This document shows, in pieces, positions 1-64,000 of a stretch of 64,000 bases of DNA. Numbering within the stretch: the stretch's first letter is position 1; each line of letters opens with the position of its first letter. The notes below the pieces were generated by a model. That model saw only the letters and a list, made by a program, of their open reading frames with translations, did no database searches and was not told where the DNA came from. Position numbers and translations under genes: made by a program. This DNA is from Mucilaginibacter tolerans (GTDB lineage: Bacteria > Bacteroidota > Bacteroidia > Sphingobacteriales > Sphingobacteriaceae): positions 1 to 64,000 of the forward strand of contig NZ_JAUMKB010000023.1 of the NCBI RefSeq assembly GCF_030519375.1, written 5' to 3'.

Positions 1-158
1 CGGGCATCACTGCAACAGCAAACATTAAAGCAGGTGCATTAACTCTGATCCCTGAGATCAGATTTGACAATGCTAAAAACCAGGTATTTACAGACAGCGA
101 TGGCGCTCCAACCAAATCAGCAGGTCAGTTTGTAATTGCCGCTGTTTATGCTTTCTAA
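1..158 (+). CDS. C-terminal end of an outer-membrane beta-barrel protein (partial)
   Basis: The reading frame is open from the window edge and ends at TAA 156-158, giving 51 residues. It alternates polar and apolar residues as beta-strands do and ends in AAVYAF. A terminal Phe after an alternating strand is the usual signature of an outer-membrane barrel. The tail resembles Bacteroidota porin-like barrels (OmpL / BBP2 type), but too little is visible to fix the family. A strong intrinsic terminator follows 26 bases later, so this is the last gene of its transcript. Confidence 0.6.
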   Translation, partial: GITATANIKAGALTLIPEIRFDNAKNQVFTDSDGAPTKSAGQFVIAAVYAF

Positions 159-183
159 TTAACTTAATTATATTAATTTTACT

Positions 184-213
184 AAAGCCGCTCACCGTAA
201 GGAGAGCGGCTTT
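184..213 (+). terminator. Intrinsic terminator
   Basis: A perfect 10-bp inverted repeat, AAAGCCGCTC and GAGCGGCTTT, is separated by a 10-base loop and ends in TTT. It closes the barrel-protein gene upstream. Confidence 0.8.
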
Positions 214-224
214 ATATTTATGGT

Positions 225-803
225 ATGAAAACGATCTTACTACTAATTGCCAGTTTGGCTATATCGGCAGCGGTAAATGCTCAAAAAAGTTTATTGTCCA
301 TCGATGAGAACAATAAATACATTTATTACCAGGTGGTTGATATGCCGGGTATTAAAGCTGATAGCCTGCAAAAGAATATGGTTTTGTTTATTAAGGAGTT
401 TTATCCGAAAGAAAAATCCTTGCAGGTAACGAATCCTGGTGCTTCTGTAAAAGATAAATTTCTGACCTATACCTCGCTGGTGAAACATGAGAACGGCGAA
501 ATGACCTATGCATTAAATGTGGAATGTAAGGATGGTAAATACCGTTATTGGGTTACTGATTTTGTGTTTACACCTTATGAAAAAAATCGTTACGGTATGT
601 TTACGCCGGTAAGTGGCATGTATATCACACTTGAAAAAGTTTCGGATAAATTACCTAAGAAAGATGTAGAAGGTTACTTTGAGCAGACAGGTGCTTTTTG
701 CAAGCAATTGGGTGATAAGCTGAAAAAATATATGGCCGAAGGAAAGCCGCAGCAACCTAAGGAAAATAAGCCGGTGAAGAAGATTGTGACAGACAAGTGG
801 TAA
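225..803 (+). CDS. Exported protein, DUF4468-like
   Basis: A 192-residue protein with a clean Sec signal peptide (residues 1-19, cleavage predicted between A19 and Q20). The mature part is a mixed alpha/beta domain (about 22-155) with a central strand pattern like NVECKDGKYRYWVTDF, which recalls the Bacteroidota DUF4468 (TBP-like fold) family. The match is from memory of the pattern only. The C-terminus (160-192) is Lys/Pro-rich and probably disordered. It lies alone between two terminators, so it is monocistronic. It is likely periplasmic or surface-exposed; no function can be given. Confidence 0.75.
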   Translation: MKTILLLIASLAISAAVNAQKSLLSIDENNKYIYYQVVDMPGIKADSLQKNMVLFIKEFYPKEKSLQVTNPGASVKDKFLTYTSLVKHENGEMTYALNVECKDGKYRYWVTDFVFTPYEKNRYGMFTPVSGMYITLEKVSDKLPKKDVEGYFEQTGAFCKQLGDKLKKYMAEGKPQQPKENKPVKKIVTDKW

Positions 804-825
804 GAAAGGGGGATGCCTTTGTCTT

Positions 826-858
826 AAATCCTTCTCGAAAACTGAGAGGGATTTTTTT
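826..858 (+). terminator. Intrinsic terminator
   Basis: Stem AAATCCTTCTC with GAGAGGGATTT (one G-T pair), followed by a run of seven T. It closes the exported-protein gene. A close relative of this terminator recurs at 1816-1845. Confidence 0.8.
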
Positions 859-931
859 GTTTACGCAAAAAAACAAATAATGTTGTTAAAAATAACCCTT
901 TATAGTTAAAAACAGATGTAAAATTATATTT

Positions 932-977
932 TACAATATTTTATTTTGTAAAAAATTATATATTTGAAATTAAATTC
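932..977 (+). promoter_or_regulatory. AT-rich upstream element, copy A of a repeat, with a -7 box
   Basis: This 46-bp stretch aligns without gaps to 1921-1966: the first 15 and last 11 positions are identical and about three quarters match overall. It contains the dyad TTTTACAA / TTGTAAAA (930-937 and 946-953) and a Bacteroidota -7 box TATATTTG at 959-966. No good -33 TTG is seen at the usual distance. If it is the promoter of the next gene, the leader is about 150 nt. The rest of 859-1121 is very AT-rich and holds no gene. Confidence 0.4.
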
Positions 978-1121
978 TTTTAAGCGAATCGAGTTTGTAT
1001 TTGTGCCTGATTTTTGGGACATTAAATAAGAGGATAAATTGGGCTTTACCAATGGAAATATTTATCACTAGCTGATTATATATCTGAACTTTTTGTTTAC
1101 CTAACATTTAACTTAAATCTT

Positions 1122-1766
1122 ATGAAAAATCCGTTTCCTTTTATCTTTTTTATAATACTGCTGGTAGCAATTAGCAGCTGCAATCAAAGTGATCCGGAAA
1201 TGCGAAAGAATTATAAAGTTTATAACCGGTCAATAAGCCGCGGGACTGAAGCCGGCAGTGTTCATTTGAACGATAAAATAAGCGATGGTTTGGCGTGGAT
1301 TAATGGTAGGAAGTTTAAATACGGGACTATTGAGTTTGACGCAAAGGGGAAAGATGACTACCTGGCCAGCTTTGTCGGTATTGCCTTTCACGGTGTTAAT
1401 GATACAACTTATGAAGTCATTTATTTCCGGCCTTTTAATTTTCAGGCATCTGATCCTGAACGAAAAAATCATGCTGTGCAATACATAGCACTTCCTAAGT
1501 TTGACTGGCCTGTACTAAGGTCAGATCATCCAGGTATGTATGAGCAACCCATTTCTCCCGCACCTAAACCGAATAACTGGTTTCATGTACGTATAATAGT
1601 TGAGAGTGAAAATATTAGGGTATATGTTAATGGAAATTCCAGTCCTGCTCTTAGCGTAACGCCGCTTGTGCATACAGAAGGGGAGTTGATCGGCTATTGG
1701 GTTGGTGGAACATCAGCTGGTGACTGGAAAAATTTTAAGATTGTCCCGGCCACCGCCAGCTTGTAG
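1122..1766 (+). CDS. Lipoprotein with concanavalin-like (DUF1080/GH16-type) jelly-roll domain
   Basis: A 214-residue lipoprotein: hydrophobic segment 5-19 followed by a lipobox ending in Cys20 (AISSC). The rest is one domain with a laminin-G/concanavalin pattern: GTIEFDAKGKDDY, an FHGVNDTTYEVIYFRPFNF stretch, WFHVRIIVESENIRVYVNG and a C-terminal WKNFKIVPA strand. This is the arrangement of DUF1080 / '3-keto-disaccharide hydrolase' proteins that bind or cleave glycosides. No catalytic residues can be assigned, so binding and hydrolysis are both possible. It sits between two terminators and is probably transcribed alone. Confidence 0.75.
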   Translation: MKNPFPFIFFIILLVAISSCNQSDPEMRKNYKVYNRSISRGTEAGSVHLNDKISDGLAWINGRKFKYGTIEFDAKGKDDYLASFVGIAFHGVNDTTYEVIYFRPFNFQASDPERKNHAVQYIALPKFDWPVLRSDHPGMYEQPISPAPKPNNWFHVRIIVESENIRVYVNGNSSPALSVTPLVHTEGELIGYWVGGTSAGDWKNFKIVPATASL

Positions 1767-1815
1767 CTTATGGTAAGGCATAACAAAAACTTTCAGCTTT
1801 ACTAAGCCTCACTGG

Positions 1816-1845
1816 AAATCCTTCTATAACAGCGAGGGATTTTTT
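1816..1845 (+). terminator. Intrinsic terminator
   Basis: Stem AAATCCTTC with GAGGGATTT (one G-T pair), 9-base loop and a six-T run. The stem is nearly the same as that at 826-858. Confidence 0.75.
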
Positions 1846-1920
1846 GGTTTATATTCTTTCTGGAATAATATTTTGCGAAAGTGGAATTTATCGTCCAAAA
1901 CAAAATAAAAGATTGTATTA

Positions 1921-1966
1921 TACAATATTTTATTTGTTAAAAACGTTATAAAGTAAAATTAAATTC
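1921..1966 (+). promoter_or_regulatory. AT-rich upstream element, copy B of a repeat
   Basis: Second copy of the element at 932-977, ending 8 bp before the tonB start codon. It overlaps the dyad TTGTATTATACAA just upstream (1913-1925). Its distance from the preceding terminator (105 bp) matches that in copy A (106 bp). Confidence 0.35.
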
Positions 1967-1973
1967 CTAAAAC

Positions 1974-2798
1974 ATGAATATCGCAAAATTTGATTTGTAC
2001 AACCCCGAGTGGCTCGAGCTTGTATTCGACAGTAAGAACAAAGATTATGGCGCTTACGAATTGCGCCAGCACTATGCCGGAACATTGGTAAAGTCAATGG
2101 CAATTGCCTTTTTTAGTGTGGCTGTTTTGTATGCAGGGTATACAATCTTAAAGCCTAAACCTGAGCCTGTTACACATGTTATACAGGATGTTTTTACAAT
2201 TCAACCAGTTAAAGTTGATCCTCCTAAAACGGTCACACCTCCAAGACCGGCAACATCGCGGCCACAATCGCAGCAGTCAACAATACAATATCTTTCTATG
2301 AGACCAGCGGCAGACCGGGAAGCTACAAATCCACCCACGCTAATCGATCTTGATAGTAAGCCAATAGGGCCGGCAAATAAAAGTGGGACAGATCAAGGGG
2401 TAAATATTGATATTCCAGGTGAAGGTACTACCGAGTCCCCTATGAATGCTGTAACTGAACATACGGAAGATATATTCAATAGGGGAACTGTGGAGGTTGA
2501 GCCTGAGCCGTACGGAGGGGCTGCAGCCTGGGCCAAATTCCTCCAAAAAAATATACATTATCCACCTCAGGCTGCGGAAAATGGAGTTCACGGGAAAGTA
2601 TTTTTAAGTTTCATTATTGAAACTGATGGTCGCTTGTCGAATATTAAGGTCGAAAGCGGTGTCGGATCAGGATTAGATGAAGAGGCTTTGAGGGTACTTA
2701 AGCTCGCACCAGCCTGGAAACCCGGTATTCAAAACGGGCACAAAGTTCGTGTTATGTATAATATCCCCATTAGTTTTGTATTACCTGATCAGGATTAA
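1974..2798 (+). CDS. tonB: Energy transducer TonB
   Basis: A 274-residue inner-membrane protein that carries proton-motive energy to TonB-dependent receptors such as those at 31339 and 62798. Residues 1-40 are cytoplasmic and contain the Bacteroidota-type NKDYGAYELRQHY motif. Residues 41-59 form the single membrane helix. Residues 60-110 are Pro-rich and span the periplasm. About 185-272 is the TonB C-terminal domain (YPPQAAENGVHGKVFLSF, then the DEEALRVL helix). No exbB/exbD genes are adjacent, so it must use a motor encoded elsewhere. The start is the first ATG after the upstream element. Confidence 0.93.
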   Translation: MNIAKFDLYNPEWLELVFDSKNKDYGAYELRQHYAGTLVKSMAIAFFSVAVLYAGYTILKPKPEPVTHVIQDVFTIQPVKVDPPKTVTPPRPATSRPQSQQSTIQYLSMRPAADREATNPPTLIDLDSKPIGPANKSGTDQGVNIDIPGEGTTESPMNAVTEHTEDIFNRGTVEVEPEPYGGAAAWAKFLQKNIHYPPQAAENGVHGKVFLSFIIETDGRLSNIKVESGVGSGLDEEALRVLKLAPAWKPGIQNGHKVRVMYNIPISFVLPDQD

Positions 2799-2809
2799 TT
2801 TGTAATTTA

Positions 2810-2835
2810 TAGCGGTGGGTTCAAACCCATCGCTA
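2810..2835 (+). terminator. Hairpin, probable terminator
   Basis: A 12-bp stem TAGCGGTGGGTT / AACCCATCGCTA with a two-base loop and one G-T pair, 12 bases after the tonB stop. There is no T run after it, so it may instead act as an mRNA 3'-end stabiliser. Confidence 0.5.
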
Positions 2836-2907
2836 AACGTTAGTTGCTTTCGCCTCTCCGCCTTAAGCTTTTAGCTTCTTTTCCTTTCAGTTCCCGGCTC
2901 TTTTTCC

Positions 2908-2915
2908 TAATTTTG
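2908..2915 (+). promoter_or_regulatory. -7 promoter box of the purL operon
   Basis: TAATTTTG fits the Bacteroidota -7 consensus TAnnTTTG. No clear -33 TTG is present at the right distance. Transcription would start near 2922, about 22 nt before the TTG start codon of purL. Confidence 0.5.
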
Positions 2916-2943
2916 CGCATCTTTTCAAAAAAACGATATTACC

Positions 2944-5166
2944 TTGGAGCACCTGGAATTAACCACCGTCGACACAGCCAAAGATTTAGGTTTACTACCC
3001 GAAGAATTTGAACGAATAAAAGAAATACTGGGCCGCGTGCCAAACTTTACCGAACTATCTATTTTCTCGGTAATGTGGAGCGAGCATTGTTCATATAAGA
3101 ACTCAATTACCTGGCTAAAAACTCTGCCAAAAGATGGTCCGCGTATGCTGGCGAAAGCCGGAGAAGAAAATGCCGGGCTGGTTGATCTGGGCGATGGAAT
3201 AGGCTGCGCTTTTAAAATAGAATCACATAATCACCCATCTGCTTTAGAACCTTACCAGGGCGCTGCAACCGGTGTTGGTGGTATCAACCGCGATATATTT
3301 ACCATGGGTGCCAGACCGATCGCCCAACTTAACTCGTTGCGTTTTGGTGACCTGAGTCTTGACCGAACCAAATGGCTGATCAAAGGCGTGGTAAAAGGCA
3401 TCGGCGATTATGGCAATGCTTTTGGTATCCCTACTGTAGGTGGGGAGCTATTTTTTGACGATTGTTATAATGTAAACCCGCTGGTGAATGCCATGTCGGC
3501 AGGTATCGTTAAAGCAGGTGAAACTGTTTCAGCAACTTCATATGGCGTTGGTAACCCGGTTTACATCGTCGGTTCTGCGACAGGAAAAGATGGTATCCAT
3601 GGTGCCGCATTTGCATCAAAAGATATTACTGAGGATTCAGTAAATGATTTGCCTGCGGTACAGGTAGGCGACCCGTTCCAGGAGAAACTGTTGCTGGAAG
3701 CTACGCTTGAGGTGATTAAAACCGGTGCTGTTGTAGGTATGCAGGATATGGGTGCGGCTGGCATTATCTGCTCTAACTCTGAAATGTCGGCAAAAGGTGA
3801 GCACGGTATGCGTATCGACCTGGATAAAGTGCCTACACGCCAGGAAAATATGAAGCCATTTGAAATATTACTTTCTGAATCTCAGGAGCGTATGCTGATC
3901 GTGGTTCATAAAGGCCGTGAAAAAGATGTGGAGGCTGTATTTGATAAATGGGACCTGAATTGCGCTATTATTGGCGAGGTAACTGGTGATCAACGCCTGA
4001 AATATTACATGCACGGCGAATTGGTAGCCGATGTGCCTGCCGAAGATCTGGTTTTGGGTGGAGGTGCACCTGTTTACAAACGCGAATACCGCGAACCTGC
4101 TTATTACAAGGAAAATCAGAAATTTAAAATAGAAGACGTAAAAGAACCTGAAAGTTTGGTAGAAGTGGCTGAGCATCTGCTTGCTCATCCGAATATTGCA
4201 TCAAAACGCTGGGTGACTAAACAATATGACTCTATGGTGGGCGCGGCTACCATGACAACCAATCGCCCTTGCGACGCGGCTGTAGTAAGTATTCGTCATA
4301 GCAATAAAGCAATAGCTTTGACTGTAGATTGTAACTCACGCTATGTCTACGCTGATCCTCAAAAGGGTTGCGCTATTGCTGTAGCAGAAGCCGCACGTAA
4401 TATTACCTGTGCTGGTGGTGAGCCCGTGGCTATTACTAACTGTCTCAACTTTGGCAATCCATACAACCCTGAAGTATACTGGCAATTTGTGGGGGCGATA
4501 AAAGGAATGGGCGAGGCTTGCACAAAATTTGAGACCCCGGTTACAGGTGGTAACGTAAGCTTCTATAACCAGTCATCAGATGAAGGCCCGGTATTCCCAA
4601 CCCCAACCATCGGTATGTTAGGCGTGTTGGATGATATAGCTACCATCATGACCTCTGATTTCAAACAGCCCGGCGATCTGATCTATCTGATCGGTGAATC
4701 GGTTAATGATATTGCATCATCACAATATTTGGCATCATATCACAAAATTCTAAAAGCTCCGGCTCCATATTTTGATCTGGAAAAAGAATATGCTACACAT
4801 CAGGTGATTAAGCAATTAATCAAGCATGAAGTGGTGCAATCAGTACATGACGTATCTGACGGTGGTTTATTTATTGCGTTGACAGAATCGGCTATGCCAA
4901 ACGGCTTAGGCTTTGAAATTGAATCAGATAGTGACATTCGTAAAGATGCCTTCCTTTTCGGTGAAGCTCAGGGTAGGATAGTGGTAAGCGTTTCCCCGGA
5001 AGACCAGGAGCGCTTTGTTGAGCTGATGGCAACAAGCGAAATTGACTTTAGTCTACTGGGCACCGTAACTAATGGTTACATGACGGTTGACGAAGAATCC
5101 TTTGGGCATGTCACCGACACCAAACTGGTTTATGATAACGTATTACATAGTATCCTGGGAGAATAA
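2944..5166 (+). CDS. purL: Phosphoribosylformylglycinamidine synthase subunit PurL (small type)
   Basis: A 740-residue purine-biosynthesis enzyme converting FGAR to FGAM with ATP and glutamine-derived ammonia. Length and motifs fit the small PurL, which needs separate PurQ and PurS. Visible are [11 protein letters not shown] near residue 40, the catalytic SHNHPSA near 93, and two tandem AIRS-like halves, the second with [16 protein letters not shown] and [10 protein letters not shown]. The frame has no ATG near its beginning: TTG at 2944 is the only sensible start, placed 22 nt after the predicted transcription start. It is first in a tight co-directional run to fbp. Confidence 0.97.
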
Positions 5167-5556
5167 ATGCTGAAATTAAACCGGGTACACCATATCGCCA
5201 TCATTTGCTCCGACTATCAAAAGTCGAAGCAGTTTTATAGCGAGGTGCTTGGTTTAACTATCCTACAGGAAGTTTTTCGCGAAGCAAGAAATTCATATAA
5301 GCTTGATCTGGAAGTTGCCGGGCAATACCAGATCGAGCTTTTTTCATTTCCCGATCCTCCACCGAGACCATCGCGACCAGAAGCTGCCGGTCTCCGTCAC
5401 CTGGCTTTTGAGGTGGACAATGTGGAAGAGGCCGCACGTCATATCCAATCGCATAACATTACCATAGAGCCTATCCGGGTTGATGAATTTACAGGAAAGC
5501 ACTTTACATTTTTTGCTGACCCAGACGGCTTGCCTATCGAGTTTTACGAGAAATAA
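5167..5556 (+). CDS. VOC-family metalloprotein (YaeR/GloA2-like)
   Basis: A 129-residue vicinal-oxygen-chelate protein made of two beta-alpha-beta-beta-beta modules. The metal-ligand pattern of small glyoxalase-like VOC proteins is visible: VHHIAI at 7-12, LRHLAFEV near 78 and the C-terminal PIEFYEK. The overall layout matches E. coli YaeR, a putative lyase of unknown substrate. The ATG directly follows the purL stop with no spacer (TAAATG), which suggests translational coupling. Its exact reaction cannot be inferred. Confidence 0.85.
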   Translation: MLKLNRVHHIAIICSDYQKSKQFYSEVLGLTILQEVFREARNSYKLDLEVAGQYQIELFSFPDPPPRPSRPEAAGLRHLAFEVDNVEEAARHIQSHNITIEPIRVDEFTGKHFTFFADPDGLPIEFYEK

Positions 5557-5559
5557 ATT

Positions 5560-6273
5560 ATGGCAGGCATTTTCAAATTCAAGCAATTTGATGTTGATCA
5601 GGACGGTTGTGCTATGAAGATCAATACCGATGGAGTTTTGCTTGGTGCTTTGGCTGATGCAGATCAGCCACAAACAATTCTCGACATTGGTACGGGCACA
5701 GGTGTGATTGCTTTGATGCTGGCGCAACGGTTTACAAATGCTAAGATCGATGCCGTGGAAATAGATCAGTCCGCTGCTGAAACGGCGGGGCGGAATTTTA
5801 ACAATTCGCCATTTGCTGAAAGGATGAATTTATATCCGGTGGGATTTGAACAATTTTTCGAGTCAAATCCGGCTAAAAAGTACGACCTGATTGTCTCAAA
5901 CCCGCCGTTTTATATAAATTCATTAAAGTCGCCGCAAGCAAAGAGAGAATTGGCGAAGCATGCGGATAACGATTTTTTCAAAAATCTGATTTACTATGCA
6001 TCAAAACATCTTAATGATAGGGGAGTTATGTGTCTGATCCTACCGCTCGATACAGTTGTGCGGGTTAAAGACATTGCATTTAAAAATGGGCTCTTTATAC
6101 AAAAAGCAACATCGGTGCTTTCTTATCAGGATGCTGAGCCTCATAGAGAGATCATTGTTTTATCATCCGATTCCGATAAAGCAACCAATGATAAATTTGT
6201 GATTTATGCATCGCCCAAAATCTATACTGAACAATACCAGGAAACTTTGAAAGATTTTTTTACCATTTTTTAA
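5560..6273 (+). CDS. trmN6: tRNA1(Val) (adenine(37)-N6)-methyltransferase
   Basis: A 237-residue SAM-dependent methyltransferase of the TrmN6/YfiC family, which makes N6-methyladenosine at position 37 of tRNA-Val1. Residues near 10-30 hold the family KINTDGVLLGA signature. The SAM-binding motif I is ILDIGTGTGVIAL (about 40-52), and the adenine N6-MTase catalytic motif is SNPPFY near 115. Length is standard. It starts 3 bp after the VOC gene, so the two share a transcript. Confidence 0.92.
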   Translation: MAGIFKFKQFDVDQDGCAMKINTDGVLLGALADADQPQTILDIGTGTGVIALMLAQRFTNAKIDAVEIDQSAAETAGRNFNNSPFAERMNLYPVGFEQFFESNPAKKYDLIVSNPPFYINSLKSPQAKRELAKHADNDFFKNLIYYASKHLNDRGVMCLILPLDTVVRVKDIAFKNGLFIQKATSVLSYQDAEPHREIIVLSSDSDKATNDKFVIYASPKIYTEQYQETLKDFFTIF

Positions 6274-6294
6274 TTCAAAAATCTAAAATCGACA

Positions 6295-6786
6295 ATGATC
6301 CGCATCGGCCTCCTTTCAGATACTCACAGTTATCTCGACGATGCAGTTTTTAAGCATTTTGAAAATTGCGATGAGATATGGCATGCCGGCGATTTTGGTA
6401 CTATAGAGCTGGCGGATAAGTTAGCATCCTTTAAGCCGTTGCGTGGCGTTTATGGAAATATCGATGGGAAAGATATCCGCTTGGCCTACCCCGAACACCT
6501 TCGTTTTAAGTGCGAAAATGTAGATGTTTGGATGACGCACATCGGCGGCTATCCCGGGAAATATAACCCGTCAATCCGACAAGAAATTTACACTAAGCCC
6601 CCTCAATTGTTCATCTGTGGACACTCTCATATACTCAAAGTTATTTACGATAAAAAAATCAACTGTTTACACTTAAACCCCGGAGCGGCAGGGAAACAAG
6701 GTTGGCATAAAGTACGTACAATGCTTAGGTTTTGCATTTCTGAGGAAAAAATTCATACCTTAGAAGCCATAGAATTGCAAAAATAA
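6295..6786 (+). CDS. YfcE/MJ0936-type metallophosphoesterase
   Basis: A 163-residue calcineurin-like phosphoesterase with the five metal-binding blocks in order: GLLSDTHSY (5-13), [23 protein letters not shown] and GHSHILKV, followed by NPGAAG. Family members are di-metal phosphodiesterases acting on small substrates; the natural substrate is unknown. It follows trmN6 by 21 bp, a spacer containing the word-like stretch AAAAATCTAAAATCGACA. Confidence 0.9.
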
Positions 6787-6809
6787 TATGTATTAAATAC
6801 ACTAAGTAT

Positions 6810-7859
6810 ATGAAAATAACCAAAACACTTGGCCAGTTTATTATTGAGAAGCAGGCTGACTTTCCGTACGCTAAGGGTGAATTATCAAGGCTGTTGAGAG
6901 ACATCGGAATCGCAGCAAAAATTGTCAATCGCGAAGTCAACAAAGCTGGTCTTGCTGATATACTTGGTGAGAACGGTACAACCAACATTCAGGGCGAAGG
7001 CCAGAAGAAACTGGATGTATATGCCAATGAGCAATTCATATCGGCATTGAAACATGGTGGCGAATGCTGTATTGTTGCATCCGAAGAAAATGATAATGTG
7101 ATCCATATCGATTCGGTTGTTTCAAAAGATGCCAAATACATCGTTGCAATCGACCCTTTGGATGGCTCGTCTAATATAGATGTCAATGTGGGCATAGGAA
7201 CTATTTTCTCTATCTATCGCCGGAAATCGACATCAGGTAAAGCTACTATGGCAGATGTTTTGCAAAAGGGTACAGAACAAGTAGCCGCCGGGTATGTGAT
7301 TTATGGCTCATCTACCATGCTGGTGTACACTACAGGTAAGGGGGTGAATGGTTTTACGCTCGATCCATCAATTGGTGAATTTTGCCTCTCGCACCCGGAT
7401 ATGAAAATACCAAAAGATGGCGTAATATATTCTATAAACGAGGGCTACTATGCTCACTTCCCTGATGGTGTTAAAAAGTATATCAAATATTGCCAGGTAG
7501 AGGACGAAAAAACCAGACGTCCTTATACTTCACGCTATATTGGCTCGATGGTGGCGGATATTCATCGTAACCTGATCAAAGGCGGTATTTTTATTTACCC
7601 TGTAACAGCAAGCGCACCAAAAGGTAAGCTTCGGTTGGTTTACGAATGCAATCCTATGGCTTTTATTGTAGAGCAGGCCGGTGGTAAGGCAAGTAATGGC
7701 TATGATCGCATCCTCGACCTGGAAGTAACCGAATTGCACCAGCGCACCGCTATCTTCATAGGGTCGGAAAATATGGTGCATAAGGCGGAGGAACTGATGT
7801 CTTTCTTTTCACCGCAGGGAACAAAAAAGAATTTTGAGGGTATGATATCTATACAATAA
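6810..7859 (+). CDS. fbp: Fructose-1,6-bisphosphatase class I
   Basis: A 349-residue gluconeogenic enzyme that hydrolyses fructose-1,6-bisphosphate to fructose-6-phosphate. The metal/substrate signature [13 protein letters not shown] lies near residues 113-125, preceded by the VASEEND metal-binding acid pair. The [14 protein letters not shown] substrate-phosphate region and the C-terminal GS.NMV helix are in place. Length is normal. It is the last gene of the purL run and is closed by the hairpin at 7878-7909. Confidence 0.96.
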
Positions 7860-7877
7860 CTCGCAAGTCAGTTTGAC

Positions 7878-7909
7878 CGTAAGTCGGAAAGTTTTCTTTC
7901 GGACTTACG
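7878..7909. terminator. Hairpin between convergent genes
   Basis: A 14-bp stem CGTAAGTCGGAAAG / CTTTCGGACTTACG with a TTTT loop and one mismatch lies between the convergent fbp and rnhA genes. There is no T run on either side, so if it terminates transcription it would do so weakly, in both directions. Confidence 0.55.
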
Positions 7910-7932
7910 TGCACTCTCCAACTTTCGGACTA

Positions 7933-8403
7933 TTACAACAAATTTACCTTTCCCGCCTCGGCTTCAAAAACTGTATCTATCAGTAAATCTTTCTGTTTGC
8001 TCGCAGCTACAGCTAACTGGTCACATCTTTCGTTTTCCGGGTGACCGGCGTGACCGCGTACCCAAATGAATTTAATGAGGTGTAATTTGCTTATTTCAAG
8101 GTAACGCAGCCACAAGTCTTTATTCTTTTTGCCGACAAAGCCCTTTTGCACCCAGCCGTTAACCCATCTTTTTTCTATAGCGTCGATGACATATTTGGAG
8201 TCTGAATAGATAGTGACGGTTTGGTTCAGATTCTTTAATGCCTCAAGACCCCGAATAACTGCAAGCAACTCCATGCGGTTATTGGTGGTTTTACGGTATC
8301 CTGCTGAAAGTTCCTTATAGTGATTACCTGACCGCAGAATTACCCCGTAGCCGCCCGGCCCCGGATTTCCGCTTGATGCACCATCGGTAAAAATTTCGAT
8401 CAT
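7933..8403 (-). CDS. rnhA: Ribonuclease HI
   Basis: A 156-residue ribonuclease that degrades the RNA strand of RNA-DNA hybrids in the cytoplasm. The catalytic carboxylates are all visible: D7 (FTDGASSGNPGPGGYG), E45 (NNRMELLAVI), D68 (YSDSKYV) and D128 (NERCDQLA), with the active-site loop His in VRGHAGHPEN. The basic protrusion (KRWVNGWVQKGFVGKKN) of the E. coli type is present. It is transcribed towards fbp. Confidence 0.96.
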   Translation of the reverse strand: MIEIFTDGASSGNPGPGGYGVILRSGNHYKELSAGYRKTTNNRMELLAVIRGLEALKNLNQTVTIYSDSKYVIDAIEKRWVNGWVQKGFVGKKNKDLWLRYLEISKLHLIKFIWVRGHAGHPENERCDQLAVAASKQKDLLIDTVFEAEAGKVNLL

Positions 8404-8439
8404 GTGATTTTAGTCCATAGATAGTCCATGGTTGTTCGC

Positions 8440-8447
8440 CAAAAATA
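8440..8447 (-). promoter_or_regulatory. -7 promoter box of rnhA
   Basis: On the minus strand TATTTTTG fits TAnnTTTG and lies 37 bp before the rnhA ATG. No -33 TTG is found at 19 bp. The 8404-8525 spacer also carries repeated words of the CTATGGAC type. Confidence 0.4.
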
Positions 8448-8525
8448 GGAACATAAGTTTAAATGGTTGCTCCTGTTAGAATTTAATTTGTTACTATAGA
8501 TTATGGCCCGTTGACCATAGACGAA

Positions 8526-10613
8526 TTAATCGATCTTCTTCACTTTCAACCTCAAGGAGTTGCCGATAACGACCACATCAGAAAAAGCCATAGTAAATGC
8601 ACCGATCATGGGGTTCAGTAGGCCTAATGCGGCAATAGGAATGGCCACAATGTTGTAAGCAAAAGCCCAGAACAGATTTTGCTTGATAGTAATCAAAGTA
8701 TGACGGCTGATCTGCAAAAATTTCACCAGTGAATACAAATCGGTATTTAATAAGATCACTTTGGCAGACTGTATGGCTACCTGGCTGGAGTCATTCATCG
8801 ATACACCTACATCGGCTTTGGTTAGAGCTGGGGCGTCGTTAATGCCATCACCAACCATAATGGTTTCGCCCTTCTTTTTGTAAATGTCGATCACCGTCAG
8901 TTTTTCAGCCGGGAGTTTTTCGGAATGAATTTCATTAATGCCGATAGCCTTAGCTACTTTGATACATCGGCTTTTTTTGTCGCCACTTAACAGAACAGGT
9001 GTAATACCCATTTTTTGCAAATCGCTGATGAGACTTGCGGCCTGTGGCTTAATATCATCGTCGATCTCAATCCGTGCTAACAAAGATTGATTTTTATATA
9101 GGGAGACATTAAAGTCGTCGTCCGTATTTTTACCAAGGCCAAGGAAGTAATGATTGCCTTCCACATCCTCCGCCCTCATACCCAGCCCCTTTTCTTCGCT
9201 TACGGATTTTAGGATTACTTTCTTTTGAGATAGCGTTTTTAACTCATGAACCAACGAACGTGCAATAGGGTGATTGGAACGCTCCTCAATGGCAGTTATA
9301 ATACCGCGTATCGTTTCTATATCCGCTCCTTTTTCAAACTTTATATTGTTAACGTGGAATTTTCCTGTAGTAAGGGTGCCGGTCTTATCAAAAACAATGT
9401 ATTTAGCTTTGGTAACGGCTTCAATTGTATCACCTCCTTTTATCAGGATTCCATTTTTTGCAGCACGTCCCAGGCCCACCATCACCGCAGTAGGAGTAGC
9501 CAGTCCCATAGCGCAAGGGCAGGAAATCACCAGTACTGCAATCGCATTCATGATTGCGTGCTGCATACCCGCATGACCCACATAATAAGTCAGTGTGAAA
9601 GTGATCAGGGCAATTAATACTACGGCAGGTACAAATATGGCTGCCACCCGGTCGCCTAGTTTTTGTACCGGGGGTTTAGCAGCCTGAGCCCTCTTCATCA
9701 GGTCTATGATCTGCGAAAGCACAGTATTGCTGCCTACTTTGGTCGCGATCATGGTGATATTGCCATGTTCAACAATAGTTCCGCCTATTAAAGTGTCGTA
9801 TTTTTCTTTTTCAACAGGGATACTTTCACCTGTAAGCATGGATTCATTTACCGAAGCGTTCCCTGAAAGCACCTCGCCGTCAACAGGGATTTTATCGCCA
9901 GTATTGACTATTAAGGTATCTCCCGGACGTACTTCGCGCGCGCTGATCACTTCAATTTCACCGTTCACAATGCGGTTGGCATTAACCTGCTGGATTTTAA
10001 CCAGATCCTTTACGGCTGATGTAGTTTGGGTGACTGAACGCTTTTCAAACAGATTCCCGAGCAAAACAAGCGTAATAATAGTCGCACAGGTTTCGTAAAA
10101 CTGGTAGCGCATACCTAAGTGTTGTACAGTGCCGATAAGGCTGTAAATAAATGCCGAAGATGAACCGATAAAAATCAGCACATCCATATTCGGCACACCG
10201 CCTTTAACAGAGTTCCACGCACTTTTGCCAAAATGCAGGCATCCTACGATAAAAACAGGAAGACATAAGGTGAGTTGCACAACCGGCATTTGAAGGAAAT
10301 GCCAGGGAATGATCATTGCGGAAAGAAGAGGAGTGGTAAAGATGGCGCAGAAAATCAGCTTATTCTCAACTCTTTCATAGAATTTCTCCTGTTGCTGGCT
10401 CGCATCTTCAGCAACCTTATAACCAAGGCCTTCGATGCTTTTGATAGCGTCCTTTACCTTTTCATCATCTTCGGCGGAGAATTTCACCTCTTCTGATGCA
10501 AAATCAACCAATATGTTGTGAAAGCCTTTTTTCTCTAATAATTTATGGACAGACATTGCGCAATTATTGCAATGCATCCCGGTAACATTTAATTCAACTA
10601 ACTGCTCTGCCAT
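8526..10613 (-). CDS. copA: Heavy-metal P-type ATPase, copper-exporting (CopA-like)
   Basis: A 695-residue P1B-type ATPase. Residues 1-70 form one heavy-metal-associated domain with GMHCNNCAMS (C15 and C18). The membrane metal site is SCPCAMGLATPTA (about 365). The phosphorylated Asp lies in FDKTGTLTTG (about 407). SNHPIAR is the nucleotide-domain HP motif and VGDGINDAPALTKADVGVSM closes the P domain. CPC plus a single CxxC domain is the class exporting Cu(I). No metal regulator or chaperone gene is adjacent. Export of Cu(I) from the cytoplasm is inferred from the family. Confidence 0.93.
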   Translation of the reverse strand: MAEQLVELNVTGMHCNNCAMSVHKLLEKKGFHNILVDFASEEVKFSAEDDEKVKDAIKSIEGLGYKVAEDASQQQEKFYERVENKLIFCAIFTTPLLSAMIIPWHFLQMPVVQLTLCLPVFIVGCLHFGKSAWNSVKGGVPNMDVLIFIGSSSAFIYSLIGTVQHLGMRYQFYETCATIITLVLLGNLFEKRSVTQTTSAVKDLVKIQQVNANRIVNGEIEVISAREVRPGDTLIVNTGDKIPVDGEVLSGNASVNESMLTGESIPVEKEKYDTLIGGTIVEHGNITMIATKVGSNTVLSQIIDLMKRAQAAKPPVQKLGDRVAAIFVPAVVLIALITFTLTYYVGHAGMQHAIMNAIAVLVISCPCAMGLATPTAVMVGLGRAAKNGILIKGGDTIEAVTKAKYIVFDKTGTLTTGKFHVNNIKFEKGADIETIRGIITAIEERSNHPIARSLVHELKTLSQKKVILKSVSEEKGLGMRAEDVEGNHYFLGLGKNTDDDFNVSLYKNQSLLARIEIDDDIKPQAASLISDLQKMGITPVLLSGDKKSRCIKVAKAIGINEIHSEKLPAEKLTVIDIYKKKGETIMVGDGINDAPALTKADVGVSMNDSSQVAIQSAKVILLNTDLYSLVKFLQISRHTLITIKQNLFWAFAYNIVAIPIAALGLLNPMIGAFTMAFSDVVVIGNSLRLKVKKID

Positions 10614-10676
10614 AAAAACAAAAGTCGGTAACGGATATAGTAAAATGGTAAAGTGATTGTAATATTAAAAAATCCC

Positions 10677-10706
10677 TTGACTTTAGAGAGTAAATATTTA
10701 CATTTG
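10677..10706 (+). promoter_or_regulatory. Promoter of tRNA-His (TTG-N19-TACATTTG)
   Basis: TTG at 10677-10679 and TACATTTG at 10699-10706 are separated by exactly 19 bp. This is the Bacteroidota primary-sigma consensus. Transcription would begin near 10713, just before the tRNA. It is the cleanest promoter in the window. Confidence 0.8.
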
Positions 10707-10720
10707 CACTCCCCAAAACG

Positions 10721-10797
10721 GTAGGCATAGCTCAGTTGGTTAGAGCACCAGATTGTGGTTCTGGGGGTCGTGGGTTCGAGCCCCATTGCTTACCCCA
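10721..10797 (+). tRNA. tRNA-His (GTG anticodon)
   Basis: A full cloverleaf. The acceptor arms GTAGGCA / TGCTTAC pair with one G-T. The D-arm is GCTCAGTTGGTTAGAGC. The anticodon stem CCAGA/TCTGG encloses loop TTGTGGT, anticodon GTG. The T-arm is GTGGG-TTCGAGC-CCCAT with its usual TTCGA loop. The base before the acceptor (10720) is G and the discriminator is C (10794), the G-1:C73 pair that marks histidine tRNA. CCA is encoded (10795-10797). Confidence 0.95.
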
Positions 10798-10828
10798 AAC
10801 GCCTCTCATGAAAATGAGGGGCGTTTTT
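10797..10828 (+). terminator. Intrinsic terminator of tRNA-His
   Basis: Stem AAACGCCTCTCAT / ATGAGGGGCGTTT with one G-T pair, followed by T5. It starts within the last base of the encoded CCA. Confidence 0.85.
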
Positions 10829-10886
10829 AATATGGATATATTGATACCAGCATGAGATCGAGGGCTGCCGTCAACAACCAATGCGA

Positions 10887-11366
10887 TTAATTTTTGCCCT
10901 TCTTAGCCAGAGAGTCTTTTTTTGCATCTTCCATTTTTTTCTTTTCAAGGAAGAAACAGTGAGCCGCGCATGCATGCAGCTTATAGTTCCTGTGAGCATA
11001 TCCCCAGCTGTGCCCTTTAGGGTCTAAAATCTCGCATTTTGCTTCATCCACATTTTTTAATTGCAATACAACTTGTCCACTGTTGCTGTAGTAATTGCCG
11101 TTTTTCGAAGCTTTACCAAGCTTGTTGCCTTTTGCGTCAACTACATTGCCGTCACGGTCAATAAAATATAAAGTGCGGCCCTGATTGTCTTTGACAATAT
11201 TATCCTTAGTGATATACCCAAGCTTTGTACCACCGTGATTGTGAATTCCGCCTTTGGCATCTATAGTGATAAATGTGTTTGTCGAGTCTTTCGCTTGCTG
11301 AGCAAATGCATTTGCTGCGAACACTATGATCGCTGCAAAAGTGAGTAAGTGTTTTAACTTTTTCAT
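10887..11366 (-). CDS. Exported protein of unknown function with Asp/Gly turn repeats
   Basis: About 159 residues when started at the ATG giving MKKLKHLLTF; an upstream in-frame ATG adds 11 residues before the signal peptide and is unlikely. The signal peptide ends AFAQ. The mature part is a run of short strands separated by Gly/Asn/Asp turns (IDRDGNVVDAKGNKLGKASKNGNYY), like small beta-propeller or 'beta-flower' proteins. It is followed by HACAAHCFF and a Lys-rich tail (KKKMEDAKKDSLAKKGKN). I do not recognise a function. It is monocistronic and diverges from the sigma-54 activator. Confidence 0.7.
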   Translation of the reverse strand: MKKLKHLLTFAAIIVFAANAFAQQAKDSTNTFITIDAKGGIHNHGGTKLGYITKDNIVKDNQGRTLYFIDRDGNVVDAKGNKLGKASKNGNYYSNSGQVVLQLKNVDEAKCEILDPKGHSWGYAHRNYKLHACAAHCFFLEKKKMEDAKKDSLAKKGKN

Positions 11367-11399
11367 GACTTTGATTTGTAACCAAAGTAACATGGTCAT

Positions 11400-11700
11400 T
11401 GATTAAAAAACCATGATGATCAGCAAGGTAAAAGATGATTTTGGTCAGTTTTAATTCTATTAGGATAGAGCATGGTTAGATTGTACATCTCTTCACGTGA
11501 TTTGGCAAGAACGTGTTGCAATTATTTTATTGCTGGCAATCTTGTTAAATAATTCATAAACCGTTCTAGATTTGCATCATTAAAGACCTAAAACTTCTCA
11601 TAAAATATGGTGCGTTTTTTGTTGGGTAATAGCCAGTGTATCTGTTGGAGAACGTCAAAAAGGCAAGAACATCTACTTATATTTTCCATAAATTGCCATC
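11400..11700. other. Intergenic region between divergent genes
   Basis: This 300-bp AT-rich region holds the upstream sequences of the exported protein (minus) and the sigma-54 activator (plus). It contains the palindrome TCACGTGA at 11493-11500. A TTTGGCAAG..GTTGCA stretch at about 11501-11520 resembles a sigma-54 promoter but has 12 rather than 10 bases between its GG and GC. No gene is visible. Confidence 0.4.
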
Positions 11701-14328
11701 ATGAAAAAGGCAAAGCTTTCCGGATCAGATTTGCGGGCGCCCTTAATAGCCGAACTTGAACAGGAAAGAAGGCTTTTGTTGGACCTTGGAAATGATATCA
11801 CCCGGGTTCGGGACAAGAACGATCTCATCACGCTTTTTAAAAAAAGGATCAAGGGGCTATTTTATTTTACTCATACAATTATTACCCTGATTGACCACAA
11901 GGATGAAACATATGTTCCTTTTTTGCTGGATAATGAGGGGTCTCCGATCCGGTCGCATCCAAGATATCAGGAAATGGTGAAGTCTCATTTTCCATTGAAC
12001 GAGCCCTTTATTCAGGTAGTACTGCAGGCAGATGAACCCATATCTTTTTTATTGGAAGATATAATGGATAAGCCTCAAAGTCCCTCTTTTCTCCGTGTTA
12101 ATTACGAAAAAGGCGGAAGAGAAATTCTAATGACCCGGCTTATGAAAGTAGGGAAGCCAATGGGCTTTATTCATATTTATTCGGATAAACCTGACAGTTT
12201 TAATAACGAGTTCCGTAGTATTATTAAAGGCATTACGCCCCAGTTGTCGAGTGCGGTATCCAACATTATTAAAAATGAGGAGCTGCTCGCTAAGGAAAAG
12301 GAAAAATCATTTCTTCTAGACTTTAGCAGCGATATAGTAACAGTAAGAACGAAAGAAGAACTCGTCCGCACGGTTCGAGCCGGATTAAGTAAGTTAAACC
12401 CCCCGGGCGGCTTTGTCATTCGACGGATCAATGAAGATAACGTTACCATGAGCCCCTATGTGTATGATCTTAGCAAAACGCAAGATCCGAAAGTAGTAAG
12501 TGCCCTCGAGAATGCCAGGTATCCAATCAATGACGGTCTTCAAAACCGCGTACTGGATAGTTCTATTCCCTTATTATTTAATGTAGATAGAGAAATACAA
12601 CGTGGCATCACCTCGGCCTATCTGCAATATTGGAAGACAATGGGGTTTAAGGATATTGTGGGTATCCGCTTGCGCAATGGGGAAACGAACCATGGAATTT
12701 TATTCCTGGATATCGGGGAGATCAACGTTGAGCTGTTGCAAGGTATTTGCGCGCAGATATCCATCGCCCTGGCTAATATTTTTGCTCATGAGCAAATCAA
12801 TAAAAAGCAGGAAGAGCAAGCTTTTCTGTTGGATTTTAGTAACGATATTACACAGTCCAGAACCAAGCTGGATCTGCAGAATGCTATTTTCAGGGTTTTG
12901 GATAAAACGATGCATACCAAACTCGCTATGCTGCGGTTAATAGATGACGATGGTATTCACTTATCCTCATTTATGTATGATGAAACATTGTTTAATAAGG
13001 CCAAAACAAATTATGATAAAAAACAGTCAGACCGTATAACCATTGACGAAACCTATACAGCACAGGTGCTTGCGAGTAAACATGGATTGGTGTTTAATGT
13101 AGAAGAAGAACTAAAAACGGGTAATGCATACGCAAAACTTTGGAAAACAACCGGGCTGAAAAATATGTACGCTTTGCCATTACGCGTAGGCGACAAAAAC
13201 ATCGGTACCATCTGGTTGCTTGCAAACCGGCTTAGCCAACTATTGTTGAAAGGCATATGTGCTCAAATAGCTGTTGCTGTTGCCAATATACAGGCTAATG
13301 AAAAATTGCTGGCGTACAAAAAGCAGCTGGAAGTAGAAAATGATTACCTCAGAGAGCAAATCAAAACAATTTACAATTTCTCAGAAATAATTGGCAATGG
13401 CGACCAGATGCAAAAAGTATATCGCTTAATATCACTGGTGGCAGATTCAAATACCACCGTGCTGATATCGGGCGAAACAGGAACGGGAAAGGAACTGATC
13501 GCAAGAGCTATTCACAACGCGTCGCCACGCCGGGATAAATTGATGGTAAAAGTCAATTGTGCAGCATTACCGGCAAATCTTATTGAGAGCGAATTGTTTG
13601 GCCATGAAAAAGGCGCTTTTACCGGAGCCATCGACAAGCGCATAGGTAAATTTGAGCTGGCCAATAACAGTACGCTTTTCCTTGACGAAATTGGCGAACT
13701 GCCTCTTGAATTGCAGTCTAAATTGCTACGTGTGATACAAGAGCGCGAACTGGAGCGATTGGGGGGCAAGCAAACCATAAAGATCGATGTCAGGCTGATT
13801 GCTGCAACCAACCGCAGTCTGGAAGAAGAAGTAAAGACTGGCCGTTTTCGCTCAGATCTGTATTTTCGGCTGAATGTATTTCCTATCAACCTGCCTCCAT
13901 TGCGCGACAGACCCGAGGATATTGAACCATTGGCTCATTTTTTTGTGCAGAAACACAGCCGAAATACCGGCCGGAAGATCAGGAAAATCGCACCAAAAGT
14001 GATACAGCAATTACGCAGCTACACCTGGCCGGGCAATGTACGGGAATTGGAGCATTTGCTGGAACGTAGTATACTATTAACAACCGACGGTATTTTGCAT
14101 GATGTATACATACCCAGGAATATGGATGCAGAAAAGCAAGATGAGGCACATCTTTTAAACCGGACATTGGAGGAGGTTGAGCGCAGTTATATTATTGAAG
14201 CATTGAAGCGATGTGCTGGCAAAATTTCAGGTGCGGGCGGCGCTGCCGAGATATTGAAAATCCCCGGAAACACCTTGCACTCCAAAATGAAAAAGTTAGG
14301 TATCAGTAAAAGGGACTATTTTGTCTGA
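11701..14328 (+). CDS. Sigma-54-dependent transcriptional activator with three GAF-type repeats
   Basis: An 875-residue enhancer-binding protein. The N-terminal 540 residues hold three related modules, each opening with a similar block: LLLDLGNDITRVRDKNDL (26-43), FLLDFSSDIVTVRTKEEL (about 205) and FLLDFSNDITQSRTKLDL (about 377). They look like tandem GAF sensors. From about 555 comes a sigma-54 AAA+ domain with Walker A GETGTGKE (about 590), the sigma-54-contacting loop GAFTGA (about 638), Walker B LFLDEIGELPL and the R-finger region. About 845-870 is a Fis-type helix-turn-helix (GNTLHSKMKKLGIS). The ligand sensed by the GAF repeats is unknown. The next gene and its structured upstream region are a plausible target. 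Confidence 0.93.
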   Translation: MKKAKLSGSDLRAPLIAELEQERRLLLDLGNDITRVRDKNDLITLFKKRIKGLFYFTHTIITLIDHKDETYVPFLLDNEGSPIRSHPRYQEMVKSHFPLNEPFIQVVLQADEPISFLLEDIMDKPQSPSFLRVNYEKGGREILMTRLMKVGKPMGFIHIYSDKPDSFNNEFRSIIKGITPQLSSAVSNIIKNEELLAKEKEKSFLLDFSSDIVTVRTKEELVRTVRAGLSKLNPPGGFVIRRINEDNVTMSPYVYDLSKTQDPKVVSALENARYPINDGLQNRVLDSSIPLLFNVDREIQRGITSAYLQYWKTMGFKDIVGIRLRNGETNHGILFLDIGEINVELLQGICAQISIALANIFAHEQINKKQEEQAFLLDFSNDITQSRTKLDLQNAIFRVLDKTMHTKLAMLRLIDDDGIHLSSFMYDETLFNKAKTNYDKKQSDRITIDETYTAQVLASKHGLVFNVEEELKTGNAYAKLWKTTGLKNMYALPLRVGDKNIGTIWLLANRLSQLLLKGICAQIAVAVANIQANEKLLAYKKQLEVENDYLREQIKTIYNFSEIIGNGDQMQKVYRLISLVADSNTTVLISGETGTGKELIARAIHNASPRRDKLMVKVNCAALPANLIESELFGHEKGAFTGAIDKRIGKFELANNSTLFLDEIGELPLELQSKLLRVIQERELERLGGKQTIKIDVRLIAATNRSLEEEVKTGRFRSDLYFRLNVFPINLPPLRDRPEDIEPLAHFFVQKHSRNTGRKIRKIAPKVIQQLRSYTWPGNVRELEHLLERSILLTTDGILHDVYIPRNMDAEKQDEAHLLNRTLEEVERSYIIEALKRCAGKISGAGGAAEILKIPGNTLHSKMKKLGISKRDYFV

Positions 14329-14363
14329 TAATATTTCATGGGAGCCTCCTATTTCTTCCCTTT

Positions 14364-14403
14364 ATATAGTGAATCAGGTCGTGCTTTCACTGAATATAGT
14401 GAA
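14364..14403 (+). promoter_or_regulatory. Candidate enhancer: ATATAGTGAA repeats with an inverted half-site
   Basis: ATATAGTGAA occurs at 14364-14373 and again at 14394-14403, exactly 30 bp apart. The inverted half-site TTCACT at 14386-14391 lies between them, so TTTCACT/AGTGAAA (14385-14404) forms a 7-bp dyad. Three half-sites 55-95 bp upstream of a sigma-54-like promoter are what an enhancer-binding protein would use. Function is inferred. Confidence 0.45.
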
Positions 14404-14413
14404 AAATTGAACG

Positions 14414-14444
14414 ATTGATATTGTTAAACTAGTTGAATATCAAT
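14414..14444 (+). repeat. 9-bp inverted repeat upstream of the reductase gene
   Basis: ATTGATATT (14414-14422) and AATATCAAT (14436-14444) form a perfect dyad with a 13-base spacer. It is AT-rich and has no T run, so it looks more like an operator than a terminator. Confidence 0.45.
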
Positions 14445-14457
14445 GGTTTGATATGTT

Positions 14458-14472
14458 TGGCATTGGCTTTGT
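14458..14472 (+). promoter_or_regulatory. Sigma-54-like promoter (-24/-12)
   Basis: TGGCATTGGCTTTGT matches TGGCAc-N5-TTGCw with GG and the -12 G ten bases apart, but the -12 element is GT rather than GC. Transcription would begin near 14484 and the ATG is at 14506. A weak primary-sigma alternative (ATGGTTTG at 14443-14450) cannot be excluded. Confidence 0.35.
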
Positions 14473-14505
14473 CTTTAGGATTACGAATCATTAAAAATCA
14501 ACATT

Positions 14506-15261
14506 ATGAAAATCGTAGTCATTGGAGGCACAGGCCTCATCGGGTCCAAAGTAGTAGCAAAACTTCGTCAGCAGGGGCATCAGGTGATAGCTGCCTCTCC
14601 GGACACTGGTATTAACACCATCACAGGGGCGGGGCTGGCTGAAGCCATGAATGGTACAGATGTAGTTGTAGATCTGGCAAATTCTCCGTCCTTTGAAGAC
14701 CAGGCGGTGATGGAATTCTTTCAGACGGCCGGCCGTAACTTATTAGGAGCGGAAATCAATGCCGGTGTAAAACACCATGTGGCGCTTTCCATTGTCGGAA
14801 CCAATCTCATGCAAAACATCGGCTACATGCGGGCCAAAAAAGTTCAGGAAGACCTTATCAAACAATCGGGAGTGCCTTATACTATTGTCAGGAGTACCCA
14901 GTTTTTAGAATTTCTGAAGGGTATTGCCGATCAGGCTACGGTCGGAAATGAGGTCCATCTTTCCGACGTCCGGTTCCAACCTATTGCAGCAGAAGATGTC
15001 GCCACTTTTGTAGCCAAATATGCCCTTGAAGCCCCTATTAATGGCATAACAGAAATAGCCGGCCCGGAACGCTTTGCTTTGTATGAAATAGTGGCCCGGT
15101 ATCTGCGCCATACAAATGATCAGCGCAAAGTATTATCAGACGGTAAGCCAACCTACTATGGCGGAGAAATTAGTCATAGTGCATTGGTGCCTGCCGGAAA
15201 GGCAGAATTTGGAACCATCGACTTTGAAGAATGGTGGAGTAAACAGCTGCAAAAAGCCTGA
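14506..15261 (+). CDS. NmrA-like SDR-family NAD(P)-binding oxidoreductase
   Basis: A 251-residue atypical short-chain reductase. The N-terminal nucleotide-binding loop GGTGLIG (7-13) opens a Rossmann fold. VVDLANSPSFED follows, then a VALSIVGTNLM strand and a YMRAKKVQEDLIKQSGVPYTIVRSTQF stretch in which the helix carries YxxxK-like residues. Proteins of this shape include NmrA-like redox sensors and quinone or sugar-nucleotide reductases; which applies here is not visible. It is the only gene downstream of the sigma-54 activator on the same strand. Confidence 0.85.
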   Translation: MKIVVIGGTGLIGSKVVAKLRQQGHQVIAASPDTGINTITGAGLAEAMNGTDVVVDLANSPSFEDQAVMEFFQTAGRNLLGAEINAGVKHHVALSIVGTNLMQNIGYMRAKKVQEDLIKQSGVPYTIVRSTQFLEFLKGIADQATVGNEVHLSDVRFQPIAAEDVATFVAKYALEAPINGITEIAGPERFALYEIVARYLRHTNDQRKVLSDGKPTYYGGEISHSALVPAGKAEFGTIDFEEWWSKQLQKA

Positions 15262-15552
15262 TGGTAACGATCTGTCTTCTGTTGAAACGAAGATGACGGG
15301 TGCCAGTTTGTCGAGGCGGTTGTAATGGGAATGCACTTTCCACCAGTTCGTGCATTAGGATATCCCTACGCCGGCGTATTATCCTTACGAAAACCGGTCA
15401 ACAACACGGCAAGTCAGCAGGCAGCAGATTGAACCTTTACCTGGTATTTTTTGACAACAAATTATTACCCAGCCGGTCTGGTTGACTGACCGGCTGGTAT
15501 TGAGAAAACAAACTATACATTAACAATGTTATTCATTAACAATGTAAACATC
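15262..15552. other. Intergenic region rich in inverted repeats
   Basis: No convincing gene is visible in this 290-bp stretch. It contains a nested palindrome at 15357-15385 (AGGATA..TATCCT around ACGCCGGCGT), a GC-rich hairpin at 15469-15497 and two copies of CATTAACAATGT at 15518-15529 and 15534-15545. Confidence 0.5.
15469..15497. terminator. GC-rich hairpin, possible terminator
   Basis: A perfect 10-bp stem CCAGCCGGTC / GACCGGCTGG with a 9-base loop. No T run follows on either strand, so terminator function is uncertain. Confidence 0.45.
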
Positions 15553-15744
15553 ATGAATTCCTCTTTTTTATATCCGGATGACGAAAATCTGAACGATCAG
15601 CCGGACAAACACAACTTAGCTGTTGAAGAGCCTCCGCTTAACGAGGGCAGTGAGTTTTTGGACGATTCTCTCCGTATGAAAGACTTGCCATTCATGTTTA
15701 GCGAAGAAAAAATTGATGCCGGACGCAGCCGGATTATATTTTAG
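15553..15744 (+). CDS. Small acidic protein of unknown function
   Basis: A 63-residue reading frame starting MNSSFLYPDDENLNDQ and ending AGRSRIIF, strongly acidic with no membrane segment. An in-frame ATG at 15526 would add 9 residues, but it lies inside a repeated dyad (CATTAACAATGT, two copies 16 bp apart) that looks regulatory, so the second ATG is preferred. No family is recognised. Protein-like composition and a structured upstream region are the only support. Confidence 0.35.
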   Translation: MNSSFLYPDDENLNDQPDKHNLAVEEPPLNEGSEFLDDSLRMKDLPFMFSEEKIDAGRSRIIF

Positions 15745-15923
15745 TCTTCAGTCAATTTTGAATTGAAGCTTAGTCTTGAGTCGAAGTCCAAAATGTCGAT
15801 CCAGAAAAGAACGAAATTGACTTAAGACTTTACAGCTCAAGACTTTCGACTTGACGCCAGAACCATATTGTCCCTTACTGCTATCCGCCTATTTGACTTG
15901 AAAAAATATTAAAAAATTGAGCC
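15745..15923. repeat. Spacer of AGTCTT/AAGACT words
   Basis: The spacer is largely made of related words in both orientations (AGTCTTCAGTC, TAGTCTTGAGTCGAAGTC, GACTTAAGACTTT, CTCAAGACTTTCGACTTGA) covering about 15746-15856. The words can pair with one another into a long imperfect hairpin. No gene is visible. Confidence 0.5.
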
Positions 15924-16922
15924 ATGCAAGTATATGATATCGAAATCAAAAATGTGCTTCCCATATTAACAGATCTGGTCGAAGCAATTAGGAACTTCAA
16001 TGATTCTAAGAGTATTTATTTAAGCCGGACATACAATAGCAGCACGCCTGATTCGGGAATCCTTAAAAAGGCGTTTGGAATACAAGAGGCTAAACTGCCT
16101 GAATTTTTGGCCAACTTGGGCGTCCGTAGTTTAACTTTAAGCTCTCCCTTTGCGGAAGATGCATTTTCCAGAAGTGCCGTTGATATTGAAGCAGGTAGTA
16201 ACAAAGGCGACCGGTGGTCTGAAATTAAAAGCGAAAAACTTATTTATGATCTGTCAAAACTGTTTCGGGCTTGTCGCACGATCGCTTTTGACGACTGGGC
16301 AAATGTGGCAAACTCGTCTGACTTATGGACCGGTTTGCTTACTGACGTTATCCGGCCTTTACAGAAAAAGGATTTAGATTTTATCTTTTATCTTGGAGAT
16401 CCTGCTAAAAAGTTATCCTTCGAGGTGGATGAGATCCTCGATATTATAAGCGAGTTTTCAAAACATGGTAAGGTAACATTTTGCCTGGACGAAAGTGAGG
16501 CTGTTAAATTATGGATGGTTTTAAATGGGGAGCGCCCGGACTCTGAATTGAAGACTTTTACACCAAGCGATCTGAAAAGGAAATACTTTTCCATATATAA
16601 GACGATGGCAGTGGACCAGTTATTAATCTATTCTGTAAACGACGCTCTGGTATACTCCGAAGATCAGCAATTTGTATTAACGCGAAAGGCAATAGATTAT
16701 AACATTGAGATTGCAAAGGATGCAAGAGATAATTTCGTTGCCGGCTTTGCGATAGGCTTAATAATGCAGTTTGACATTAAGTATTGCATTGCTTTGGGAT
16801 TAATTGTTTTTGGCTCACACGGAGAAAAGAATTCAAACCCTGATAAAGATGATCTGCTTGCCTATATTGAAAAGTGGCTTACTGATCTTAATATCGAGGA
16901 CACCATAAAGCTTTATCAGTAA
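15924..16922 (+). CDS. Unrecognised 332-residue protein
   Basis: A full-length reading frame with ordinary composition, no signal peptide and no clear membrane helix. Features seen are an N-terminal helical segment (IEIKNVLPILTDLVEAIRNF), a LSSPFAEDAFSRSAVDIEAG loop near 75-95, the strand-loop DFIFYLGDPAKK near 150, a KVTFCLDESEAVKLWMVLNGERPDSEL stretch near 185-210, and a C-terminal half that is mostly alpha-helical. It follows the word-repeat spacer and is closed by an intrinsic terminator, so it is transcribed alone. I cannot assign a family. Confidence 0.75.
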   Translation: MQVYDIEIKNVLPILTDLVEAIRNFNDSKSIYLSRTYNSSTPDSGILKKAFGIQEAKLPEFLANLGVRSLTLSSPFAEDAFSRSAVDIEAGSNKGDRWSEIKSEKLIYDLSKLFRACRTIAFDDWANVANSSDLWTGLLTDVIRPLQKKDLDFIFYLGDPAKKLSFEVDEILDIISEFSKHGKVTFCLDESEAVKLWMVLNGERPDSELKTFTPSDLKRKYFSIYKTMAVDQLLIYSVNDALVYSEDQQFVLTRKAIDYNIEIAKDARDNFVAGFAIGLIMQFDIKYCIALGLIVFGSHGEKNSNPDKDDLLAYIEKWLTDLNIEDTIKLYQ

Positions 16923-16960
16923 TAAGCAAACAGAAGACTGCTTCCACGACCCAATAATAT

Positions 16961-16993
16961 AAAAGCTCTTTGCGGATGCAAAAGGGCTTTTTT
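16961..16993 (+). terminator. Intrinsic terminator
   Basis: Stem AAAAGCTCTTTGC pairs with GCAAAAGGGCTTTT with one bulged A and one G-T pair, followed by T6. It closes the unknown 332-aa gene. Confidence 0.75.
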
Positions 16994-17103
16994 AATTATC
17001 TGTATTGGGAATTTTTATTGCGCTGTCTTGCTTTTCGTCATTAAATAGATAAGCTCTATAGCAGGATAAAAATTATTGATTTTTTCTATACCAAAAGGTG
17101 TTT

Positions 17104-17111
17104 TAAATTTG
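17104..17111 (+). promoter_or_regulatory. -7 promoter box of katG
   Basis: TAAATTTG fits TAnnTTTG and lies 20 bp before the katG ATG. The nearest upstream TTG is 25 bp away, further than the usual 19, so the -33 element is weak. Confidence 0.4.
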
Positions 17112-17116
17112 ATTAA

Positions 17117-19432
<2,316 letters not shown>

Positions 19433-19455
19433 AAAAGTTTGTTAGTCTATTCAAG

Positions 19456-19484
19456 CGCCTCTCAAGAAATTGGGGGGCGTTTTT
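19456..19484 (+). terminator. Intrinsic terminator of katG
   Basis: Stem CGCCTCTCAA / TTGGGGGGCG (with G-T pairs), GAAA loop and T5. It is almost the same hairpin as that after tRNA-His (10797-10828). Confidence 0.8.
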
Positions 19485-19503
19485 GCTTGATAGAGAGTTG
19501 AGC

Positions 19504-19776
19504 CTAATTCAGCCGGTTCGGTTTTATATCGGTAAGCCATTTATTGGGCAACACCGTTTTTGGTTGCGGAGCATATTTGTTTAACAGTCTTCGTAACCTG
19601 CTCAGTTCATCCGCCATCATTTGCTGAACGGACAAGATATCTATAACCTGTTGCTGGTTGTTTCGGCCTTCATTAAGCAGCTTGCTATAAATGCGCGTTG
19701 CCTGGTCGTACTGCTGCTGGTAATAAGCAATCCGGTCATTTACACATTCATCAAAGTCTGTCCATGTAATTGGCAT
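19504..19776 (-). CDS. Small coiled-coil protein of unknown function
   Basis: A 90-residue soluble protein. Residues 10-65 are one long amphipathic helix rich in Gln, Arg and Leu (QQQYDQATRIYSKLLNEG, then VQQMMADELSRLRRLLNKY), likely a coiled coil. The C-terminus is short and basic. No family is recognised. It lies 75 bp beyond the stop of the exported VOC gene and could be the second gene of that transcript. Confidence 0.6.
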   Translation of the reverse strand: MPITWTDFDECVNDRIAYYQQQYDQATRIYSKLLNEGRNNQQQVIDILSVQQMMADELSRLRRLLNKYAPQPKTVLPNKWLTDIKPNRLN

Positions 19777-19851
19777 ATAGGTTTTTACGGAAAACTATAT
19801 GCGCGGGTTTTGTGGTAATTACACTATAAATTAAAGCACACAATCTGTAGT

Positions 19852-20352
19852 TTATTTGGTGGTAACAGAACCCATTTTGGCATATTCCACATCATTGGGC
19901 TCCCACAATTCGATCTTATTACCCTCAGGGTCCATCACATGTACAAACTTACCATAGCTCTCGTTATCCACGCTGTCAACCGGCAGGGTGCCCGCCGCTT
20001 TCATTTGGGCCAAAAGCTGATCCAATCCCTCTACACGGTAATTGATCATGAATTGCTTTTCAGAGGGCTGAAAGTATTTGGTGGTTTCCTTAAACGGCGC
20101 CCATACGGTAAAACCCTTTTTGGTACTATCCATGCCCTGGTGCCATTCAAAAATTGCATCATATTGCCCTATGCGGATGCCCAGGTTTTTGCTATACCAG
20201 GCTTTGAGCGCCGCAGGGTCTTTGGCCTTAAAAAAAATACCGCCAATACCCGTCACCCTCGGACCGGTATTGACCGGGGAGGTTAAACGGTTGAAACCAT
20301 AGCCTAATAGGAAGGCCGCGCAAAGCAGGGCGATTAGTGTAAACTTTTTCAT
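19852..20352 (-). CDS. Exported or membrane-anchored VOC-family protein
   Basis: A 166-residue protein with an N-terminal hydrophobic segment (residues 4-20, MKKFTLIALLCAAFLLGYGF) followed by a VOC/glyoxalase-like domain: GIGGIFFKAKDPAALKAWYSKNLG, a central strand-rich part and the C-terminal HVMDPEGNKIELWEPND. Cytosolic relatives carry the same domain without the leader, so a periplasmic or membrane-bound location is inferred here. The first metal-ligand position is occupied by Gly/Gly rather than His, so metal binding is doubtful. Substrate unknown. Confidence 0.8.
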   Translation of the reverse strand: MKKFTLIALLCAAFLLGYGFNRLTSPVNTGPRVTGIGGIFFKAKDPAALKAWYSKNLGIRIGQYDAIFEWHQGMDSTKKGFTVWAPFKETTKYFQPSEKQFMINYRVEGLDQLLAQMKAAGTLPVDSVDNESYGKFVHVMDPEGNKIELWEPNDVEYAKMGSVTTK

Positions 20353-20528
20353 GGTGTGGGTTTTTAGTTAAAGATAGGGAATAAAAATATTGCAATCCCA
20401 CCCTTCACCGCCCATAACCACCTCTTCACCGATTCCCCCACCCGGTTAACCACTTTTACCTTGTGCCCAGGTAGTCCTAAATTTACTTTTACATAAAATG
20501 TTTTAAAGGGCTATTCGTCTATACTGAT

Positions 20529-20702
20529 ATGGAAGATGATTTCTTAATACCGGACCCGGCAGCTTTTCCACCTGACAGGAAACAGGAACTGGCGATGTTA
20601 TTTCTGGATATCCTGGATTATACCGGTTTGGTGGGGTCGCTGCCTGAGCAAATTGTTTCCTGGTTATTGCCGGATAAAAGCAAATCATTGGATGAGTGGT
20701 AA
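20529..20702 (+). CDS. Small acidic protein (57 aa)
   Basis: ATG at 20529 opens 57 codons ending TAA at 20700-20702: MEDDFLIPDPAAFPPDRK, then an amphipathic LAMLFLDILDYTGLVGSLPE and QIVSWLLPDKSKSLDEW. The composition (acidic, with aromatic and Pro residues in sensible places) looks protein-like. The antisense frames here give low-quality protein. Family unknown. TAAAGGG upstream might assist ribosome binding. Confidence 0.4.
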   Translation: MEDDFLIPDPAAFPPDRKQELAMLFLDILDYTGLVGSLPEQIVSWLLPDKSKSLDEW

Positions 20703-20922
20703 TAGCACTTGGTCTGCGTGAAAATATTAATAGCTCTTTGCCCGCAATAATTTGTCAAGTTTACTAAAACATCCCCTCCAGCCTTTGGAATAATTGTGCG
20801 CCGATCCGGCTCCGGTATTAGCATGGCTGAAACACTCCGTGTGCCAGCGCCTTCGGGTATAAGTTCTACAGAAACGCTTCAATGGGTTGCCTTGTTAAAG
20901 TATTATAACCAAATTTGTGCGT
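20703..20922. other. Intergenic region, nothing certain
   Basis: No convincing gene is visible. A TTG-N20-CAAATTTG arrangement at 20887-20917 resembles a promoter for the next gene. Taken literally it would start transcription at the next gene's ATG, giving a leaderless mRNA. This is weak evidence. Confidence 0.25.
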
Positions 20923-21405
20923 ATGACTGAACTGAATGAATATGAGTGCGAATTGCTGGATGCAGTGCTGGAAGCTTTTGGTATACCGGACAGCCTGACC
21001 AGAGCGCAGTTGATGCAGTTGTTTGACCAGGATGAAGCAGCAGCTTTTGCCATGGTACAAATATTACTGAGAGAAGGATTGATAGCAGAATCGGGTAAAC
21101 ACGGCGATTACGAATTACCCGATAAACTAATCTTGAAACCGAAGGGCGAAAAGTTTTTGAAAGGTGGCGGCTTTACCAAACGTTACAAAGCCGAACAGGA
21201 GAAACCTGTTGAAGTAGGAGGAACGCTGGCGAAACTGCAACAACAGAATATGCGGCTGCAAAATCTCAAACTATCTGCTGAATCAGAGCGAAGGGATCTT
21301 CAAAAAAAGATTGATAAAATGCAAATGCTGCAGTATATATGGTGGGGGCTAATTGTTTTGGCATTCGCTATTGGGTATTTGCTGGGGCATATGCATAAAA
21401 AATAA
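20923..21405 (+). CDS. Tail-anchored coiled-coil protein of unknown function
   Basis: 160 residues from ATG 20923 (a GTG two codons earlier is less likely). Residues 1-80 look like a small winged-helix-type domain (TRAQLMQLFDQDEAAAFAMV, then ILLREGLIAESGKHGDYEL). Residues 105-135 are a coiled coil (LAKLQQQNMRLQNLKLSAES). Residues 138-156 form a single C-terminal membrane helix (YIWWGLIVLAFAIGYLLG) with a short basic tail. The topology would place the N-terminal domain in the cytoplasm. No family is recognised. Confidence 0.7.
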   Translation: MTELNEYECELLDAVLEAFGIPDSLTRAQLMQLFDQDEAAAFAMVQILLREGLIAESGKHGDYELPDKLILKPKGEKFLKGGGFTKRYKAEQEKPVEVGGTLAKLQQQNMRLQNLKLSAESERRDLQKKIDKMQMLQYIWWGLIVLAFAIGYLLGHMHKK

Positions 21406-21417
21406 ATGCAAAAAAGA

Positions 21418-21458
21418 AAGGGATATAACCGGTCAGAATTTTCGGCCATACCCCTTTT
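21418..21458. terminator. Hairpin between convergent genes, probable bidirectional terminator
   Basis: AAAGGG and CCCTTT close an imperfect stem (AAAGGGATATAACCGG with CGGCCATACCCCTTT). It ends in CCCCTTTT to the right and AAAAAAGAAAGGG to the left, so it could stop transcripts from both sides. Confidence 0.5.
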
Positions 21459-21480
21459 ATGAGGATAAAATATTCCTTAA

Positions 21481-21711
21481 TTATCTCTTGGCTTTCTTTT
21501 CTTCGCCAACACCGATGAAATAGAAGCAAATGCCCACAAAAGCGGTCAGGATACCTATAAATAAAGGCCATTGAGGTGATCTTATACCGTGCGGATTTAC
21601 GCTCATGCTATCAGAGTCAACTGCATTAATTAGCGGGTGGAAAAAATAGAGGCAATAGAAAATTACCGCTATGCCGATGATAATAAGTAATATGCTGATC
21701 TTTTTCATCAT
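21481..21711 (-). CDS. Small two-helix membrane protein
   Basis: A 76-residue protein with two hydrophobic helices (about 5-24 and 50-67) joined by a polar loop (DSDSMSVNPHGIRSPQ) and ending in a basic GEEKKAKR. It would sit in the inner membrane. The start could be either of two adjacent ATGs. No function is recognised. Confidence 0.6.
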   Translation of the reverse strand: MMKKISILLIIIGIAVIFYCLYFFHPLINAVDSDSMSVNPHGIRSPQWPLFIGILTAFVGICFYFIGVGEEKKAKR

Positions 21712-21767
21712 TTAAAGTTTGCTACAAATGTAAAATAAATTTTAATTCTGTAAACCTATTAACGTAA

Positions 21768-22511
21768 TTGGATGCAGTTTTAATCATTTACACGTTGGCC
21801 ATTAATCATTCCCTGTCCTTTATTTTATTGTTGATCACGATTGTGGCGGCGAGTATTGCCGCCAAGAAGTTAACTGCCGGCGGCGCTTTGACAGGCGCGG
21901 TGATTGCTATTCTGATATTTTTAGGAGCCGGATATACAGGCGTAGCTATGTTATTTGTATTCTTTTCATTGGGTACTGCCGCTACTATCTGGAAGAAAAA
22001 AGAAAAGCAGATGATCAAAATCCAGCATGATCAATCTATAAGAAGGGACGCCGGGCAGGTGATAGCTAATGGCGCGGTAGCGGCCCTGATGGGAGCGTTG
22101 GGTTATTGGGTTTCCGGTAAGGCGCCGTTATGGAATCTAATGATGGCTACAAGCTTATCATCCGCTATGGCTGATACTTTATCATCAGAACTTGGGATGA
22201 TTTATGGCAAACGGTTTTGTAACATCATTTCGTGGAAGGCAGATGCAAAAGGGTTAGATGGTGTAGTTAGTCTTGAAGGGACTTTGATAGGAGTAATCGG
22301 CTCTGCGATTATTGCTTTAATTTATGCGTTAGGCTTTAGCTGGAACGTAGGCTTTTGGATCATAATCCTATCAGGAACCATTGGTAACCTATTCGATTCC
22401 TTTCTAGGCGCTTTGCTGGAACGAAAACATTTGCTGACAAACAATGGTGTCAACTTTTTGAACACATTTATTGCAGCTATAGTTGCCGGATTAATCTATT
22501 TGGCTTGTTAA
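21768..22511 (+). CDS. DUF92-family membrane protein
   Basis: A 247-residue integral membrane protein with about six helices. The family pattern is clear: SIAAKKLTAGGALTGAVIA near 30-48, a TSLSSAMADTLSSELG stretch near 125-140 and GTLIGVIGSAIIAL. DUF92 (TIGR00297) proteins are related to plant VTE6 phytyl-phosphate kinase, so a polyprenyl-phosphate kinase role is possible but unproved. The frame has no early ATG; TTG at 21768 is the likely start. Confidence 0.85.
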   Translation: MDAVLIIYTLAINHSLSFILLLITIVAASIAAKKLTAGGALTGAVIAILIFLGAGYTGVAMLFVFFSLGTAATIWKKKEKQMIKIQHDQSIRRDAGQVIANGAVAALMGALGYWVSGKAPLWNLMMATSLSSAMADTLSSELGMIYGKRFCNIISWKADAKGLDGVVSLEGTLIGVIGSAIIALIYALGFSWNVGFWIIILSGTIGNLFDSFLGALLERKHLLTNNGVNFLNTFIAAIVAGLIYLAC

Positions 22512-22563
22512 ATAAAGGATATAAATAAACCTTTTAACTTCCTTATATTAAAGAAATTAATAA

Positions 22564-23820
22564 TTATTTTACCACCATTTGTGCGGTATTCCGGCTTACC
22601 TGTTCTAAGAGGATTGAGCGATTTTCTACCAGCCCTTTTAAATCGTACAGCTTGTAATGTCTCAGGGTGATCAGGGTAAGTTCGCTGTTATATTTCACCT
22701 TATAATTCTGATTGAAGCCCGCCAAAAGTTTTTCAAAACGTTCGGGGTTTAAGTCAAAACATACGCTGAAACTCAAGGCTGAGGTTTGCATTACATTCGC
22801 TTTAATATTGTTCTGCGCAAATAAATTGAAAATCTCGCTCAGGTGAATCTCCGATATAAATGAATAATCTCTGGCTGATATAGAAAGCAGCACCTGGTTT
22901 TGTTTCAATATGATAACCGGCTTATCAAAATGCATATCAGCTGTTTCTTTTATGATCGTCCCTTCAGCAGAAGGATCATTAAATGATTTTACCAGCAAAG
23001 GTATTTTGGCATTCTGCAGTGGTTTTATGGTTTTCGGGTGGATCACGCTTGCACCATAATAAGTCATTTCAATGGCTTCAGCATAAGTCAACTCATTGAA
23101 CTTAACAGTATCGGCAAAATGCTTTGGGTCCGCATTTAATATACCCGGAACATCCTTCCATGTGGTAACTGATTCCGCGTTTAAGCACGACGCAAAAATG
23201 GAGGCAGTATAATCTGAGCCCTCGCGACCTAAGGTAGTGGTGAAGTTTTCCGACGTTCCACCCAAAAAGCCTTGTGTGACCACAATGCCATTATCAAGTA
23301 AAGCAGGAATTTCCTGGCTGATGCTGGCCCGTGTTCTATCCCAGTTTACATTGCCTTCGCGGTAGTTATTATCGGTATGAACATAGCCGCGTACATCCAG
23401 CCATTGGGTTTTTATACCGGTTTGATTTAAATAAGCGGCAACTATTCGGGTCGAAACCAGCTCGCCGATGGATACGATCTGGTCATAAATAAAATCATGA
23501 TCGGCGTGGGGCTCATCCTCAATCATCCAATCGATCTCCACAAACGTATTAGCTACTTCATTATAAACCGGGTGGTTTGGCGCAAAAAGCTCTTTAACAA
23601 TATTATAATGATAATCTTTTATTTCATCAAAAACAGTATGCAGATCGCGAGAACCGTTGATGTAAGCCTTGGTCAGTTTCTCCAATGCATTGGTGGTTTT
23701 ACCCATGGCCGAAACTACTATCAGCAACTTTTGGCCTTCGTATTTTTTTACAATGTTTGAGAGATTGATCACTCCCGCGGCATCCTTCACCGATGCACCT
23801 CCGAATTTGAAAACAAGCAT
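22564..23820 (-). CDS. lysC: Aspartate kinase (monofunctional)
   Basis: A 418-residue enzyme that phosphorylates aspartate at the start of Lys/Thr/Met synthesis. The amino-acid-kinase domain shows KFGGASVKD (5-13), VVSAMGKTT, GFLGGTSENFTTTLGREGSD and SVIHPKTIKPL. Two ACT-like segments follow from about 300 (VLLSISARDYSF, then ANVMQTSALSFSVCF). Its ATG overlaps the stop of the lipoprotein gene upstream (TAATG), so it is the last gene of a four-gene operon. Confidence 0.93.
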   Translation of the reverse strand: MLVFKFGGASVKDAAGVINLSNIVKKYEGQKLLIVVSAMGKTTNALEKLTKAYINGSRDLHTVFDEIKDYHYNIVKELFAPNHPVYNEVANTFVEIDWMIEDEPHADHDFIYDQIVSIGELVSTRIVAAYLNQTGIKTQWLDVRGYVHTDNNYREGNVNWDRTRASISQEIPALLDNGIVVTQGFLGGTSENFTTTLGREGSDYTASIFASCLNAESVTTWKDVPGILNADPKHFADTVKFNELTYAEAIEMTYYGASVIHPKTIKPLQNAKIPLLVKSFNDPSAEGTIIKETADMHFDKPVIILKQNQVLLSISARDYSFISEIHLSEIFNLFAQNNIKANVMQTSALSFSVCFDLNPERFEKLLAGFNQNYKVKYNSELTLITLRHYKLYDLKGLVENRSILLEQVSRNTAQMVVK

Positions 23821-24491
23821 TATTTGTGATATTGAGTAATAACCGTATTTGGCCGCAGTAAATTTAGAATTTGTGAGTAAGGAATAAACAATGCAACAGG
23901 TCCGTAACTCTCGGGTTTTGCTTCCCCGTTGTTGTACAAAAACTTTAATCCGATGGGGGTAATTAAAAAATTATCATTTAAGACGAATTGACCGCCTTTA
24001 AAGCTGTACCCGTTTAGCGGAGCATCGGCGCTCAAATTTTCGTTTTTTCTGAATATCGCCTCTGCAATTTTATTTAGTTGATCTGTATACTGATCGATTA
24101 AAATGTCATTCAGCTTTATTGGTTTGGATTTCTTAGTGTTCCAATTCAGGAAGTGCGTCGCCTGAGTTTTACCAGATTTCCCTGAATCGGCAAAAATTTC
24201 GTTGATCTCTATAATAGTTAGGCTAGAATCTTGTCTGAGAACTGAAGCATGTAAATTATGATCTTTCTGACCATGTAGATAACCAGTCAATGAATCATTC
24301 AATGTATTTTGATTTTTGAAAACCGGGTAAGAAATATCCAGCTGTCGGTCTGCTTCTTTTTGTTTAATATGCTTATAAACAAATTGAAGTGTATCCGTAG
24401 TGATCTCTGGCTTGTCTTCTGTCGATGTTCCCCATTGACAGGAAGCTAAGCTGCATGCGATTATCACAAAAAGGATACCCCTCAGTCTCAT
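23820..24491 (-). CDS. DUF3298/DUF4163-like lipoprotein
   Basis: A 223-residue lipoprotein with lipobox SLASC at Cys18. The mature part has the layout of Bacteroidota DUF4163-DUF3298 proteins: an N-terminal strand-helix region (YPVFKNQNTLNDSLTGYLHG), then HFLNWNTKKSKPIKLNDILI and a C-terminal barrel-like half with GLKFLYNNGEAKPESYGPVALFIPYSQI. These resemble the non-catalytic part of PdaC-type deacetylases. No enzymatic residue is visible. It lies between the GNAT (4-bp gap) and lysC (1-bp overlap) genes. Confidence 0.8.
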   Translation of the reverse strand: MRLRGILFVIIACSLASCQWGTSTEDKPEITTDTLQFVYKHIKQKEADRQLDISYPVFKNQNTLNDSLTGYLHGQKDHNLHASVLRQDSSLTIIEINEIFADSGKSGKTQATHFLNWNTKKSKPIKLNDILIDQYTDQLNKIAEAIFRKNENLSADAPLNGYSFKGGQFVLNDNFLITPIGLKFLYNNGEAKPESYGPVALFIPYSQILNLLRPNTVITQYHK

Positions 24492-24495
24492 AGCT

Positions 24496-24960
24496 TTAGT
24501 TCATTATCTGTTCTTTTGACAATGACCCGTTTATCCAGGCACCGTCAAGAGCAGCTTCGTATTTTTTGTAGAATTTAATGGCAGGCTCGTTCCAATCCAG
24601 TACCTGCCAGGTCATACCGTTGAACCCCATTTCGCGGGCCTCGATAATCAGCCTGTCAAAAAGTAATTTCCCAACGCCCTTGCCCCGCCAGCTTTCCGTC
24701 ACGATCAAATCCTCCAGGTACATACGGCATCCTTTCCAGGTAGAATAACGAATGTAATATAAGGCAAATCCCACAATTACTCCGTCAACCTCAGCAACAA
24801 ATGTTTTCCAGACCGGCTTTTCGCCAAACCCTGCTTCTTCAAATTCCTTCAATGTAACAGTGACTTCTTCTGGCGCTTTTTCAAACAAAGCCAATTCGTT
24901 TACCAATTCAAGCAGGCGCGGACAATCTTCTTTTACGGCTACTCTTAAATTTATCTGCAT
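24496..24960 (-). CDS. GNAT-family N-acetyltransferase
   Basis: A 154-residue acetyltransferase with the acetyl-CoA pyrophosphate loop SWRGKGVGKLLFD (about 89-101) and the conserved YLEDLIVTESWRGKG strand-turn. The C-terminal WQVLDWNEPAIKFYKKYEA helix resembles that of spermidine/diamine acetyltransferases (SSAT-like). The acceptor substrate is an inference. Second gene of the yggS-GNAT-lipoprotein-lysC operon. Confidence 0.88.
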   Translation of the reverse strand: MQINLRVAVKEDCPRLLELVNELALFEKAPEEVTVTLKEFEEAGFGEKPVWKTFVAEVDGVIVGFALYYIRYSTWKGCRMYLEDLIVTESWRGKGVGKLLFDRLIIEAREMGFNGMTWQVLDWNEPAIKFYKKYEAALDGAWINGSLSKEQIMN

Positions 24961-24977
24961 ATATCGTATTCGGGCGA

Positions 24978-25667
24978 TTAGTTATTTTTCCAATGTTTAA
25001 TTACTCTCTGCCCGAAGATAGTACTACCGAGGCGCACCATGTTGCTGCCTTGCTCAATCGCTAGTTTATAATCGGACGACATACCCATGGATAGTGTGTC
25101 AAAAGAGCCGTCTTTTCTGAAGAAACTCTGCTTTATACCATCAAAAAAGGTTTTCAGCTCATAAAATTCTTCATTTATCTGCTTCTCATTTTCGGTATTG
25201 GTTGCTATACCCATTAATCCCCGGATTCGTACATTTTTCAAAACAGTAAACTCTTCCGACCGCAATAATTCAATTATCTCATCAAAACCGAGCCCGTATT
25301 TAGTTTCTTCATCGGCAATATATACCTGCAATAAACAGTCGATCACGCGGCTGTGTTTTTGAGCATGCTTATCAATTTCCTGCAACAGCTTCAGGCTGTC
25401 GACAGATTGGATCATACTGATAAAAGGAGCAATATATTTTACCTTGTTGCTTTGCAAATGCCCTATCAGGTGCCATTCAATATCCTTGGGCAAGTGTTCA
25501 TATTTGTCCACCAGCTCCTGTACCATATTTTCGCCAAATACACGCTGGCCGGCATCGTAGGCTTCTTTTATCTCTTCCTCAGATTTAGTCTTCGATACAG
25601 CAATCAATTGTACTTTTATTGTTTCCGTTTCGTTTTTTAAGCGTTTGATGTTATCCGCAATGCTCAT
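24978..25667 (-). CDS. YggS-family PLP homeostasis protein
   Basis: A 229-residue single-domain PLP protein (PLPBP/YggS). Its fold is that of alanine racemase's barrel, and the PLP lysine is K26 in LIAVSKTKSEEEI. FGENMVQELVDKY, EWHLIGHLQSNKVKY and the C-terminal LSMGMSSDYKLAIEQGSNMVRLGSTIFG complete the family signature. It binds PLP in the cytoplasm and helps keep vitamin B6 and amino-acid pools balanced. First gene of a four-gene minus-strand operon. Confidence 0.95.
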   Translation of the reverse strand: MSIADNIKRLKNETETIKVQLIAVSKTKSEEEIKEAYDAGQRVFGENMVQELVDKYEHLPKDIEWHLIGHLQSNKVKYIAPFISMIQSVDSLKLLQEIDKHAQKHSRVIDCLLQVYIADEETKYGLGFDEIIELLRSEEFTVLKNVRIRGLMGIATNTENEKQINEEFYELKTFFDGIKQSFFRKDGSFDTLSMGMSSDYKLAIEQGSNMVRLGSTIFGQRVIKHWKNN

Positions 25668-25707
25668 TTATCCGTAGTTTTGCTTAATAATGCCGCTAAA
25701 TTACAGA

Positions 25708-26223
25708 ATGCATAAATATAATAAGCTGTTTTTCTCAGTATTGATTTTCCTGGCCGCCTGTAGCGGAAATAAAGTGCCTGATGGAATAATTGCGCAGGAC
25801 GAAATGACGAATTTGCTAACCGATATTCATATTGTGGATGGTAGCATGTACAACGTGGTGCAAGTGCCTGATTCTCTGTATAAGTACGGGAAAGATAAAT
25901 ATCGCATAGTATTCAGCAAGTATCATACGGATTCGGGACAGTTTAAGAAAAGTTTTCAGTACTATTCCTCACATCCTGAAAAATTGCAGGCCATGTATGA
26001 TCAGATAACAATAAATATTAAGCAAAAAAGTGATTCGGTTAATAAACTCAATCTTGATAAGATAAATAGGGATAATAAAAGACGAACAGACTCTTTAAAG
26101 AAATTACCTAAGCAGCCCCAACCAAATCAGGTTACGGCAAAGCCCGTGCAGCCCGTCATCAAAAGAAATTTTAATCCGAACATTAAGCCACGAAAAAGAA
26201 CGCATGCTGATTCCCTCCCATAG
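25708..26223 (+). CDS. DUF4296 lipoprotein
   Basis: 171 residues from the ATG giving MHKYNKLFFS; an earlier in-frame ATG (25690) would put six residues before the signal. Lipobox LAACS. The DUF4296 signature is visible (MTNLLTDIHIVDGSMYNVV, then the YRIVFSKYHTDSGQFKKSFQYYSSHPE block), followed by a charged helix and a Pro/Lys-rich tail. The function of this Bacteroidota family is unknown. Its 3' end overlaps the mutS2 start by 20 bp, indicating tight coupling. Confidence 0.85.
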   Translation: MHKYNKLFFSVLIFLAACSGNKVPDGIIAQDEMTNLLTDIHIVDGSMYNVVQVPDSLYKYGKDKYRIVFSKYHTDSGQFKKSFQYYSSHPEKLQAMYDQITINIKQKSDSVNKLNLDKINRDNKRRTDSLKKLPKQPQPNQVTAKPVQPVIKRNFNPNIKPRKRTHADSLP

Positions 26224-28561
26224 TGTTGATAAGCTTGGCTTTACCGAGATAAAGGAACTGATCAAAGCGCATTGCCTGAGTGTTATGGGCCAGCAAATGG
26301 TTGATAAGATACAGGTGATGAATAATTATGATCAGATTCATAAGTTTCTGAGCCAGGCTAATGAATTTAAGAATATCCTGGAAAATGATGAGGCATTGCC
26401 TATTCATCATTTCTTCGATATAAAATCTCTGGCAAATAAGGCCAAAATTGAGGGTGCGTTTTTGACGGAAGAAGAGTTTTACCAGGTACAGGCTTCATTG
26501 TCTACGGTTTTTGCTGTAATCGCCTATTTTAACGACCGCGAAAGGCAATACCCCAACCTGGAAGCATTATTTGAGCATTTGCCGATTGAGAGATCAATCA
26601 TAAAAAAAATTGAGCAGGTAATAGATCAGAAAGGCAAGATAAAAACGAATGCTTCACGTGAATTAGCGGAGCTCACCTCCTCCATAGCTAAATCTGAGCA
26701 GGAGGCCCGTAAAAAGATCGACCAGATATTTAAAAATGCAGCTTCCAATGGCTGGACGGCTGACGGCTCATTGACCATTAGAGATGGCCGCTTGTGTATT
26801 CCATTGTTAGCTGAAAATAAACGAAAGCTGAAAGGTTTTATTCATGATGAATCATCATCGGGCCAAACAGTTTATATTGAGCCGGAAGAAGTATTCACAC
26901 TAAATAACCGCATCCGTGACCTGGAATTTGAGCGGCGTCGGGAAATAGTAAGGATCCTTACCACATTAACTGATGAGCTAAGACCATATGTGCCATTGCT
27001 GTTGTCGTACCATAGCTTGTTGACCAAGCTTGATTTTGTGCGTGCAAAAGCTCTGTTTGCTATTGATATTGAAGCTTCAATGCCTGAAGTGGTGAATGAG
27101 GCTAAAATAAAACTCACCAATGCCAGGCATCCGTTGTTACTGTTGAGTTTTAAAGCGGAGAAAAAATCAGTTGTGCCACTTAACATCAATATAGATGAGG
27201 CCACTCGTGTCGTAGTAGTATCAGGGCCAAATGCAGGCGGCAAATCTGTTTGTATGAAAACAGTTGGCCTGCTGCAAATGATGGCGCAGGCAGGCTTATT
27301 AATCCCGGCAGCTGATAACAGTATAGTAGGAGTGTTTAAACAAATATTTGTCGATATAGGTGATGACCAATCGATTGAAAGTGATTTAAGCACTTACAGC
27401 GCACATCTATCCAAAATGAAAGATTTTGTGGAGATGGCCAACGGAAAGACACTTGTTCTGATAGATGAGTTTGGTACAGGTACCGATCCGCAATTCGGGG
27501 GGCCGATAGCAGAGGCTGTTTTGGAAACCCTCAATCACAAAAAAGTGAGAGGAGTGGTAACCACCCACTATTCAAACCTGAAAGTTTTCGCAAGTAATAC
27601 AGAAGGTATAGAAAATGCCTCGATGCTGTTTGATAATGTTGAGATGCGCCCGCTTTATATACTCGAAGTAGGAAAGCCAGGTAGCTCTTATGCATTTGAA
27701 ATCGCGCAGAAAATTGGCTTGCCGCAACAGGTATTGAATCTGGCCAAAAATAAAATAGGTGTTAGCCAAAAGAAAGTAGACACCTTGCTGGTCGATCTGG
27801 AGCGCGAGAAGAAGGAGATATTCGATACAAAAGTAAAACTGGAAAGGCAGCAAAAAAGGGTAAACGAACTCCTTTCTGAAAATGAAAAACTGAAAGGATA
27901 CCTCGAAGAAAATAAAAAGGCGCTTATTCGTGACGCTAAACAAGAAGCAAAGAATATTATTCTTAATGCCAATAAGTTGGTCGAGAATACCATTGCAGAT
28001 ATTAAGAGCAGTAATGCCGATAAAGAAAAAACACGGCAACTGCGTGAGGGCCTCAACCGCGAATTGCAAAAGAACACTGTTAAACCAGAAGCAGTTAAGG
28101 CTACAGTAACAGAAGAATTGAAGCCGGGCGACTGGGTGAAGCTTAATGATTCGGAGACCACCGGCCAGATCATGGAGATAACCAAAGACAATTTGATTAT
28201 TGCAATCGGTGATTTGCGGACTGTAGCCAAAAAGAACCGGGTGCACCGAGTAGGGAAAAAAGAGGTTCCGAAAGAGATCAGGAAGAGCTTCAGCGGGCAA
28301 ACGAATGATTATGCTAACTTTAGTCCGGAGATTGATGTGCGTGGCAAACGCGGCGAAGAAGCATTATATGATATTGAAAAGATGCTGGACAGAGCATTGA
28401 TGATGGGCTTTAATAATTTAAAGATCATCCACGGAAAAGGCGACGGGATATTGCGCAAACTGATCCGCGAATATTTAAAAAAATATGATGCCGTAGATAG
28501 AATGGAAGATGAACACGCAGACAGGGGTGGCGATGGTATAACATACGTATATTTGAAATAA
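26204..28561 (+). CDS. mutS2: MutS2 (Smr-domain ATPase)
   Basis: A 785-residue MutS homologue lacking the mismatch-recognition domain. Residues 1-300 are core and clamp helices. Walker A is SGPNAGGKS (about 341) and Walker B is LVLIDEFGTGTDPQFGG, followed by the THYSNLK signature. A coiled coil spans about 515-625 and the C-terminal Smr nuclease domain about 705-783 (IDVRGKRGEEALYDIEK, IHGKGDGILRKLI). Family members suppress recombination or, as shown in Bacillus, rescue collided ribosomes. The start within the end of the preceding gene agrees with the family N-terminus. Confidence 0.95.
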   Translation: MLIPSHSVDKLGFTEIKELIKAHCLSVMGQQMVDKIQVMNNYDQIHKFLSQANEFKNILENDEALPIHHFFDIKSLANKAKIEGAFLTEEEFYQVQASLSTVFAVIAYFNDRERQYPNLEALFEHLPIERSIIKKIEQVIDQKGKIKTNASRELAELTSSIAKSEQEARKKIDQIFKNAASNGWTADGSLTIRDGRLCIPLLAENKRKLKGFIHDESSSGQTVYIEPEEVFTLNNRIRDLEFERRREIVRILTTLTDELRPYVPLLLSYHSLLTKLDFVRAKALFAIDIEASMPEVVNEAKIKLTNARHPLLLLSFKAEKKSVVPLNINIDEATRVVVVSGPNAGGKSVCMKTVGLLQMMAQAGLLIPAADNSIVGVFKQIFVDIGDDQSIESDLSTYSAHLSKMKDFVEMANGKTLVLIDEFGTGTDPQFGGPIAEAVLETLNHKKVRGVVTTHYSNLKVFASNTEGIENASMLFDNVEMRPLYILEVGKPGSSYAFEIAQKIGLPQQVLNLAKNKIGVSQKKVDTLLVDLEREKKEIFDTKVKLERQQKRVNELLSENEKLKGYLEENKKALIRDAKQEAKNIILNANKLVENTIADIKSSNADKEKTRQLREGLNRELQKNTVKPEAVKATVTEELKPGDWVKLNDSETTGQIMEITKDNLIIAIGDLRTVAKKNRVHRVGKKEVPKEIRKSFSGQTNDYANFSPEIDVRGKRGEEALYDIEKMLDRALMMGFNNLKIIHGKGDGILRKLIREYLKKYDAVDRMEDEHADRGGDGITYVYLK

Positions 28562-28579
28562 CCCAAATATTACCTGAAC

Positions 28580-29656
28580 ATGAGAAAATTATACTTTTTG
28601 TTTGTGCTGCAATTCGTAGCCATCCTTGGCTGCGCACAAAATATAGTTGTTAAAAGTCACGACACGCATATCCGTTACTCAGGTCGTATAGCTATGACAG
28701 ACGATGCAGCCGAACTTTCATGGTCAGCATCTGCTATCAAAATGAATTTTAAGGGGACTTTCATAAAAGCCACCCTGAAAGACGAACGCGGTAACGATTA
28801 CTGGAACGTAATACTTGATGGTAAAGTAATCTCTGTTCTTCAACCAGATAGTATTCAAAAACAATACACCCTTGCCACAGGGCTTTCAGGAGGTAGTCAT
28901 ACTATTGAATTGTTTAAACGCAGCGAATGGTCAATGGGCAAAACCTGGTTTTATGGCTTCGAGATGGATAAAAATGCAGGTATATTACTACGTCCGGCAC
29001 AGCAAAAACGCAAGATGGAATTTTTTGGGAATTCCATCACCTGTGGGTATGCCATTGAAGATACAACAGGGCAGGATAGGGGGACAGCGCCTTACGAGAA
29101 TGCTTATTTAAGTTATGCATCTATTACCGCACGTCACTTTGATGCAGAGTTGCATAGCACCTCACGAAGCGGTATCGGGATTATGGTGAGCTGGGCTCCG
29201 CTGATTATGCCCGAAATGTACTACCGATTGGATGCGACGGATGCGGAAAGCAAATGGGATTTTTCAAAATATACACCAGACCTGGTGGTGATCAACCTGT
29301 TTCAGAATGACAATTGGATTGTTAAACTGCCTGATAATGAACAGTTCAAGGCCAGGTTTGGTACCAAAGCACCAACAGATGACCAATGTGTAAAAGCCTA
29401 CAAGGATTTTGTAAAAACTATCAGAAGCAAGTATCCTAAGGCACAGATCATTTGTGCATTGGGCAGTATGGACGCCGTAAAAGAAGGCGCGCCGTGGCCG
29501 GGATATATCAAAAAGGCAGTGGAGCAGATCGGCGACAAAAAGATATTCGTGCACATTTTCCCGTATAAAAATACGCCCGGTCATCCAAGCAAAAAAGAGC
29601 AGCAGGCTATGGCAGATGACCTGATCGCGTTTATTGATCAGAATATCAAATGGTAA
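28580..29656 (+). CDS. Exported SGNH esterase, carbohydrate esterase family 2 type
   Basis: A 358-residue secreted deacetylase. The signal peptide ends GCAQ (a Cys at 18 makes a lipoprotein possible). Residues 30-135 form a jelly roll (RIAMTDDAAELSWSASAIKM, then FKGTFIKATLKDE). From 145 comes the SGNH domain with nucleophile S152 in FFGNSITCG, the LDLVVINLFQND-type block and His335 in PGHPSKKEQQ. CE2 enzymes remove acetyl groups from xylan or glucomannan. It lies 18 bp after mutS2, outside the main PUL. Confidence 0.88.
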   Translation: MRKLYFLFVLQFVAILGCAQNIVVKSHDTHIRYSGRIAMTDDAAELSWSASAIKMNFKGTFIKATLKDERGNDYWNVILDGKVISVLQPDSIQKQYTLATGLSGGSHTIELFKRSEWSMGKTWFYGFEMDKNAGILLRPAQQKRKMEFFGNSITCGYAIEDTTGQDRGTAPYENAYLSYASITARHFDAELHSTSRSGIGIMVSWAPLIMPEMYYRLDATDAESKWDFSKYTPDLVVINLFQNDNWIVKLPDNEQFKARFGTKAPTDDQCVKAYKDFVKTIRSKYPKAQIICALGSMDAVKEGAPWPGYIKKAVEQIGDKKIFVHIFPYKNTPGHPSKKEQQAMADDLIAFIDQNIKW

Positions 29657-29661
29657 CCCAA

Positions 29662-29740
29662 ACACGATTTAAGATTTTATTGAATAGCGGGATATTAATG
29701 AGAACGTATTTTTTAAATCTGATAAATCCTGAAATCGTGT
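29662..29740. repeat. Nested inverted repeats and AAATCCTG words
   Basis: ACACGATTT (29662-29670) and AAATCGTGT (29732-29740) form a perfect 9-bp dyad. Inside it AGATTT (29672-29677) pairs with AAATCT (29715-29720). The right arm continues into repeated AAATC(C)TG words up to about 29751. It lies between the CE2 gene and the CoA-transferase operon. A -7-like TAATTTTA lies just beyond. Confidence 0.45.
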
Positions 29741-29778
29741 CAAAATCCTGCTAATTTTACGTCGACCAATTATTATTT

Positions 29779-30483
29779 ATGAACAAAGTTGTTAGCGGTG
29801 CTGACGAAGCTATCCATGATATTCAGGACGGTATGACCCTTATGCTCGGTGGGTTTGGTTTGTGCGGATTGCCTGAAAAATGTATTGCAGCACTTGTGAA
29901 AAAAGGAGTGAAAAATCTGACCTGTATCTCCAACAATGCAGGAGTAGACGATTTTGGTATCGGCCTGATGCTCAAACAGCGCCAGGTAAAAAAGATGATC
30001 TCATCCTATGTAGGTGAAAATGCAGAATTTGAGCGGCAATTATTAAGCGGCGAACTGGAAGTGGAACTTATCCCGCAAGGAACATTAGCTACACGCTGCA
30101 TGGCAGCTGGCTACGGTATGCCCGCCATTTTTACACCCGCCGGTATAGGTACCGAGGTAGCCATAGGAAAAGAAGTACGGAATTTTAACGGCAAAGATTA
30201 CCTGATGGAGATGGCCTTTAGCGCTGATTTTGCTATTGTTAAAGCGTGGAAAGGTGATACAATGGGTAACCTGGTTTACCGCTCTACTGCAAGAAATTTT
30301 AACCCGGTAATGGCGATGGCAGGGAAGGTAACAATTGCTGAAGTAGAAGAACTGGTTGAACCGGGGGAATTAGATCCCGATCATATCCATACTCCGGGGA
30401 TTTATGTTCACCGGATATTTAAGGGAGAGAATTACGAGAAGAGGATTGAACAACGCACCGTAAGAAAAAGAGATCATGCTTGA
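29779..30483 (+). CDS. scoA: 3-oxoacid CoA-transferase subunit A
   Basis: A 234-residue alpha subunit of a succinyl-CoA:3-ketoacid (or acetoacetate) CoA-transferase. Family motifs are [19 protein letters not shown] near the N-terminus, the [12 protein letters not shown] loop, [11 protein letters not shown] and an [15 protein letters not shown] block. The reaction moves CoA between succinate and acetoacetate or similar acids. It overlaps subunit B by 8 bp (ATGCTTGA), so the two are made in equal amounts. Confidence 0.93.
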
Positions 30484-31132
30484 CAAAGAAGGAATAGCAA
30501 AACGAATAGCAAAAGAGATAAAGGATGGTTACTATGTTAACCTGGGCATAGGCATACCTACATTGGTGGCAAATTATATTCCGGAAGGAATGGATGTGGT
30601 ACTGCAATCGGAAAATGGATTGCTCGGCATGGGCCCGTTCCCGCTTGAAGGGGAAGAGGACCCGGACATGATTAACGCCGGCAAGCAAACCATTACTACC
30701 TTACCAGGCTCAGCTATATTTGACTCGGCGATGAGTTTTGGGATGATACGCGCTAAAAAGGTAAATCTGACTATTCTGGGTGCAATGGAAGTGTCTGAAA
30801 ACGGGGACATAGCCAACTGGAAAATCCCCGGTAAAATGGTGAAAGGCATGGGCGGTGCGATGGACCTGGTGGCATCTGCAGACAATATCATTGTCGCGAT
30901 GCAGCATGTAAACAAAGCAGGTGAGTCAAAATTATTGTCAAAATGTTCCCTGCCGCTTACAGGCGTGCATTGTGTGAAAAAAATAGTAACTGAACTAGGC
31001 GTGCTGGATGTTCTGCCGGAAGGTGGCTTTAAACTATTAGAACGTGCTCCAGGTGTAAGTGTTGAAGAAATAAAAGCAGCTACTGCCGGTAAATTGATTA
31101 TTGAGGGCGAGATTCCTGAAATGGCACTATAG
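30476..31132 (+). CDS. scoB: 3-oxoacid CoA-transferase subunit B
   Basis: A 218-residue beta subunit. The glutamate that forms the glutamyl-CoA intermediate is E46 in [14 protein letters not shown], preceded by the oxyanion loop [34 protein letters not shown] and the [12 protein letters not shown] block are family signatures. Together with subunit A it makes the heterotetrameric enzyme of ketone-body or branched-chain catabolism. Confidence 0.94.
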
Positions 31133-31160
31133 TGTGTCTTTAACGAGGAATAGTAAATGA

Positions 31161-31181
31161 CCGAAGTTTTCCAACTTCTGG
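31161..31181 (+). terminator. Small hairpin after the CoA-transferase operon
   Basis: GAAGTT and AACTTC (31163-31178) form a perfect 6-bp stem around TTCC, extended by CC/GG with a bulge. There is no T run. It is a weak candidate for a terminator. Confidence 0.3.
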
Positions 31182-31310
31182 CTTAGTGTTAATGTCGCGA
31201 AATCTTCCAGCAGAATTTACAGAAAACTTTAATCGATTAAATTACTGCCCTCGTCGACTATGTCCTCAGCTACGTCTATTATTCCATTTCAGACGGGAAA
31301 TATTGTTTTG

Positions 31311-31322
31311 TTTTGCGCAAAA
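31311..31322. promoter_or_regulatory. 12-bp palindrome before a TonB receptor
   Basis: TTTTGCGCAAAA is a perfect 12-bp palindrome, ending 16 bp before the receptor's ATG. An imperfect -7-like TATTGTTTTG lies directly upstream. The position suits an operator or a ribosome-site hairpin. Confidence 0.35.
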
Positions 31323-31338
31323 TCATATTTCGACAGTT

Positions 31339-33834
31339 ATGAAGTATATCCTTACTATATTTTCTATTCTTACGCTGGCACTTAGTGCCGGTGCTCAAAA
31401 TTTCCAGGGACCGCCTCCGACCGGCGGCGCGTCCGGGATAACCGGTCATATTTCAGGTACGGTAATCGATTCAATTACAAAAAAGCCTATCGATTATGCA
31501 ACGGTTGCCTTGTTTGCCACCGATGGGGCATCACCGATAAACGGCGTGGTAACAGATGAAAAAGGGAATTTTAAACTGAACAATATCAGTTCGGGAAGTT
31601 ATAAAGTCACAGTTAGTTTTTTAGGCTATCCGGCAAAGACCATCACCCCGGTAATTACCAGCCCGTCAAAACCCGACAAGAATCTTGGTGTAATTAGCCT
31701 GGCGCCAAGTCAGCGTACGTTGAAAGAAGTTTCGGTTGTCGGTCAGGCGGCATTGATTGAAAACAAGATCGACAAGATCGTTTACAATGTAGAGAAAGAT
31801 ATCACAGCTTCGGGTGGCACGGCCACAGATGTTTTAGGCAAAGTGCCGATGGTTTCGGTTGACATGAATGGTAACGTATCTGTTCGCGGCGATCAGAATG
31901 TGCGGATATTGATTAACGGGAAATCAACAGGCGCTTCGGCAGCGAACATCTCTGATGTGCTCCGTTCTATTCCAGCAGACCAGATCAAGAATATTGAAGT
32001 GATAACTTCACCGTCAGCCAAATATGATGCTGAAGGTTCAGCCGGTATTATCAATATTATTACCAAGCAAAAGAACGTTTCCGGCTTCAGCGGCTCTATA
32101 AATGGTGGTGTAGGCACCCGGCAAAACAACGGCAATATGAACTTGAACTATAACGAGGGCCGTTTTCACGCTTCGGCAAACCTGGGCGGATTTCTGAGCT
32201 GGCCTCAAACCAGTATCTCTGATTTTGAGCAGCATATACAAAACGATTCTATCAACACCACAACATCAACCAAAGGCACCAGCAGGGTATCGCGTCATGC
32301 GATTTTTAGTTCTATAAGTGCAGGTTACGATTTTAATGCCTATAACAGCATTAATACCACGTTCAGGTTAATGCATTTTCAGTTTACTACGGATGGAAGC
32401 TCGAACACCGTTTCTACCCTTCCATATTCGTACACCTCAAATGGCAAAAACGCATTCAGTAACTTTGACTGGAACATGGATTATACCCATAAATTTGACG
32501 AGAACGGGCATGAACTGGACTTTTCAACGCAATGGAGCCGCGGCTCGGGTGTAAACAATTATACAAATATGTACACCGGCGTATTCTCGGATCTGCAGAA
32601 TGACATCAACAGTACCAATAATGAATATACGTTCCAACTGGATTATACCTTACCGGTAAGCAAAGTGTTTAAGATTGAAGCTGGTGCCAAAAGTATTATC
32701 AGGCGGATCAACAGCGTTTCTGATTATTACGACTTTGATCAGAATTCGAACCCTATATTTAACGGCACCCTTTCGAACATTTACAAATACAATCAGGATG
32801 TGTATGCGGGTTACACCGTGCTCACGTTTACGCTGCCTCAAAAATGGTCCATTCTGGCGGGTTTAAGGGATGAAAATACTAACATTCATGGCGACCCGGT
32901 GAACGAATCGCAGGCTTTGCAACCGTTTAGCCAGAGCTATAATACCTTTATCCCAAGTCTGACGCTGCAAAAGGGATTAGGAGGCAACAATACCCTGAAG
33001 TTGGTTTATTCGAAGCGTATATCGAGGCCGAGCCTGCAGTTTCTGAACCCATTTACCAATAGCAGTGCGCCACAGAGCCAAACGGTTGGTAACCCTACGC
33101 TGAATGCAGAGACAACAGACACCTATGAACTGGATTACAACGCCTTCTTCGGGTCTTCATCGCTCACTATTGGTGCATATTACAAGCATACTCACAACCT
33201 GATTGAAGGGATTGCAGCACCGATATCGGTGGTTGTAAACGGCACTGAAGAAGGTGGTACGCTTACCCGTTATCAGAACATCGGCGACAACAACTCAATA
33301 GGCGGTACATTTTTCGGGAGCGTTACGCCTTTCAAAATATTTACTATCACCGGTAATGTCAACCTGTATACCTACAAGCCCGATCCATCCGGCACGTATA
33401 TCACCGACAACACCCAAAACAGCACTTACCTGATGTATAATGGATTTCTGCGGGGTTCGCTCACTTTACCATCTAACTTCCTGGCCGAGGCATTTGGCTT
33501 CGGCGGCTCGTCACGACGCACGATCCAAGGTACCAATCCAGCCTTCGCGATGTATGGTATCGGTGTTCGCAAGCAGTTGATGCAAAAGAAGATGTCGGTG
33601 GGGTTGAATGTGGTACAACCGTTTGCCAACTATAAACACTTTAATAGCAGTATTAGCAGTCCGGGGCTTACCCAAACCAGCACCAACGCTATTCCTTTCC
33701 GGTCCTTTGGTATTACGTTTAGCTACAGCTTTGGTAAAATGTCGTTCAGCCAGCCTAAAAATAAAGGTATCAACAATGATGACCTGAAACAGGGCGATCA
33801 GAACCAACAGCAGCAGGGCGTTGGATCGAGATAG
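31339..33834 (+). CDS. TonB-dependent receptor (OMP_b-brl_3 type)
   Basis: 831 residues from ATG 31339, which directly precedes the signal peptide MKYILTIFSILTLALSAGAQ. A longer in-frame start adds 51 residues unlike any leader. After a Pro/Gly-rich linker comes a CarboxypepD_reg-like domain (GTVIDSITKKPIDYATVAL). The plug domain follows (VEKDITASGGTATDVLGKVP, then VSVRGDQNVRILINGKSTG and IEVITSPSAKYDAEGSAGII). The rest is a large beta-barrel. The tail is polar and Gln-rich rather than ending in Phe. Cargo unknown; no SusD partner is present. Confidence 0.92.
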   Translation: MKYILTIFSILTLALSAGAQNFQGPPPTGGASGITGHISGTVIDSITKKPIDYATVALFATDGASPINGVVTDEKGNFKLNNISSGSYKVTVSFLGYPAKTITPVITSPSKPDKNLGVISLAPSQRTLKEVSVVGQAALIENKIDKIVYNVEKDITASGGTATDVLGKVPMVSVDMNGNVSVRGDQNVRILINGKSTGASAANISDVLRSIPADQIKNIEVITSPSAKYDAEGSAGIINIITKQKNVSGFSGSINGGVGTRQNNGNMNLNYNEGRFHASANLGGFLSWPQTSISDFEQHIQNDSINTTTSTKGTSRVSRHAIFSSISAGYDFNAYNSINTTFRLMHFQFTTDGSSNTVSTLPYSYTSNGKNAFSNFDWNMDYTHKFDENGHELDFSTQWSRGSGVNNYTNMYTGVFSDLQNDINSTNNEYTFQLDYTLPVSKVFKIEAGAKSIIRRINSVSDYYDFDQNSNPIFNGTLSNIYKYNQDVYAGYTVLTFTLPQKWSILAGLRDENTNIHGDPVNESQALQPFSQSYNTFIPSLTLQKGLGGNNTLKLVYSKRISRPSLQFLNPFTNSSAPQSQTVGNPTLNAETTDTYELDYNAFFGSSSLTIGAYYKHTHNLIEGIAAPISVVVNGTEEGGTLTRYQNIGDNNSIGGTFFGSVTPFKIFTITGNVNLYTYKPDPSGTYITDNTQNSTYLMYNGFLRGSLTLPSNFLAEAFGFGGSSRRTIQGTNPAFAMYGIGVRKQLMQKKMSVGLNVVQPFANYKHFNSSISSPGLTQTSTNAIPFRSFGITFSYSFGKMSFSQPKNKGINNDDLKQGDQNQQQQGVGSR

Positions 33835-33857
33835 CAGGACCTAAAATTTACAGAATA

Positions 33858-33895
33858 ATCAAAAGTCTTTAGTTGTAAGTCTGAAGACTTTTGAT
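33858..33895. terminator. Bidirectional hairpin between convergent genes
   Basis: A perfect 12-bp stem ATCAAAAGTCTT / AAGACTTTTGAT with a 14-base loop that repeats the AAGTCT word. The A/T-rich stem ends give short T runs on both strands, so it may end the receptor and kinase transcripts. Confidence 0.6.
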
Positions 33896-33948
33896 CTTAC
33901 AGAGAAAGTCCGCAAACGACGTGGAGTGATTTAGATTAACATGGACCT

Positions 33949-35988
33949 TCACGCAGGTTCGGCCATTGGTAGCGTAAAGTAAAAAGTAGAACCTTTATCC
34001 CTCTCGCTTTCGGCCCAGATGTGGCCTCCATGGCGTTCGATGATCTCGGCGCTTAGGTAAAGCCCGACGCCAAACCCTGAAATATGCCGGGTGTGCTCGC
34101 TTTGGACACGATAAAAGCGATCAAACAATCGTTTCATATCATGTGGATTGATACCTATCCCTTCATCGTGTACACTAATTGTCACCATTTCAGTTTCAAC
34201 AGTACACTTAACAGTCACGATTTTGCCTTTTGGCGAATATTTAACCGCGTTGGAAAGCAGGTTGGACAAAACGGAGCCGATCTTTTCCCGATCGGCGTCT
34301 ACGACAAGTTCACCTACAGGCTCGAATACAAATGTGTGGGTGTTAACGCTGAGACGCATTTCCTCAATCATTTCGCTGATCAGTGCATTCAGTTCAAAAG
34401 GGTGCTGCTCGATCAGTAATTTACCTGATTCCAGCCGGGATACATTAAGAAAACCGTTGATCAGACCGGCCATTCTCTTGGTTTGTGAGTTTGCCCGGGC
34501 AAGTGCACTGCTCATAAAGCCGTCGCCATTTTCCTGCACCTTTTGCTGGAGCACCTGGATCAGTGCGGTCAATGAGGTTAACGGAGTTTTGAGTTCATGA
34601 CTGGCCATCCCGATAAAATCGTTTTTGCGCTGTTCGTCTCGTTTCTGTTCGGTAATGTCGCGGGCAATCTTGGAAATGCCGACGATCTCGCCGGCTTTGT
34701 TACGAATAGGCGAAATGGTTAATGATACTTGAATGGGGGTACCATCCTTTTTGCAGCGTATAGTTTCATAATGATCAATACGCTCACCCTTTTTTAAATG
34801 GGATAAAATTACTGTTTCTTCATGGTAGCGGTCTTTCGGGATAAGCTTTAAGATCGATTCTCCAACCATTTCCCGTTCTGTATAACCGAAAGTCCGCTCG
34901 GCACCCTGGTTCCAACTGGTAACAATACCGTCAAGGGTTTTGCCGATGATAGCGTCATCAGATGATTCTACAATGGCAGCTAATTTGGCACTTCGTTCCT
35001 CGGCGAGTATTGCTTCCTGCAGCAATTTTTGCAGGCGTCGCTCGCTATCAGCCAGTTCTTCGTTGGTTGTTTGGAGTTCCTCGTTAGCAGCAGCAAGTTC
35101 TTCATTAGTGGCGGTAAGTTCTTCATTTAATACCTGGGTCTCCTCCTCGCTGGTTGCAAGCGCTTGAGTCCGTTCATCGACCCTTTTTTCAAGTGATTCA
35201 TTGAGACTTTGGAGTTCCTCACGGGCTTCAGTAACCTCTTCGTTAATGGATGTGAGTTCTTCGTTGGAAGTAGTAATTTCTTCGTTAGCTGCTGTAAGCT
35301 CTTCGTTTAATGCCGCTGTTTCCTGTTCCCGAAGCTCCAGCTCTGCACGCAGGTGTTCCTTTTCGCGGACATCGCGTATCACTTTCCGGTAAGAATATAC
35401 CGTAACAGCTAATGAGACTAATGCCGCCAAGATAATAAAGCCTGGAACAATGTTGGTATAGCTGTTAAGTTTTTCGGCTCGCGCGTCAAGGAGTAGTTGT
35501 TCACCTGCCTCTGCTTTTGCGACAGCGTGTCGTAACGTATCCATTGCTGATTTGCCAGCATCCAGGTCTTGAAGTGATATAGCCTGCCCACGTTGTTTTT
35601 TACCAATGAGTTGCTGCAAAATGTCCATGCGCTGGCGTAGTATGATGCGTATTGACGCCATATTAGTTTGCTGCTGTGGATTATCAGCCGTTAGTGTTGT
35701 TAATTCCCCGGTAAGGTTAAGGGCCTCATTATATGCGCCATTATAAGGTTCCAGAAAATTGGCGCGACCAGTGAGCAGATAACCCCGCTGGCCCGTCTCG
35801 GCGTCTTTCATCACCGAGAGTACTTGTTCAAGCTTCTGCATAACCTGTCCGCTATGTGACACAGCCTGATTGCTCTTTAACAATCTTTGGAGAGTTAAAA
35901 AGGATACAAGGCCAATCGTAAGGACGATCAGCAGGGAGAAACCATAGCCTATCCGGAGATTACGGTCAAATCGGTTGGTCATAAGCAA
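33949..35988 (-). CDS. CHASE3-PAS hybrid sensor histidine kinase
   Basis: A 679-residue membrane kinase. TM1 spans 13-33, a CHASE3-type helical sensor 35-175 (KDAETGQRGYLLTGRANFL) and TM2 181-199. A long coiled coil of tandem heptads covers 205-330 and a PAS domain about 332-450 (SDDAIIGKTLDGIVTSWNQGAERTFGY). The HisKA phospho-acceptor is H464 in MASHELKTPLTSL. The HATPase has SNLLSNAVKYSPKG (N box) and HISGFGVGLYLSAEI (G box). No response regulator is adjacent. Signal unknown. The start could be the third residue. Confidence 0.93.
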   Translation of the reverse strand: MLMTNRFDRNLRIGYGFSLLIVLTIGLVSFLTLQRLLKSNQAVSHSGQVMQKLEQVLSVMKDAETGQRGYLLTGRANFLEPYNGAYNEALNLTGELTTLTADNPQQQTNMASIRIILRQRMDILQQLIGKKQRGQAISLQDLDAGKSAMDTLRHAVAKAEAGEQLLLDARAEKLNSYTNIVPGFIILAALVSLAVTVYSYRKVIRDVREKEHLRAELELREQETAALNEELTAANEEITTSNEELTSINEEVTEAREELQSLNESLEKRVDERTQALATSEEETQVLNEELTATNEELAAANEELQTTNEELADSERRLQKLLQEAILAEERSAKLAAIVESSDDAIIGKTLDGIVTSWNQGAERTFGYTEREMVGESILKLIPKDRYHEETVILSHLKKGERIDHYETIRCKKDGTPIQVSLTISPIRNKAGEIVGISKIARDITEQKRDEQRKNDFIGMASHELKTPLTSLTALIQVLQQKVQENGDGFMSSALARANSQTKRMAGLINGFLNVSRLESGKLLIEQHPFELNALISEMIEEMRLSVNTHTFVFEPVGELVVDADREKIGSVLSNLLSNAVKYSPKGKIVTVKCTVETEMVTISVHDEGIGINPHDMKRLFDRFYRVQSEHTRHISGFGVGLYLSAEIIERHGGHIWAESERDKGSTFYFTLPMAEPA

Positions 35989-36084
35989 AGGGAAATAAAC
36001 ATAAAGATAAGATTAATAACCAAATTTTATTCGGTATTGTTTAACCTAAACCTTTAATCTTCGTATTGGATACTCTTGAAATTG

Positions 36085-36738
36085 CTAAAGCACTTTTTCC
36101 CTCAGCTCTTTTGAGATTTGCTCTGTTACCTGGATAATATCATCAGCAATATGGGTATTGTTTACAATCACTTGCTCGCAAACATTTTTATAAGGGAGCA
36201 GGAACTCTTTATAAGCCGGAACTACGTGATTTTCCCATTTGTACATTACATCGTCGTTCGAATAGCCGCGTTCTTCCAAATCGCGTTTTAAACGACGCGC
36301 CAGCGCTACATCTTCATCTGCTTCGATAAATATTTTCAGATCAAGCAGATTGGCGATTTCTTTAAAATGGAAAATAAATAGACCCTCTACTATCATGATT
36401 GGGGCGGGTTTTATCTCTAATACTTTCGGAACAGCAGCTGGGTTATTAAAAGTGTATTCCTTTTTATATATCGTCTCCCGATTGATGAGTTTGGTAATAT
36501 CCGAGTAGAAATGCTCACGATCAATAGTTTCAGGCACATCGAAATTATAAAGTTTATTTTCCTCTTTGGTCATGGTATGGCCAACCCGGAAATAATAATC
36601 ATCCTGTGATACCAAACAGACTTCGTTGCTGGTAAAATGATCCAGGAAACGATTCAGAAAAAAGGTTTTACCTGAGCCGCTTCCTCCGGCTATACCCATG
36701 ATAAATGGCTTCGAATTATTCGAGTCCTGGTTACCCAT
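36085..36738 (-). CDS. udk: Uridine kinase
   Basis: A 217-residue P-loop kinase of pyrimidine salvage that phosphorylates uridine/cytidine. Walker A is IAGGSGSGKT (16-25), followed by VSQDDYYF, the NFDVPETIDREHFYSDI substrate block and MIVEGLFIFHF. RRLKRDLEERGYSNDDV matches the lid. Relative to the classical enzyme it lacks nothing essential. Last gene of a three-gene minus-strand operon (20-bp gap to the LysM gene). Confidence 0.9.
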   Translation of the reverse strand: MGNQDSNNSKPFIMGIAGGSGSGKTFFLNRFLDHFTSNEVCLVSQDDYYFRVGHTMTKEENKLYNFDVPETIDREHFYSDITKLINRETIYKKEYTFNNPAAVPKVLEIKPAPIMIVEGLFIFHFKEIANLLDLKIFIEADEDVALARRLKRDLEERGYSNDDVMYKWENHVVPAYKEFLLPYKNVCEQVIVNNTHIADDIIQVTEQISKELREKVL

Positions 36739-36758
36739 GCCTGTTTACAATTCAGAAA

Positions 36759-37739
36759 TTAATTGTTTGGATCGGATGTGCCGTAGCTCAAATTCACCTG
36801 GAAACGTTTATCCAAAGCGCCCAATGCAGTTGCGACGTTCTTGGTCATCACAATTATCACATCTTTGGTTTGCTCGTTATCGGTAAAGCGACCCACCACT
36901 TTTGCAAATGTAGTACGATTAGTCATTACATTAGTGATTTTTATAACCGTACCAATAGGAGCGGTGCGGTGCAATACGAGCATCTTGTTTGGATCAAGGC
37001 CGTCGTCATCCATCCAGGTGGCCACGCCTTTTTCATCCTTTTCATAAATACCAAACTTGTTGGCATTGTTGATATGATGACTGCTGTCGGGCGAAGTTGA
37101 ATCGCGTGTAGCAACTACAGGCTGTGCTTGCTGAGTTTCAACAGGCTGGTTTTGAGTAGTCGGTTGCGTTTGATCGGAAGAAGGCGTGGCTGTGTTTGAT
37201 TTTACAAGCAGCACCTGACCGGGGCTTATGTTGTTTGATTTCAACCCATTCAGATTAACGATATCTTCAACGGTTGTATTAAAACGTTTGGATATTGCAT
37301 ACAACGTTTCACCCGCTGATACTTTATATTGGGTAGGAGCGGAATTATCCGTTGTAGTATTTGCCGGCTTGGTTTGTTGTTGTGGTACGGGCTGTTGTTG
37401 CTGAGGCTTAGTCTCTGCGGGCTGTTGAACCGGTTTATTTTGATGCACCGGATTGTTTTTTACCACTACTGGTGCTGCTTCCACAAATGGCTTGTCGGTT
37501 GGTACTTTGATGATATTGCCGATCGACATTTTTGCATCAGGGTTAAATTTTATGATGGCCTTAGGGCTTACATTGTAGCGGCGGCCGATTGAGTAAAAAT
37601 TATCTTTTGGGTCGAGTTTATGCAGAATGACCTTTTTCCCGTTATGATTCTCTACGCCTACAGAGTCGGTTAATGGTCGTGCAAAAACAGATATGGAAAA
37701 GGTTGATAGGAGGAGGGTTAATAATAGTTTAAAGTTCAT
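36759..37739 (-). CDS. Exported LysM protein with RlpA-like domain
   Basis: A 326-residue secreted protein with a signal peptide ending VFA-R (1-20). LysM1 (37-81, HKLDPKDNFYSIGRRYNV) and LysM2 (137-181, YKVSAGETLYAISKRFNT) bind peptidoglycan. They are separated and followed by Gln/Pro/Thr-rich linkers (92-136 and 182-220). Residues 230-322 resemble the RlpA double-psi barrel (LHRTAPIGTVIKITN, then TFAKVVGRFTDN), but the catalytic Asp/His pair of lytic RlpA is not evident. Likely a cell-wall protein, 8 bp after the DUF4905 gene. Confidence 0.88.
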   Translation of the reverse strand: MNFKLLLTLLLSTFSISVFARPLTDSVGVENHNGKKVILHKLDPKDNFYSIGRRYNVSPKAIIKFNPDAKMSIGNIIKVPTDKPFVEAAPVVVKNNPVHQNKPVQQPAETKPQQQQPVPQQQTKPANTTTDNSAPTQYKVSAGETLYAISKRFNTTVEDIVNLNGLKSNNISPGQVLLVKSNTATPSSDQTQPTTQNQPVETQQAQPVVATRDSTSPDSSHHINNANKFGIYEKDEKGVATWMDDDGLDPNKMLVLHRTAPIGTVIKITNVMTNRTTFAKVVGRFTDNEQTKDVIIVMTKNVATALGALDKRFQVNLSYGTSDPNN

Positions 37740-37747
37740 TTCGATTT

Positions 37748-38515
37748 TTAAAACGTATCTAAGTTTAAAACTTTTAATCTTGATTTGCCAGTAAGGTAGA
37801 TTAATTGTCCCTTACGCAGTAGAAACGACTCAGGTTGCAGTTTTTGTATATTGTCATTCAACAAATCTTGATAAACGATCTTATTGTCTGCTGTCAATAT
37901 ATACAAAAGCTGCTGCAGTGTCCCATCTGCAAACGCGTGCAAAGATACAATTCTGAAACTATTATGGTCAAGGTAATGCATAGTATTACCGAAAGTATTT
38001 AACTGTAACGATAATGAAGATGCAACTTCAATAGACGTCATCTCCGGCAAAAGAATATGATTATCCACCTCCGTATCAATTGATGGCTGATATTGCCTTT
38101 CAACAGTGCCGGTTTTAATATCAGCTATGAATAATTGAGGTGGCTGAAGACGAGTGTCATAAATCACAGGGCCGCTTGTCGACAAATGATCAAATGCATG
38201 TGTGTAATTACTCCACGTTGTTTTTCCTGTTTTACCATCAATTGCTATTATCCCTTTATGTACTGGCACGCTTTCGGATTGATAATTATGCAGGAGCAAT
38301 ACACCATCATACGCTGTTTCGATACTGATCAACCACCTTTCTTCGGTTTGCAGGTCGTTAAAATAAATTTCGCCGTTTTCAAGACTTATTGCTGAAAAAG
38401 AAACTCTTTTGCCATCACCGTCTCTTATTTCTGCAAATAAAATATCGGTTACAGAATCGATCTCCAACCGCCATACGGTCGAATGAAACTGATAATTGAT
38501 ATGTGGCTGCAGCAT
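37748..38515 (-). CDS. DUF4905-like protein
   Basis: About 255 residues from the ATG giving MLQPHINYQFHSTVWRLEID; an ATG 27 bp earlier is possible. There is no signal peptide. The sequence is a chain of short beta-strands (GEIYFNDLQTEERWLISIET, GIIAIDGKTGKTTWSNYTH) as in beta-propeller-like proteins, and agrees with the Bacteroidota DUF4905 family as I remember it. Function unknown. First gene of the DUF4905 - LysM/RlpA - udk operon. Confidence 0.7.
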   Translation of the reverse strand: MLQPHINYQFHSTVWRLEIDSVTDILFAEIRDGDGKRVSFSAISLENGEIYFNDLQTEERWLISIETAYDGVLLLHNYQSESVPVHKGIIAIDGKTGKTTWSNYTHAFDHLSTSGPVIYDTRLQPPQLFIADIKTGTVERQYQPSIDTEVDNHILLPEMTSIEVASSLSLQLNTFGNTMHYLDHNSFRIVSLHAFADGTLQQLLYILTADNKIVYQDLLNDNIQKLQPESFLLRKGQLIYLTGKSRLKVLNLDTF

Positions 38516-38597
38516 TTTCAAAGTGTGTACAAATATGGGCATTTAAAGCCGATCGGTTTGTATAGCGAAAATCAGCCCTGGGTAACATTTAAATTTA

Positions 38598-38605
38598 TAA
38601 ATTTG
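38598..38605 (+). promoter_or_regulatory. -7 promoter box of proS
   Basis: TAAATTTG fits TAnnTTTG and lies 31 bp before the proS ATG. The upstream CTG at 17 bp is only a partial -33 element. Confidence 0.4.
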
Positions 38606-38636
38606 GCGCTTATACAAATTCACATTACAATATAAT

Positions 38637-40109
38637 ATGAGCAAAGGGATCATTAGTAAAGAGGAAGACTATTCGCAATGGTATAACGACCTGGTAATTA
38701 AAGCCGATATGGCCGAGTATTCACCTGTGAGAGGCTGTATGATCATTAAGCCCTATGGATATTCCATTTGGGAAAAAATGCAGGCTGTACTGGACAAAAT
38801 GTTTAAAGATACCGGTCATGTCAACGCCTATTTCCCTTTATTTATCCCAAAATCATTCTTTTCCAAAGAAGCCAGCCACGTGGAAGGCTTTGCAAAGGAA
38901 TGCGCTGTGATAACTCACTACCGTCTGAAAAATGATGGAGAGGGCAATATTGTGGTTGATGAAGATGCAAAGCTGGAAGAAGAATTGATCGTTCGCCCGA
39001 CTTCGGAAACGATCATCTGGAATACTTACAAAGGCTGGATACAGTCTTATCGCGATTTGCCTATTTTGGTAAACCAATGGGCTAACGTGGTTAGATGGGA
39101 GATGCGCACGCGCTTGTTCTTGCGTACAAGTGAATTCTTATGGCAGGAGGGGCATACTGCTCATGCTACGGCCGAAGAAGCGATTGCAGAGACCGAACAG
39201 ATGCTGGATGTCTATGCCGAGTTTGCTGAAAACTGGTTGGCATTGCCTGTTGTAAGAGGCCGTAAAACACCTAATGAACGTTTTGCAGGCGCGTTGGATA
39301 CTTATTGCATCGAAGCATTGATGCAGGATGGCAAGGCTTTACAGGCGGGTACATCACACTTCCTGGGACAAAATTTTGCCAAAGCGTTTGATGTGAAGTT
39401 CACCAGCAAAGAAAATAAACTGGATTATGTTTGGGCTACTTCATGGGGTGTTTCTACGCGGTTAATTGGTGCACTGATCATGTCACATTCAGATGATGCC
39501 GGTTTGGTATTGCCTCCAAAACTGGCACCAATACAAGTTGTGGTAGTGCCAATTTACAAGCACGACGAAGAGTTGGAAAATATAACAGCGTATGTAAAAG
39601 AGTTCAGCAAAGAGCTGAAAGCGAAAAATATCAGCGTTAAATTCGATAATCGCGATACACACCGCCCGGGTGCCAAGTTTGCGGAGTATGAATTGAAAGG
39701 AGTTCCTCTCCGTGTGGCTATTGGCAGCCGTGATATGCAGAATGGTACGGTTGAACTGGCCCGCCGCGATACCAAAACCAAGGAAACAGTGTCGCAGGAA
39801 GGATTGGCTGGCAAAATTGAACAGTTGCTGGAAGATATTCAGCAAAACATCTACCAGAAAGCGCTAAACTTCAGAGCGGCGAATACCCGTGAGGTAAATG
39901 ATTACGAAGAGTTCAAACGCTTGCTGGATGAAGAACCCGGATTCTTATCAGCACACTGGGATGGCACTGCCGAAACTGAACAGCGCATAAAAGAAGAAAC
40001 CAAAGCAACTATACGTTGTATCCCATTAAACAACAAGCAGGAAGTCGGTAAATGTATCCTGACAGGCAAGCCATCAACACAGAGGGTATTATTTGCACGG
40101 GCATATTAA
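38637..40109 (+). CDS. proS: Prolyl-tRNA synthetase (ProS type 3)
   Basis: A 490-residue class II synthetase of the short archaeal/eukaryote-like form, without the editing insertion of the bacterial 570-residue type. Motif 2 is visible in [28 protein letters not shown], the Pro pocket in [10 protein letters not shown] and [14 protein letters not shown], and motif 3 in [14 protein letters not shown]. The anticodon-binding domain follows ([11 protein letters not shown]) and the C-terminal extension ends RVLFARAY. Length fits the type. It stands alone with its own promoter. Confidence 0.96.
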
Positions 40110-40213
40110 ATTTAAGTTGATTAGGTTGATTGAGTGAGTGGCTGATTAAGTTTAAACAACACTCATTAACTTAATCAACTTAATCTAACTAAGTCAACTT
40201 AATCAACTAACTC
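40110..40213. repeat. Spacer of AACTTAATC words with an inverted arm
   Basis: The right half (40164-40211) is four imperfect 9-bp units of AACTTAATC. The left half (40112-40155) carries the same words inverted (TTGATTAGGTTGATTGAG, GATTAAGTT), so the transcript could fold into one long hairpin in the leader of the next gene. Nothing else is seen here. Confidence 0.55.
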
Positions 40214-41353
40214 ATGAAATTCGCAACTAAAGCCATACATGCAGGGCAGGAGCCCGACCCGACTACCGGGGCTATTATGACGCCGATTTATCAGACCTCC
40301 ACCTACTGGCAAAAAGCGCCGGGAGATAACAAAGGTTATGAGTATTCGCGTGGCACAAACCCTACACGCAGGGCTTTGGAAGATTGCCTGGCAGCATTAG
40401 AGAATGCCAAATATGGCCTGGCTTTTTCAAGTGGTATGGGTGCTACTGATGCCGTGATGAAGTTGCTGAAACCAGGTGATGAAGTAATTACTGGTAACGA
40501 TCTGTACGGCGGCTCGTACCGGATGTTCACTAAGATCTTTGCTAATTATGGTGTTAAATTTCATTTTCTCGATCTCTCTAAACCGGAGATAATCAATGAT
40601 TATGTGAACGAAAATACAAAGCTGGTTTGGATAGAAACCCCTACCAATCCAACAATGCAAGTGATTGATATTGAGAAAGTAGCATCAATTGCTAAAACAA
40701 AAGGTTTAATACTTGTAGTGGACAATACATTCGCCTCCCCATACCTGCAAAACCCAATCGATATGGGCGCCACTATCGTGATGCATTCGGTAACTAAATA
40801 CATCGGCGGACATAGCGATGTGGTAATGGGGGCTTTGATGCTGAACGACGAAGACCTGTACAAAAGGCTTTGGTTCATCTACAATGCATGTGGAGCCACG
40901 CCCGGACCGATGGATAGTTTCCTGGTACTGCGTGGTATCAAAACCCTGCATTTGCGTATGAAAGCTCATTGCGAGAACGGTCGCAAAGTGGCTGAGTTTT
41001 TGAAGAACCATCCACGGGTGGATAAGATATACTGGCCGGGTTTTACCGATCATCCTAATCATGATATTGCTAAAAAACAAATGCGCGATTTTGGCGGAAT
41101 GATATCGATCACCCTTAAAGGCGCTGACCTGAAGGAAACATTCAGAATCGCCTCGTCATTTAAAGTATTTTCATTAGCCGAATCATTAGGTGGGGTAGAA
41201 TCGCTGATCAATCACCCGGTAACGATGACGCATGCCTCTATTCCGAAGGAAGAACGGGAGAAAGCCGGAGTAGTAGATAATTTGTTGCGACTCAGTGTGG
41301 GAGTGGAGGATATTGACGACCTCATCGACGATTTGAAACAAGCTCTTTCTTAA
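40214..41353 (+). CDS. Cystathionine gamma-synthase/lyase-type PLP enzyme
   Basis: A 379-residue trans-sulfuration enzyme. The PLP-binding lysine is K195 in HSVTKYIGGHSD. YSRGTNPTRRALE, the SSGMGATDAVM stretch and NDLYGGSYRMF are the phosphate- and substrate-binding signatures, and RLSVGVEDIDDLIDDL is the typical C-terminus. The family covers cystathionine gamma-synthase, beta-lyase and gamma-lyase, which cannot be separated by eye. The leader is a word-repeat spacer that could fold but shows no SAM riboswitch. Confidence 0.93.
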   Translation: MKFATKAIHAGQEPDPTTGAIMTPIYQTSTYWQKAPGDNKGYEYSRGTNPTRRALEDCLAALENAKYGLAFSSGMGATDAVMKLLKPGDEVITGNDLYGGSYRMFTKIFANYGVKFHFLDLSKPEIINDYVNENTKLVWIETPTNPTMQVIDIEKVASIAKTKGLILVVDNTFASPYLQNPIDMGATIVMHSVTKYIGGHSDVVMGALMLNDEDLYKRLWFIYNACGATPGPMDSFLVLRGIKTLHLRMKAHCENGRKVAEFLKNHPRVDKIYWPGFTDHPNHDIAKKQMRDFGGMISITLKGADLKETFRIASSFKVFSLAESLGGVESLINHPVTMTHASIPKEEREKAGVVDNLLRLSVGVEDIDDLIDDLKQALS

Positions 41354-41379
41354 GTAGCAGTAGCAGCGGCAGAAGCAGT
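41354..41379. repeat. Hexamer tandem repeat GTAGCA
   Basis: GTAGCA GTAGCA GCGGCA GAAGCA GTA: four imperfect 6-bp units fill the whole gap between two genes, up to just before the ATG at 41381. Confidence 0.6.
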
Positions 41380-41380
41380 A

Positions 41381-42145
41381 ATGATTGAAAATCTCAAAGC
41401 GTTCCTCGATTCTAAAGTAGCTCAATATAACCGGCCGGATTTTATAAAAAACGACCCAGTTTCTATTCCGCATTTGTTTACCAGCAAACAAGATATCGAG
41501 ATCATGGGCTTTTGGGCCGCCACTTTAGCCTGGGGACAGCGTATTACCATCATTAATAAATGTAAGGAACTCATCAACTTGATGGACGGCGCGCCTTATG
41601 ATTTCATCATCAATCACGAAGAACCCGATCTGAAAAAGCTGCTTCACTTTAAGCACCGTACTTTTAATGATATAGACACGCTTTATTTCATCTCATTTTT
41701 CAGGCATCATTATTCGAGCTATGAGTCACTTGAAGATGCATTCATTCCCCCAAGCGGAGCAAATGCTGTAGAAGATTGCTTGAATTATTTTAGAGAATAT
41801 TTTTTCTCATTACCCGATTATCCGCATCGTACTAAAAAGCATGTCTCATCACCATCACAAAAATCAACTTGCAAGCGATTAAACATGTTTTTACGCTGGA
41901 TGGTTCGCAGGGATAATTGCGGAGTTGATTTTGGCATCTGGAATAAAATCAAACCTTCTGACCTGATCATGCCATGTGATCTGCATGTGGACAGAGTTGC
42001 GCGGAAACTGAAACTAATCGACCGCAAACAAACCGACTGGCAAACGGCTATTGAACTAACCGGGCGCCTGCGTGAATTTGACCCGAACGATCCGGTTAAG
42101 TATGATTTTGCACTCTTCGGTCTGGGTATTGAAGAGAAATTTTAG
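41381..42145 (+). CDS. TIGR02757/DUF2400 family protein
   Basis: A 254-residue conserved protein. Family signatures are FLDSKVAQYNRPDFIKNDPVSIPH at the start, IMGFWAATLAWGQR near 45-60, the FISFFRHHYSSY stretch and the C-terminal NMFLRWMVRRDNCGVDFGIW and KLIDRKQTDWQTAIELTGRL. The distant helical layout recalls HhH base-excision glycosylases, but the role is undetermined. It is separated from the PLP-enzyme gene only by the hexamer repeat and so is co-transcribed. Confidence 0.9.
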   Translation: MIENLKAFLDSKVAQYNRPDFIKNDPVSIPHLFTSKQDIEIMGFWAATLAWGQRITIINKCKELINLMDGAPYDFIINHEEPDLKKLLHFKHRTFNDIDTLYFISFFRHHYSSYESLEDAFIPPSGANAVEDCLNYFREYFFSLPDYPHRTKKHVSSPSQKSTCKRLNMFLRWMVRRDNCGVDFGIWNKIKPSDLIMPCDLHVDRVARKLKLIDRKQTDWQTAIELTGRLREFDPNDPVKYDFALFGLGIEEKF

Positions 42146-42185
42146 GCTGATTCGTATGACAATCGCAATTTACGTTGTGGTTCTT

Positions 42186-42590
42186 CTATTCGTCGTATGC
42201 TATGGATTTTGCGCGTTTTTCAAGAGCCTTGTGGTATGCATAATCAATATAGTTTAATTCATTACTATTCGTTTGGCGACCCTTAAGTTCTTCATATAAA
42301 GAAATAATATCGGCTTTATTTTTAACTCCTTTGATTGTTAGCTCATAGGTCCATTTAATAAGAGCGGCATCTTCTTTGGAAACATAAAAATCGTGTTCAA
42401 TCCTTTCACCGTCAAGTTCATGACCTTTTATCGGAGTCCAAAAATCTAATCTCCCGTTTTTCTTTGACTCTTTAATAAATTGAGCCCTAACTTGAGCTGT
42501 TAGCGTGACGGACGTATCTTTTATTTTTTTATTTTGTGCAATCGCACTGATTGAAAATAGTAATATCGTGTTTAGGATAAGAAATCGCAT
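42186..42590 (-). CDS. Small exported protein of unknown function
   Basis: 134 residues from the ATG giving MRFLILNTIL, with a signal peptide ending AIAQ. The same frame is open far upstream (to 42845), but that part is the antisense of the divergent gene at 42668. The mature part is mostly helical and basic (FIKESKKNGRLDFW, then ALIKWTYELTIKGVKNKADI) and ends KALEKRAKSIAYDE. No family is recognised. It is convergent with the TIGR02757 gene. Confidence 0.6.
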   Translation of the reverse strand: MRFLILNTILLFSISAIAQNKKIKDTSVTLTAQVRAQFIKESKKNGRLDFWTPIKGHELDGERIEHDFYVSKEDAALIKWTYELTIKGVKNKADIISLYEELKGRQTNSNELNYIDYAYHKALEKRAKSIAYDE

Positions 42591-42667
42591 AGAATAAGGT
42601 TTAAATAAAAAGCAATTATAAAAAATTTTAATTAAATATTTTGTTGCTTGTTGATTAACGAATTTGT

Positions 42668-43039
42668 ATGGAAGATTATTATAACCAGGACGATAGCGCC
42701 CTGCAGCGTTTTTTAAACGGAAAATCGGAGCAGACCTTAACACTTTTTCATCATTTTGTAAATGAGTTCCAAAAAGTCGGACCGGTAACTTTGCATCCGG
42801 CAAAGACCATGATCGGCGTAGCCAACTCACATAAAAGAATAGCATATATTACTCAATTAGGGAAAAACTTCATTCATGTTGTTTTTCCGTTAAGAGAACG
42901 TTACGAAGACAACTTTTGTTTTCAGAAAATTGCGCAAGTGCCTGGAGATATGCAGTTTAATCATCATTTCAGGATGCTGCACAAAGAAGATGTGAATGAG
43001 GAGGTGATAGATTTTATGCGATTAGTGCACAATAGTTAA
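42668..43039 (+). CDS. DUF5655-like small protein
   Basis: A 123-residue cytoplasmic protein. The pattern LTLFHHFVNEFQKVGPVTLHP, followed by KTMIGVANSHKRIAYITQLGKN and a FIHVVFPLRE strand, resembles DUF5655 domains (alpha/beta, function unknown). The assignment rests on remembered family appearance only. It diverges from the small exported protein with 77 bp between starts. Confidence 0.65.
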   Translation: MEDYYNQDDSALQRFLNGKSEQTLTLFHHFVNEFQKVGPVTLHPAKTMIGVANSHKRIAYITQLGKNFIHVVFPLRERYEDNFCFQKIAQVPGDMQFNHHFRMLHKEDVNEEVIDFMRLVHNS

Positions 43040-43060
43040 CTAAATCAGCTAATAGTTAAT

Positions 43061-43096
43061 AAATCTGTGGAATCTACCATAAAATCTGTGTAATCT
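43061..43096. repeat. Direct repeat AAATCTGTGkAATCT
   Basis: AAATCTGTGGAATCT (43061-43075) and AAATCTGTGTAATCT (43082-43096) differ at one base and are 21 bp apart. They fill most of the gap between two convergent genes. Confidence 0.6.
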
Positions 43097-43097
43097 T

Positions 43098-44156
43098 CTA
43101 TTGTTCTTCCCGGAAGTAAACTTTATAGTAATTCATCGATTTACTATCGTCAAAGCCCTTTTCTATCAGTTCTCTGTCGCCATGGATATAGATATGGAAG
43201 TTTTTATCCAGTTTTAAGACGCTTTTATATACTCTCTGCTGTTTTTTCACTGCGTTGCCCGATATCTCAAAAACATCGGCAATAGGCATTTCGTATTCCT
43301 GTTCGTATTGGTTTTTGTAATTTTTGAATGATTCAATAGCCTGCGGGTTACCCAGAACTTCACCTGTAAATTCATCCATATCAAAGGTGTCTTTTTCCTT
43401 AAAATATTTCATGGACTTATTCAGCAGATCGATCTTATCAGCTTTGCTCATCTCAAACTCATCATCCAGTTTTTGGGTGATGAAATTTTTATAAATGCCT
43501 AAGGTGTTAGTGGTTTGATTAAAACTATCGTTCCGGATTTTTAATTGCAGGAAGCTATCCTTCCAGTAAGCGGCTGTATCCTGGCCCCGGTTGGTATGGT
43601 CGACGACAACTACTTTGAAGCCGTTTTCTTTTTCGATGTTGAAGATCAGCGCGCCCTTATCCAGTTTGTTGATATTAATGGCATTTTCTTCATAATCTAT
43701 CCCGAAGCCACCTTTTTCAGGATAAACCTTCAGGTATGTTTCTTTATTTTCCGATTTAAAAATACCAATGGCTTCCAGTAAATTTCCTTCAATCTGAACA
43801 TTTTTAAAATGCGCTATATATAACTCACCGGGTTTGATGTTAGGATGATTAGAGGCATTATATAAATGCTTTGCAATTTGCCCGGTTAGTTCATGAAATT
43901 GAATGTTGTCTTCAAAAATGCCGGTAACATAATGGTGAACTTCGTTCAGGTCCAGATTACCGCCGCTATGCATCAGGTGGTAAACTTCATTCGCTTTTTC
44001 AAACGGTCGTAGAAAATACTGCATCAGCAATTGTGGAATCACCTCATCTTTAAAAGAGAGCGGATGCTCCGAAAGCGCATACATTTCATTTTGTGCTTGA
44101 TTACCAATATGATGAACGGATACCGTTTCAAGTGAAGCTTCAAAAAAAGTTACCAT
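43098..44156 (-). CDS. NA37-type nucleoid-associated protein (NdpA/YejK-like)
   Basis: A 352-residue protein of the nucleoid-associated NA37 family (PF04245). Supporting features are the N-terminal helix-strand module with SVHHIGNQAQNEMYALSEHP, FENAIQF-like and HLYNASNHPNIKPGELYIAHF stretches, and the C-terminal VLKLDKNFHIYIHGDRELIEKGFDD block. E. coli YejK of this family binds DNA and topoisomerase IV. It lies 28 bp after the TfoX-like gene, so the two form an operon. Confidence 0.85.
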   Translation of the reverse strand: MVTFFEASLETVSVHHIGNQAQNEMYALSEHPLSFKDEVIPQLLMQYFLRPFEKANEVYHLMHSGGNLDLNEVHHYVTGIFEDNIQFHELTGQIAKHLYNASNHPNIKPGELYIAHFKNVQIEGNLLEAIGIFKSENKETYLKVYPEKGGFGIDYEENAININKLDKGALIFNIEKENGFKVVVVDHTNRGQDTAAYWKDSFLQLKIRNDSFNQTTNTLGIYKNFITQKLDDEFEMSKADKIDLLNKSMKYFKEKDTFDMDEFTGEVLGNPQAIESFKNYKNQYEQEYEMPIADVFEISGNAVKKQQRVYKSVLKLDKNFHIYIHGDRELIEKGFDDSKSMNYYKVYFREEQ

Positions 44157-44184
44157 AATGCTGCGAAAGTAAAATAAATATTGC

Positions 44185-44550
44185 TCAGAGCGGAGCTTTT
44201 TCTGTCAGGTTACCGATGCGCGGGTCGCTGTGTGCGATTAATTCACATACTTTAATTCCTGCTTCTTCAAATCCATCCACTCCATCCTGGATCAATAGCC
44301 AATTACCGCGTTGCTCTGTCCCCGCCCAAAAGAAGGGGCCCAGATCAGGTACATCTTTCTCCAGACTCTCGTGGTGTTTCTTGTTGGTCGCAACCCAAAT
44401 CCCGTTAAATTCAGGCTCATTAAGCCTTCGGCGCAGTATCATCATGATCTTTTTTCGCCAGTAGATATAGTGCATGCCGAACATTTTCCTCACGATTATG
44501 TCGCCCGGCAAATAATCGAACACAAACTCATATGGCATCGGATTTACCAC
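44185..44550 (-). CDS. TfoX-N-like small protein
   Basis: A 121-residue cytoplasmic protein. PYEFVFDYLPGDIIVRKMFG, then MHYIYWRKKIMMILRRR and NGIWVATNKKHHESL, have the TfoX N-terminal/MmcQ-like layout. TfoX N domains occur in competence regulators but also in many small proteins of unknown role. The rest is acidic. First gene of the two-gene operon with the NA37-type protein, divergent from mnmE. Confidence 0.7.
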   Translation of the reverse strand: MVNPMPYEFVFDYLPGDIIVRKMFGMHYIYWRKKIMMILRRRLNEPEFNGIWVATNKKHHESLEKDVPDLGPFFWAGTEQRGNWLLIQDGVDGFEEAGIKVCELIAHSDPRIGNLTEKAPL

Positions 44551-44657
44551 ATCCCAAAATTACAGTTTAATATTTTACACTTCCCGAATAAAAATCAGGC
44601 GGTAAATAGCGATTTTTGCACACTTAATGTGGCATGGCCAAAAATGACCAATGACTA

Positions 44658-46028
44658 ATGACAAATATTAAAGAAGAAACCATAGTTGCTCTTGCAACCC
44701 CAAATGGAGTAGGTGCCATTGGCGTAATACGCTTGTCGGGCCCGGACGCTATTATGATTGCAAATAGCGTGTTTAAGGGTAAAGACCTGACCAAACAGGA
44801 ATCGCATACCATCCATTTCGGGCAGATTGCAGATGGCGACCTGTTGCTGGACGAAGTATTGGTTTCATTATTTATTGCACCACGGTCGTATACACGTGAA
44901 AATGTGGTGGAGATATCGTGTCATGGGTCCAATTATGTTATTGAGTCGATTGTCAAACTCCTGATCAGAAAAGGCGCACGTTCTGCCAAACCCGGTGAGT
45001 TTACATTAAGGGCTTTTCTAAACGGTCAGCTCGACCTTTCGCAAGCCGAAGCTGTAGCCGATTTGATTGCTGCCAACTCGAAAGCATCACAACAGGTGGC
45101 TATACAGCAGTTACGTGGTGGCTTTAGTAATCAGTTACAGGCACTCCGTGAACAACTGGTCAATTTTGCTTCGCTGGTGGAATTAGAGCTGGATTTTTCT
45201 GAAGAGGATGTGGAGTTTGCTAACCGCGAGCAGCTTAAGCAGTTGATATATAATATCAACAGAATTGTTGGTCAATTGATTCAATCCTTTGAGTTGGGCA
45301 ATGTGATCAAAAATGGCGTCAATACAGTAATTGCAGGCCGGCCAAATGCCGGGAAGTCTACTTTGTTGAATGCACTATTGAATGAAGAAAGAGCCATCGT
45401 AAGCCATATTCCGGGTACAACGCGCGATACGATAGAGGAGGTTCTGAATATTAATGGCATCAACTTTAGACTGATCGATACCGCCGGGATACGTGAAGCC
45501 ACAGATACTATTGAGCAGATAGGGGTACAGCGAACCATGGAGAAGATCAGTCAATCGGCATTACTGATCTATATGTTTGATGCGGCAGAAATTACGATTG
45601 AAGAATTAAATAATGACCTGGAAAATTTGCAAAAACCAGGCGTGACTATGCTGGTTGTAGCCAATAAGGCTGATCTGCTGAATAAGGAACAATTGCTGTC
45701 GTTACCTCATACCCAAAGCGCTATTATCATCTCAGCAAAACAGAAGCGACATATTGATGAACTGAAACACAAGATATACTCCTCAGCTGTCAAACACCAA
45801 TTAAGCGCAGACGAAACCCTGGTGACAAATGTCCGCCATCTGGAAGCTTTGCAAAAAACAGAATCAGCATTGGCCCGCCTTTTGGGCGGCATCGACGCAC
45901 ATGTGACATCTGATTTCCTGGCGATGGATATTAAACAAGCACTCCACTATCTCGGCGAAATAACGGGAACAGTCACTACAGATGATTTGCTGGATAATAT
46001 TTTTTCGAAGTTTTGTATCGGAAAGTAA
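44658..46028 (+). CDS. mnmE: tRNA-modification GTPase MnmE
   Basis: A 456-residue GTPase that, with MnmG, makes the cmnm5 modification on wobble uridine of certain tRNAs. Residues 1-120 are the folate-binding domain and two helical segments flank the G domain. The P-loop is GRPNAGKST (227-235), followed by GTTRDTIEE, DTAGIRE and NKADL. The C-terminal FCIGK contains the essential cysteine. The start follows repeated ATGAC words (ATGACCAATGACTAATGAC), and the chosen ATG gives the family's N-terminus. Confidence 0.96.
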   Translation: MTNIKEETIVALATPNGVGAIGVIRLSGPDAIMIANSVFKGKDLTKQESHTIHFGQIADGDLLLDEVLVSLFIAPRSYTRENVVEISCHGSNYVIESIVKLLIRKGARSAKPGEFTLRAFLNGQLDLSQAEAVADLIAANSKASQQVAIQQLRGGFSNQLQALREQLVNFASLVELELDFSEEDVEFANREQLKQLIYNINRIVGQLIQSFELGNVIKNGVNTVIAGRPNAGKSTLLNALLNEERAIVSHIPGTTRDTIEEVLNINGINFRLIDTAGIREATDTIEQIGVQRTMEKISQSALLIYMFDAAEITIEELNNDLENLQKPGVTMLVVANKADLLNKEQLLSLPHTQSAIIISAKQKRHIDELKHKIYSSAVKHQLSADETLVTNVRHLEALQKTESALARLLGGIDAHVTSDFLAMDIKQALHYLGEITGTVTTDDLLDNIFSKFCIGK

Positions 46029-46227
46029 TTAATATTCAATTATTTGTATTTTTGTTGGTTGTTCCTGTTTAAACAAGGATATTGTAAATTGTCACTTCTT
46101 TCGTTAGCATCACCTTTCATAACCCAGAGTTATTGTCCATATTCCGTATCAGTGGGTGGTTAAATAGACATTATAATGGGTTGATTTAGACCTGTAAGCC
46201 AGCTATCTTCGTAAGAAATATAAGGAT

Positions 46228-47217
46228 ATGAAACATGCAACAATCATTTATCCCGCGCAGCGCAGCGGCTACAGCACACTTTCATGTATAACTGCAGCCT
46301 TCGAGACCTTTATTGCCGCTAATGCTTATCGCAGGAGAAGTGGTAAAACCGATCTCTTTACTGTTGAACTGGCTGGGACTATCGCTGCCGAGGAAATGTA
46401 CGGTGGTATGTTTACCATTAAGCCGCAGCGGAATATTTCTGACATAACGAAAACTGACCTGGTTATTATTCCATCCGCCAATCCTGATTTCCAGCATGCA
46501 ATGCCCGGGGATGATGTGTTGATTGATTGGATCACTAAACAATATAAAATGGGTGCGGGTATAGTAAGCATTTGCTCCGGGGCCTTCCTGCTGGCCTCCT
46601 CCGGTTTGCTTGACGGAAAAAGCTGCTCTACCCATTGGGCGCACGCGGAACTTTTCAGACAGCGGTTCCCTAAAGTGCATTTGATGACCGATAAACTGAT
46701 CACCGACGAGAATGGTATATACACCAACGGCGGTGCCTTTTCGTTCCTGAACCTGATGATTTACCTGGTAGAGAAATATTACGACCGTGAGACTGCCATT
46801 TACTGCTCCAAAACCTTGCAGATAGAAATGGACCGGAACAGCCAGTCGGCCTTTACTATTTTTACAGGGCAGAAACTTCACGGCGATAAAATGGTAGAGG
46901 ATGCACAAAAGTATATTGAAAGTTCGTTGGGCGAGCGGCTGTCAGTTGAAGAGTTATCATCCAGGTTTGCTATCGGCAGACGCAATTTCGACAGAAGATT
47001 TATTAAAGCGACAGGAAATACACCTTTGGAATATGCACAGAGGGTGAAGATCGAATCGGCAAAAAAGGAGCTCGAGGTGAGCCGCAAAACGATTAACGAG
47101 GTGATGTACGAAGTAGGCTATTCAGACCTGAAAGCCTTTCGTGAGCTGTTCCGCAAGATCACCGGCATGTCTCCGCTGGAATATAGGAGTAAGTATAATA
47201 AGGAGGCGGCGAGGTAA
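46228..47217 (+). CDS. GlxA-type AraC-family transcriptional regulator
   Basis: A 329-residue regulator. Residues 1-195 are a DJ-1/PfpI-like domain with the nucleophile-elbow cysteine kept in GIVSICSGAFLLASSGLLDGK. Residues 225-325 carry two helix-turn-helix motifs of AraC type (LSVEELSSRFAIGRRNFDRR and TINEVMYEVGYSDLKAFREL). Relatives respond to small metabolites, amines or stress; the ligand here is unknown. AAGGA stands four bases before the ATG. The 46029-46227 spacer contains a TATTTTTG -7-like box but little else. Confidence 0.92.
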   Translation: MKHATIIYPAQRSGYSTLSCITAAFETFIAANAYRRRSGKTDLFTVELAGTIAAEEMYGGMFTIKPQRNISDITKTDLVIIPSANPDFQHAMPGDDVLIDWITKQYKMGAGIVSICSGAFLLASSGLLDGKSCSTHWAHAELFRQRFPKVHLMTDKLITDENGIYTNGGAFSFLNLMIYLVEKYYDRETAIYCSKTLQIEMDRNSQSAFTIFTGQKLHGDKMVEDAQKYIESSLGERLSVEELSSRFAIGRRNFDRRFIKATGNTPLEYAQRVKIESAKKELEVSRKTINEVMYEVGYSDLKAFRELFRKITGMSPLEYRSKYNKEAAR

Positions 47218-47229
47218 AAAATCTTCTTC

Positions 47230-47280
47230 CACGCCAGTTCAAGTGCCGACAGCCGCGCCCGTGACACTTAAATTGGCGTG
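47230..47280. terminator. Long inverted repeat after the AraC-type regulator
   Basis: CACGCCAGTTCAAGTG (47230-47245) pairs with CACTTAAATTGGCGTG (47265-47280): 15 of 16 positions pair, including one G-T. The 19-base loop is GC-rich and no T run follows. It sits between convergent genes and may end both transcripts. Confidence 0.5.
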
Positions 47281-47335
47281 ATGTCCATTGGGATAGAGTT
47301 AATTTTTTTAACTATTGCGGGTCATCGTTACACCC

Positions 47336-47347
47336 GTTACATGTAAC
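47336..47347. repeat. 12-bp palindrome GTTACATGTAAC
   Basis: A perfect palindrome, with a further GTTACA half-site 9 bp to the left (47327-47332). It lies in the convergent gap between the regulator and esterase genes, where no promoter is expected. Confidence 0.4.
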
Positions 47348-47417
47348 ACTTTGACTCGTCCAGGATGTTAGCCTCGAAGCTATAGCGACACTTACTACAT
47401 TATTTATAGTGTTTTAA

Positions 47418-49394
47418 TTATTTGTTAACCAAAAAATTCACGATCCGGCATGCATTACCTTTACTGGATGAATTCTTTTGCTCATTTATTCTGATCGTTA
47501 ACAAGTGCTTACCAGGCTTTAGATCGCTGCCAAGTAAAAGATACCAGGGTAAATGAAGCATGCTGCTCCACTGCGTGTAGAGATCGATACTTTTTACCGG
47601 CCCATTGTCAATGGTATAGTTAATAATCCCCGCATCTGCTCCCGAAACTATAGCTATGCCTACAGCAGTGCCATTAAAAGTAAGTGATAATTCTGCTCCC
47701 GGCTTATCTGAACTCAAAACCGGGACATTCACAAAGCCATCGCGGGTAGCAAGACCATCCGCAGGTTTCCAGTTTTCGGTAAATACCCAGCCGGTAGTAT
47801 ACTGTGCATTCTTTATATTGTAATAGCTCCCGCTTTCAAAATTTGCTTTATTCAGAGGTTTTTGTAAGGATAATTTATGATTGATTGCCGCGTCGTTTTG
47901 ACTTTCAAAACAATCGTCCAGTAAGTCTTTAATAGTCTCAAAATATAGTTCCTGACCAAAAATGGCCGGATGCAGGTCTTTAAAATCATCATTCCATGAA
48001 AACTCTTTGTTTTTAATTTTATCCCTCACTTCTTTAGCAAGATCAATAAATGGAAGATTATAATGTTGTGCTACCAGTTGATGATTTTTTATTTCAACCG
48101 GAATAATTCCATTGTTATAATCATTTGTTTTTCCGGGGTCTGCAAAAGCCATCATCACGATATCCATGTCCGGATTACTTTTTTTAGCATGCCTTATAAT
48201 CCCTTCCAATGCACGAACCTGTGTAATGCTGTCGGTTCCGTTCACCCTGTCATTCACAGCTGCTTCAACAAAAAGCAAGTCGGTTTTGCCTGAATCAAGC
48301 ACATCCCTCTGCAATCTGAAAGCATGAGGCAAACTCCCTAATGAAGGGATGCCGGCTGCGACAAAATGGAAATCTGTATTTGGGAAACGCTCTTGCAGGT
48401 ATCTGCAAACCTTTTGGCGCCAGCCAGGATTGTAGGTGATTGAGCCGCCAAGAAATGTCACCTGGACTTTTCCGCCTTTTGCAGCAGCGTTATAAAAAGA
48501 ACTAAGCTTATTCCCAACTTTATAATAGTCACTATATGGCAAGGGCCTGTTCACCGGGAAGGAGTTGCCGTATATAAACGCAGCAAAATATCCCGGGCAA
48601 TTTATTGGAACGTGATGCCCTTGTAATTCCTGTGGCCCCGTTGTTACCGGGTAAACACTCATAGGCCCCCCGGCAGCAATGTAATGTTGTGCAAAAAGGT
48701 AAGTATTTTCTGCTGGTGGAACCAGTTTATCATCTAAACCAATAACATGCAAAACGGGCACCTTGAACGATGCCAGTCCCTCCAGGTTATCAATAGGATT
48801 ATCATTATAAGCAATGGCCTTCGCTTCTGTAAAATGATAGATTTTTTTAAGTTGATTCCATAAAGTCGTATCACCAGCTCCTATTCCTTTACCTCCGGGC
48901 CAACTTTTTATATCACATACAGGTGTTTCAGCATAAATACAGCTAACCTTATCAGGATTTCTTTTGGCCCAGCCATAAGCATATAAGGCACCACGGCTAA
49001 CGGCCTCGAGAGCTGCTTTTGGGGCAAAAGACATTTTATTGGTCAGGTAATGATAAAACTTATCCCAAACCTGTAAAGATGATGGGCTGCCATACTGATC
49101 ATCGACATTTATATAAGCTACATAAAGCCCCTTCGAAAGTAAAATACTATCCATATCGGTATGCCAATCCGGGAATGACGACCGCCAGACCCAAGCATTG
49201 CCGGGTAACGGCTGCCTGGGTTTTACGTAATACGCCTGATGGTCTTCAACTGTAAATCCAGTCTTTTCAAAACCCTTCCAGGTTTGGCTGTTCTCCTTAT
49301 CCTGACCACTTACCGCCAGGAAGAAAAACACTAATACAATGCTTAATACAAGTTTAAAATATGGTTTTGAATGAACTGAAAAATGTACCTGCAT
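47418..49394 (-). CDS. Two-domain exported esterase (alpha/beta hydrolase + SGNH)
   Basis: A 658-residue secreted enzyme. The hydrophobic leader at 12-29 ends at VSGQ. Domain 1 (about 40-275) is an alpha/beta hydrolase with nucleophile S133 (EAVSRGALYAYGW), acid D221/222 (VIGLDDKLVPP) and H260/261 (LQGHHVPINCPGY). Domain 2 (about 308-510) is an SGNH/GDSL hydrolase with S318 (TFLGGSIT), Asn in VEAAVNDRV and Asp/His in DLHPAIFGQELYFE. A C-terminal beta domain (520-658) may bind sugar. Such enzymes deacylate plant or microbial glycans. It opens the PUL but runs on the opposite strand. Confidence 0.88.
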   Translation of the reverse strand: MQVHFSVHSKPYFKLVLSIVLVFFFLAVSGQDKENSQTWKGFEKTGFTVEDHQAYYVKPRQPLPGNAWVWRSSFPDWHTDMDSILLSKGLYVAYINVDDQYGSPSSLQVWDKFYHYLTNKMSFAPKAALEAVSRGALYAYGWAKRNPDKVSCIYAETPVCDIKSWPGGKGIGAGDTTLWNQLKKIYHFTEAKAIAYNDNPIDNLEGLASFKVPVLHVIGLDDKLVPPAENTYLFAQHYIAAGGPMSVYPVTTGPQELQGHHVPINCPGYFAAFIYGNSFPVNRPLPYSDYYKVGNKLSSFYNAAAKGGKVQVTFLGGSITYNPGWRQKVCRYLQERFPNTDFHFVAAGIPSLGSLPHAFRLQRDVLDSGKTDLLFVEAAVNDRVNGTDSITQVRALEGIIRHAKKSNPDMDIVMMAFADPGKTNDYNNGIIPVEIKNHQLVAQHYNLPFIDLAKEVRDKIKNKEFSWNDDFKDLHPAIFGQELYFETIKDLLDDCFESQNDAAINHKLSLQKPLNKANFESGSYYNIKNAQYTTGWVFTENWKPADGLATRDGFVNVPVLSSDKPGAELSLTFNGTAVGIAIVSGADAGIINYTIDNGPVKSIDLYTQWSSMLHLPWYLLLGSDLKPGKHLLTIRINEQKNSSSKGNACRIVNFLVNK

Positions 49395-50065
49395 TTGGTT
49401 TTATTGTTTAACTGGTTGGATAAATATATGTACTAGTTGCAATTACAAAAAATAGTTGAGCCTACTAAATAAATTGCGCATATGCGAATTCTATTTTGAA
49501 TGATAAATCGTTTAAATCTGAATTTTAAGTTTCTAGTTAACCATCAAAATAACATTATGCGATCTTAGCTTTCAATAAGCTGTATGTTAAATCAAAAACT
49601 TTAATTTATTCTAAAAAATGGCCTTATTGGCAATAGTTAGCATGTCAATTTAAAGCCAGTGGCAACCAGCTGAACATTTGATCTATATTTTTAATCAATT
49701 TTGCTATGCTCTTTTGTTAAGTAATTATAGTTTCACCCTTCTGAATTATGGTACAATACTGATGTGTTTAAACATACGGTCTTGAATCGTAATCGACCAA
49801 TTATAACAATTTGAACCTGCAGGTTAATTTATTTTCTTGACTTATTTAAACCGTTTTCTAACTGTCTCAAATTTTTTGAGGTAGTAGCGTACCTGATGTC
49901 AGAATTATTAGCCCAATAATACGATGAGGCGATTTTTAATAATTGGCACTATTCGACTGTTTTCGTTGAATCTCTTTGGACAAGTTTTACTCCAGGCGAA
50001 TATGAGGTTTATTACGATAATGGTTTGGATGTTAAAGATTTGAAAATGATTAAAACCACAACTCG
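49395..50065. other. Long AT-rich intergenic region
   Basis: This 670-bp region separates the divergent esterase genes. It is AT-rich and must hold the promoters of both, though no clean TTG-N19-TAnnTTTG is seen. Its right end (49920-50069) carries an open, protein-like frame without a start codon, listed separately. Confidence 0.5.
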
Positions 50066-50069
50066 ATGA
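49920..50069 (+). pseudogene. Possible gene remnant (C-terminal 49 codons)
   Basis: After a TAA at 49917-49919 the frame runs 49 codons to TGA 50067-50069, with no ATG near its beginning. The product (YDEAIFNNWHYSTVFVESLW, then TSFTPGEYEVYYDNGLDVKD) looks like an ordinary protein C-terminus. Its stop overlaps the ATG of the next gene (ATGA), as in coupled genes. It may be the tail of a gene whose front has been lost. Family not recognised; chance cannot be ruled out. Confidence 0.3.
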
Positions 50070-51646
50070 AAGCAAAGACAGCAATAAATATTGTGTTTTT
50101 GATTATAGTAGTTTTTTTAGCTTCCGGTACTTGTGTCCTTGGGCAACCTCAAAAAGTAAAAGTTGAAGGTGGATGGATACGAGGAACTACTGAAAATGGT
50201 TTAACCATTTTCAGAGGGATCCCTTTTGCAGCCCCTCCGGTTGGGGACTTGCGTTGGCGTGCACCACAACCAGTGGTAAAATGGGATAGCGTGAGACTGG
50301 CCACAAGATTTGCCCACTCGCCAATGCAGGGAGGTAACCCGGCTGCCGGAAAGAGCGAAGACTGCCTGTACCTGAATGTATGGACACCAGCAAAATCAAC
50401 TAATGAACACCTGCCCGTGCTTGTCTGGATTTATGGAGGCGGGTTCAGCGCCGGATCAACGGCCGAGCCATGGTATGATGGTGAACAGCTTGCAAAAAAA
50501 GGTGTGGTATTCGTAAGTATCGCTTACAGAGTTGGGCCACTGGGATTTTTGGCACACCCGGAACTAAGCGCCGAAAACTCCGGTCATGTTTCAGGAAATT
50601 ATGGTTTGCTCGACCAGATTGCCGGGCTCAAATGGATACAAAGTAACATTGCCGCATTTGGGGGCGACCCTGATAAAGTAACAATCTTTGGCGAGTCGGC
50701 CGGTGGGATTTCCGTGAGTATGTTGTGTGCTTCGCCGTTGGCAAAGGGACTTTTCCGGGGTGCGATTTCACAAAGCGGCGGATCGTTCGGGCCAACACGG
50801 CCGGAACTGTACCCGGGAGAAAATATGAAAACCCTTAAACAAGCTGAGAATGAGGGGCAAGAATATGTGCGAAAAGCTGGTGCGTCTTCCATTGCCGAAC
50901 TTAGAAAAATGGATGCTGAAAAGCTGCCGATGGGATGGGGTATTGGCAGCGCCTGGCCAATAATTGACGGGTATGTACTTCCGGATGATCAATATAAATT
51001 GTACCAGGCAGCGAAGTATAATGATGTCCCTGTTCTCATCGGCTACAACTCTGACGAAGGACTGAGTTTTTTGCCAGGAAGAACGCCAAATGAATTTACC
51101 GAAGCCGTTAAACTCCGGTATGGGAAGTTTGCTGAAAGTCTGCTCAATGCATACCCGCTGGAAGAAAACACTATACCTAAAAGTGCGCGCGATTTAACCC
51201 GTGATGCTGCTTTCGGATGGCATAACTGGACCTGGGCGCGGCTTCAGTCCGAAACAGGTAAATCTAAAGTGTATTATTACTATTTTGATCAGCACCCCGA
51301 TTATCCTAAAAGTTCACCCGATTTCGGGCACGGCTCACCACATGCGCAAGATGTCTCCTATGTTTTCCAGCATATTGATCCAAAGAACGCTCAGACTACT
51401 AAATCTGATCTGGAGATTTCGGCGGCTATGGGAACATACTGGATCAACTTTACTAAATACGGCGATCCTAATGGAGAAGGTGTTCCCCCGTGGCCAGCTT
51501 TCAACAATAACACTCCGGTGGTGATGTACTTTGCTCAGACACCTCATATAGGGCCAGTGCCTGGCGAAAAGTCACTAAGGGTTCTGGATAACTATTTTAA
51601 ATGGAGGTTCACGCCTGAAGGTAAGGCGTGGGTCAATTCGAAGTAA
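50066..51646 (+). CDS. Exported type-B carboxylesterase
   Basis: A 526-residue secreted alpha/beta hydrolase of the carboxylesterase type-B family. The signal peptide ends VLGQ. The family N-terminus FRGIPFAAPPVGDLRWRAPQ and EDCLYLNVWTP are present. The oxyanion region is VWIYGGGFSAGS, the nucleophile is S211 in FGESAGGISV, a NSDEGL acid block follows, and the His is in HGSPHAQDVSYVF. In a PUL it would remove acyl or aryl groups from the glycan (feruloyl- or acetyl-esterase role inferred). It heads the co-directional run to GH97. Confidence 0.92.
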   Translation: MKAKTAINIVFLIIVVFLASGTCVLGQPQKVKVEGGWIRGTTENGLTIFRGIPFAAPPVGDLRWRAPQPVVKWDSVRLATRFAHSPMQGGNPAAGKSEDCLYLNVWTPAKSTNEHLPVLVWIYGGGFSAGSTAEPWYDGEQLAKKGVVFVSIAYRVGPLGFLAHPELSAENSGHVSGNYGLLDQIAGLKWIQSNIAAFGGDPDKVTIFGESAGGISVSMLCASPLAKGLFRGAISQSGGSFGPTRPELYPGENMKTLKQAENEGQEYVRKAGASSIAELRKMDAEKLPMGWGIGSAWPIIDGYVLPDDQYKLYQAAKYNDVPVLIGYNSDEGLSFLPGRTPNEFTEAVKLRYGKFAESLLNAYPLEENTIPKSARDLTRDAAFGWHNWTWARLQSETGKSKVYYYYFDQHPDYPKSSPDFGHGSPHAQDVSYVFQHIDPKNAQTTKSDLEISAAMGTYWINFTKYGDPNGEGVPPWPAFNNNTPVVMYFAQTPHIGPVPGEKSLRVLDNYFKWRFTPEGKAWVNSK

Positions 51647-51707
51647 ACGGGATAACGTTGATTTTTTTGTAATACTAAAAACTAAAACATATAATAAATT
51701 AATATTC

Positions 51708-53867
51708 ATGAAGTATATAATACCCTGTGCAATTGTGCTTTTTCTGTCTGTAAACGTTTTTGCACAAAATAAAAAAGAAACCGCGCTCCAGATTAAAATC
51801 AACAGCATTGTTAAAAAAATGACCCTTGAAGAGAAAGTTAACATGCTTCATGGAAATGCTTTATTTTCCTCAGGAGGTGTGCCGCGTTTAGGTATCCCAG
51901 AGCTAACATGTGATGATGGACCGTTGGGTGTGCGCGAAGAAATAAAGCGCTTCGACTGGGCTTCGGCGAACTGGACCACCGATTCGGCAACTTTTTTGCC
52001 AAACGGTTCGGCAATTGCCGCAACCTGGAACCCTGCACTGGCAAATAAATACGGAGTGGTTATAGGCGAGGAGGCTAATGCCCGGAAAAAGATTGTGATG
52101 CTTGCACCTGCGTTCAATATTTGTAGAATGCCGCTTTGTGGTCGTACTTATGAATATTATTCTGAGGACCCTTATTTGAATAGTCAATTGGCCATTCAAT
52201 CGGTAAGGGGGATTCAAAGTCAGCATGTGGCAGCCTGTATAAAACATTTTGCCGCTAATAACCAGGAGCTTCACCGCGACAGCGTAAATACCTTAGTTGA
52301 TGAAAGAGCGCTGCGCGAAATCTATTTGCCCGCATTTAAGGCCGCGGTACAACAGGGGAATGCTTACACAGTAATGTCAGCTTATAATAAAGTGAATGGT
52401 TACTGGTGCTCAGAAAATGATTTTTTGCTCAATAAAGTATTGAAGAATGAGTGGGGCTTTAAAGGGGCTGTTATGTCGGATTGGGCAGGAACGCACCATA
52501 CCGTTGCTGCAGCAAACAGCGGCCTGGATATTGAAATGGGATCAAGCGGGCCATATGAACAGTGGTATTTTGCGAAACCCCTACTTGAAGCGGTAAGATC
52601 GGGCCAGGTTTCAGAAAAGACAATTGATGAAAAGGTAAGAAGGATTTTATGGCTGATGTATCAAACATCCATGAGTGCAAATCACCCTAAAGGTTCTATT
52701 GCTACACCGGCACATGCCAAAGCCGCATATGATATTGCCTCAGAATCTATAATCCTATTAAAAAATGACGCTCATTTGTTGCCTTTGAAAGAGGGCAACA
52801 TTAAAAGCATTGCAGTCATCGGTGATAATGCCACCCGTACATTTGCTTTGGGAGGATACGGTGCCGGTGTAAAGGCGAAACACGAGATAACAGCATTAGA
52901 AGGTATCAAATCAAGATTTGGCAAAACGGCCAGCATCAGTTTTGCTCAGGGTTATCGGGCTAATTATTTGGCCAGTAATACTGATGCGCAGAATCGTGGC
53001 TATGACCAGCCCGACCAAAAACTGATCGACGAGGCCGTGGCACTTGCAAAAACAACAGAGGTTGCTATTTTGTGCATCGGCTCAAACCGCGAGTATGAAA
53101 GCGAAGGCCATGACCGTAAAAATCTGGATCTGCCTTTTGGAGAGCAGGCATTAGTTAACGCCGTTAGCGCAGTTAATCCTAATACAGTTATCGTAATTAT
53201 GGCAGGCGCTCCTTACGATCTGAAGGAAATCAAAAAGTCAAATCATACTATTGTTTGGTCGTGGTTTAATGGATCTGAGGCCGGGGACGCCCTTGCTGAT
53301 GTTTTAAAAGGCGCAGTGAACCCTTCAGGTCGCCTGCCATTTACTTTTCCTGTTTCGTTAAAAGATTCACCTGCTTCTACCTTAGAAACCTATCCCGGTA
53401 AAGACCTGACGGCTGATTACAAAGAGGGCATAATGGTTGGATATCGATGGTATGATACCAAAAATATCGATCCGCTGTATTGTTTTGGTTATGGGCTGTC
53501 TTATACAAATTTTACTTATACAGGTTTGGCTACTAACAAAAAGGCATATAAACCGGGTGACAAAATATTGGTGTCATTAAAGGTTAAGAACTCAGGCACG
53601 CTTGCTGGCAAAGAAGTTATCCAACTTTATATCAGCAAAACAAATTCCGTGGTTTTACGGCCGGAAAAAGAACTAAAAGCATTTAAAAAGATTATGATAG
53701 CGCCGGCTGAAACGGCGGCTGTATCGATGAATATTGATGTAAAAGATCTGGCCTATTTTGATAGTAAATCACACAAATGGATAGTTGAGCCCGGCCAATA
53801 TAAAGTATTGGCTGCTTCGTCATCAAAAACAATCAGGCAAGTGGCTTCCTTTCAGATAAGCAGATAG
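51708..53867 (+). CDS. GH3 beta-glycosidase
   Basis: A 719-residue exported glycoside hydrolase family 3 enzyme. The signal peptide ends VFAQ. The (beta/alpha)8 domain carries the substrate-binding KHFAANNQE and the nucleophile D258 in VMSDWAGTHH. The alpha/beta sandwich follows (AILCIGSNREYESEGHDRKN), then a fibronectin-III-like C-terminal domain (YTNFTYTGLATN onward). This layout is that of beta-glucosidases, some of which act on beta-xylosides; specificity is not readable. It lies 61 bp after the carboxylesterase gene. Confidence 0.94.
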   Translation: MKYIIPCAIVLFLSVNVFAQNKKETALQIKINSIVKKMTLEEKVNMLHGNALFSSGGVPRLGIPELTCDDGPLGVREEIKRFDWASANWTTDSATFLPNGSAIAATWNPALANKYGVVIGEEANARKKIVMLAPAFNICRMPLCGRTYEYYSEDPYLNSQLAIQSVRGIQSQHVAACIKHFAANNQELHRDSVNTLVDERALREIYLPAFKAAVQQGNAYTVMSAYNKVNGYWCSENDFLLNKVLKNEWGFKGAVMSDWAGTHHTVAAANSGLDIEMGSSGPYEQWYFAKPLLEAVRSGQVSEKTIDEKVRRILWLMYQTSMSANHPKGSIATPAHAKAAYDIASESIILLKNDAHLLPLKEGNIKSIAVIGDNATRTFALGGYGAGVKAKHEITALEGIKSRFGKTASISFAQGYRANYLASNTDAQNRGYDQPDQKLIDEAVALAKTTEVAILCIGSNREYESEGHDRKNLDLPFGEQALVNAVSAVNPNTVIVIMAGAPYDLKEIKKSNHTIVWSWFNGSEAGDALADVLKGAVNPSGRLPFTFPVSLKDSPASTLETYPGKDLTADYKEGIMVGYRWYDTKNIDPLYCFGYGLSYTNFTYTGLATNKKAYKPGDKILVSLKVKNSGTLAGKEVIQLYISKTNSVVLRPEKELKAFKKIMIAPAETAAVSMNIDVKDLAYFDSKSHKWIVEPGQYKVLAASSSKTIRQVASFQISR

Positions 53868-53926
53868 ACAGACAGAAGTTTATTAAATATTTAATAATGT
53901 GCATGGTAGGAAAATTTAGGATGATC

Positions 53927-54244
53927 GACAGGAGGAATTTGACTGTTACGCTGACTTTGTTTTTGTTGGTACTCACTCTTTATATTAATGCTGAGGTGCC
54001 TGTACGAAATGCAAATACAGACCAACTAGACGCTATTGTTGCAGACCAGAATCCGCCAGGTGCAAACGCTTGCAGTTATTCTGCTTTTTATGACTGGAGA
54101 ATCTGGGACCGACCGTTACATCTTCAAACCATCACTTATAGCTGGAATGGGAATAATTTAATTGATTCGATTTCCAGCAAACAACCAAGACTGACACACT
54201 TAACTAATTATGAAAAAAATATTTTTATCAATCATTTTAGGTAG
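53927..54244 (+). CDS. Possible small exported protein or gene remnant
   Basis: From the ATG giving MIDRRNLTVT the frame has 105 residues (an ATG at 53897 adds ten). It has a convincing hydrophobic leader (TVTLTLFLLVLTLYINAE) and then unrecognised sequence (YDWRIWDRPLHLQTITYSWN). AGGAGG stands just downstream of the proposed start. Its last 12 codons overlap the start of the GH39 gene and look like out-of-frame signal peptide, so the true end has probably been lost. It may be a decayed gene. Confidence 0.3.
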   Translation, partial: DRRNLTVTLTLFLLVLTLYINAEVPVRNANTDQLDAIVADQNPPGANACSYSAFYDWRIWDRPLHLQTITYSWNGNNLIDSISSKQPRLTHLTNYEKNIFINHFR

Positions 54245-55799
54245 TTTACTTTTTACTCACCTTTTCGCTCAAAGTAATCATCCAAAAAAAACGACTGAAC
54301 CAGGGAGGATAATCAATGTTGATTTTAACAAGGAAAAAGGACTTTTGAATACCTCATTTAAAGAGTGCGTTGGCGCAGGTCGTGCCAATGAAGGGTTACG
54401 GGCCGACTGGCAGCAGCAGTTAGCAATTGCAAGAAAAGAATGCGGTTTTAAATATATCCGGATGCACGGATTGCTTACCGATGATATGGCGGTTTACAGC
54501 GAAGACAGTAAGGGTAATCCGCAATATAATTACCAATATGTTGATGCTTTATACGACTACATTATAAGTATCGGAATGAAGCCTTTTGTAGAATTAGGCT
54601 TTATGCCGGGTGCGCTCGCCAGCGGGAATAAAACAATTTTTTGGTGGCGGGGCAATGTTACGCCGCCTAAAGACTATGAAAAATGGGAAGGGTTGATTCG
54701 TAACCTGACACAACATTTTACAGAGCGATATGGAGCCAATGAAGTAAAAACCTGGTATTTTGAAGTTTGGAATGAGCCGAATTTGAAAGATGGTTTCTGG
54801 ACCGGTTCCCAGTCGGACTATTTCAAACTGTACCAATATAGTGCAAAGGCAGTTAAAAGCGTAAATCAGGCATATAAAGTGGGTGGTCCAGCGACAGCCG
54901 GTGCAGCATGGGTGCCCGAAATGATTGCCTTTTGTAAGGAAAATGCCGTGCCTATCGATTTTATCAGTACACATTCCTACGGAGTAAAACAAGGATTTCT
55001 GGATGAACACGGCTCGTCGGGAACTGTCCTTGATAAAAACGAATGGAGCGTTAGTGGCGACGTTTTAAATTCACGCAAGCAGATCCAAACTTCGGCAATT
55101 CCCGGACTAGAACTGCATTATACAGAATGGAGCTCGTCTTATACACCTGCCGATCCCCTTCATGATAGCTATCACGAAGCAGCGTATATACTTAAAAAAC
55201 TAAAACAGGTTGGAACTGCGGCCAATTCGATGTCATACTGGACGTTTACGGATATTTTTGAAGAGTCCGGGCCACGTTTTACGCCTTTCCATGGCGGATT
55301 TGGTTTAATGAACATTGAAGGGATAAAAAAGCCAGCTTTTTTTGCCTATTCCTTTTTAAACAAACTGGGTGAAACTGAATTAGTCAATCGCGACAGTTCG
55401 TCGTGGGCCTGCAAAAATAATAGAGGAGACGTTCAGGTCTTATTATGGGATTATACCTACACCTTGCCCGATTCCATAAATAATCAGTCTTATTATATCC
55501 GCGACCTGCCTGCTAAATCAAAGGGCCAGGTTAAACTGGCAATATCGGGAATACCCAAAGGCAGATACCGAATGGAAGTTTATAAGATTGGTTACAAAGT
55601 AAATGATGCCTATATGACCTATGTTGCCTTTAATAAGCCAAATCAATTGACCAAACCTCAGGTCGACTTGCTCAAAAAACAAAATGATGGTCTTCCCATT
55701 TTGAAGGAGGATATAACAATCAGTAGCTCCGGCGCCTTTTCAAAGGTTCTTCCTATAAGAGAGAATGATGTTTTCTTAATTAAGCTTGTCAAATTTTAA
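54210..55799 (+). CDS. GH39 beta-xylosidase-type enzyme
   Basis: A 529-residue exported enzyme of glycoside hydrolase family 39. The signal peptide ends LFAQ. The (beta/alpha)8 barrel shows the acid/base E189 in YFEVWNEPNLKDGFW and the nucleophile E306 in ELHYTEWSSSY. GLMNIEGIKKPAFFAYSFLN precedes the beta-sandwich accessory domain (410-529). GH39 members are mainly beta-xylosidases, which points to xylose-containing side chains or xylan. It forms part of the esterase-GH3-GH39-GH2-GH97 run. Confidence 0.92.
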   Translation: MKKIFLSIILGSLLFTHLFAQSNHPKKTTEPGRIINVDFNKEKGLLNTSFKECVGAGRANEGLRADWQQQLAIARKECGFKYIRMHGLLTDDMAVYSEDSKGNPQYNYQYVDALYDYIISIGMKPFVELGFMPGALASGNKTIFWWRGNVTPPKDYEKWEGLIRNLTQHFTERYGANEVKTWYFEVWNEPNLKDGFWTGSQSDYFKLYQYSAKAVKSVNQAYKVGGPATAGAAWVPEMIAFCKENAVPIDFISTHSYGVKQGFLDEHGSSGTVLDKNEWSVSGDVLNSRKQIQTSAIPGLELHYTEWSSSYTPADPLHDSYHEAAYILKKLKQVGTAANSMSYWTFTDIFEESGPRFTPFHGGFGLMNIEGIKKPAFFAYSFLNKLGETELVNRDSSSWACKNNRGDVQVLLWDYTYTLPDSINNQSYYIRDLPAKSKGQVKLAISGIPKGRYRMEVYKIGYKVNDAYMTYVAFNKPNQLTKPQVDLLKKQNDGLPILKEDITISSSGAFSKVLPIRENDVFLIKLVKF

Positions 55800-55950
55800 C
55801 GTGGGTTACGATAACCTCTGAAATGAATTATCATCACAAAAAGTTAGCACCCGGAGATCAACATATTGATCCTGATGTGACTTTAAGCGGCTTGTTATAA
55901 AAGTTTATAAAGTTGAATTATTAAAGTAGCGCTGAAAATTACAGACCACT
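55800..55950. other. Short spacer with small dyads
   Basis: The gap between GH39 and GH2 holds GGTTA/TAACC and ATCAA/TTGAT dyads and a 25-codon open frame (55823-55900, MNYHHKKLAPGDQHIDPDVT) of uncertain meaning. No clear promoter or terminator is seen, so read-through is likely. Confidence 0.35.
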
Positions 55951-58395
55951 ATGAAACTCCATAATATTTACAATATTAAATATCACCTGAAAACGATAGT
56001 TACGGCCTTCCTGCTTTTTGGGGGTAACATTTTATGTCAGGCTCAAAATCCTGATAACGCTTTACGAAAACAGTTATTTGATTATAACTGGAAATTTTAC
56101 CTTGGAGATCCAGCAGCAGCAAAATCAAAGAAGTTTAACCACGTCAGCTGGCGGAGCCTGGATTTGCCGCATGACTGGAGTATTGAAGGCGATATAAATT
56201 CTAAAAATCCAACTGGTGGTGAAGGAGGGTACTTCCCTGCGGGTATCGGTTGGTACAGGAAGACATTCAGGGCTCCGGATGAATGGAAAGACAAAAAAGT
56301 TTCCATTTATTTTGAAGGGGTTTATATGAATTCTGAAGTTTTTATCAATGGAAAATCGCTTGGAATTCATCCCTATGGTTATACGTCGTTTAGTTATGAT
56401 CTTTCCTCTTATTTAGATTTTAATAATGAGAATGTAATAGCAGTAAGGGTAGACAATTCGCAACAAGTGAACAGCCGCTGGTATAGTGGTTCCGGAATCT
56501 ATCGCCATGTTTGGATGATGGCTACCGATGCTGTGCACGTGGATGACTGGGGTGTTGCAATCACAACCCCTGATGTTACTTCGAAAAAAGCAACCGTTCA
56601 AATCAAAACATCGATAAAAAATGAAACCGGTTCACCTCAAAGGATTGTTCTTAGTACCCGGTTACGAGATGCGAATGCTAAAGATGCAGGGAATAGTCAA
56701 ATAAACGTCGAAGTGGCTGCCAATAGCCAGAAGGAAATCGAACAAACCATAGCGATAGCAGATCCGCTGCTATGGACGCCGGAAACGCCCAGATTATACC
56801 AGGCTCAAATACAACTATCCCAAAATAAAAAAGTCATTGACGAGACTAAAACCGATTTTGGGGTGCGTTTCATAAAATTTACTGCTGAAAATGGGTTCGA
56901 GCTTAATGGGAAACAAATAAAGATCAGCGGTGGGTGTATGCACCACGATAATGGATGCCTGGGCGCTGCTGCTTTTGACCGTGCGGAGGAACGTAAGGTC
57001 GAGTTACTTAAAAAGGCGGGATTTAACGCTGTGAGAACTTCCCACAACCCCCCATCGGAGGCTTTTTTAAATGCCTGCGACAGATTAGGGTTATTAGTTA
57101 TGGATGAAGCGTTTGATTGCTGGAGACAAGGGAAAAAGAAATATGATTATGCACAGTATTTCGACCATTGGTGGAAACGCGATTTAGATGCAATGGTACT
57201 GCGCGATCGTAACCATCCTTCAATTATTATGTGGAGTATTGGCAATGAAATAGTAGAGCGGGGGAGCCCACAAGCCGTTGAAACTGCCAAAATGCTTGCG
57301 AGTGCGGTCAAGCATATAGATACATCGCGTCCCGTTACATCTGCTATTGTGGAAGCCGGCAAAGATTGGGCTGCCCTTGATCCCCTGATGGCCGCGCATG
57401 ACATTGGCGGTTATAATTATCATTTGTGGAATGCCCCTTCGGATCATCAAAGGGTTCCTTCGCGGATAATTGTTCAAACGGAGTCCTATCCGAAGGATGC
57501 TTTTATCAATTGGAAATTGGTACAGAACCACAATTATATCATTGGAGATTTTGTTTGGACAGCTGTAGATTATCTGGGAGAATCGGGCATAGGCCGTTGG
57601 TACTACTCAGGTGAGACGCCGGGAGAGCACTGGGAACATGATTTATTCCCATGGCATGGGGCCTACTGCGGTGATATTGATTTAATAGGATGGAGAAAAC
57701 CAATTTCCCATTATCGCAACCTGCTGTATAATGACTCCGAAAAGCTTTATATGGCCGTTCGTGAACCTAAACCGGATTCTTCGGAAATTAAGACAACATG
57801 GTGGGCGGTGTGGCCAACATGGGAAAGTTGGACATGGCCGGCAAGCATAGGTAAGAATATGCAGATAGAAATCTATTCAAAATATCCGAGCGTCAGGCTT
57901 TATCTCAACGACAAGCTCATTGGTGAAAAGTCAACAACTCTTGAACAAGAGTATAAGGCTGAATTTTCAATGCCGTATTCACCCGGCTTGCTTAAAGCTG
58001 TAGGGGTGGATAATCATAAGGAAATGGAATCCACTATTTTGAAAACCTCCGGCGATGCGGCAAAAATCCAACTAAGCGCTGATCGACAAGAAATAGCAGC
58101 GGATGGGCAAGATTTGTCTTATGTAACTATTGAGATAACAGACAACGATGGTATATTTCAACCGAATGCCGCAAACCGCCTGCATTTTAACATTGACGGA
58201 CCGGGAACAATTGCAGGAGTAGCAAATGCGGATATGAAAGACACTGACCCATATACAGGAAATACGCATAAAGCATGGCACGGACAGGCCTTGGTTGTAA
58301 TTAAAAGCACTCACCGCGCGGGCGATATCAAATTGACAGTTAGTTCGGATGGGTTATCGGCGGGAGTTCTAAATATCAGAGCATTTAAACAATAA
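55951..58395 (+). CDS. GH2 beta-galactosidase-type enzyme
   Basis: An 814-residue exported glycoside hydrolase family 2 enzyme. The long signal ends CQAQ. The N-terminal sugar-binding jelly roll shows WRSLDLPHDWSIEGD and GIGWYRKTF. An immunoglobulin-like domain follows, then the barrel with acid/base E433 in MWSIGNEIVERGSP and nucleophile E511 in IVQTESYPKDAF. C-terminal DUF4982-like and Big-type sandwich domains complete the 'long' GH2 form. Beta-galactosidase is the commonest activity for this layout; others are possible. Confidence 0.93.
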   Translation: MKLHNIYNIKYHLKTIVTAFLLFGGNILCQAQNPDNALRKQLFDYNWKFYLGDPAAAKSKKFNHVSWRSLDLPHDWSIEGDINSKNPTGGEGGYFPAGIGWYRKTFRAPDEWKDKKVSIYFEGVYMNSEVFINGKSLGIHPYGYTSFSYDLSSYLDFNNENVIAVRVDNSQQVNSRWYSGSGIYRHVWMMATDAVHVDDWGVAITTPDVTSKKATVQIKTSIKNETGSPQRIVLSTRLRDANAKDAGNSQINVEVAANSQKEIEQTIAIADPLLWTPETPRLYQAQIQLSQNKKVIDETKTDFGVRFIKFTAENGFELNGKQIKISGGCMHHDNGCLGAAAFDRAEERKVELLKKAGFNAVRTSHNPPSEAFLNACDRLGLLVMDEAFDCWRQGKKKYDYAQYFDHWWKRDLDAMVLRDRNHPSIIMWSIGNEIVERGSPQAVETAKMLASAVKHIDTSRPVTSAIVEAGKDWAALDPLMAAHDIGGYNYHLWNAPSDHQRVPSRIIVQTESYPKDAFINWKLVQNHNYIIGDFVWTAVDYLGESGIGRWYYSGETPGEHWEHDLFPWHGAYCGDIDLIGWRKPISHYRNLLYNDSEKLYMAVREPKPDSSEIKTTWWAVWPTWESWTWPASIGKNMQIEIYSKYPSVRLYLNDKLIGEKSTTLEQEYKAEFSMPYSPGLLKAVGVDNHKEMESTILKTSGDAAKIQLSADRQEIAADGQDLSYVTIEITDNDGIFQPNAANRLHFNIDGPGTIAGVANADMKDTDPYTGNTHKAWHGQALVVIKSTHRAGDIKLTVSSDGLSAGVLNIRAFKQ

Positions 58396-58430
58396 CAAAT
58401 TATTTGAATTGTAACAACAGACTAAAATAT

Positions 58431-60344
58431 ATGAAATATTTTTTCTTAGTGCTGGGCCTTTTTTGGGGTCTTATGGGTTATGCGCAAGAAGTTTTATCCC
58501 CTAATAAAAAAATTAAGGTAGTTGTTGAAATGCAGTCGTCAGGCCAAAAAGGCTTAGGCCAGGCTTATTTTAAAGTGCTGTATAAAAGCAATGGAACTTA
58601 TGTTGAAGTATTGCCCTCCTCGCCATTAGGCATTGTAAGGGCCGATCAGCAATTCGTATCAAATCTCAAATTCGTTGGAGAGGGCAGGCCTGTCGCCGTT
58701 CACGACAAATATGAAATGCTGATCGGAAAGCGGAGAGCTTGTGAAAATTTTGGCACCGAAAAAACATTTAGCTATCAAAATTCCTCAAAGCAGCCCCTAA
58801 ATATCACTTTCAGGGTTTATAACGATGGGGTTGCGTTCAGGTACGCTTTCCCCAATCAGTCCGATTCCAGCTTATCAATTACAGATGAAGCAACAGGTTA
58901 TGTAATACCTCAGGGTACATCGAGATGGATGCAGCCCTTTGATAAATCTTACGAGAGGTTTTATCCGCTTAATACCGGCGCAAACGATGAAAAAAATGCG
59001 GGTGATTGGGCATTCCCTGCCTTGTATAAGATTAATGACCAGCCGTTATGGGTACTGATTTCGGAGGCATGTATAAGCCGGCAAAACTGTGCGGCCAGGC
59101 TTAACTACAGGCAAGGCACAAACCTGTATAAGGTTACCTACCCTTCGGCAGCGAAAAATTGGAATGGAGGGGCCGCGTCCAGTCTGCCATGGAAATCGCA
59201 ATGGCATGTGATGATGGTGGGCGCGTTATCTGACCTGGTAGAGAGTACCCTGATTACCGATGTAAGCGAACCCGCTACTTTTACTGACACCAAATGGATT
59301 GAGCCGGGAAGCGTGGCCTGGGTATACTGGGCAAATAACCACGGCTCAAAGGATTATCAGAAGGTAGTAGAATACATCGACCTGGCCGTAAAAATGAATT
59401 GGCCCTATGTGCTCATTGACTGGGAATGGGATGTAATGTCGAATGGCGGAACAGTAAAGGATGCGATAAATTATGCCCGTAGCAAGGGCATCAAAACACT
59501 TTTATGGTATAATTCAGGTACCGATTGGCTTGGTCCAACCCCAGCGGACAGACTGTTAACACATGAGAAAAGAGAAAAGGAGTTTTCATGGCTGAATGAT
59601 ATTGGCGTTTCGGGCATCAAGGTCGATTTTTTTGGGGGAGACCGCCAGGAGATGATGAAGTATTATATGGATATTCTGGAAGACGCAGCAAAACATAAGC
59701 TGCTGGTAAACTTTCACGGAGCTACTGTACCCCGCGGCTGGGCGCGTACTTATCCCAATTTGATGAGTACCGAAGCGGTGTACGGTGCTGAATGGTATAA
59801 TAACGCTGGCATCTTAACTGACATGGCTGCCTCACATAACACGACTCTACCATTTACGCGTAATATAGTAGGTCCTATGGACTATACACCGGTAACTTTT
59901 TCCAATTCGCAGCACGAACATAAAACGTCTTTTGCCCACGAGCTAGCTTTGGCTGTGGTATTTGAATCCGGATTACAGCATTTTGCAGACAGGCCTTCTG
60001 CCTATTATGGTTTAACTGACGCACCGCGAAAGTTTCTAATGGCATTTCCCACAACATGGGATGAAACAAAACTGATAGAAGGCTACCCGGGCGAAATGGT
60101 TGTTATTGCGCGAAGAAAAGGCAAACTATGGTATGTTGCCGGGCTTAATGGGAAAGACACTCCGCAAACGCTCAATGTTAGTTTCGCCTTTTTAGGCAAC
60201 TCAAACTATTCTTTCCAAATATTCAAAGACGGAACAGATACGAAGTCAATTACAACTGAAACCAGTAGCGTAAAAAAAACAGACATACTGCACATCCAAT
60301 GCCTGTCCAGAGGCGGTTTTGCAGGAGTGATAAGCGAGAAATAA
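58431..60344 (+). CDS. GH97 alpha-glycosidase, probably retaining alpha-galactosidase type
   Basis: 637 residues from ATG 58431, which directly precedes the signal peptide (MKYFFLVLGLFWGLMGYAQ); a TTG 27 bp earlier is not needed. Domains are an N-terminal super-sandwich (to about 270), a (beta/alpha)8 barrel and a C-terminal beta domain. In family 97, retaining members use an Asp nucleophile and inverting SusB-type members use Glu bases. Here D399 (SGIKVDFFGGDRQ) and E448 (MSTEAVYGAEW) stand at the retaining-type positions, which suggests an alpha-galactosidase. It closes the enzyme run. Confidence 0.9.
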   Translation: MKYFFLVLGLFWGLMGYAQEVLSPNKKIKVVVEMQSSGQKGLGQAYFKVLYKSNGTYVEVLPSSPLGIVRADQQFVSNLKFVGEGRPVAVHDKYEMLIGKRRACENFGTEKTFSYQNSSKQPLNITFRVYNDGVAFRYAFPNQSDSSLSITDEATGYVIPQGTSRWMQPFDKSYERFYPLNTGANDEKNAGDWAFPALYKINDQPLWVLISEACISRQNCAARLNYRQGTNLYKVTYPSAAKNWNGGAASSLPWKSQWHVMMVGALSDLVESTLITDVSEPATFTDTKWIEPGSVAWVYWANNHGSKDYQKVVEYIDLAVKMNWPYVLIDWEWDVMSNGGTVKDAINYARSKGIKTLLWYNSGTDWLGPTPADRLLTHEKREKEFSWLNDIGVSGIKVDFFGGDRQEMMKYYMDILEDAAKHKLLVNFHGATVPRGWARTYPNLMSTEAVYGAEWYNNAGILTDMAASHNTTLPFTRNIVGPMDYTPVTFSNSQHEHKTSFAHELALAVVFESGLQHFADRPSAYYGLTDAPRKFLMAFPTTWDETKLIEGYPGEMVVIARRKGKLWYVAGLNGKDTPQTLNVSFAFLGNSNYSFQIFKDGTDTKSITTETSSVKKTDILHIQCLSRGGFAGVISEK

Positions 60345-60657
60345 GTAACAATATATTTTAAGCACCTCAAGAAACATAATTTATGATCTGATAGATGCTA
60401 GAAAGTCGAAGACCTTTAACCTTTCAATTCGATAAACCACTTTAGACCTTGAACGCTGCGCTATGTACGCTATAAAGATGTGTTAATAGTGCGGCTAAGG
60501 GTAAAAAAGTCGGATTTGTATAAAATAAAGTCTATTTGATATAACGATATGCATCAGCCTATGATGTAAATTCGTAAATAACCAGTTGTAAATTGAAATT
60601 TTGCGACCCGGTCTATATGGTTTTTAAACATCGCAAACAGATTTCGAAGATCCACGG

Positions 60658-60692
60658 ACTATAGCCATGCATCCAGTAAAACTGGGCTGTAG
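60658..60692 (+). terminator. Two-tier hairpin, possible operon terminator
   Basis: Outer stem ACTATAGC / GCTGTAGT (one G-T) and inner stem CCAGT / ACTGG with AAA loop; a seven-base bulge joins them. The following TTTATTGT is T-rich but broken. It lies about 310 bp after the GH97 stop. Confidence 0.35.
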
Positions 60693-60842
60693 TTTATTGT
60701 ATATCAGTGCTAAATTACCAATGAGTGTTTTTTTAACAATTATTTCTCAATTTAATTTGGTTAATGATTTAATAAACTTAAATTAGTATTACAATTAAAA
60801 CCTAATATATAGCCTCCCGCTGCAAATTGAATGTTTATTGAC

Positions 60843-60863
60843 TAATAACTGGATTAGTTATTA
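60843..60863. promoter_or_regulatory. Dyad TAATAACT-N5-AGTTATTA before the ECF sigma gene
   Basis: A perfect 8-bp inverted repeat with a 5-bp spacer, 35 bp upstream of the sigma-factor ATG. The position is that of an operator or promoter-proximal site. The regulator is unknown. Confidence 0.45.
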
Positions 60864-60897
60864 TCGATGAGGTTGGGCTGTATAAACATTAAAACTA

Positions 60898-61488
60898 ATG
60901 AGAGAGCCAATCGAATCATATCATACTGATGATGTTTTATTGTTGCAGCAAATAGAACAAGGCAGTAAGCATGCATTTAATGTATTGTATGAAAAGTATT
61001 GGGAGAAAGCTTATTCTGAGGCCTATAAACGTTTAAAAGATGCAGATCAGGCTAAAGATATAGTTCAGGAAATATTCACCCATATCTGGCTCAAAAAAGA
61101 AAGTCTCCATATTAATAATTTACCAGCTTATTTGAACGTCGCCGTACGTAATAAGGTATTCAAATTGATTGAAAAGCAGAAACTCATCCATCCATTCTTT
61201 GATATCCTTGAGGATATGCCTGCAACACATCAGCAGGCTGACAATAATTTGCTTTGGAAAGAGTTTTTAACATCCTACGAAGCACTTTTAGATGCGCTTC
61301 CTCCCAAGAGACAAATCATTTTCCGTCTACACTTTCAAAATGATTTACCGACCAAAGACATTGCGGCAAAATTAGGGGTCACCAGAAAGACAGTTCAAAA
61401 TCAGCTCGGGAAAGCTATTGAAAAATTAAAAGTGTCATTATTACCCTTCCTTATTTTGTTGATCTTTTTATTGCAGGATATAGACTGA
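60898..61488 (+). CDS. ECF sigma factor (Bacteroidota PUL type)
   Basis: A 196-residue extracytoplasmic-function sigma factor. Region 2 is AFNVLYEKYWEKAYSEAYKRL and KDIVQEIFTHIWLKK (about 28-70). Region 4 is ALDALPPKRQIIFRLHFQND and TKDIAAKLGVTRKTVQNQLG (about 130-170). A hydrophobic C-terminal tail (LLPFLILLIFLLQD) is common in this subfamily. With FecR directly downstream it should switch on the susC operon when the porin signals substrate. Confidence 0.93.
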   Translation: MREPIESYHTDDVLLLQQIEQGSKHAFNVLYEKYWEKAYSEAYKRLKDADQAKDIVQEIFTHIWLKKESLHINNLPAYLNVAVRNKVFKLIEKQKLIHPFFDILEDMPATHQQADNNLLWKEFLTSYEALLDALPPKRQIIFRLHFQNDLPTKDIAAKLGVTRKTVQNQLGKAIEKLKVSLLPFLILLIFLLQDID

Positions 61489-61578
61489 TTAACTCTTCAA
61501 AAAAAATATTTTTTCACTGGATGGGACTTTTGTTTATTTAAAGGTCATATCTATAACCAATTGTATAAACTATTCTAA

Positions 61579-62571
61579 ATGGACAAGCAATATTTTCTCG
61601 AACTGCTGCATAAATACCTTAATGATGAAGCAACAGATGAAGAGCAACAGTTCTTAGTAAAATATTACGACTTGTTTTCTGCTGAACCGGACGTTATTTC
61701 CTTATTGAGCGATGAGCAAAAAGAGAAATTAAAAAAAGACATACACTCCTCAATTTGGGAAAATATTGATGAGCATATCAATGCCGACAAAAAAATAGTA
61801 CCCTTAAAGGCCTGGTTCTTAAGAATTGCTGCTGCGGCTGTAATTATAGGTATTTGTGGCATAGGGTTTTTATTTTTACGTAATAAACCGGTTATAAAGC
61901 CAACCGCGTTAAACGCAGTCCATAAGCAAAAACCCAACTTGTTGGTTATTCTTCCTGACGGGAGTAGGGTAATCATAAGTTATGGTAGTAAACTTACCTA
62001 CGCTTCATCTTTTGATGGTTTAGCAAAACGCGAAGTATATCTGACAGGTGAAGCCTTTTTTGATATAAAACACGACAATTTAAAGCCATTTGTTGTACAT
62101 ACCGGCAAGGTGGAAACAACCGTATTGGGTACGGCATTTGATGTTAAGGCTCTTCCCGGCGATAAGACCATAACAGTAACCGTTACAAGAGGTAAGGTGA
62201 AAGTCAGTGATCATAATAGACTCCTGGGTATAATTATCCCTAATCAGCAGATTACTTTTAATAAGCAAAAATCTATTTCGACGCAAAGTAGCATAGATGC
62301 CAAAACCTATACGATTTGGACGGCGCAGGATAATTTGTATTTTGAAGATTTAAGTTTTGGTGAAGCTGCTAAGGTATTGGAAGAGCGGTTTAAGGTTAAA
62401 ATATTATTTACGGACCAGCTTATTCAATCAAAACATTTTACGTCTACTTTCGATAAGTCTGCAAGCCTTGATCAGGCGTTAAAAAGCATTTGTGAGTTCA
62501 ATGATGCCTCTTATTCTTACGATAAAGAAAGAACTACAATAACCATCAGCAGTAAATCTCAAACCAATTAA
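61579..62571 (+). CDS. FecR-family anti-sigma factor
   Basis: A 330-residue inner-membrane anti-sigma factor. Residues 1-70 are the cytoplasmic sigma-binding region (FLELLHKYLNDEATDEEQQF). The membrane helix is at about 76-96 (FLRIAAAAVIIGICGIGFLF). The periplasmic FecR domain shows LPDGSRVIISYGSKLTY and REVYLTGEAFFDIKHDNLKPF. The C-terminal DUF4974 part (YFEDLSFGEAAKVLEERFKV) receives the signal from the SusC STN domain. It follows the sigma gene by 90 bp. Confidence 0.94.
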   Translation: MDKQYFLELLHKYLNDEATDEEQQFLVKYYDLFSAEPDVISLLSDEQKEKLKKDIHSSIWENIDEHINADKKIVPLKAWFLRIAAAAVIIGICGIGFLFLRNKPVIKPTALNAVHKQKPNLLVILPDGSRVIISYGSKLTYASSFDGLAKREVYLTGEAFFDIKHDNLKPFVVHTGKVETTVLGTAFDVKALPGDKTITVTVTRGKVKVSDHNRLLGIIIPNQQITFNKQKSISTQSSIDAKTYTIWTAQDNLYFEDLSFGEAAKVLEERFKVKILFTDQLIQSKHFTSTFDKSASLDQALKSICEFNDASYSYDKERTTITISSKSQTN

Positions 62572-62582
62572 ACTTAAAATAT

Positions 62583-62654
62583 ATGACGAAAAATTACTTC
62601 ACAATCGCAAATGGAGTTTATTCCAAAGAAAGCCTGAACGGTTCTCCAACATAA
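62583..62654 (+). CDS. Possible 23-codon peptide between fecR and susC
   Basis: An ATG 11 bp after the fecR stop opens 23 codons (MTKNYFTIANGVYSKESLNG and three more residues) ending within the A-run that starts the leftward terminator. It could be a leader peptide or chance. Only its position and tidy composition support it. Confidence 0.2.
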   Translation: MTKNYFTIANGVYSKESLNGSPT

Positions 62655-62700
62655 AAAACCCCCCGGAATCATTTTCTAAGAAAGTGAAATCCAGAGGGTT
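62653..62700 (-). terminator. Leftward intrinsic terminator between fecR and susC
   Basis: Read on the minus strand, AACCCTCTGGA pairs with TCCGGGGGGTT (11 bp with G-T pairs) and an inner TCACTTTCT / AGAAAATGA extends the stem. It is followed directly by TTTTTT. The plus strand has no T run after the hairpin, so it acts only on a minus-strand transcript. No minus-strand gene is present here. Confidence 0.7.
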
Positions 62701-62717
62701 GCTATTGCTACTCGACG

Positions 62718-62729
62718 GCAATCGATTGC
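62718..62729. promoter_or_regulatory. 12-bp palindrome in the susC leader
   Basis: GCAATCGATTGC is a perfect palindrome, 69 bp before the susC ATG. It lies within the stretch covered by the candidate antisense RNA, where it would form a hairpin, or it may be a protein site. Confidence 0.4.
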
Positions 62730-62797
62730 ATTAGCCAAAGTGTTTTAAATTTTAACATTCAATCGAAGACATTAATCACTTAAAACAAATTAAAATT

Positions 62798-64000
62798 ATG
62801 AATTTTTCTATAATTCTGGCAGGGCTGCGGCATTTTATTAAGTATCCGCTAAGATTTCATCTGCCAATCGACTCAAATATTAAACAATTCATGAGAATCG
62901 GGATAATTTCAATATTCATATTAGCTACTTCAATTCCTGTATTTTCTGCGACGCCAGCAAAAAGCCAAACAATTGAACAGGTAGCAGTAAACATTACACT
63001 TAAAAATGAATCGCTGGTAAAAGCTTTTCATAAAATCGAATCGCAAAGCCCTTTTCATTTTATGTATCGCAATGAGGATGTGAAGGATGTCCGTAACCTG
63101 GAAATTACGGCCAGCAATCAATCCCTTGCGGTATTCCTGAAAACCATCTTGTCAAATACTTCGCTTAAATTCAGGCAAATTGATAACCAGATATTAATTA
63201 CAAAATCAAATCCCGATAAAATTGCGGCAGATGGGAAAACGGATGCAGCTAACGATGGCATAGTAGCCTCCAAGGGTGTAATTAAAGGAACAGTGACCGA
63301 CGCAAAAGGCGGTCCTCTGCCGGGTGTTACTGTTAAGCTGGACGGTGTTGTTTCGCTAAATAAAGCAACTGACGTTAATGGGATTTATAGTTTTGCCAAT
63401 TTACCGGCTGGTAACTACACGCTGACTTTTACATTTGTCGGTTATAAAACAGTAACCAAGACAATAACATTAGGCGAAGATCAGGAGAGAGTTGTAGACG
63501 CGGTATTAGCTGAAACTACAAATAACCTTGATGAGATTATTGTTACCGGTTACGGCACGCAGAAAAAGAGAGAAGTAACCAGCGCCATCACATCTATAAA
63601 TGCAGCGCAATTTAATAAAGGTAATATTAGCGATGTTTCACAATTGCTGCAGGGTAAAGTACCCGGCCTTTCTATAGCCCGTCCTGGAGGCGACCCTAAT
63701 GGGGGCTTTGCCATTCGTTTGAGAGGGCTTTCTACCATCGGGACTAATACACAGCCTCTGATTGTAGTTGATGACCAGGTTGACGTGGATATTAATACAA
63801 TCGATCCGAATGATATCAAAAGCATCGATGTGCTTAAGGACGGATCGTCCGCTGCAATTTACGGTACACGTGGTTCTGCCGGGGTAATCATTATTACTAC
63901 CAAAACCGGAAGAAAAGGTACCTCAAAGTTTACCTATAACGTTTCTGGTACCGCTGAAACACCAGCGAAATTTACCCAGCATATGAATGCTGCGCAATTC
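62798..64000 (+). CDS. SusC/RagA-family TonB-linked porin with STN domain (partial, runs off the window)
   Basis: ATG at 62798 opens 401 codons without a stop to the window end. Residues 1-58 are a long leader typical of SusC proteins (hydrophobic RIGIISIFILATSIPVFSA, cleavage after KSQ). About 62-130 is an STN (secretin/TonB N-terminal) domain that signals to FecR (VNITLKNESLVKAFHKIESQ). About 150-235 is a carboxypeptidase-like domain (IKGTVTDAKGGPLPGVTVKL). From 245 comes the plug (LQGKVPGLSIARPGGDPNG, SIDVLKDGSSAAIYGTRGSA). It should import the oligosaccharides released by the PUL enzymes. A SusD gene is expected beyond the window. Confidence 0.95.
   Translation, partial: MNFSIILAGLRHFIKYPLRFHLPIDSNIKQFMRIGIISIFILATSIPVFSATPAKSQTIEQVAVNITLKNESLVKAFHKIESQSPFHFMYRNEDVKDVRNLEITASNQSLAVFLKTILSNTSLKFRQIDNQILITKSNPDKIAADGKTDAANDGIVASKGVIKGTVTDAKGGPLPGVTVKLDGVVSLNKATDVNGIYSFANLPAGNYTLTFTFVGYKTVTKTITLGEDQERVVDAVLAETTNNLDEIIVTGYGTQKKREVTSAITSINAAQFNKGNISDVSQLLQGKVPGLSIARPGGDPNGGFAIRLRGLSTIGTNTQPLIVVDDQVDVDINTIDPNDIKSIDVLKDGSSAAIYGTRGSAGVIIITTKTGRKGTSKFTYNVSGTAETPAKFTQHMNAAQF

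Follow-up and report, generated by a model that had tools for sequence, protein, structure and literature searches.

Gut Bacteroides are known to have antisense RNAs associated with PULs, and what these RNAs do is still under debate. DonS and the PUL-associated cis-antisense RNAs of Bacteroides were reportedly described by Cao et al. in 2016 (J Bacteriol 198:2410). The number of such RNAs in B. thetaiotaomicron was given as 10 and later as 32 (PMC7366714, PMC10994844), the members of the DonS family measure 78-128 nt (PMC7366714), and one PUL antisense RNA of Bacteroides represses its PUL (PMC10994844). In Flavobacterium psychrophilum, 287 antisense transcribed regions are reported and the sequence TAnnTTTG is the -7 promoter box, found at -12 to -5 (PMC9723704). 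This non-gut member of the Bacteroidota and its TAnnTTTG box provide a second point of comparison for the locus described below. The antisense RNAs of F. psychrophilum differ from it in being ascribed mostly to imperfect termination and non-canonical initiation, in a text that draws no tie to fecR-susC gaps (PMC9723704).

The DNA analyzed here, called the window, is the whole stretch of 64,000 nucleotides. An earlier note on its sequence had seen in it a PUL of the Sphingobacteriaceae type with a possible DonS-like architecture. The host fits this description, being a Mucilaginibacter: a search with fecR gave M. flavidus as the nearest named ortholog (85% identity), followed by M. gossypii (78%) and Daejeonella (47%). 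The PUL occupies the right end of the window and combines enzymes of families GH3, GH39, GH2 and GH97 with sigma, anti-sigma and receptor genes. These comprise, all on the plus strand, an ECF sigma factor with Sigma70_r2 and r4 domains (60898..61488), a FecR anti-sigma factor with FecR and FecR_C domains (61579..62571) and a SusC/TonB-dependent receptor with Plug and CarbopepD_reg_2 domains (62798..64000), which runs past the end of the window and is the presumed target of the antisense RNA proposed below. The susC counterpart in locus L291 is an ORF of 1125 aa, and a 534-codon ORF that follows susC occupies the usual place of susD, an assignment made by position. The gap between fecR and susC is 226 bases long.

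This gap resembles the Bacteroides DonS loci in what it would encode, namely a short, divergent RNA that lies antisense to a susC-homologue leader, with presumed repression of the PUL in cis. The strand and the place of such an RNA correspond here to a leftward terminator and a box at the susC start, both known from gene anatomy alone. Unlike DonS, the hosts are Mucilaginibacter and its relatives, the terminator adjoins fecR and the promoter box would, as proposed here, lie over the start of susC; the likeness described is one of anatomy. Neither the window nor any of 16 related loci matched a covariance model of Rfam 15 at the gathering score.

Leftward terminator between fecR and susC

The minus strand of the gap carries the hairpin AACCCTCTGGATTTCACTTTCTTAGAAAATGATTCCGGGGGGTT (plus-strand positions 62657-62700; minus strand 62657..62700), with a folding energy of about -20 kcal/mol, directly 5' of a T6 tract (minus strand 62653..62658, A6 on the plus strand). 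This confirms, at 62653-62700, the earlier observation of a strong hairpin followed by T6 on the minus strand only: the plus strand of the gap contains neither a T-run after the hairpin nor a strong terminator. The only minus-strand ORF of at least 40 codons in the gap (62599-62721, exactly 40 codons, TTG start) spans the hairpin itself. No gene is therefore present there that needs a leftward stop, and the orphan character attributed to this terminator was borne out. A simple terminator scan of the window did not list the leftward hairpin, probably because it takes an uninterrupted stem with a loop of 3-8 nt and the stem in the window is long and interrupted. Between 62640 and 62810, the minus strand folds better than its shuffles (z -3.3, 2/200 as good), and so does the plus strand (z -3.0, 0/200 as good). 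Since both strands behave in this way, folding alone leaves the strand open and it is the T-run that picks the minus strand.

A short ORF, MTKNYFTIANGVYSKESLNGSPT*, follows fecR on the plus strand (62583..62654), its stop running into the A6 tract. It is kept in the orthologs, the Daejeonella counterpart reading MKKRLPP*. Such a mini-ORF, often beginning MKK.. or MRK.., is present in 23/23 gaps of the genus whose terminator is preceded by 70 nt or more and in 55% of all genus gaps, against 31% of shuffles. Its leader is similar to the susC start region. A proline before the mini-ORF stop was considered as a signal and dropped, its frequency not being clearly above that of shuffles.

Conservation of the structure in orthologous gaps

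Nine distinct orthologous gaps, the window included, were gathered from Mucilaginibacter and Daejeonella by a DNA search and a fecR search whose records are partly shared. The A-run (A6-8) and the hairpin are retained in all nine. Read on the minus strand, the hairpin stem CCCTCTGA/TCAGAGGG becomes CCCTCCGGA/TCCGGAGGG and CCCGTAGA/TCTGCGGG in orthologs, both sides changing together, with compensatory replacements of T-A by G-C, of T-A by A-T or C-G, and of G-C by A-T. A second hairpin of the predicted antisense RNA lies to the right of the first (minus strand, 62701..62735) and is built on a TCGA..TCGA core. The core TCGATTGC.GTCGA is kept, being altered in Daejeonella only, and the outer stem covaries (GCTAA/TTAGC, GCTTTG/CAAAGC, GCTT/AAGC and TGTT/AACA). 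These paired changes in both hairpins argue that the gap encodes a structured nucleic acid and not a random palindrome.

Several other repeats were noticed in this region. The palindrome GCAATCGATTGC (62717-62730), whose core CAATCGATTG is invariant in the Mucilaginibacter orthologs, lies inside the second hairpin and could double as an operator. A LacI-type operator reading of the CAATCGATTGC palindrome was set aside, the extended motif occurring only once in the genome and belonging to the second hairpin, and no regulator is claimed. Just before susC, the inverted repeat TGTTTTAAATTTTAACATT..ATTAATCACTTAAAACA (62741-62786), also conserved in orthologs, may be a sense promoter region or a third hairpin. 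At loci L087, L071 and L059, with susC oriented rightward, inverted repeats of 11-13 bp flank the A-run and hairpin, so that the terminator would sit within a second stem. As a general feature this outer repeat was rejected, only 7/74 exceeding the 95% level of mis-paired controls.

Survey of the genus Mucilaginibacter

In 31 genomes of the genus, the positions of FecR C-terminal domains led to 92 fecR-susC gaps, in which a terminator was counted when its hairpin reached -12 kcal/mol or better. A leftward terminator was found in 73/92 gaps (79%), as compared to a rightward one in 2/92. Dinucleotide shuffles of the same gaps gave 5/368 leftward (1.4%) and 0/368 rightward, and in ordinary gaps between co-directional genes of these genomes, 29 in all, three terminators were found in each direction. 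Paralogs are not independent of one another; the counts obtained after collapsing similar gaps (57/70 leftward, 2/70 rightward) agree with the full ones. The conservation of the hairpin between related fecR-susC gaps, on which the antisense proposal had been made to depend, thus extends from the orthologs to most paralogous gaps of the genus.

When TonB-receptor genes were found independently of fecR, the leftward terminator preceded 2/24 of those without an upstream fecR and 6/6 of those with it. The terminator tracks the upstream fecR, and the feature therefore belongs with susC genes under sigma/anti-sigma control. Some fecR-linked receptors (L027, L032, L062, L066 and L069) form a sub-class, for the most part with the start MKIRFTLILFF, that has neither the leftward terminator nor the start-codon box described below. 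For the terminator, this sub-class provides an internal contrast.

A candidate promoter box across the susC start codon

The motif CAAAnnTA recurs at the susC start codon; read on the opposite strand it is TAnnTTTG, the -7 promoter box of Bacteroidota. Its offset from the ATG is -3 in 44 loci, -7 in 15, -8 in two and -9 in one, and it is nearly absent elsewhere in the 110 bases around the ATG. A perfect box occupies the start-codon zone in 62/90 loci, as opposed to 3/205 control gene starts. In the -3 class the ATG lies within the box, so that the second codon is forced to begin with TA; a Met-Tyr start is found in 44/92 receptors as compared to 2/205 control genes. In the -7 class it is the ATG that is shifted by four bases, the box staying in place (CAAATGTATG, CAAAAGTATG, CAAATTTATG). 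A translation signal would follow the ATG; a box that remains fixed when the ATG moves points instead to a DNA element. The sequence TAnnTTTG also exceeds expectation about 2.7-fold in front of ordinary genes of the genus (50 versus 18) and is therefore a working box in Mucilaginibacter.

The copy in the window, TAATTTTA (minus strand, 62791..62798), is a candidate -7 box of the antisense promoter. It falls in position class -7 and overlaps the A of the susC ATG. It is imperfect, matching TAnnTTTG at 5/6 positions, and is weak in this copy; each ortholog of the window has one or the other of two 5/6 forms. Of the non-redundant antisense boxes, 0/44 have a TTTG spaced as a -33 element, ordinary boxes having it in 9/50 cases, so that the antisense promoter would be of a -7-only type or need help. 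A scan for the canonical promoter TTTG(18-22)TAnnTTTG returned nothing convincing, the -7 box alone being recurrent. The proposed novelty in this anatomy, as read from the DNA, is a box for an antisense promoter that straddles the start codon of susC.

Predicted antisense RNA and its distribution

Taken together, the box and the terminator delimit in the window a predicted antisense RNA of about 134 nt over the susC leader (minus strand, 62653..62786), which would start near 62786. When the start is placed five bases after the box and the end at the seventh T, the 52 loci with both signals yield predicted RNAs of 62-132 nt, with a median of 102. The DonS family range includes 49/52 of these predicted lengths; for the window copy the prediction is about 134 nt. 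As anatomy, the DonS-like architecture suggested for this PUL is thus supported, a conserved terminator and a candidate box being separated by a DonS-size distance. A literature search found no transcript data for Mucilaginibacter.

The pairing of box and terminator extends beyond the genus. It was found in ten Flavobacterium genomes that form one sequence cluster, in one Sphingobacteriales bin, in one Chitinophagales bin and in several further families of Bacteroidia; Daejeonella and Arachidicoccus have the leftward terminator without a perfect box. Of the gaps from outside Mucilaginibacter, 45 distinct ones measure 100 nt or more; the terminator is present in 12/16 of those with the box and 8/29 of those without it. 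Gaps shorter than 100 nt from outside the genus have neither signal, save for the box in 1/48.

Alternative explanations

A chance hairpin in an A-rich leader would owe what plausibility it has to the fact that loose terminator criteria find a match in one third of shuffled minus strands. The fall of this background at -12 kcal/mol, to be set against the 79% observed, and the pairing that orthologous hairpins keep through double changes make such an accident extremely improbable. The hairpin might instead act on the plus strand of the fecR-susC transcript, for example as a processing or stabilizing stem-loop setting the fecR:susC ratio. This reading draws on the folding of the plus strand, which is likewise better than that of shuffles, on the short ORF that precedes the hairpin in many gaps and on the lack of a rightward terminator between fecR and susC. 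It is nevertheless unlikely, because the A-run, which recurs as a minus-strand T-run, does not lie where a plus-strand terminator would need it, and because the start-codon box is left unexplained. Moreover, A.C mismatches of the window stem on the plus strand become G.U pairs on the minus strand, and control rightward terminators are without a minus bias (15 plus-type versus 11 minus-type). Wobble asymmetry across the gaps favors the minus strand as well, with 156 minus-type against 48 plus-type, a modest excess over the 2.2:1 that shuffles give from composition. The test of G-U versus A-C by strand (66 loci versus 8) was abandoned as a decisive argument, shuffled gaps showing that it reflects mostly base composition, and is retained as weak support.

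Somewhat less improbable, though still unlikely, is that the start-codon box does drive antisense transcription but that this transcription has no regulatory role, the terminator merely keeping the noise out of fecR. Weak noise may account for the majority of antisense transcripts in bacteria, as discussed in PMC7366714, the box could be tolerated without being selected, and the -33 element is missing. Against this stand the position of the box, which holds when the ATG moves by four bases, its rarity at other gene starts (3/205) and its presence at fecR-linked susC genes and not at other receptor genes. Fixed place, rarity elsewhere and linkage to fecR together look like selection for the box itself.

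Proposed mechanism and significance

The preferred interpretation, which is reasonably probable on the strength of these sequence features, is that the gap in the window encodes a short DonS-type cis-antisense RNA over the susC leader that likely damps susC and the PUL in cis. From a -7-type promoter that spans the start codon of susC, RNA polymerase would set out along the minus strand, transcribe leftward through about 100-135 nt of the susC leader and stop at the hairpin-T6, short of fecR. The resulting RNA would be complementary to the 5' leader of susC, falling just a few bases short of the ATG. Its most likely effect would be a lowered expression in cis of susC, and of the PUL, in the absence of the glycan or when another is preferred to it, through pairing with the leader, recruitment of a nuclease or collision with sense transcription. 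The antisense RNA would thereby add a second level of control on top of the switch formed by ECF sigma and FecR. Some PUL antisense RNAs of B. thetaiotaomicron correlate positively with their susC (PMC10994844), so that repression is not guaranteed.

By the same anatomy, soil Mucilaginibacter very probably make short antisense RNAs over most of their uptake genes controlled by sigma and anti-sigma factors. A phylum-wide form of this proposal is more tentative, and perhaps slightly more apt to fail than to hold: SusC receptors under ECF-sigma/FecR control with long leaders would carry an antisense promoter across the start codon and a terminator about 100 nt away as a second control layer, the Met-Tyr start or the four-base shift of the ATG being forced by this arrangement. 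The start-codon box would then predict which receptors have an antisense RNA, and mutations in it need alter the protein very little. PUL antisense RNAs as such were already known; what is new here is the wider range of the DonS-type anatomy and the proposed promoter box at the start codon. Should this anatomy lie ahead of the majority of fecR-linked susC genes in soil and water Bacteroidota, control by antisense RNA would be an old and general part of glycan choice.
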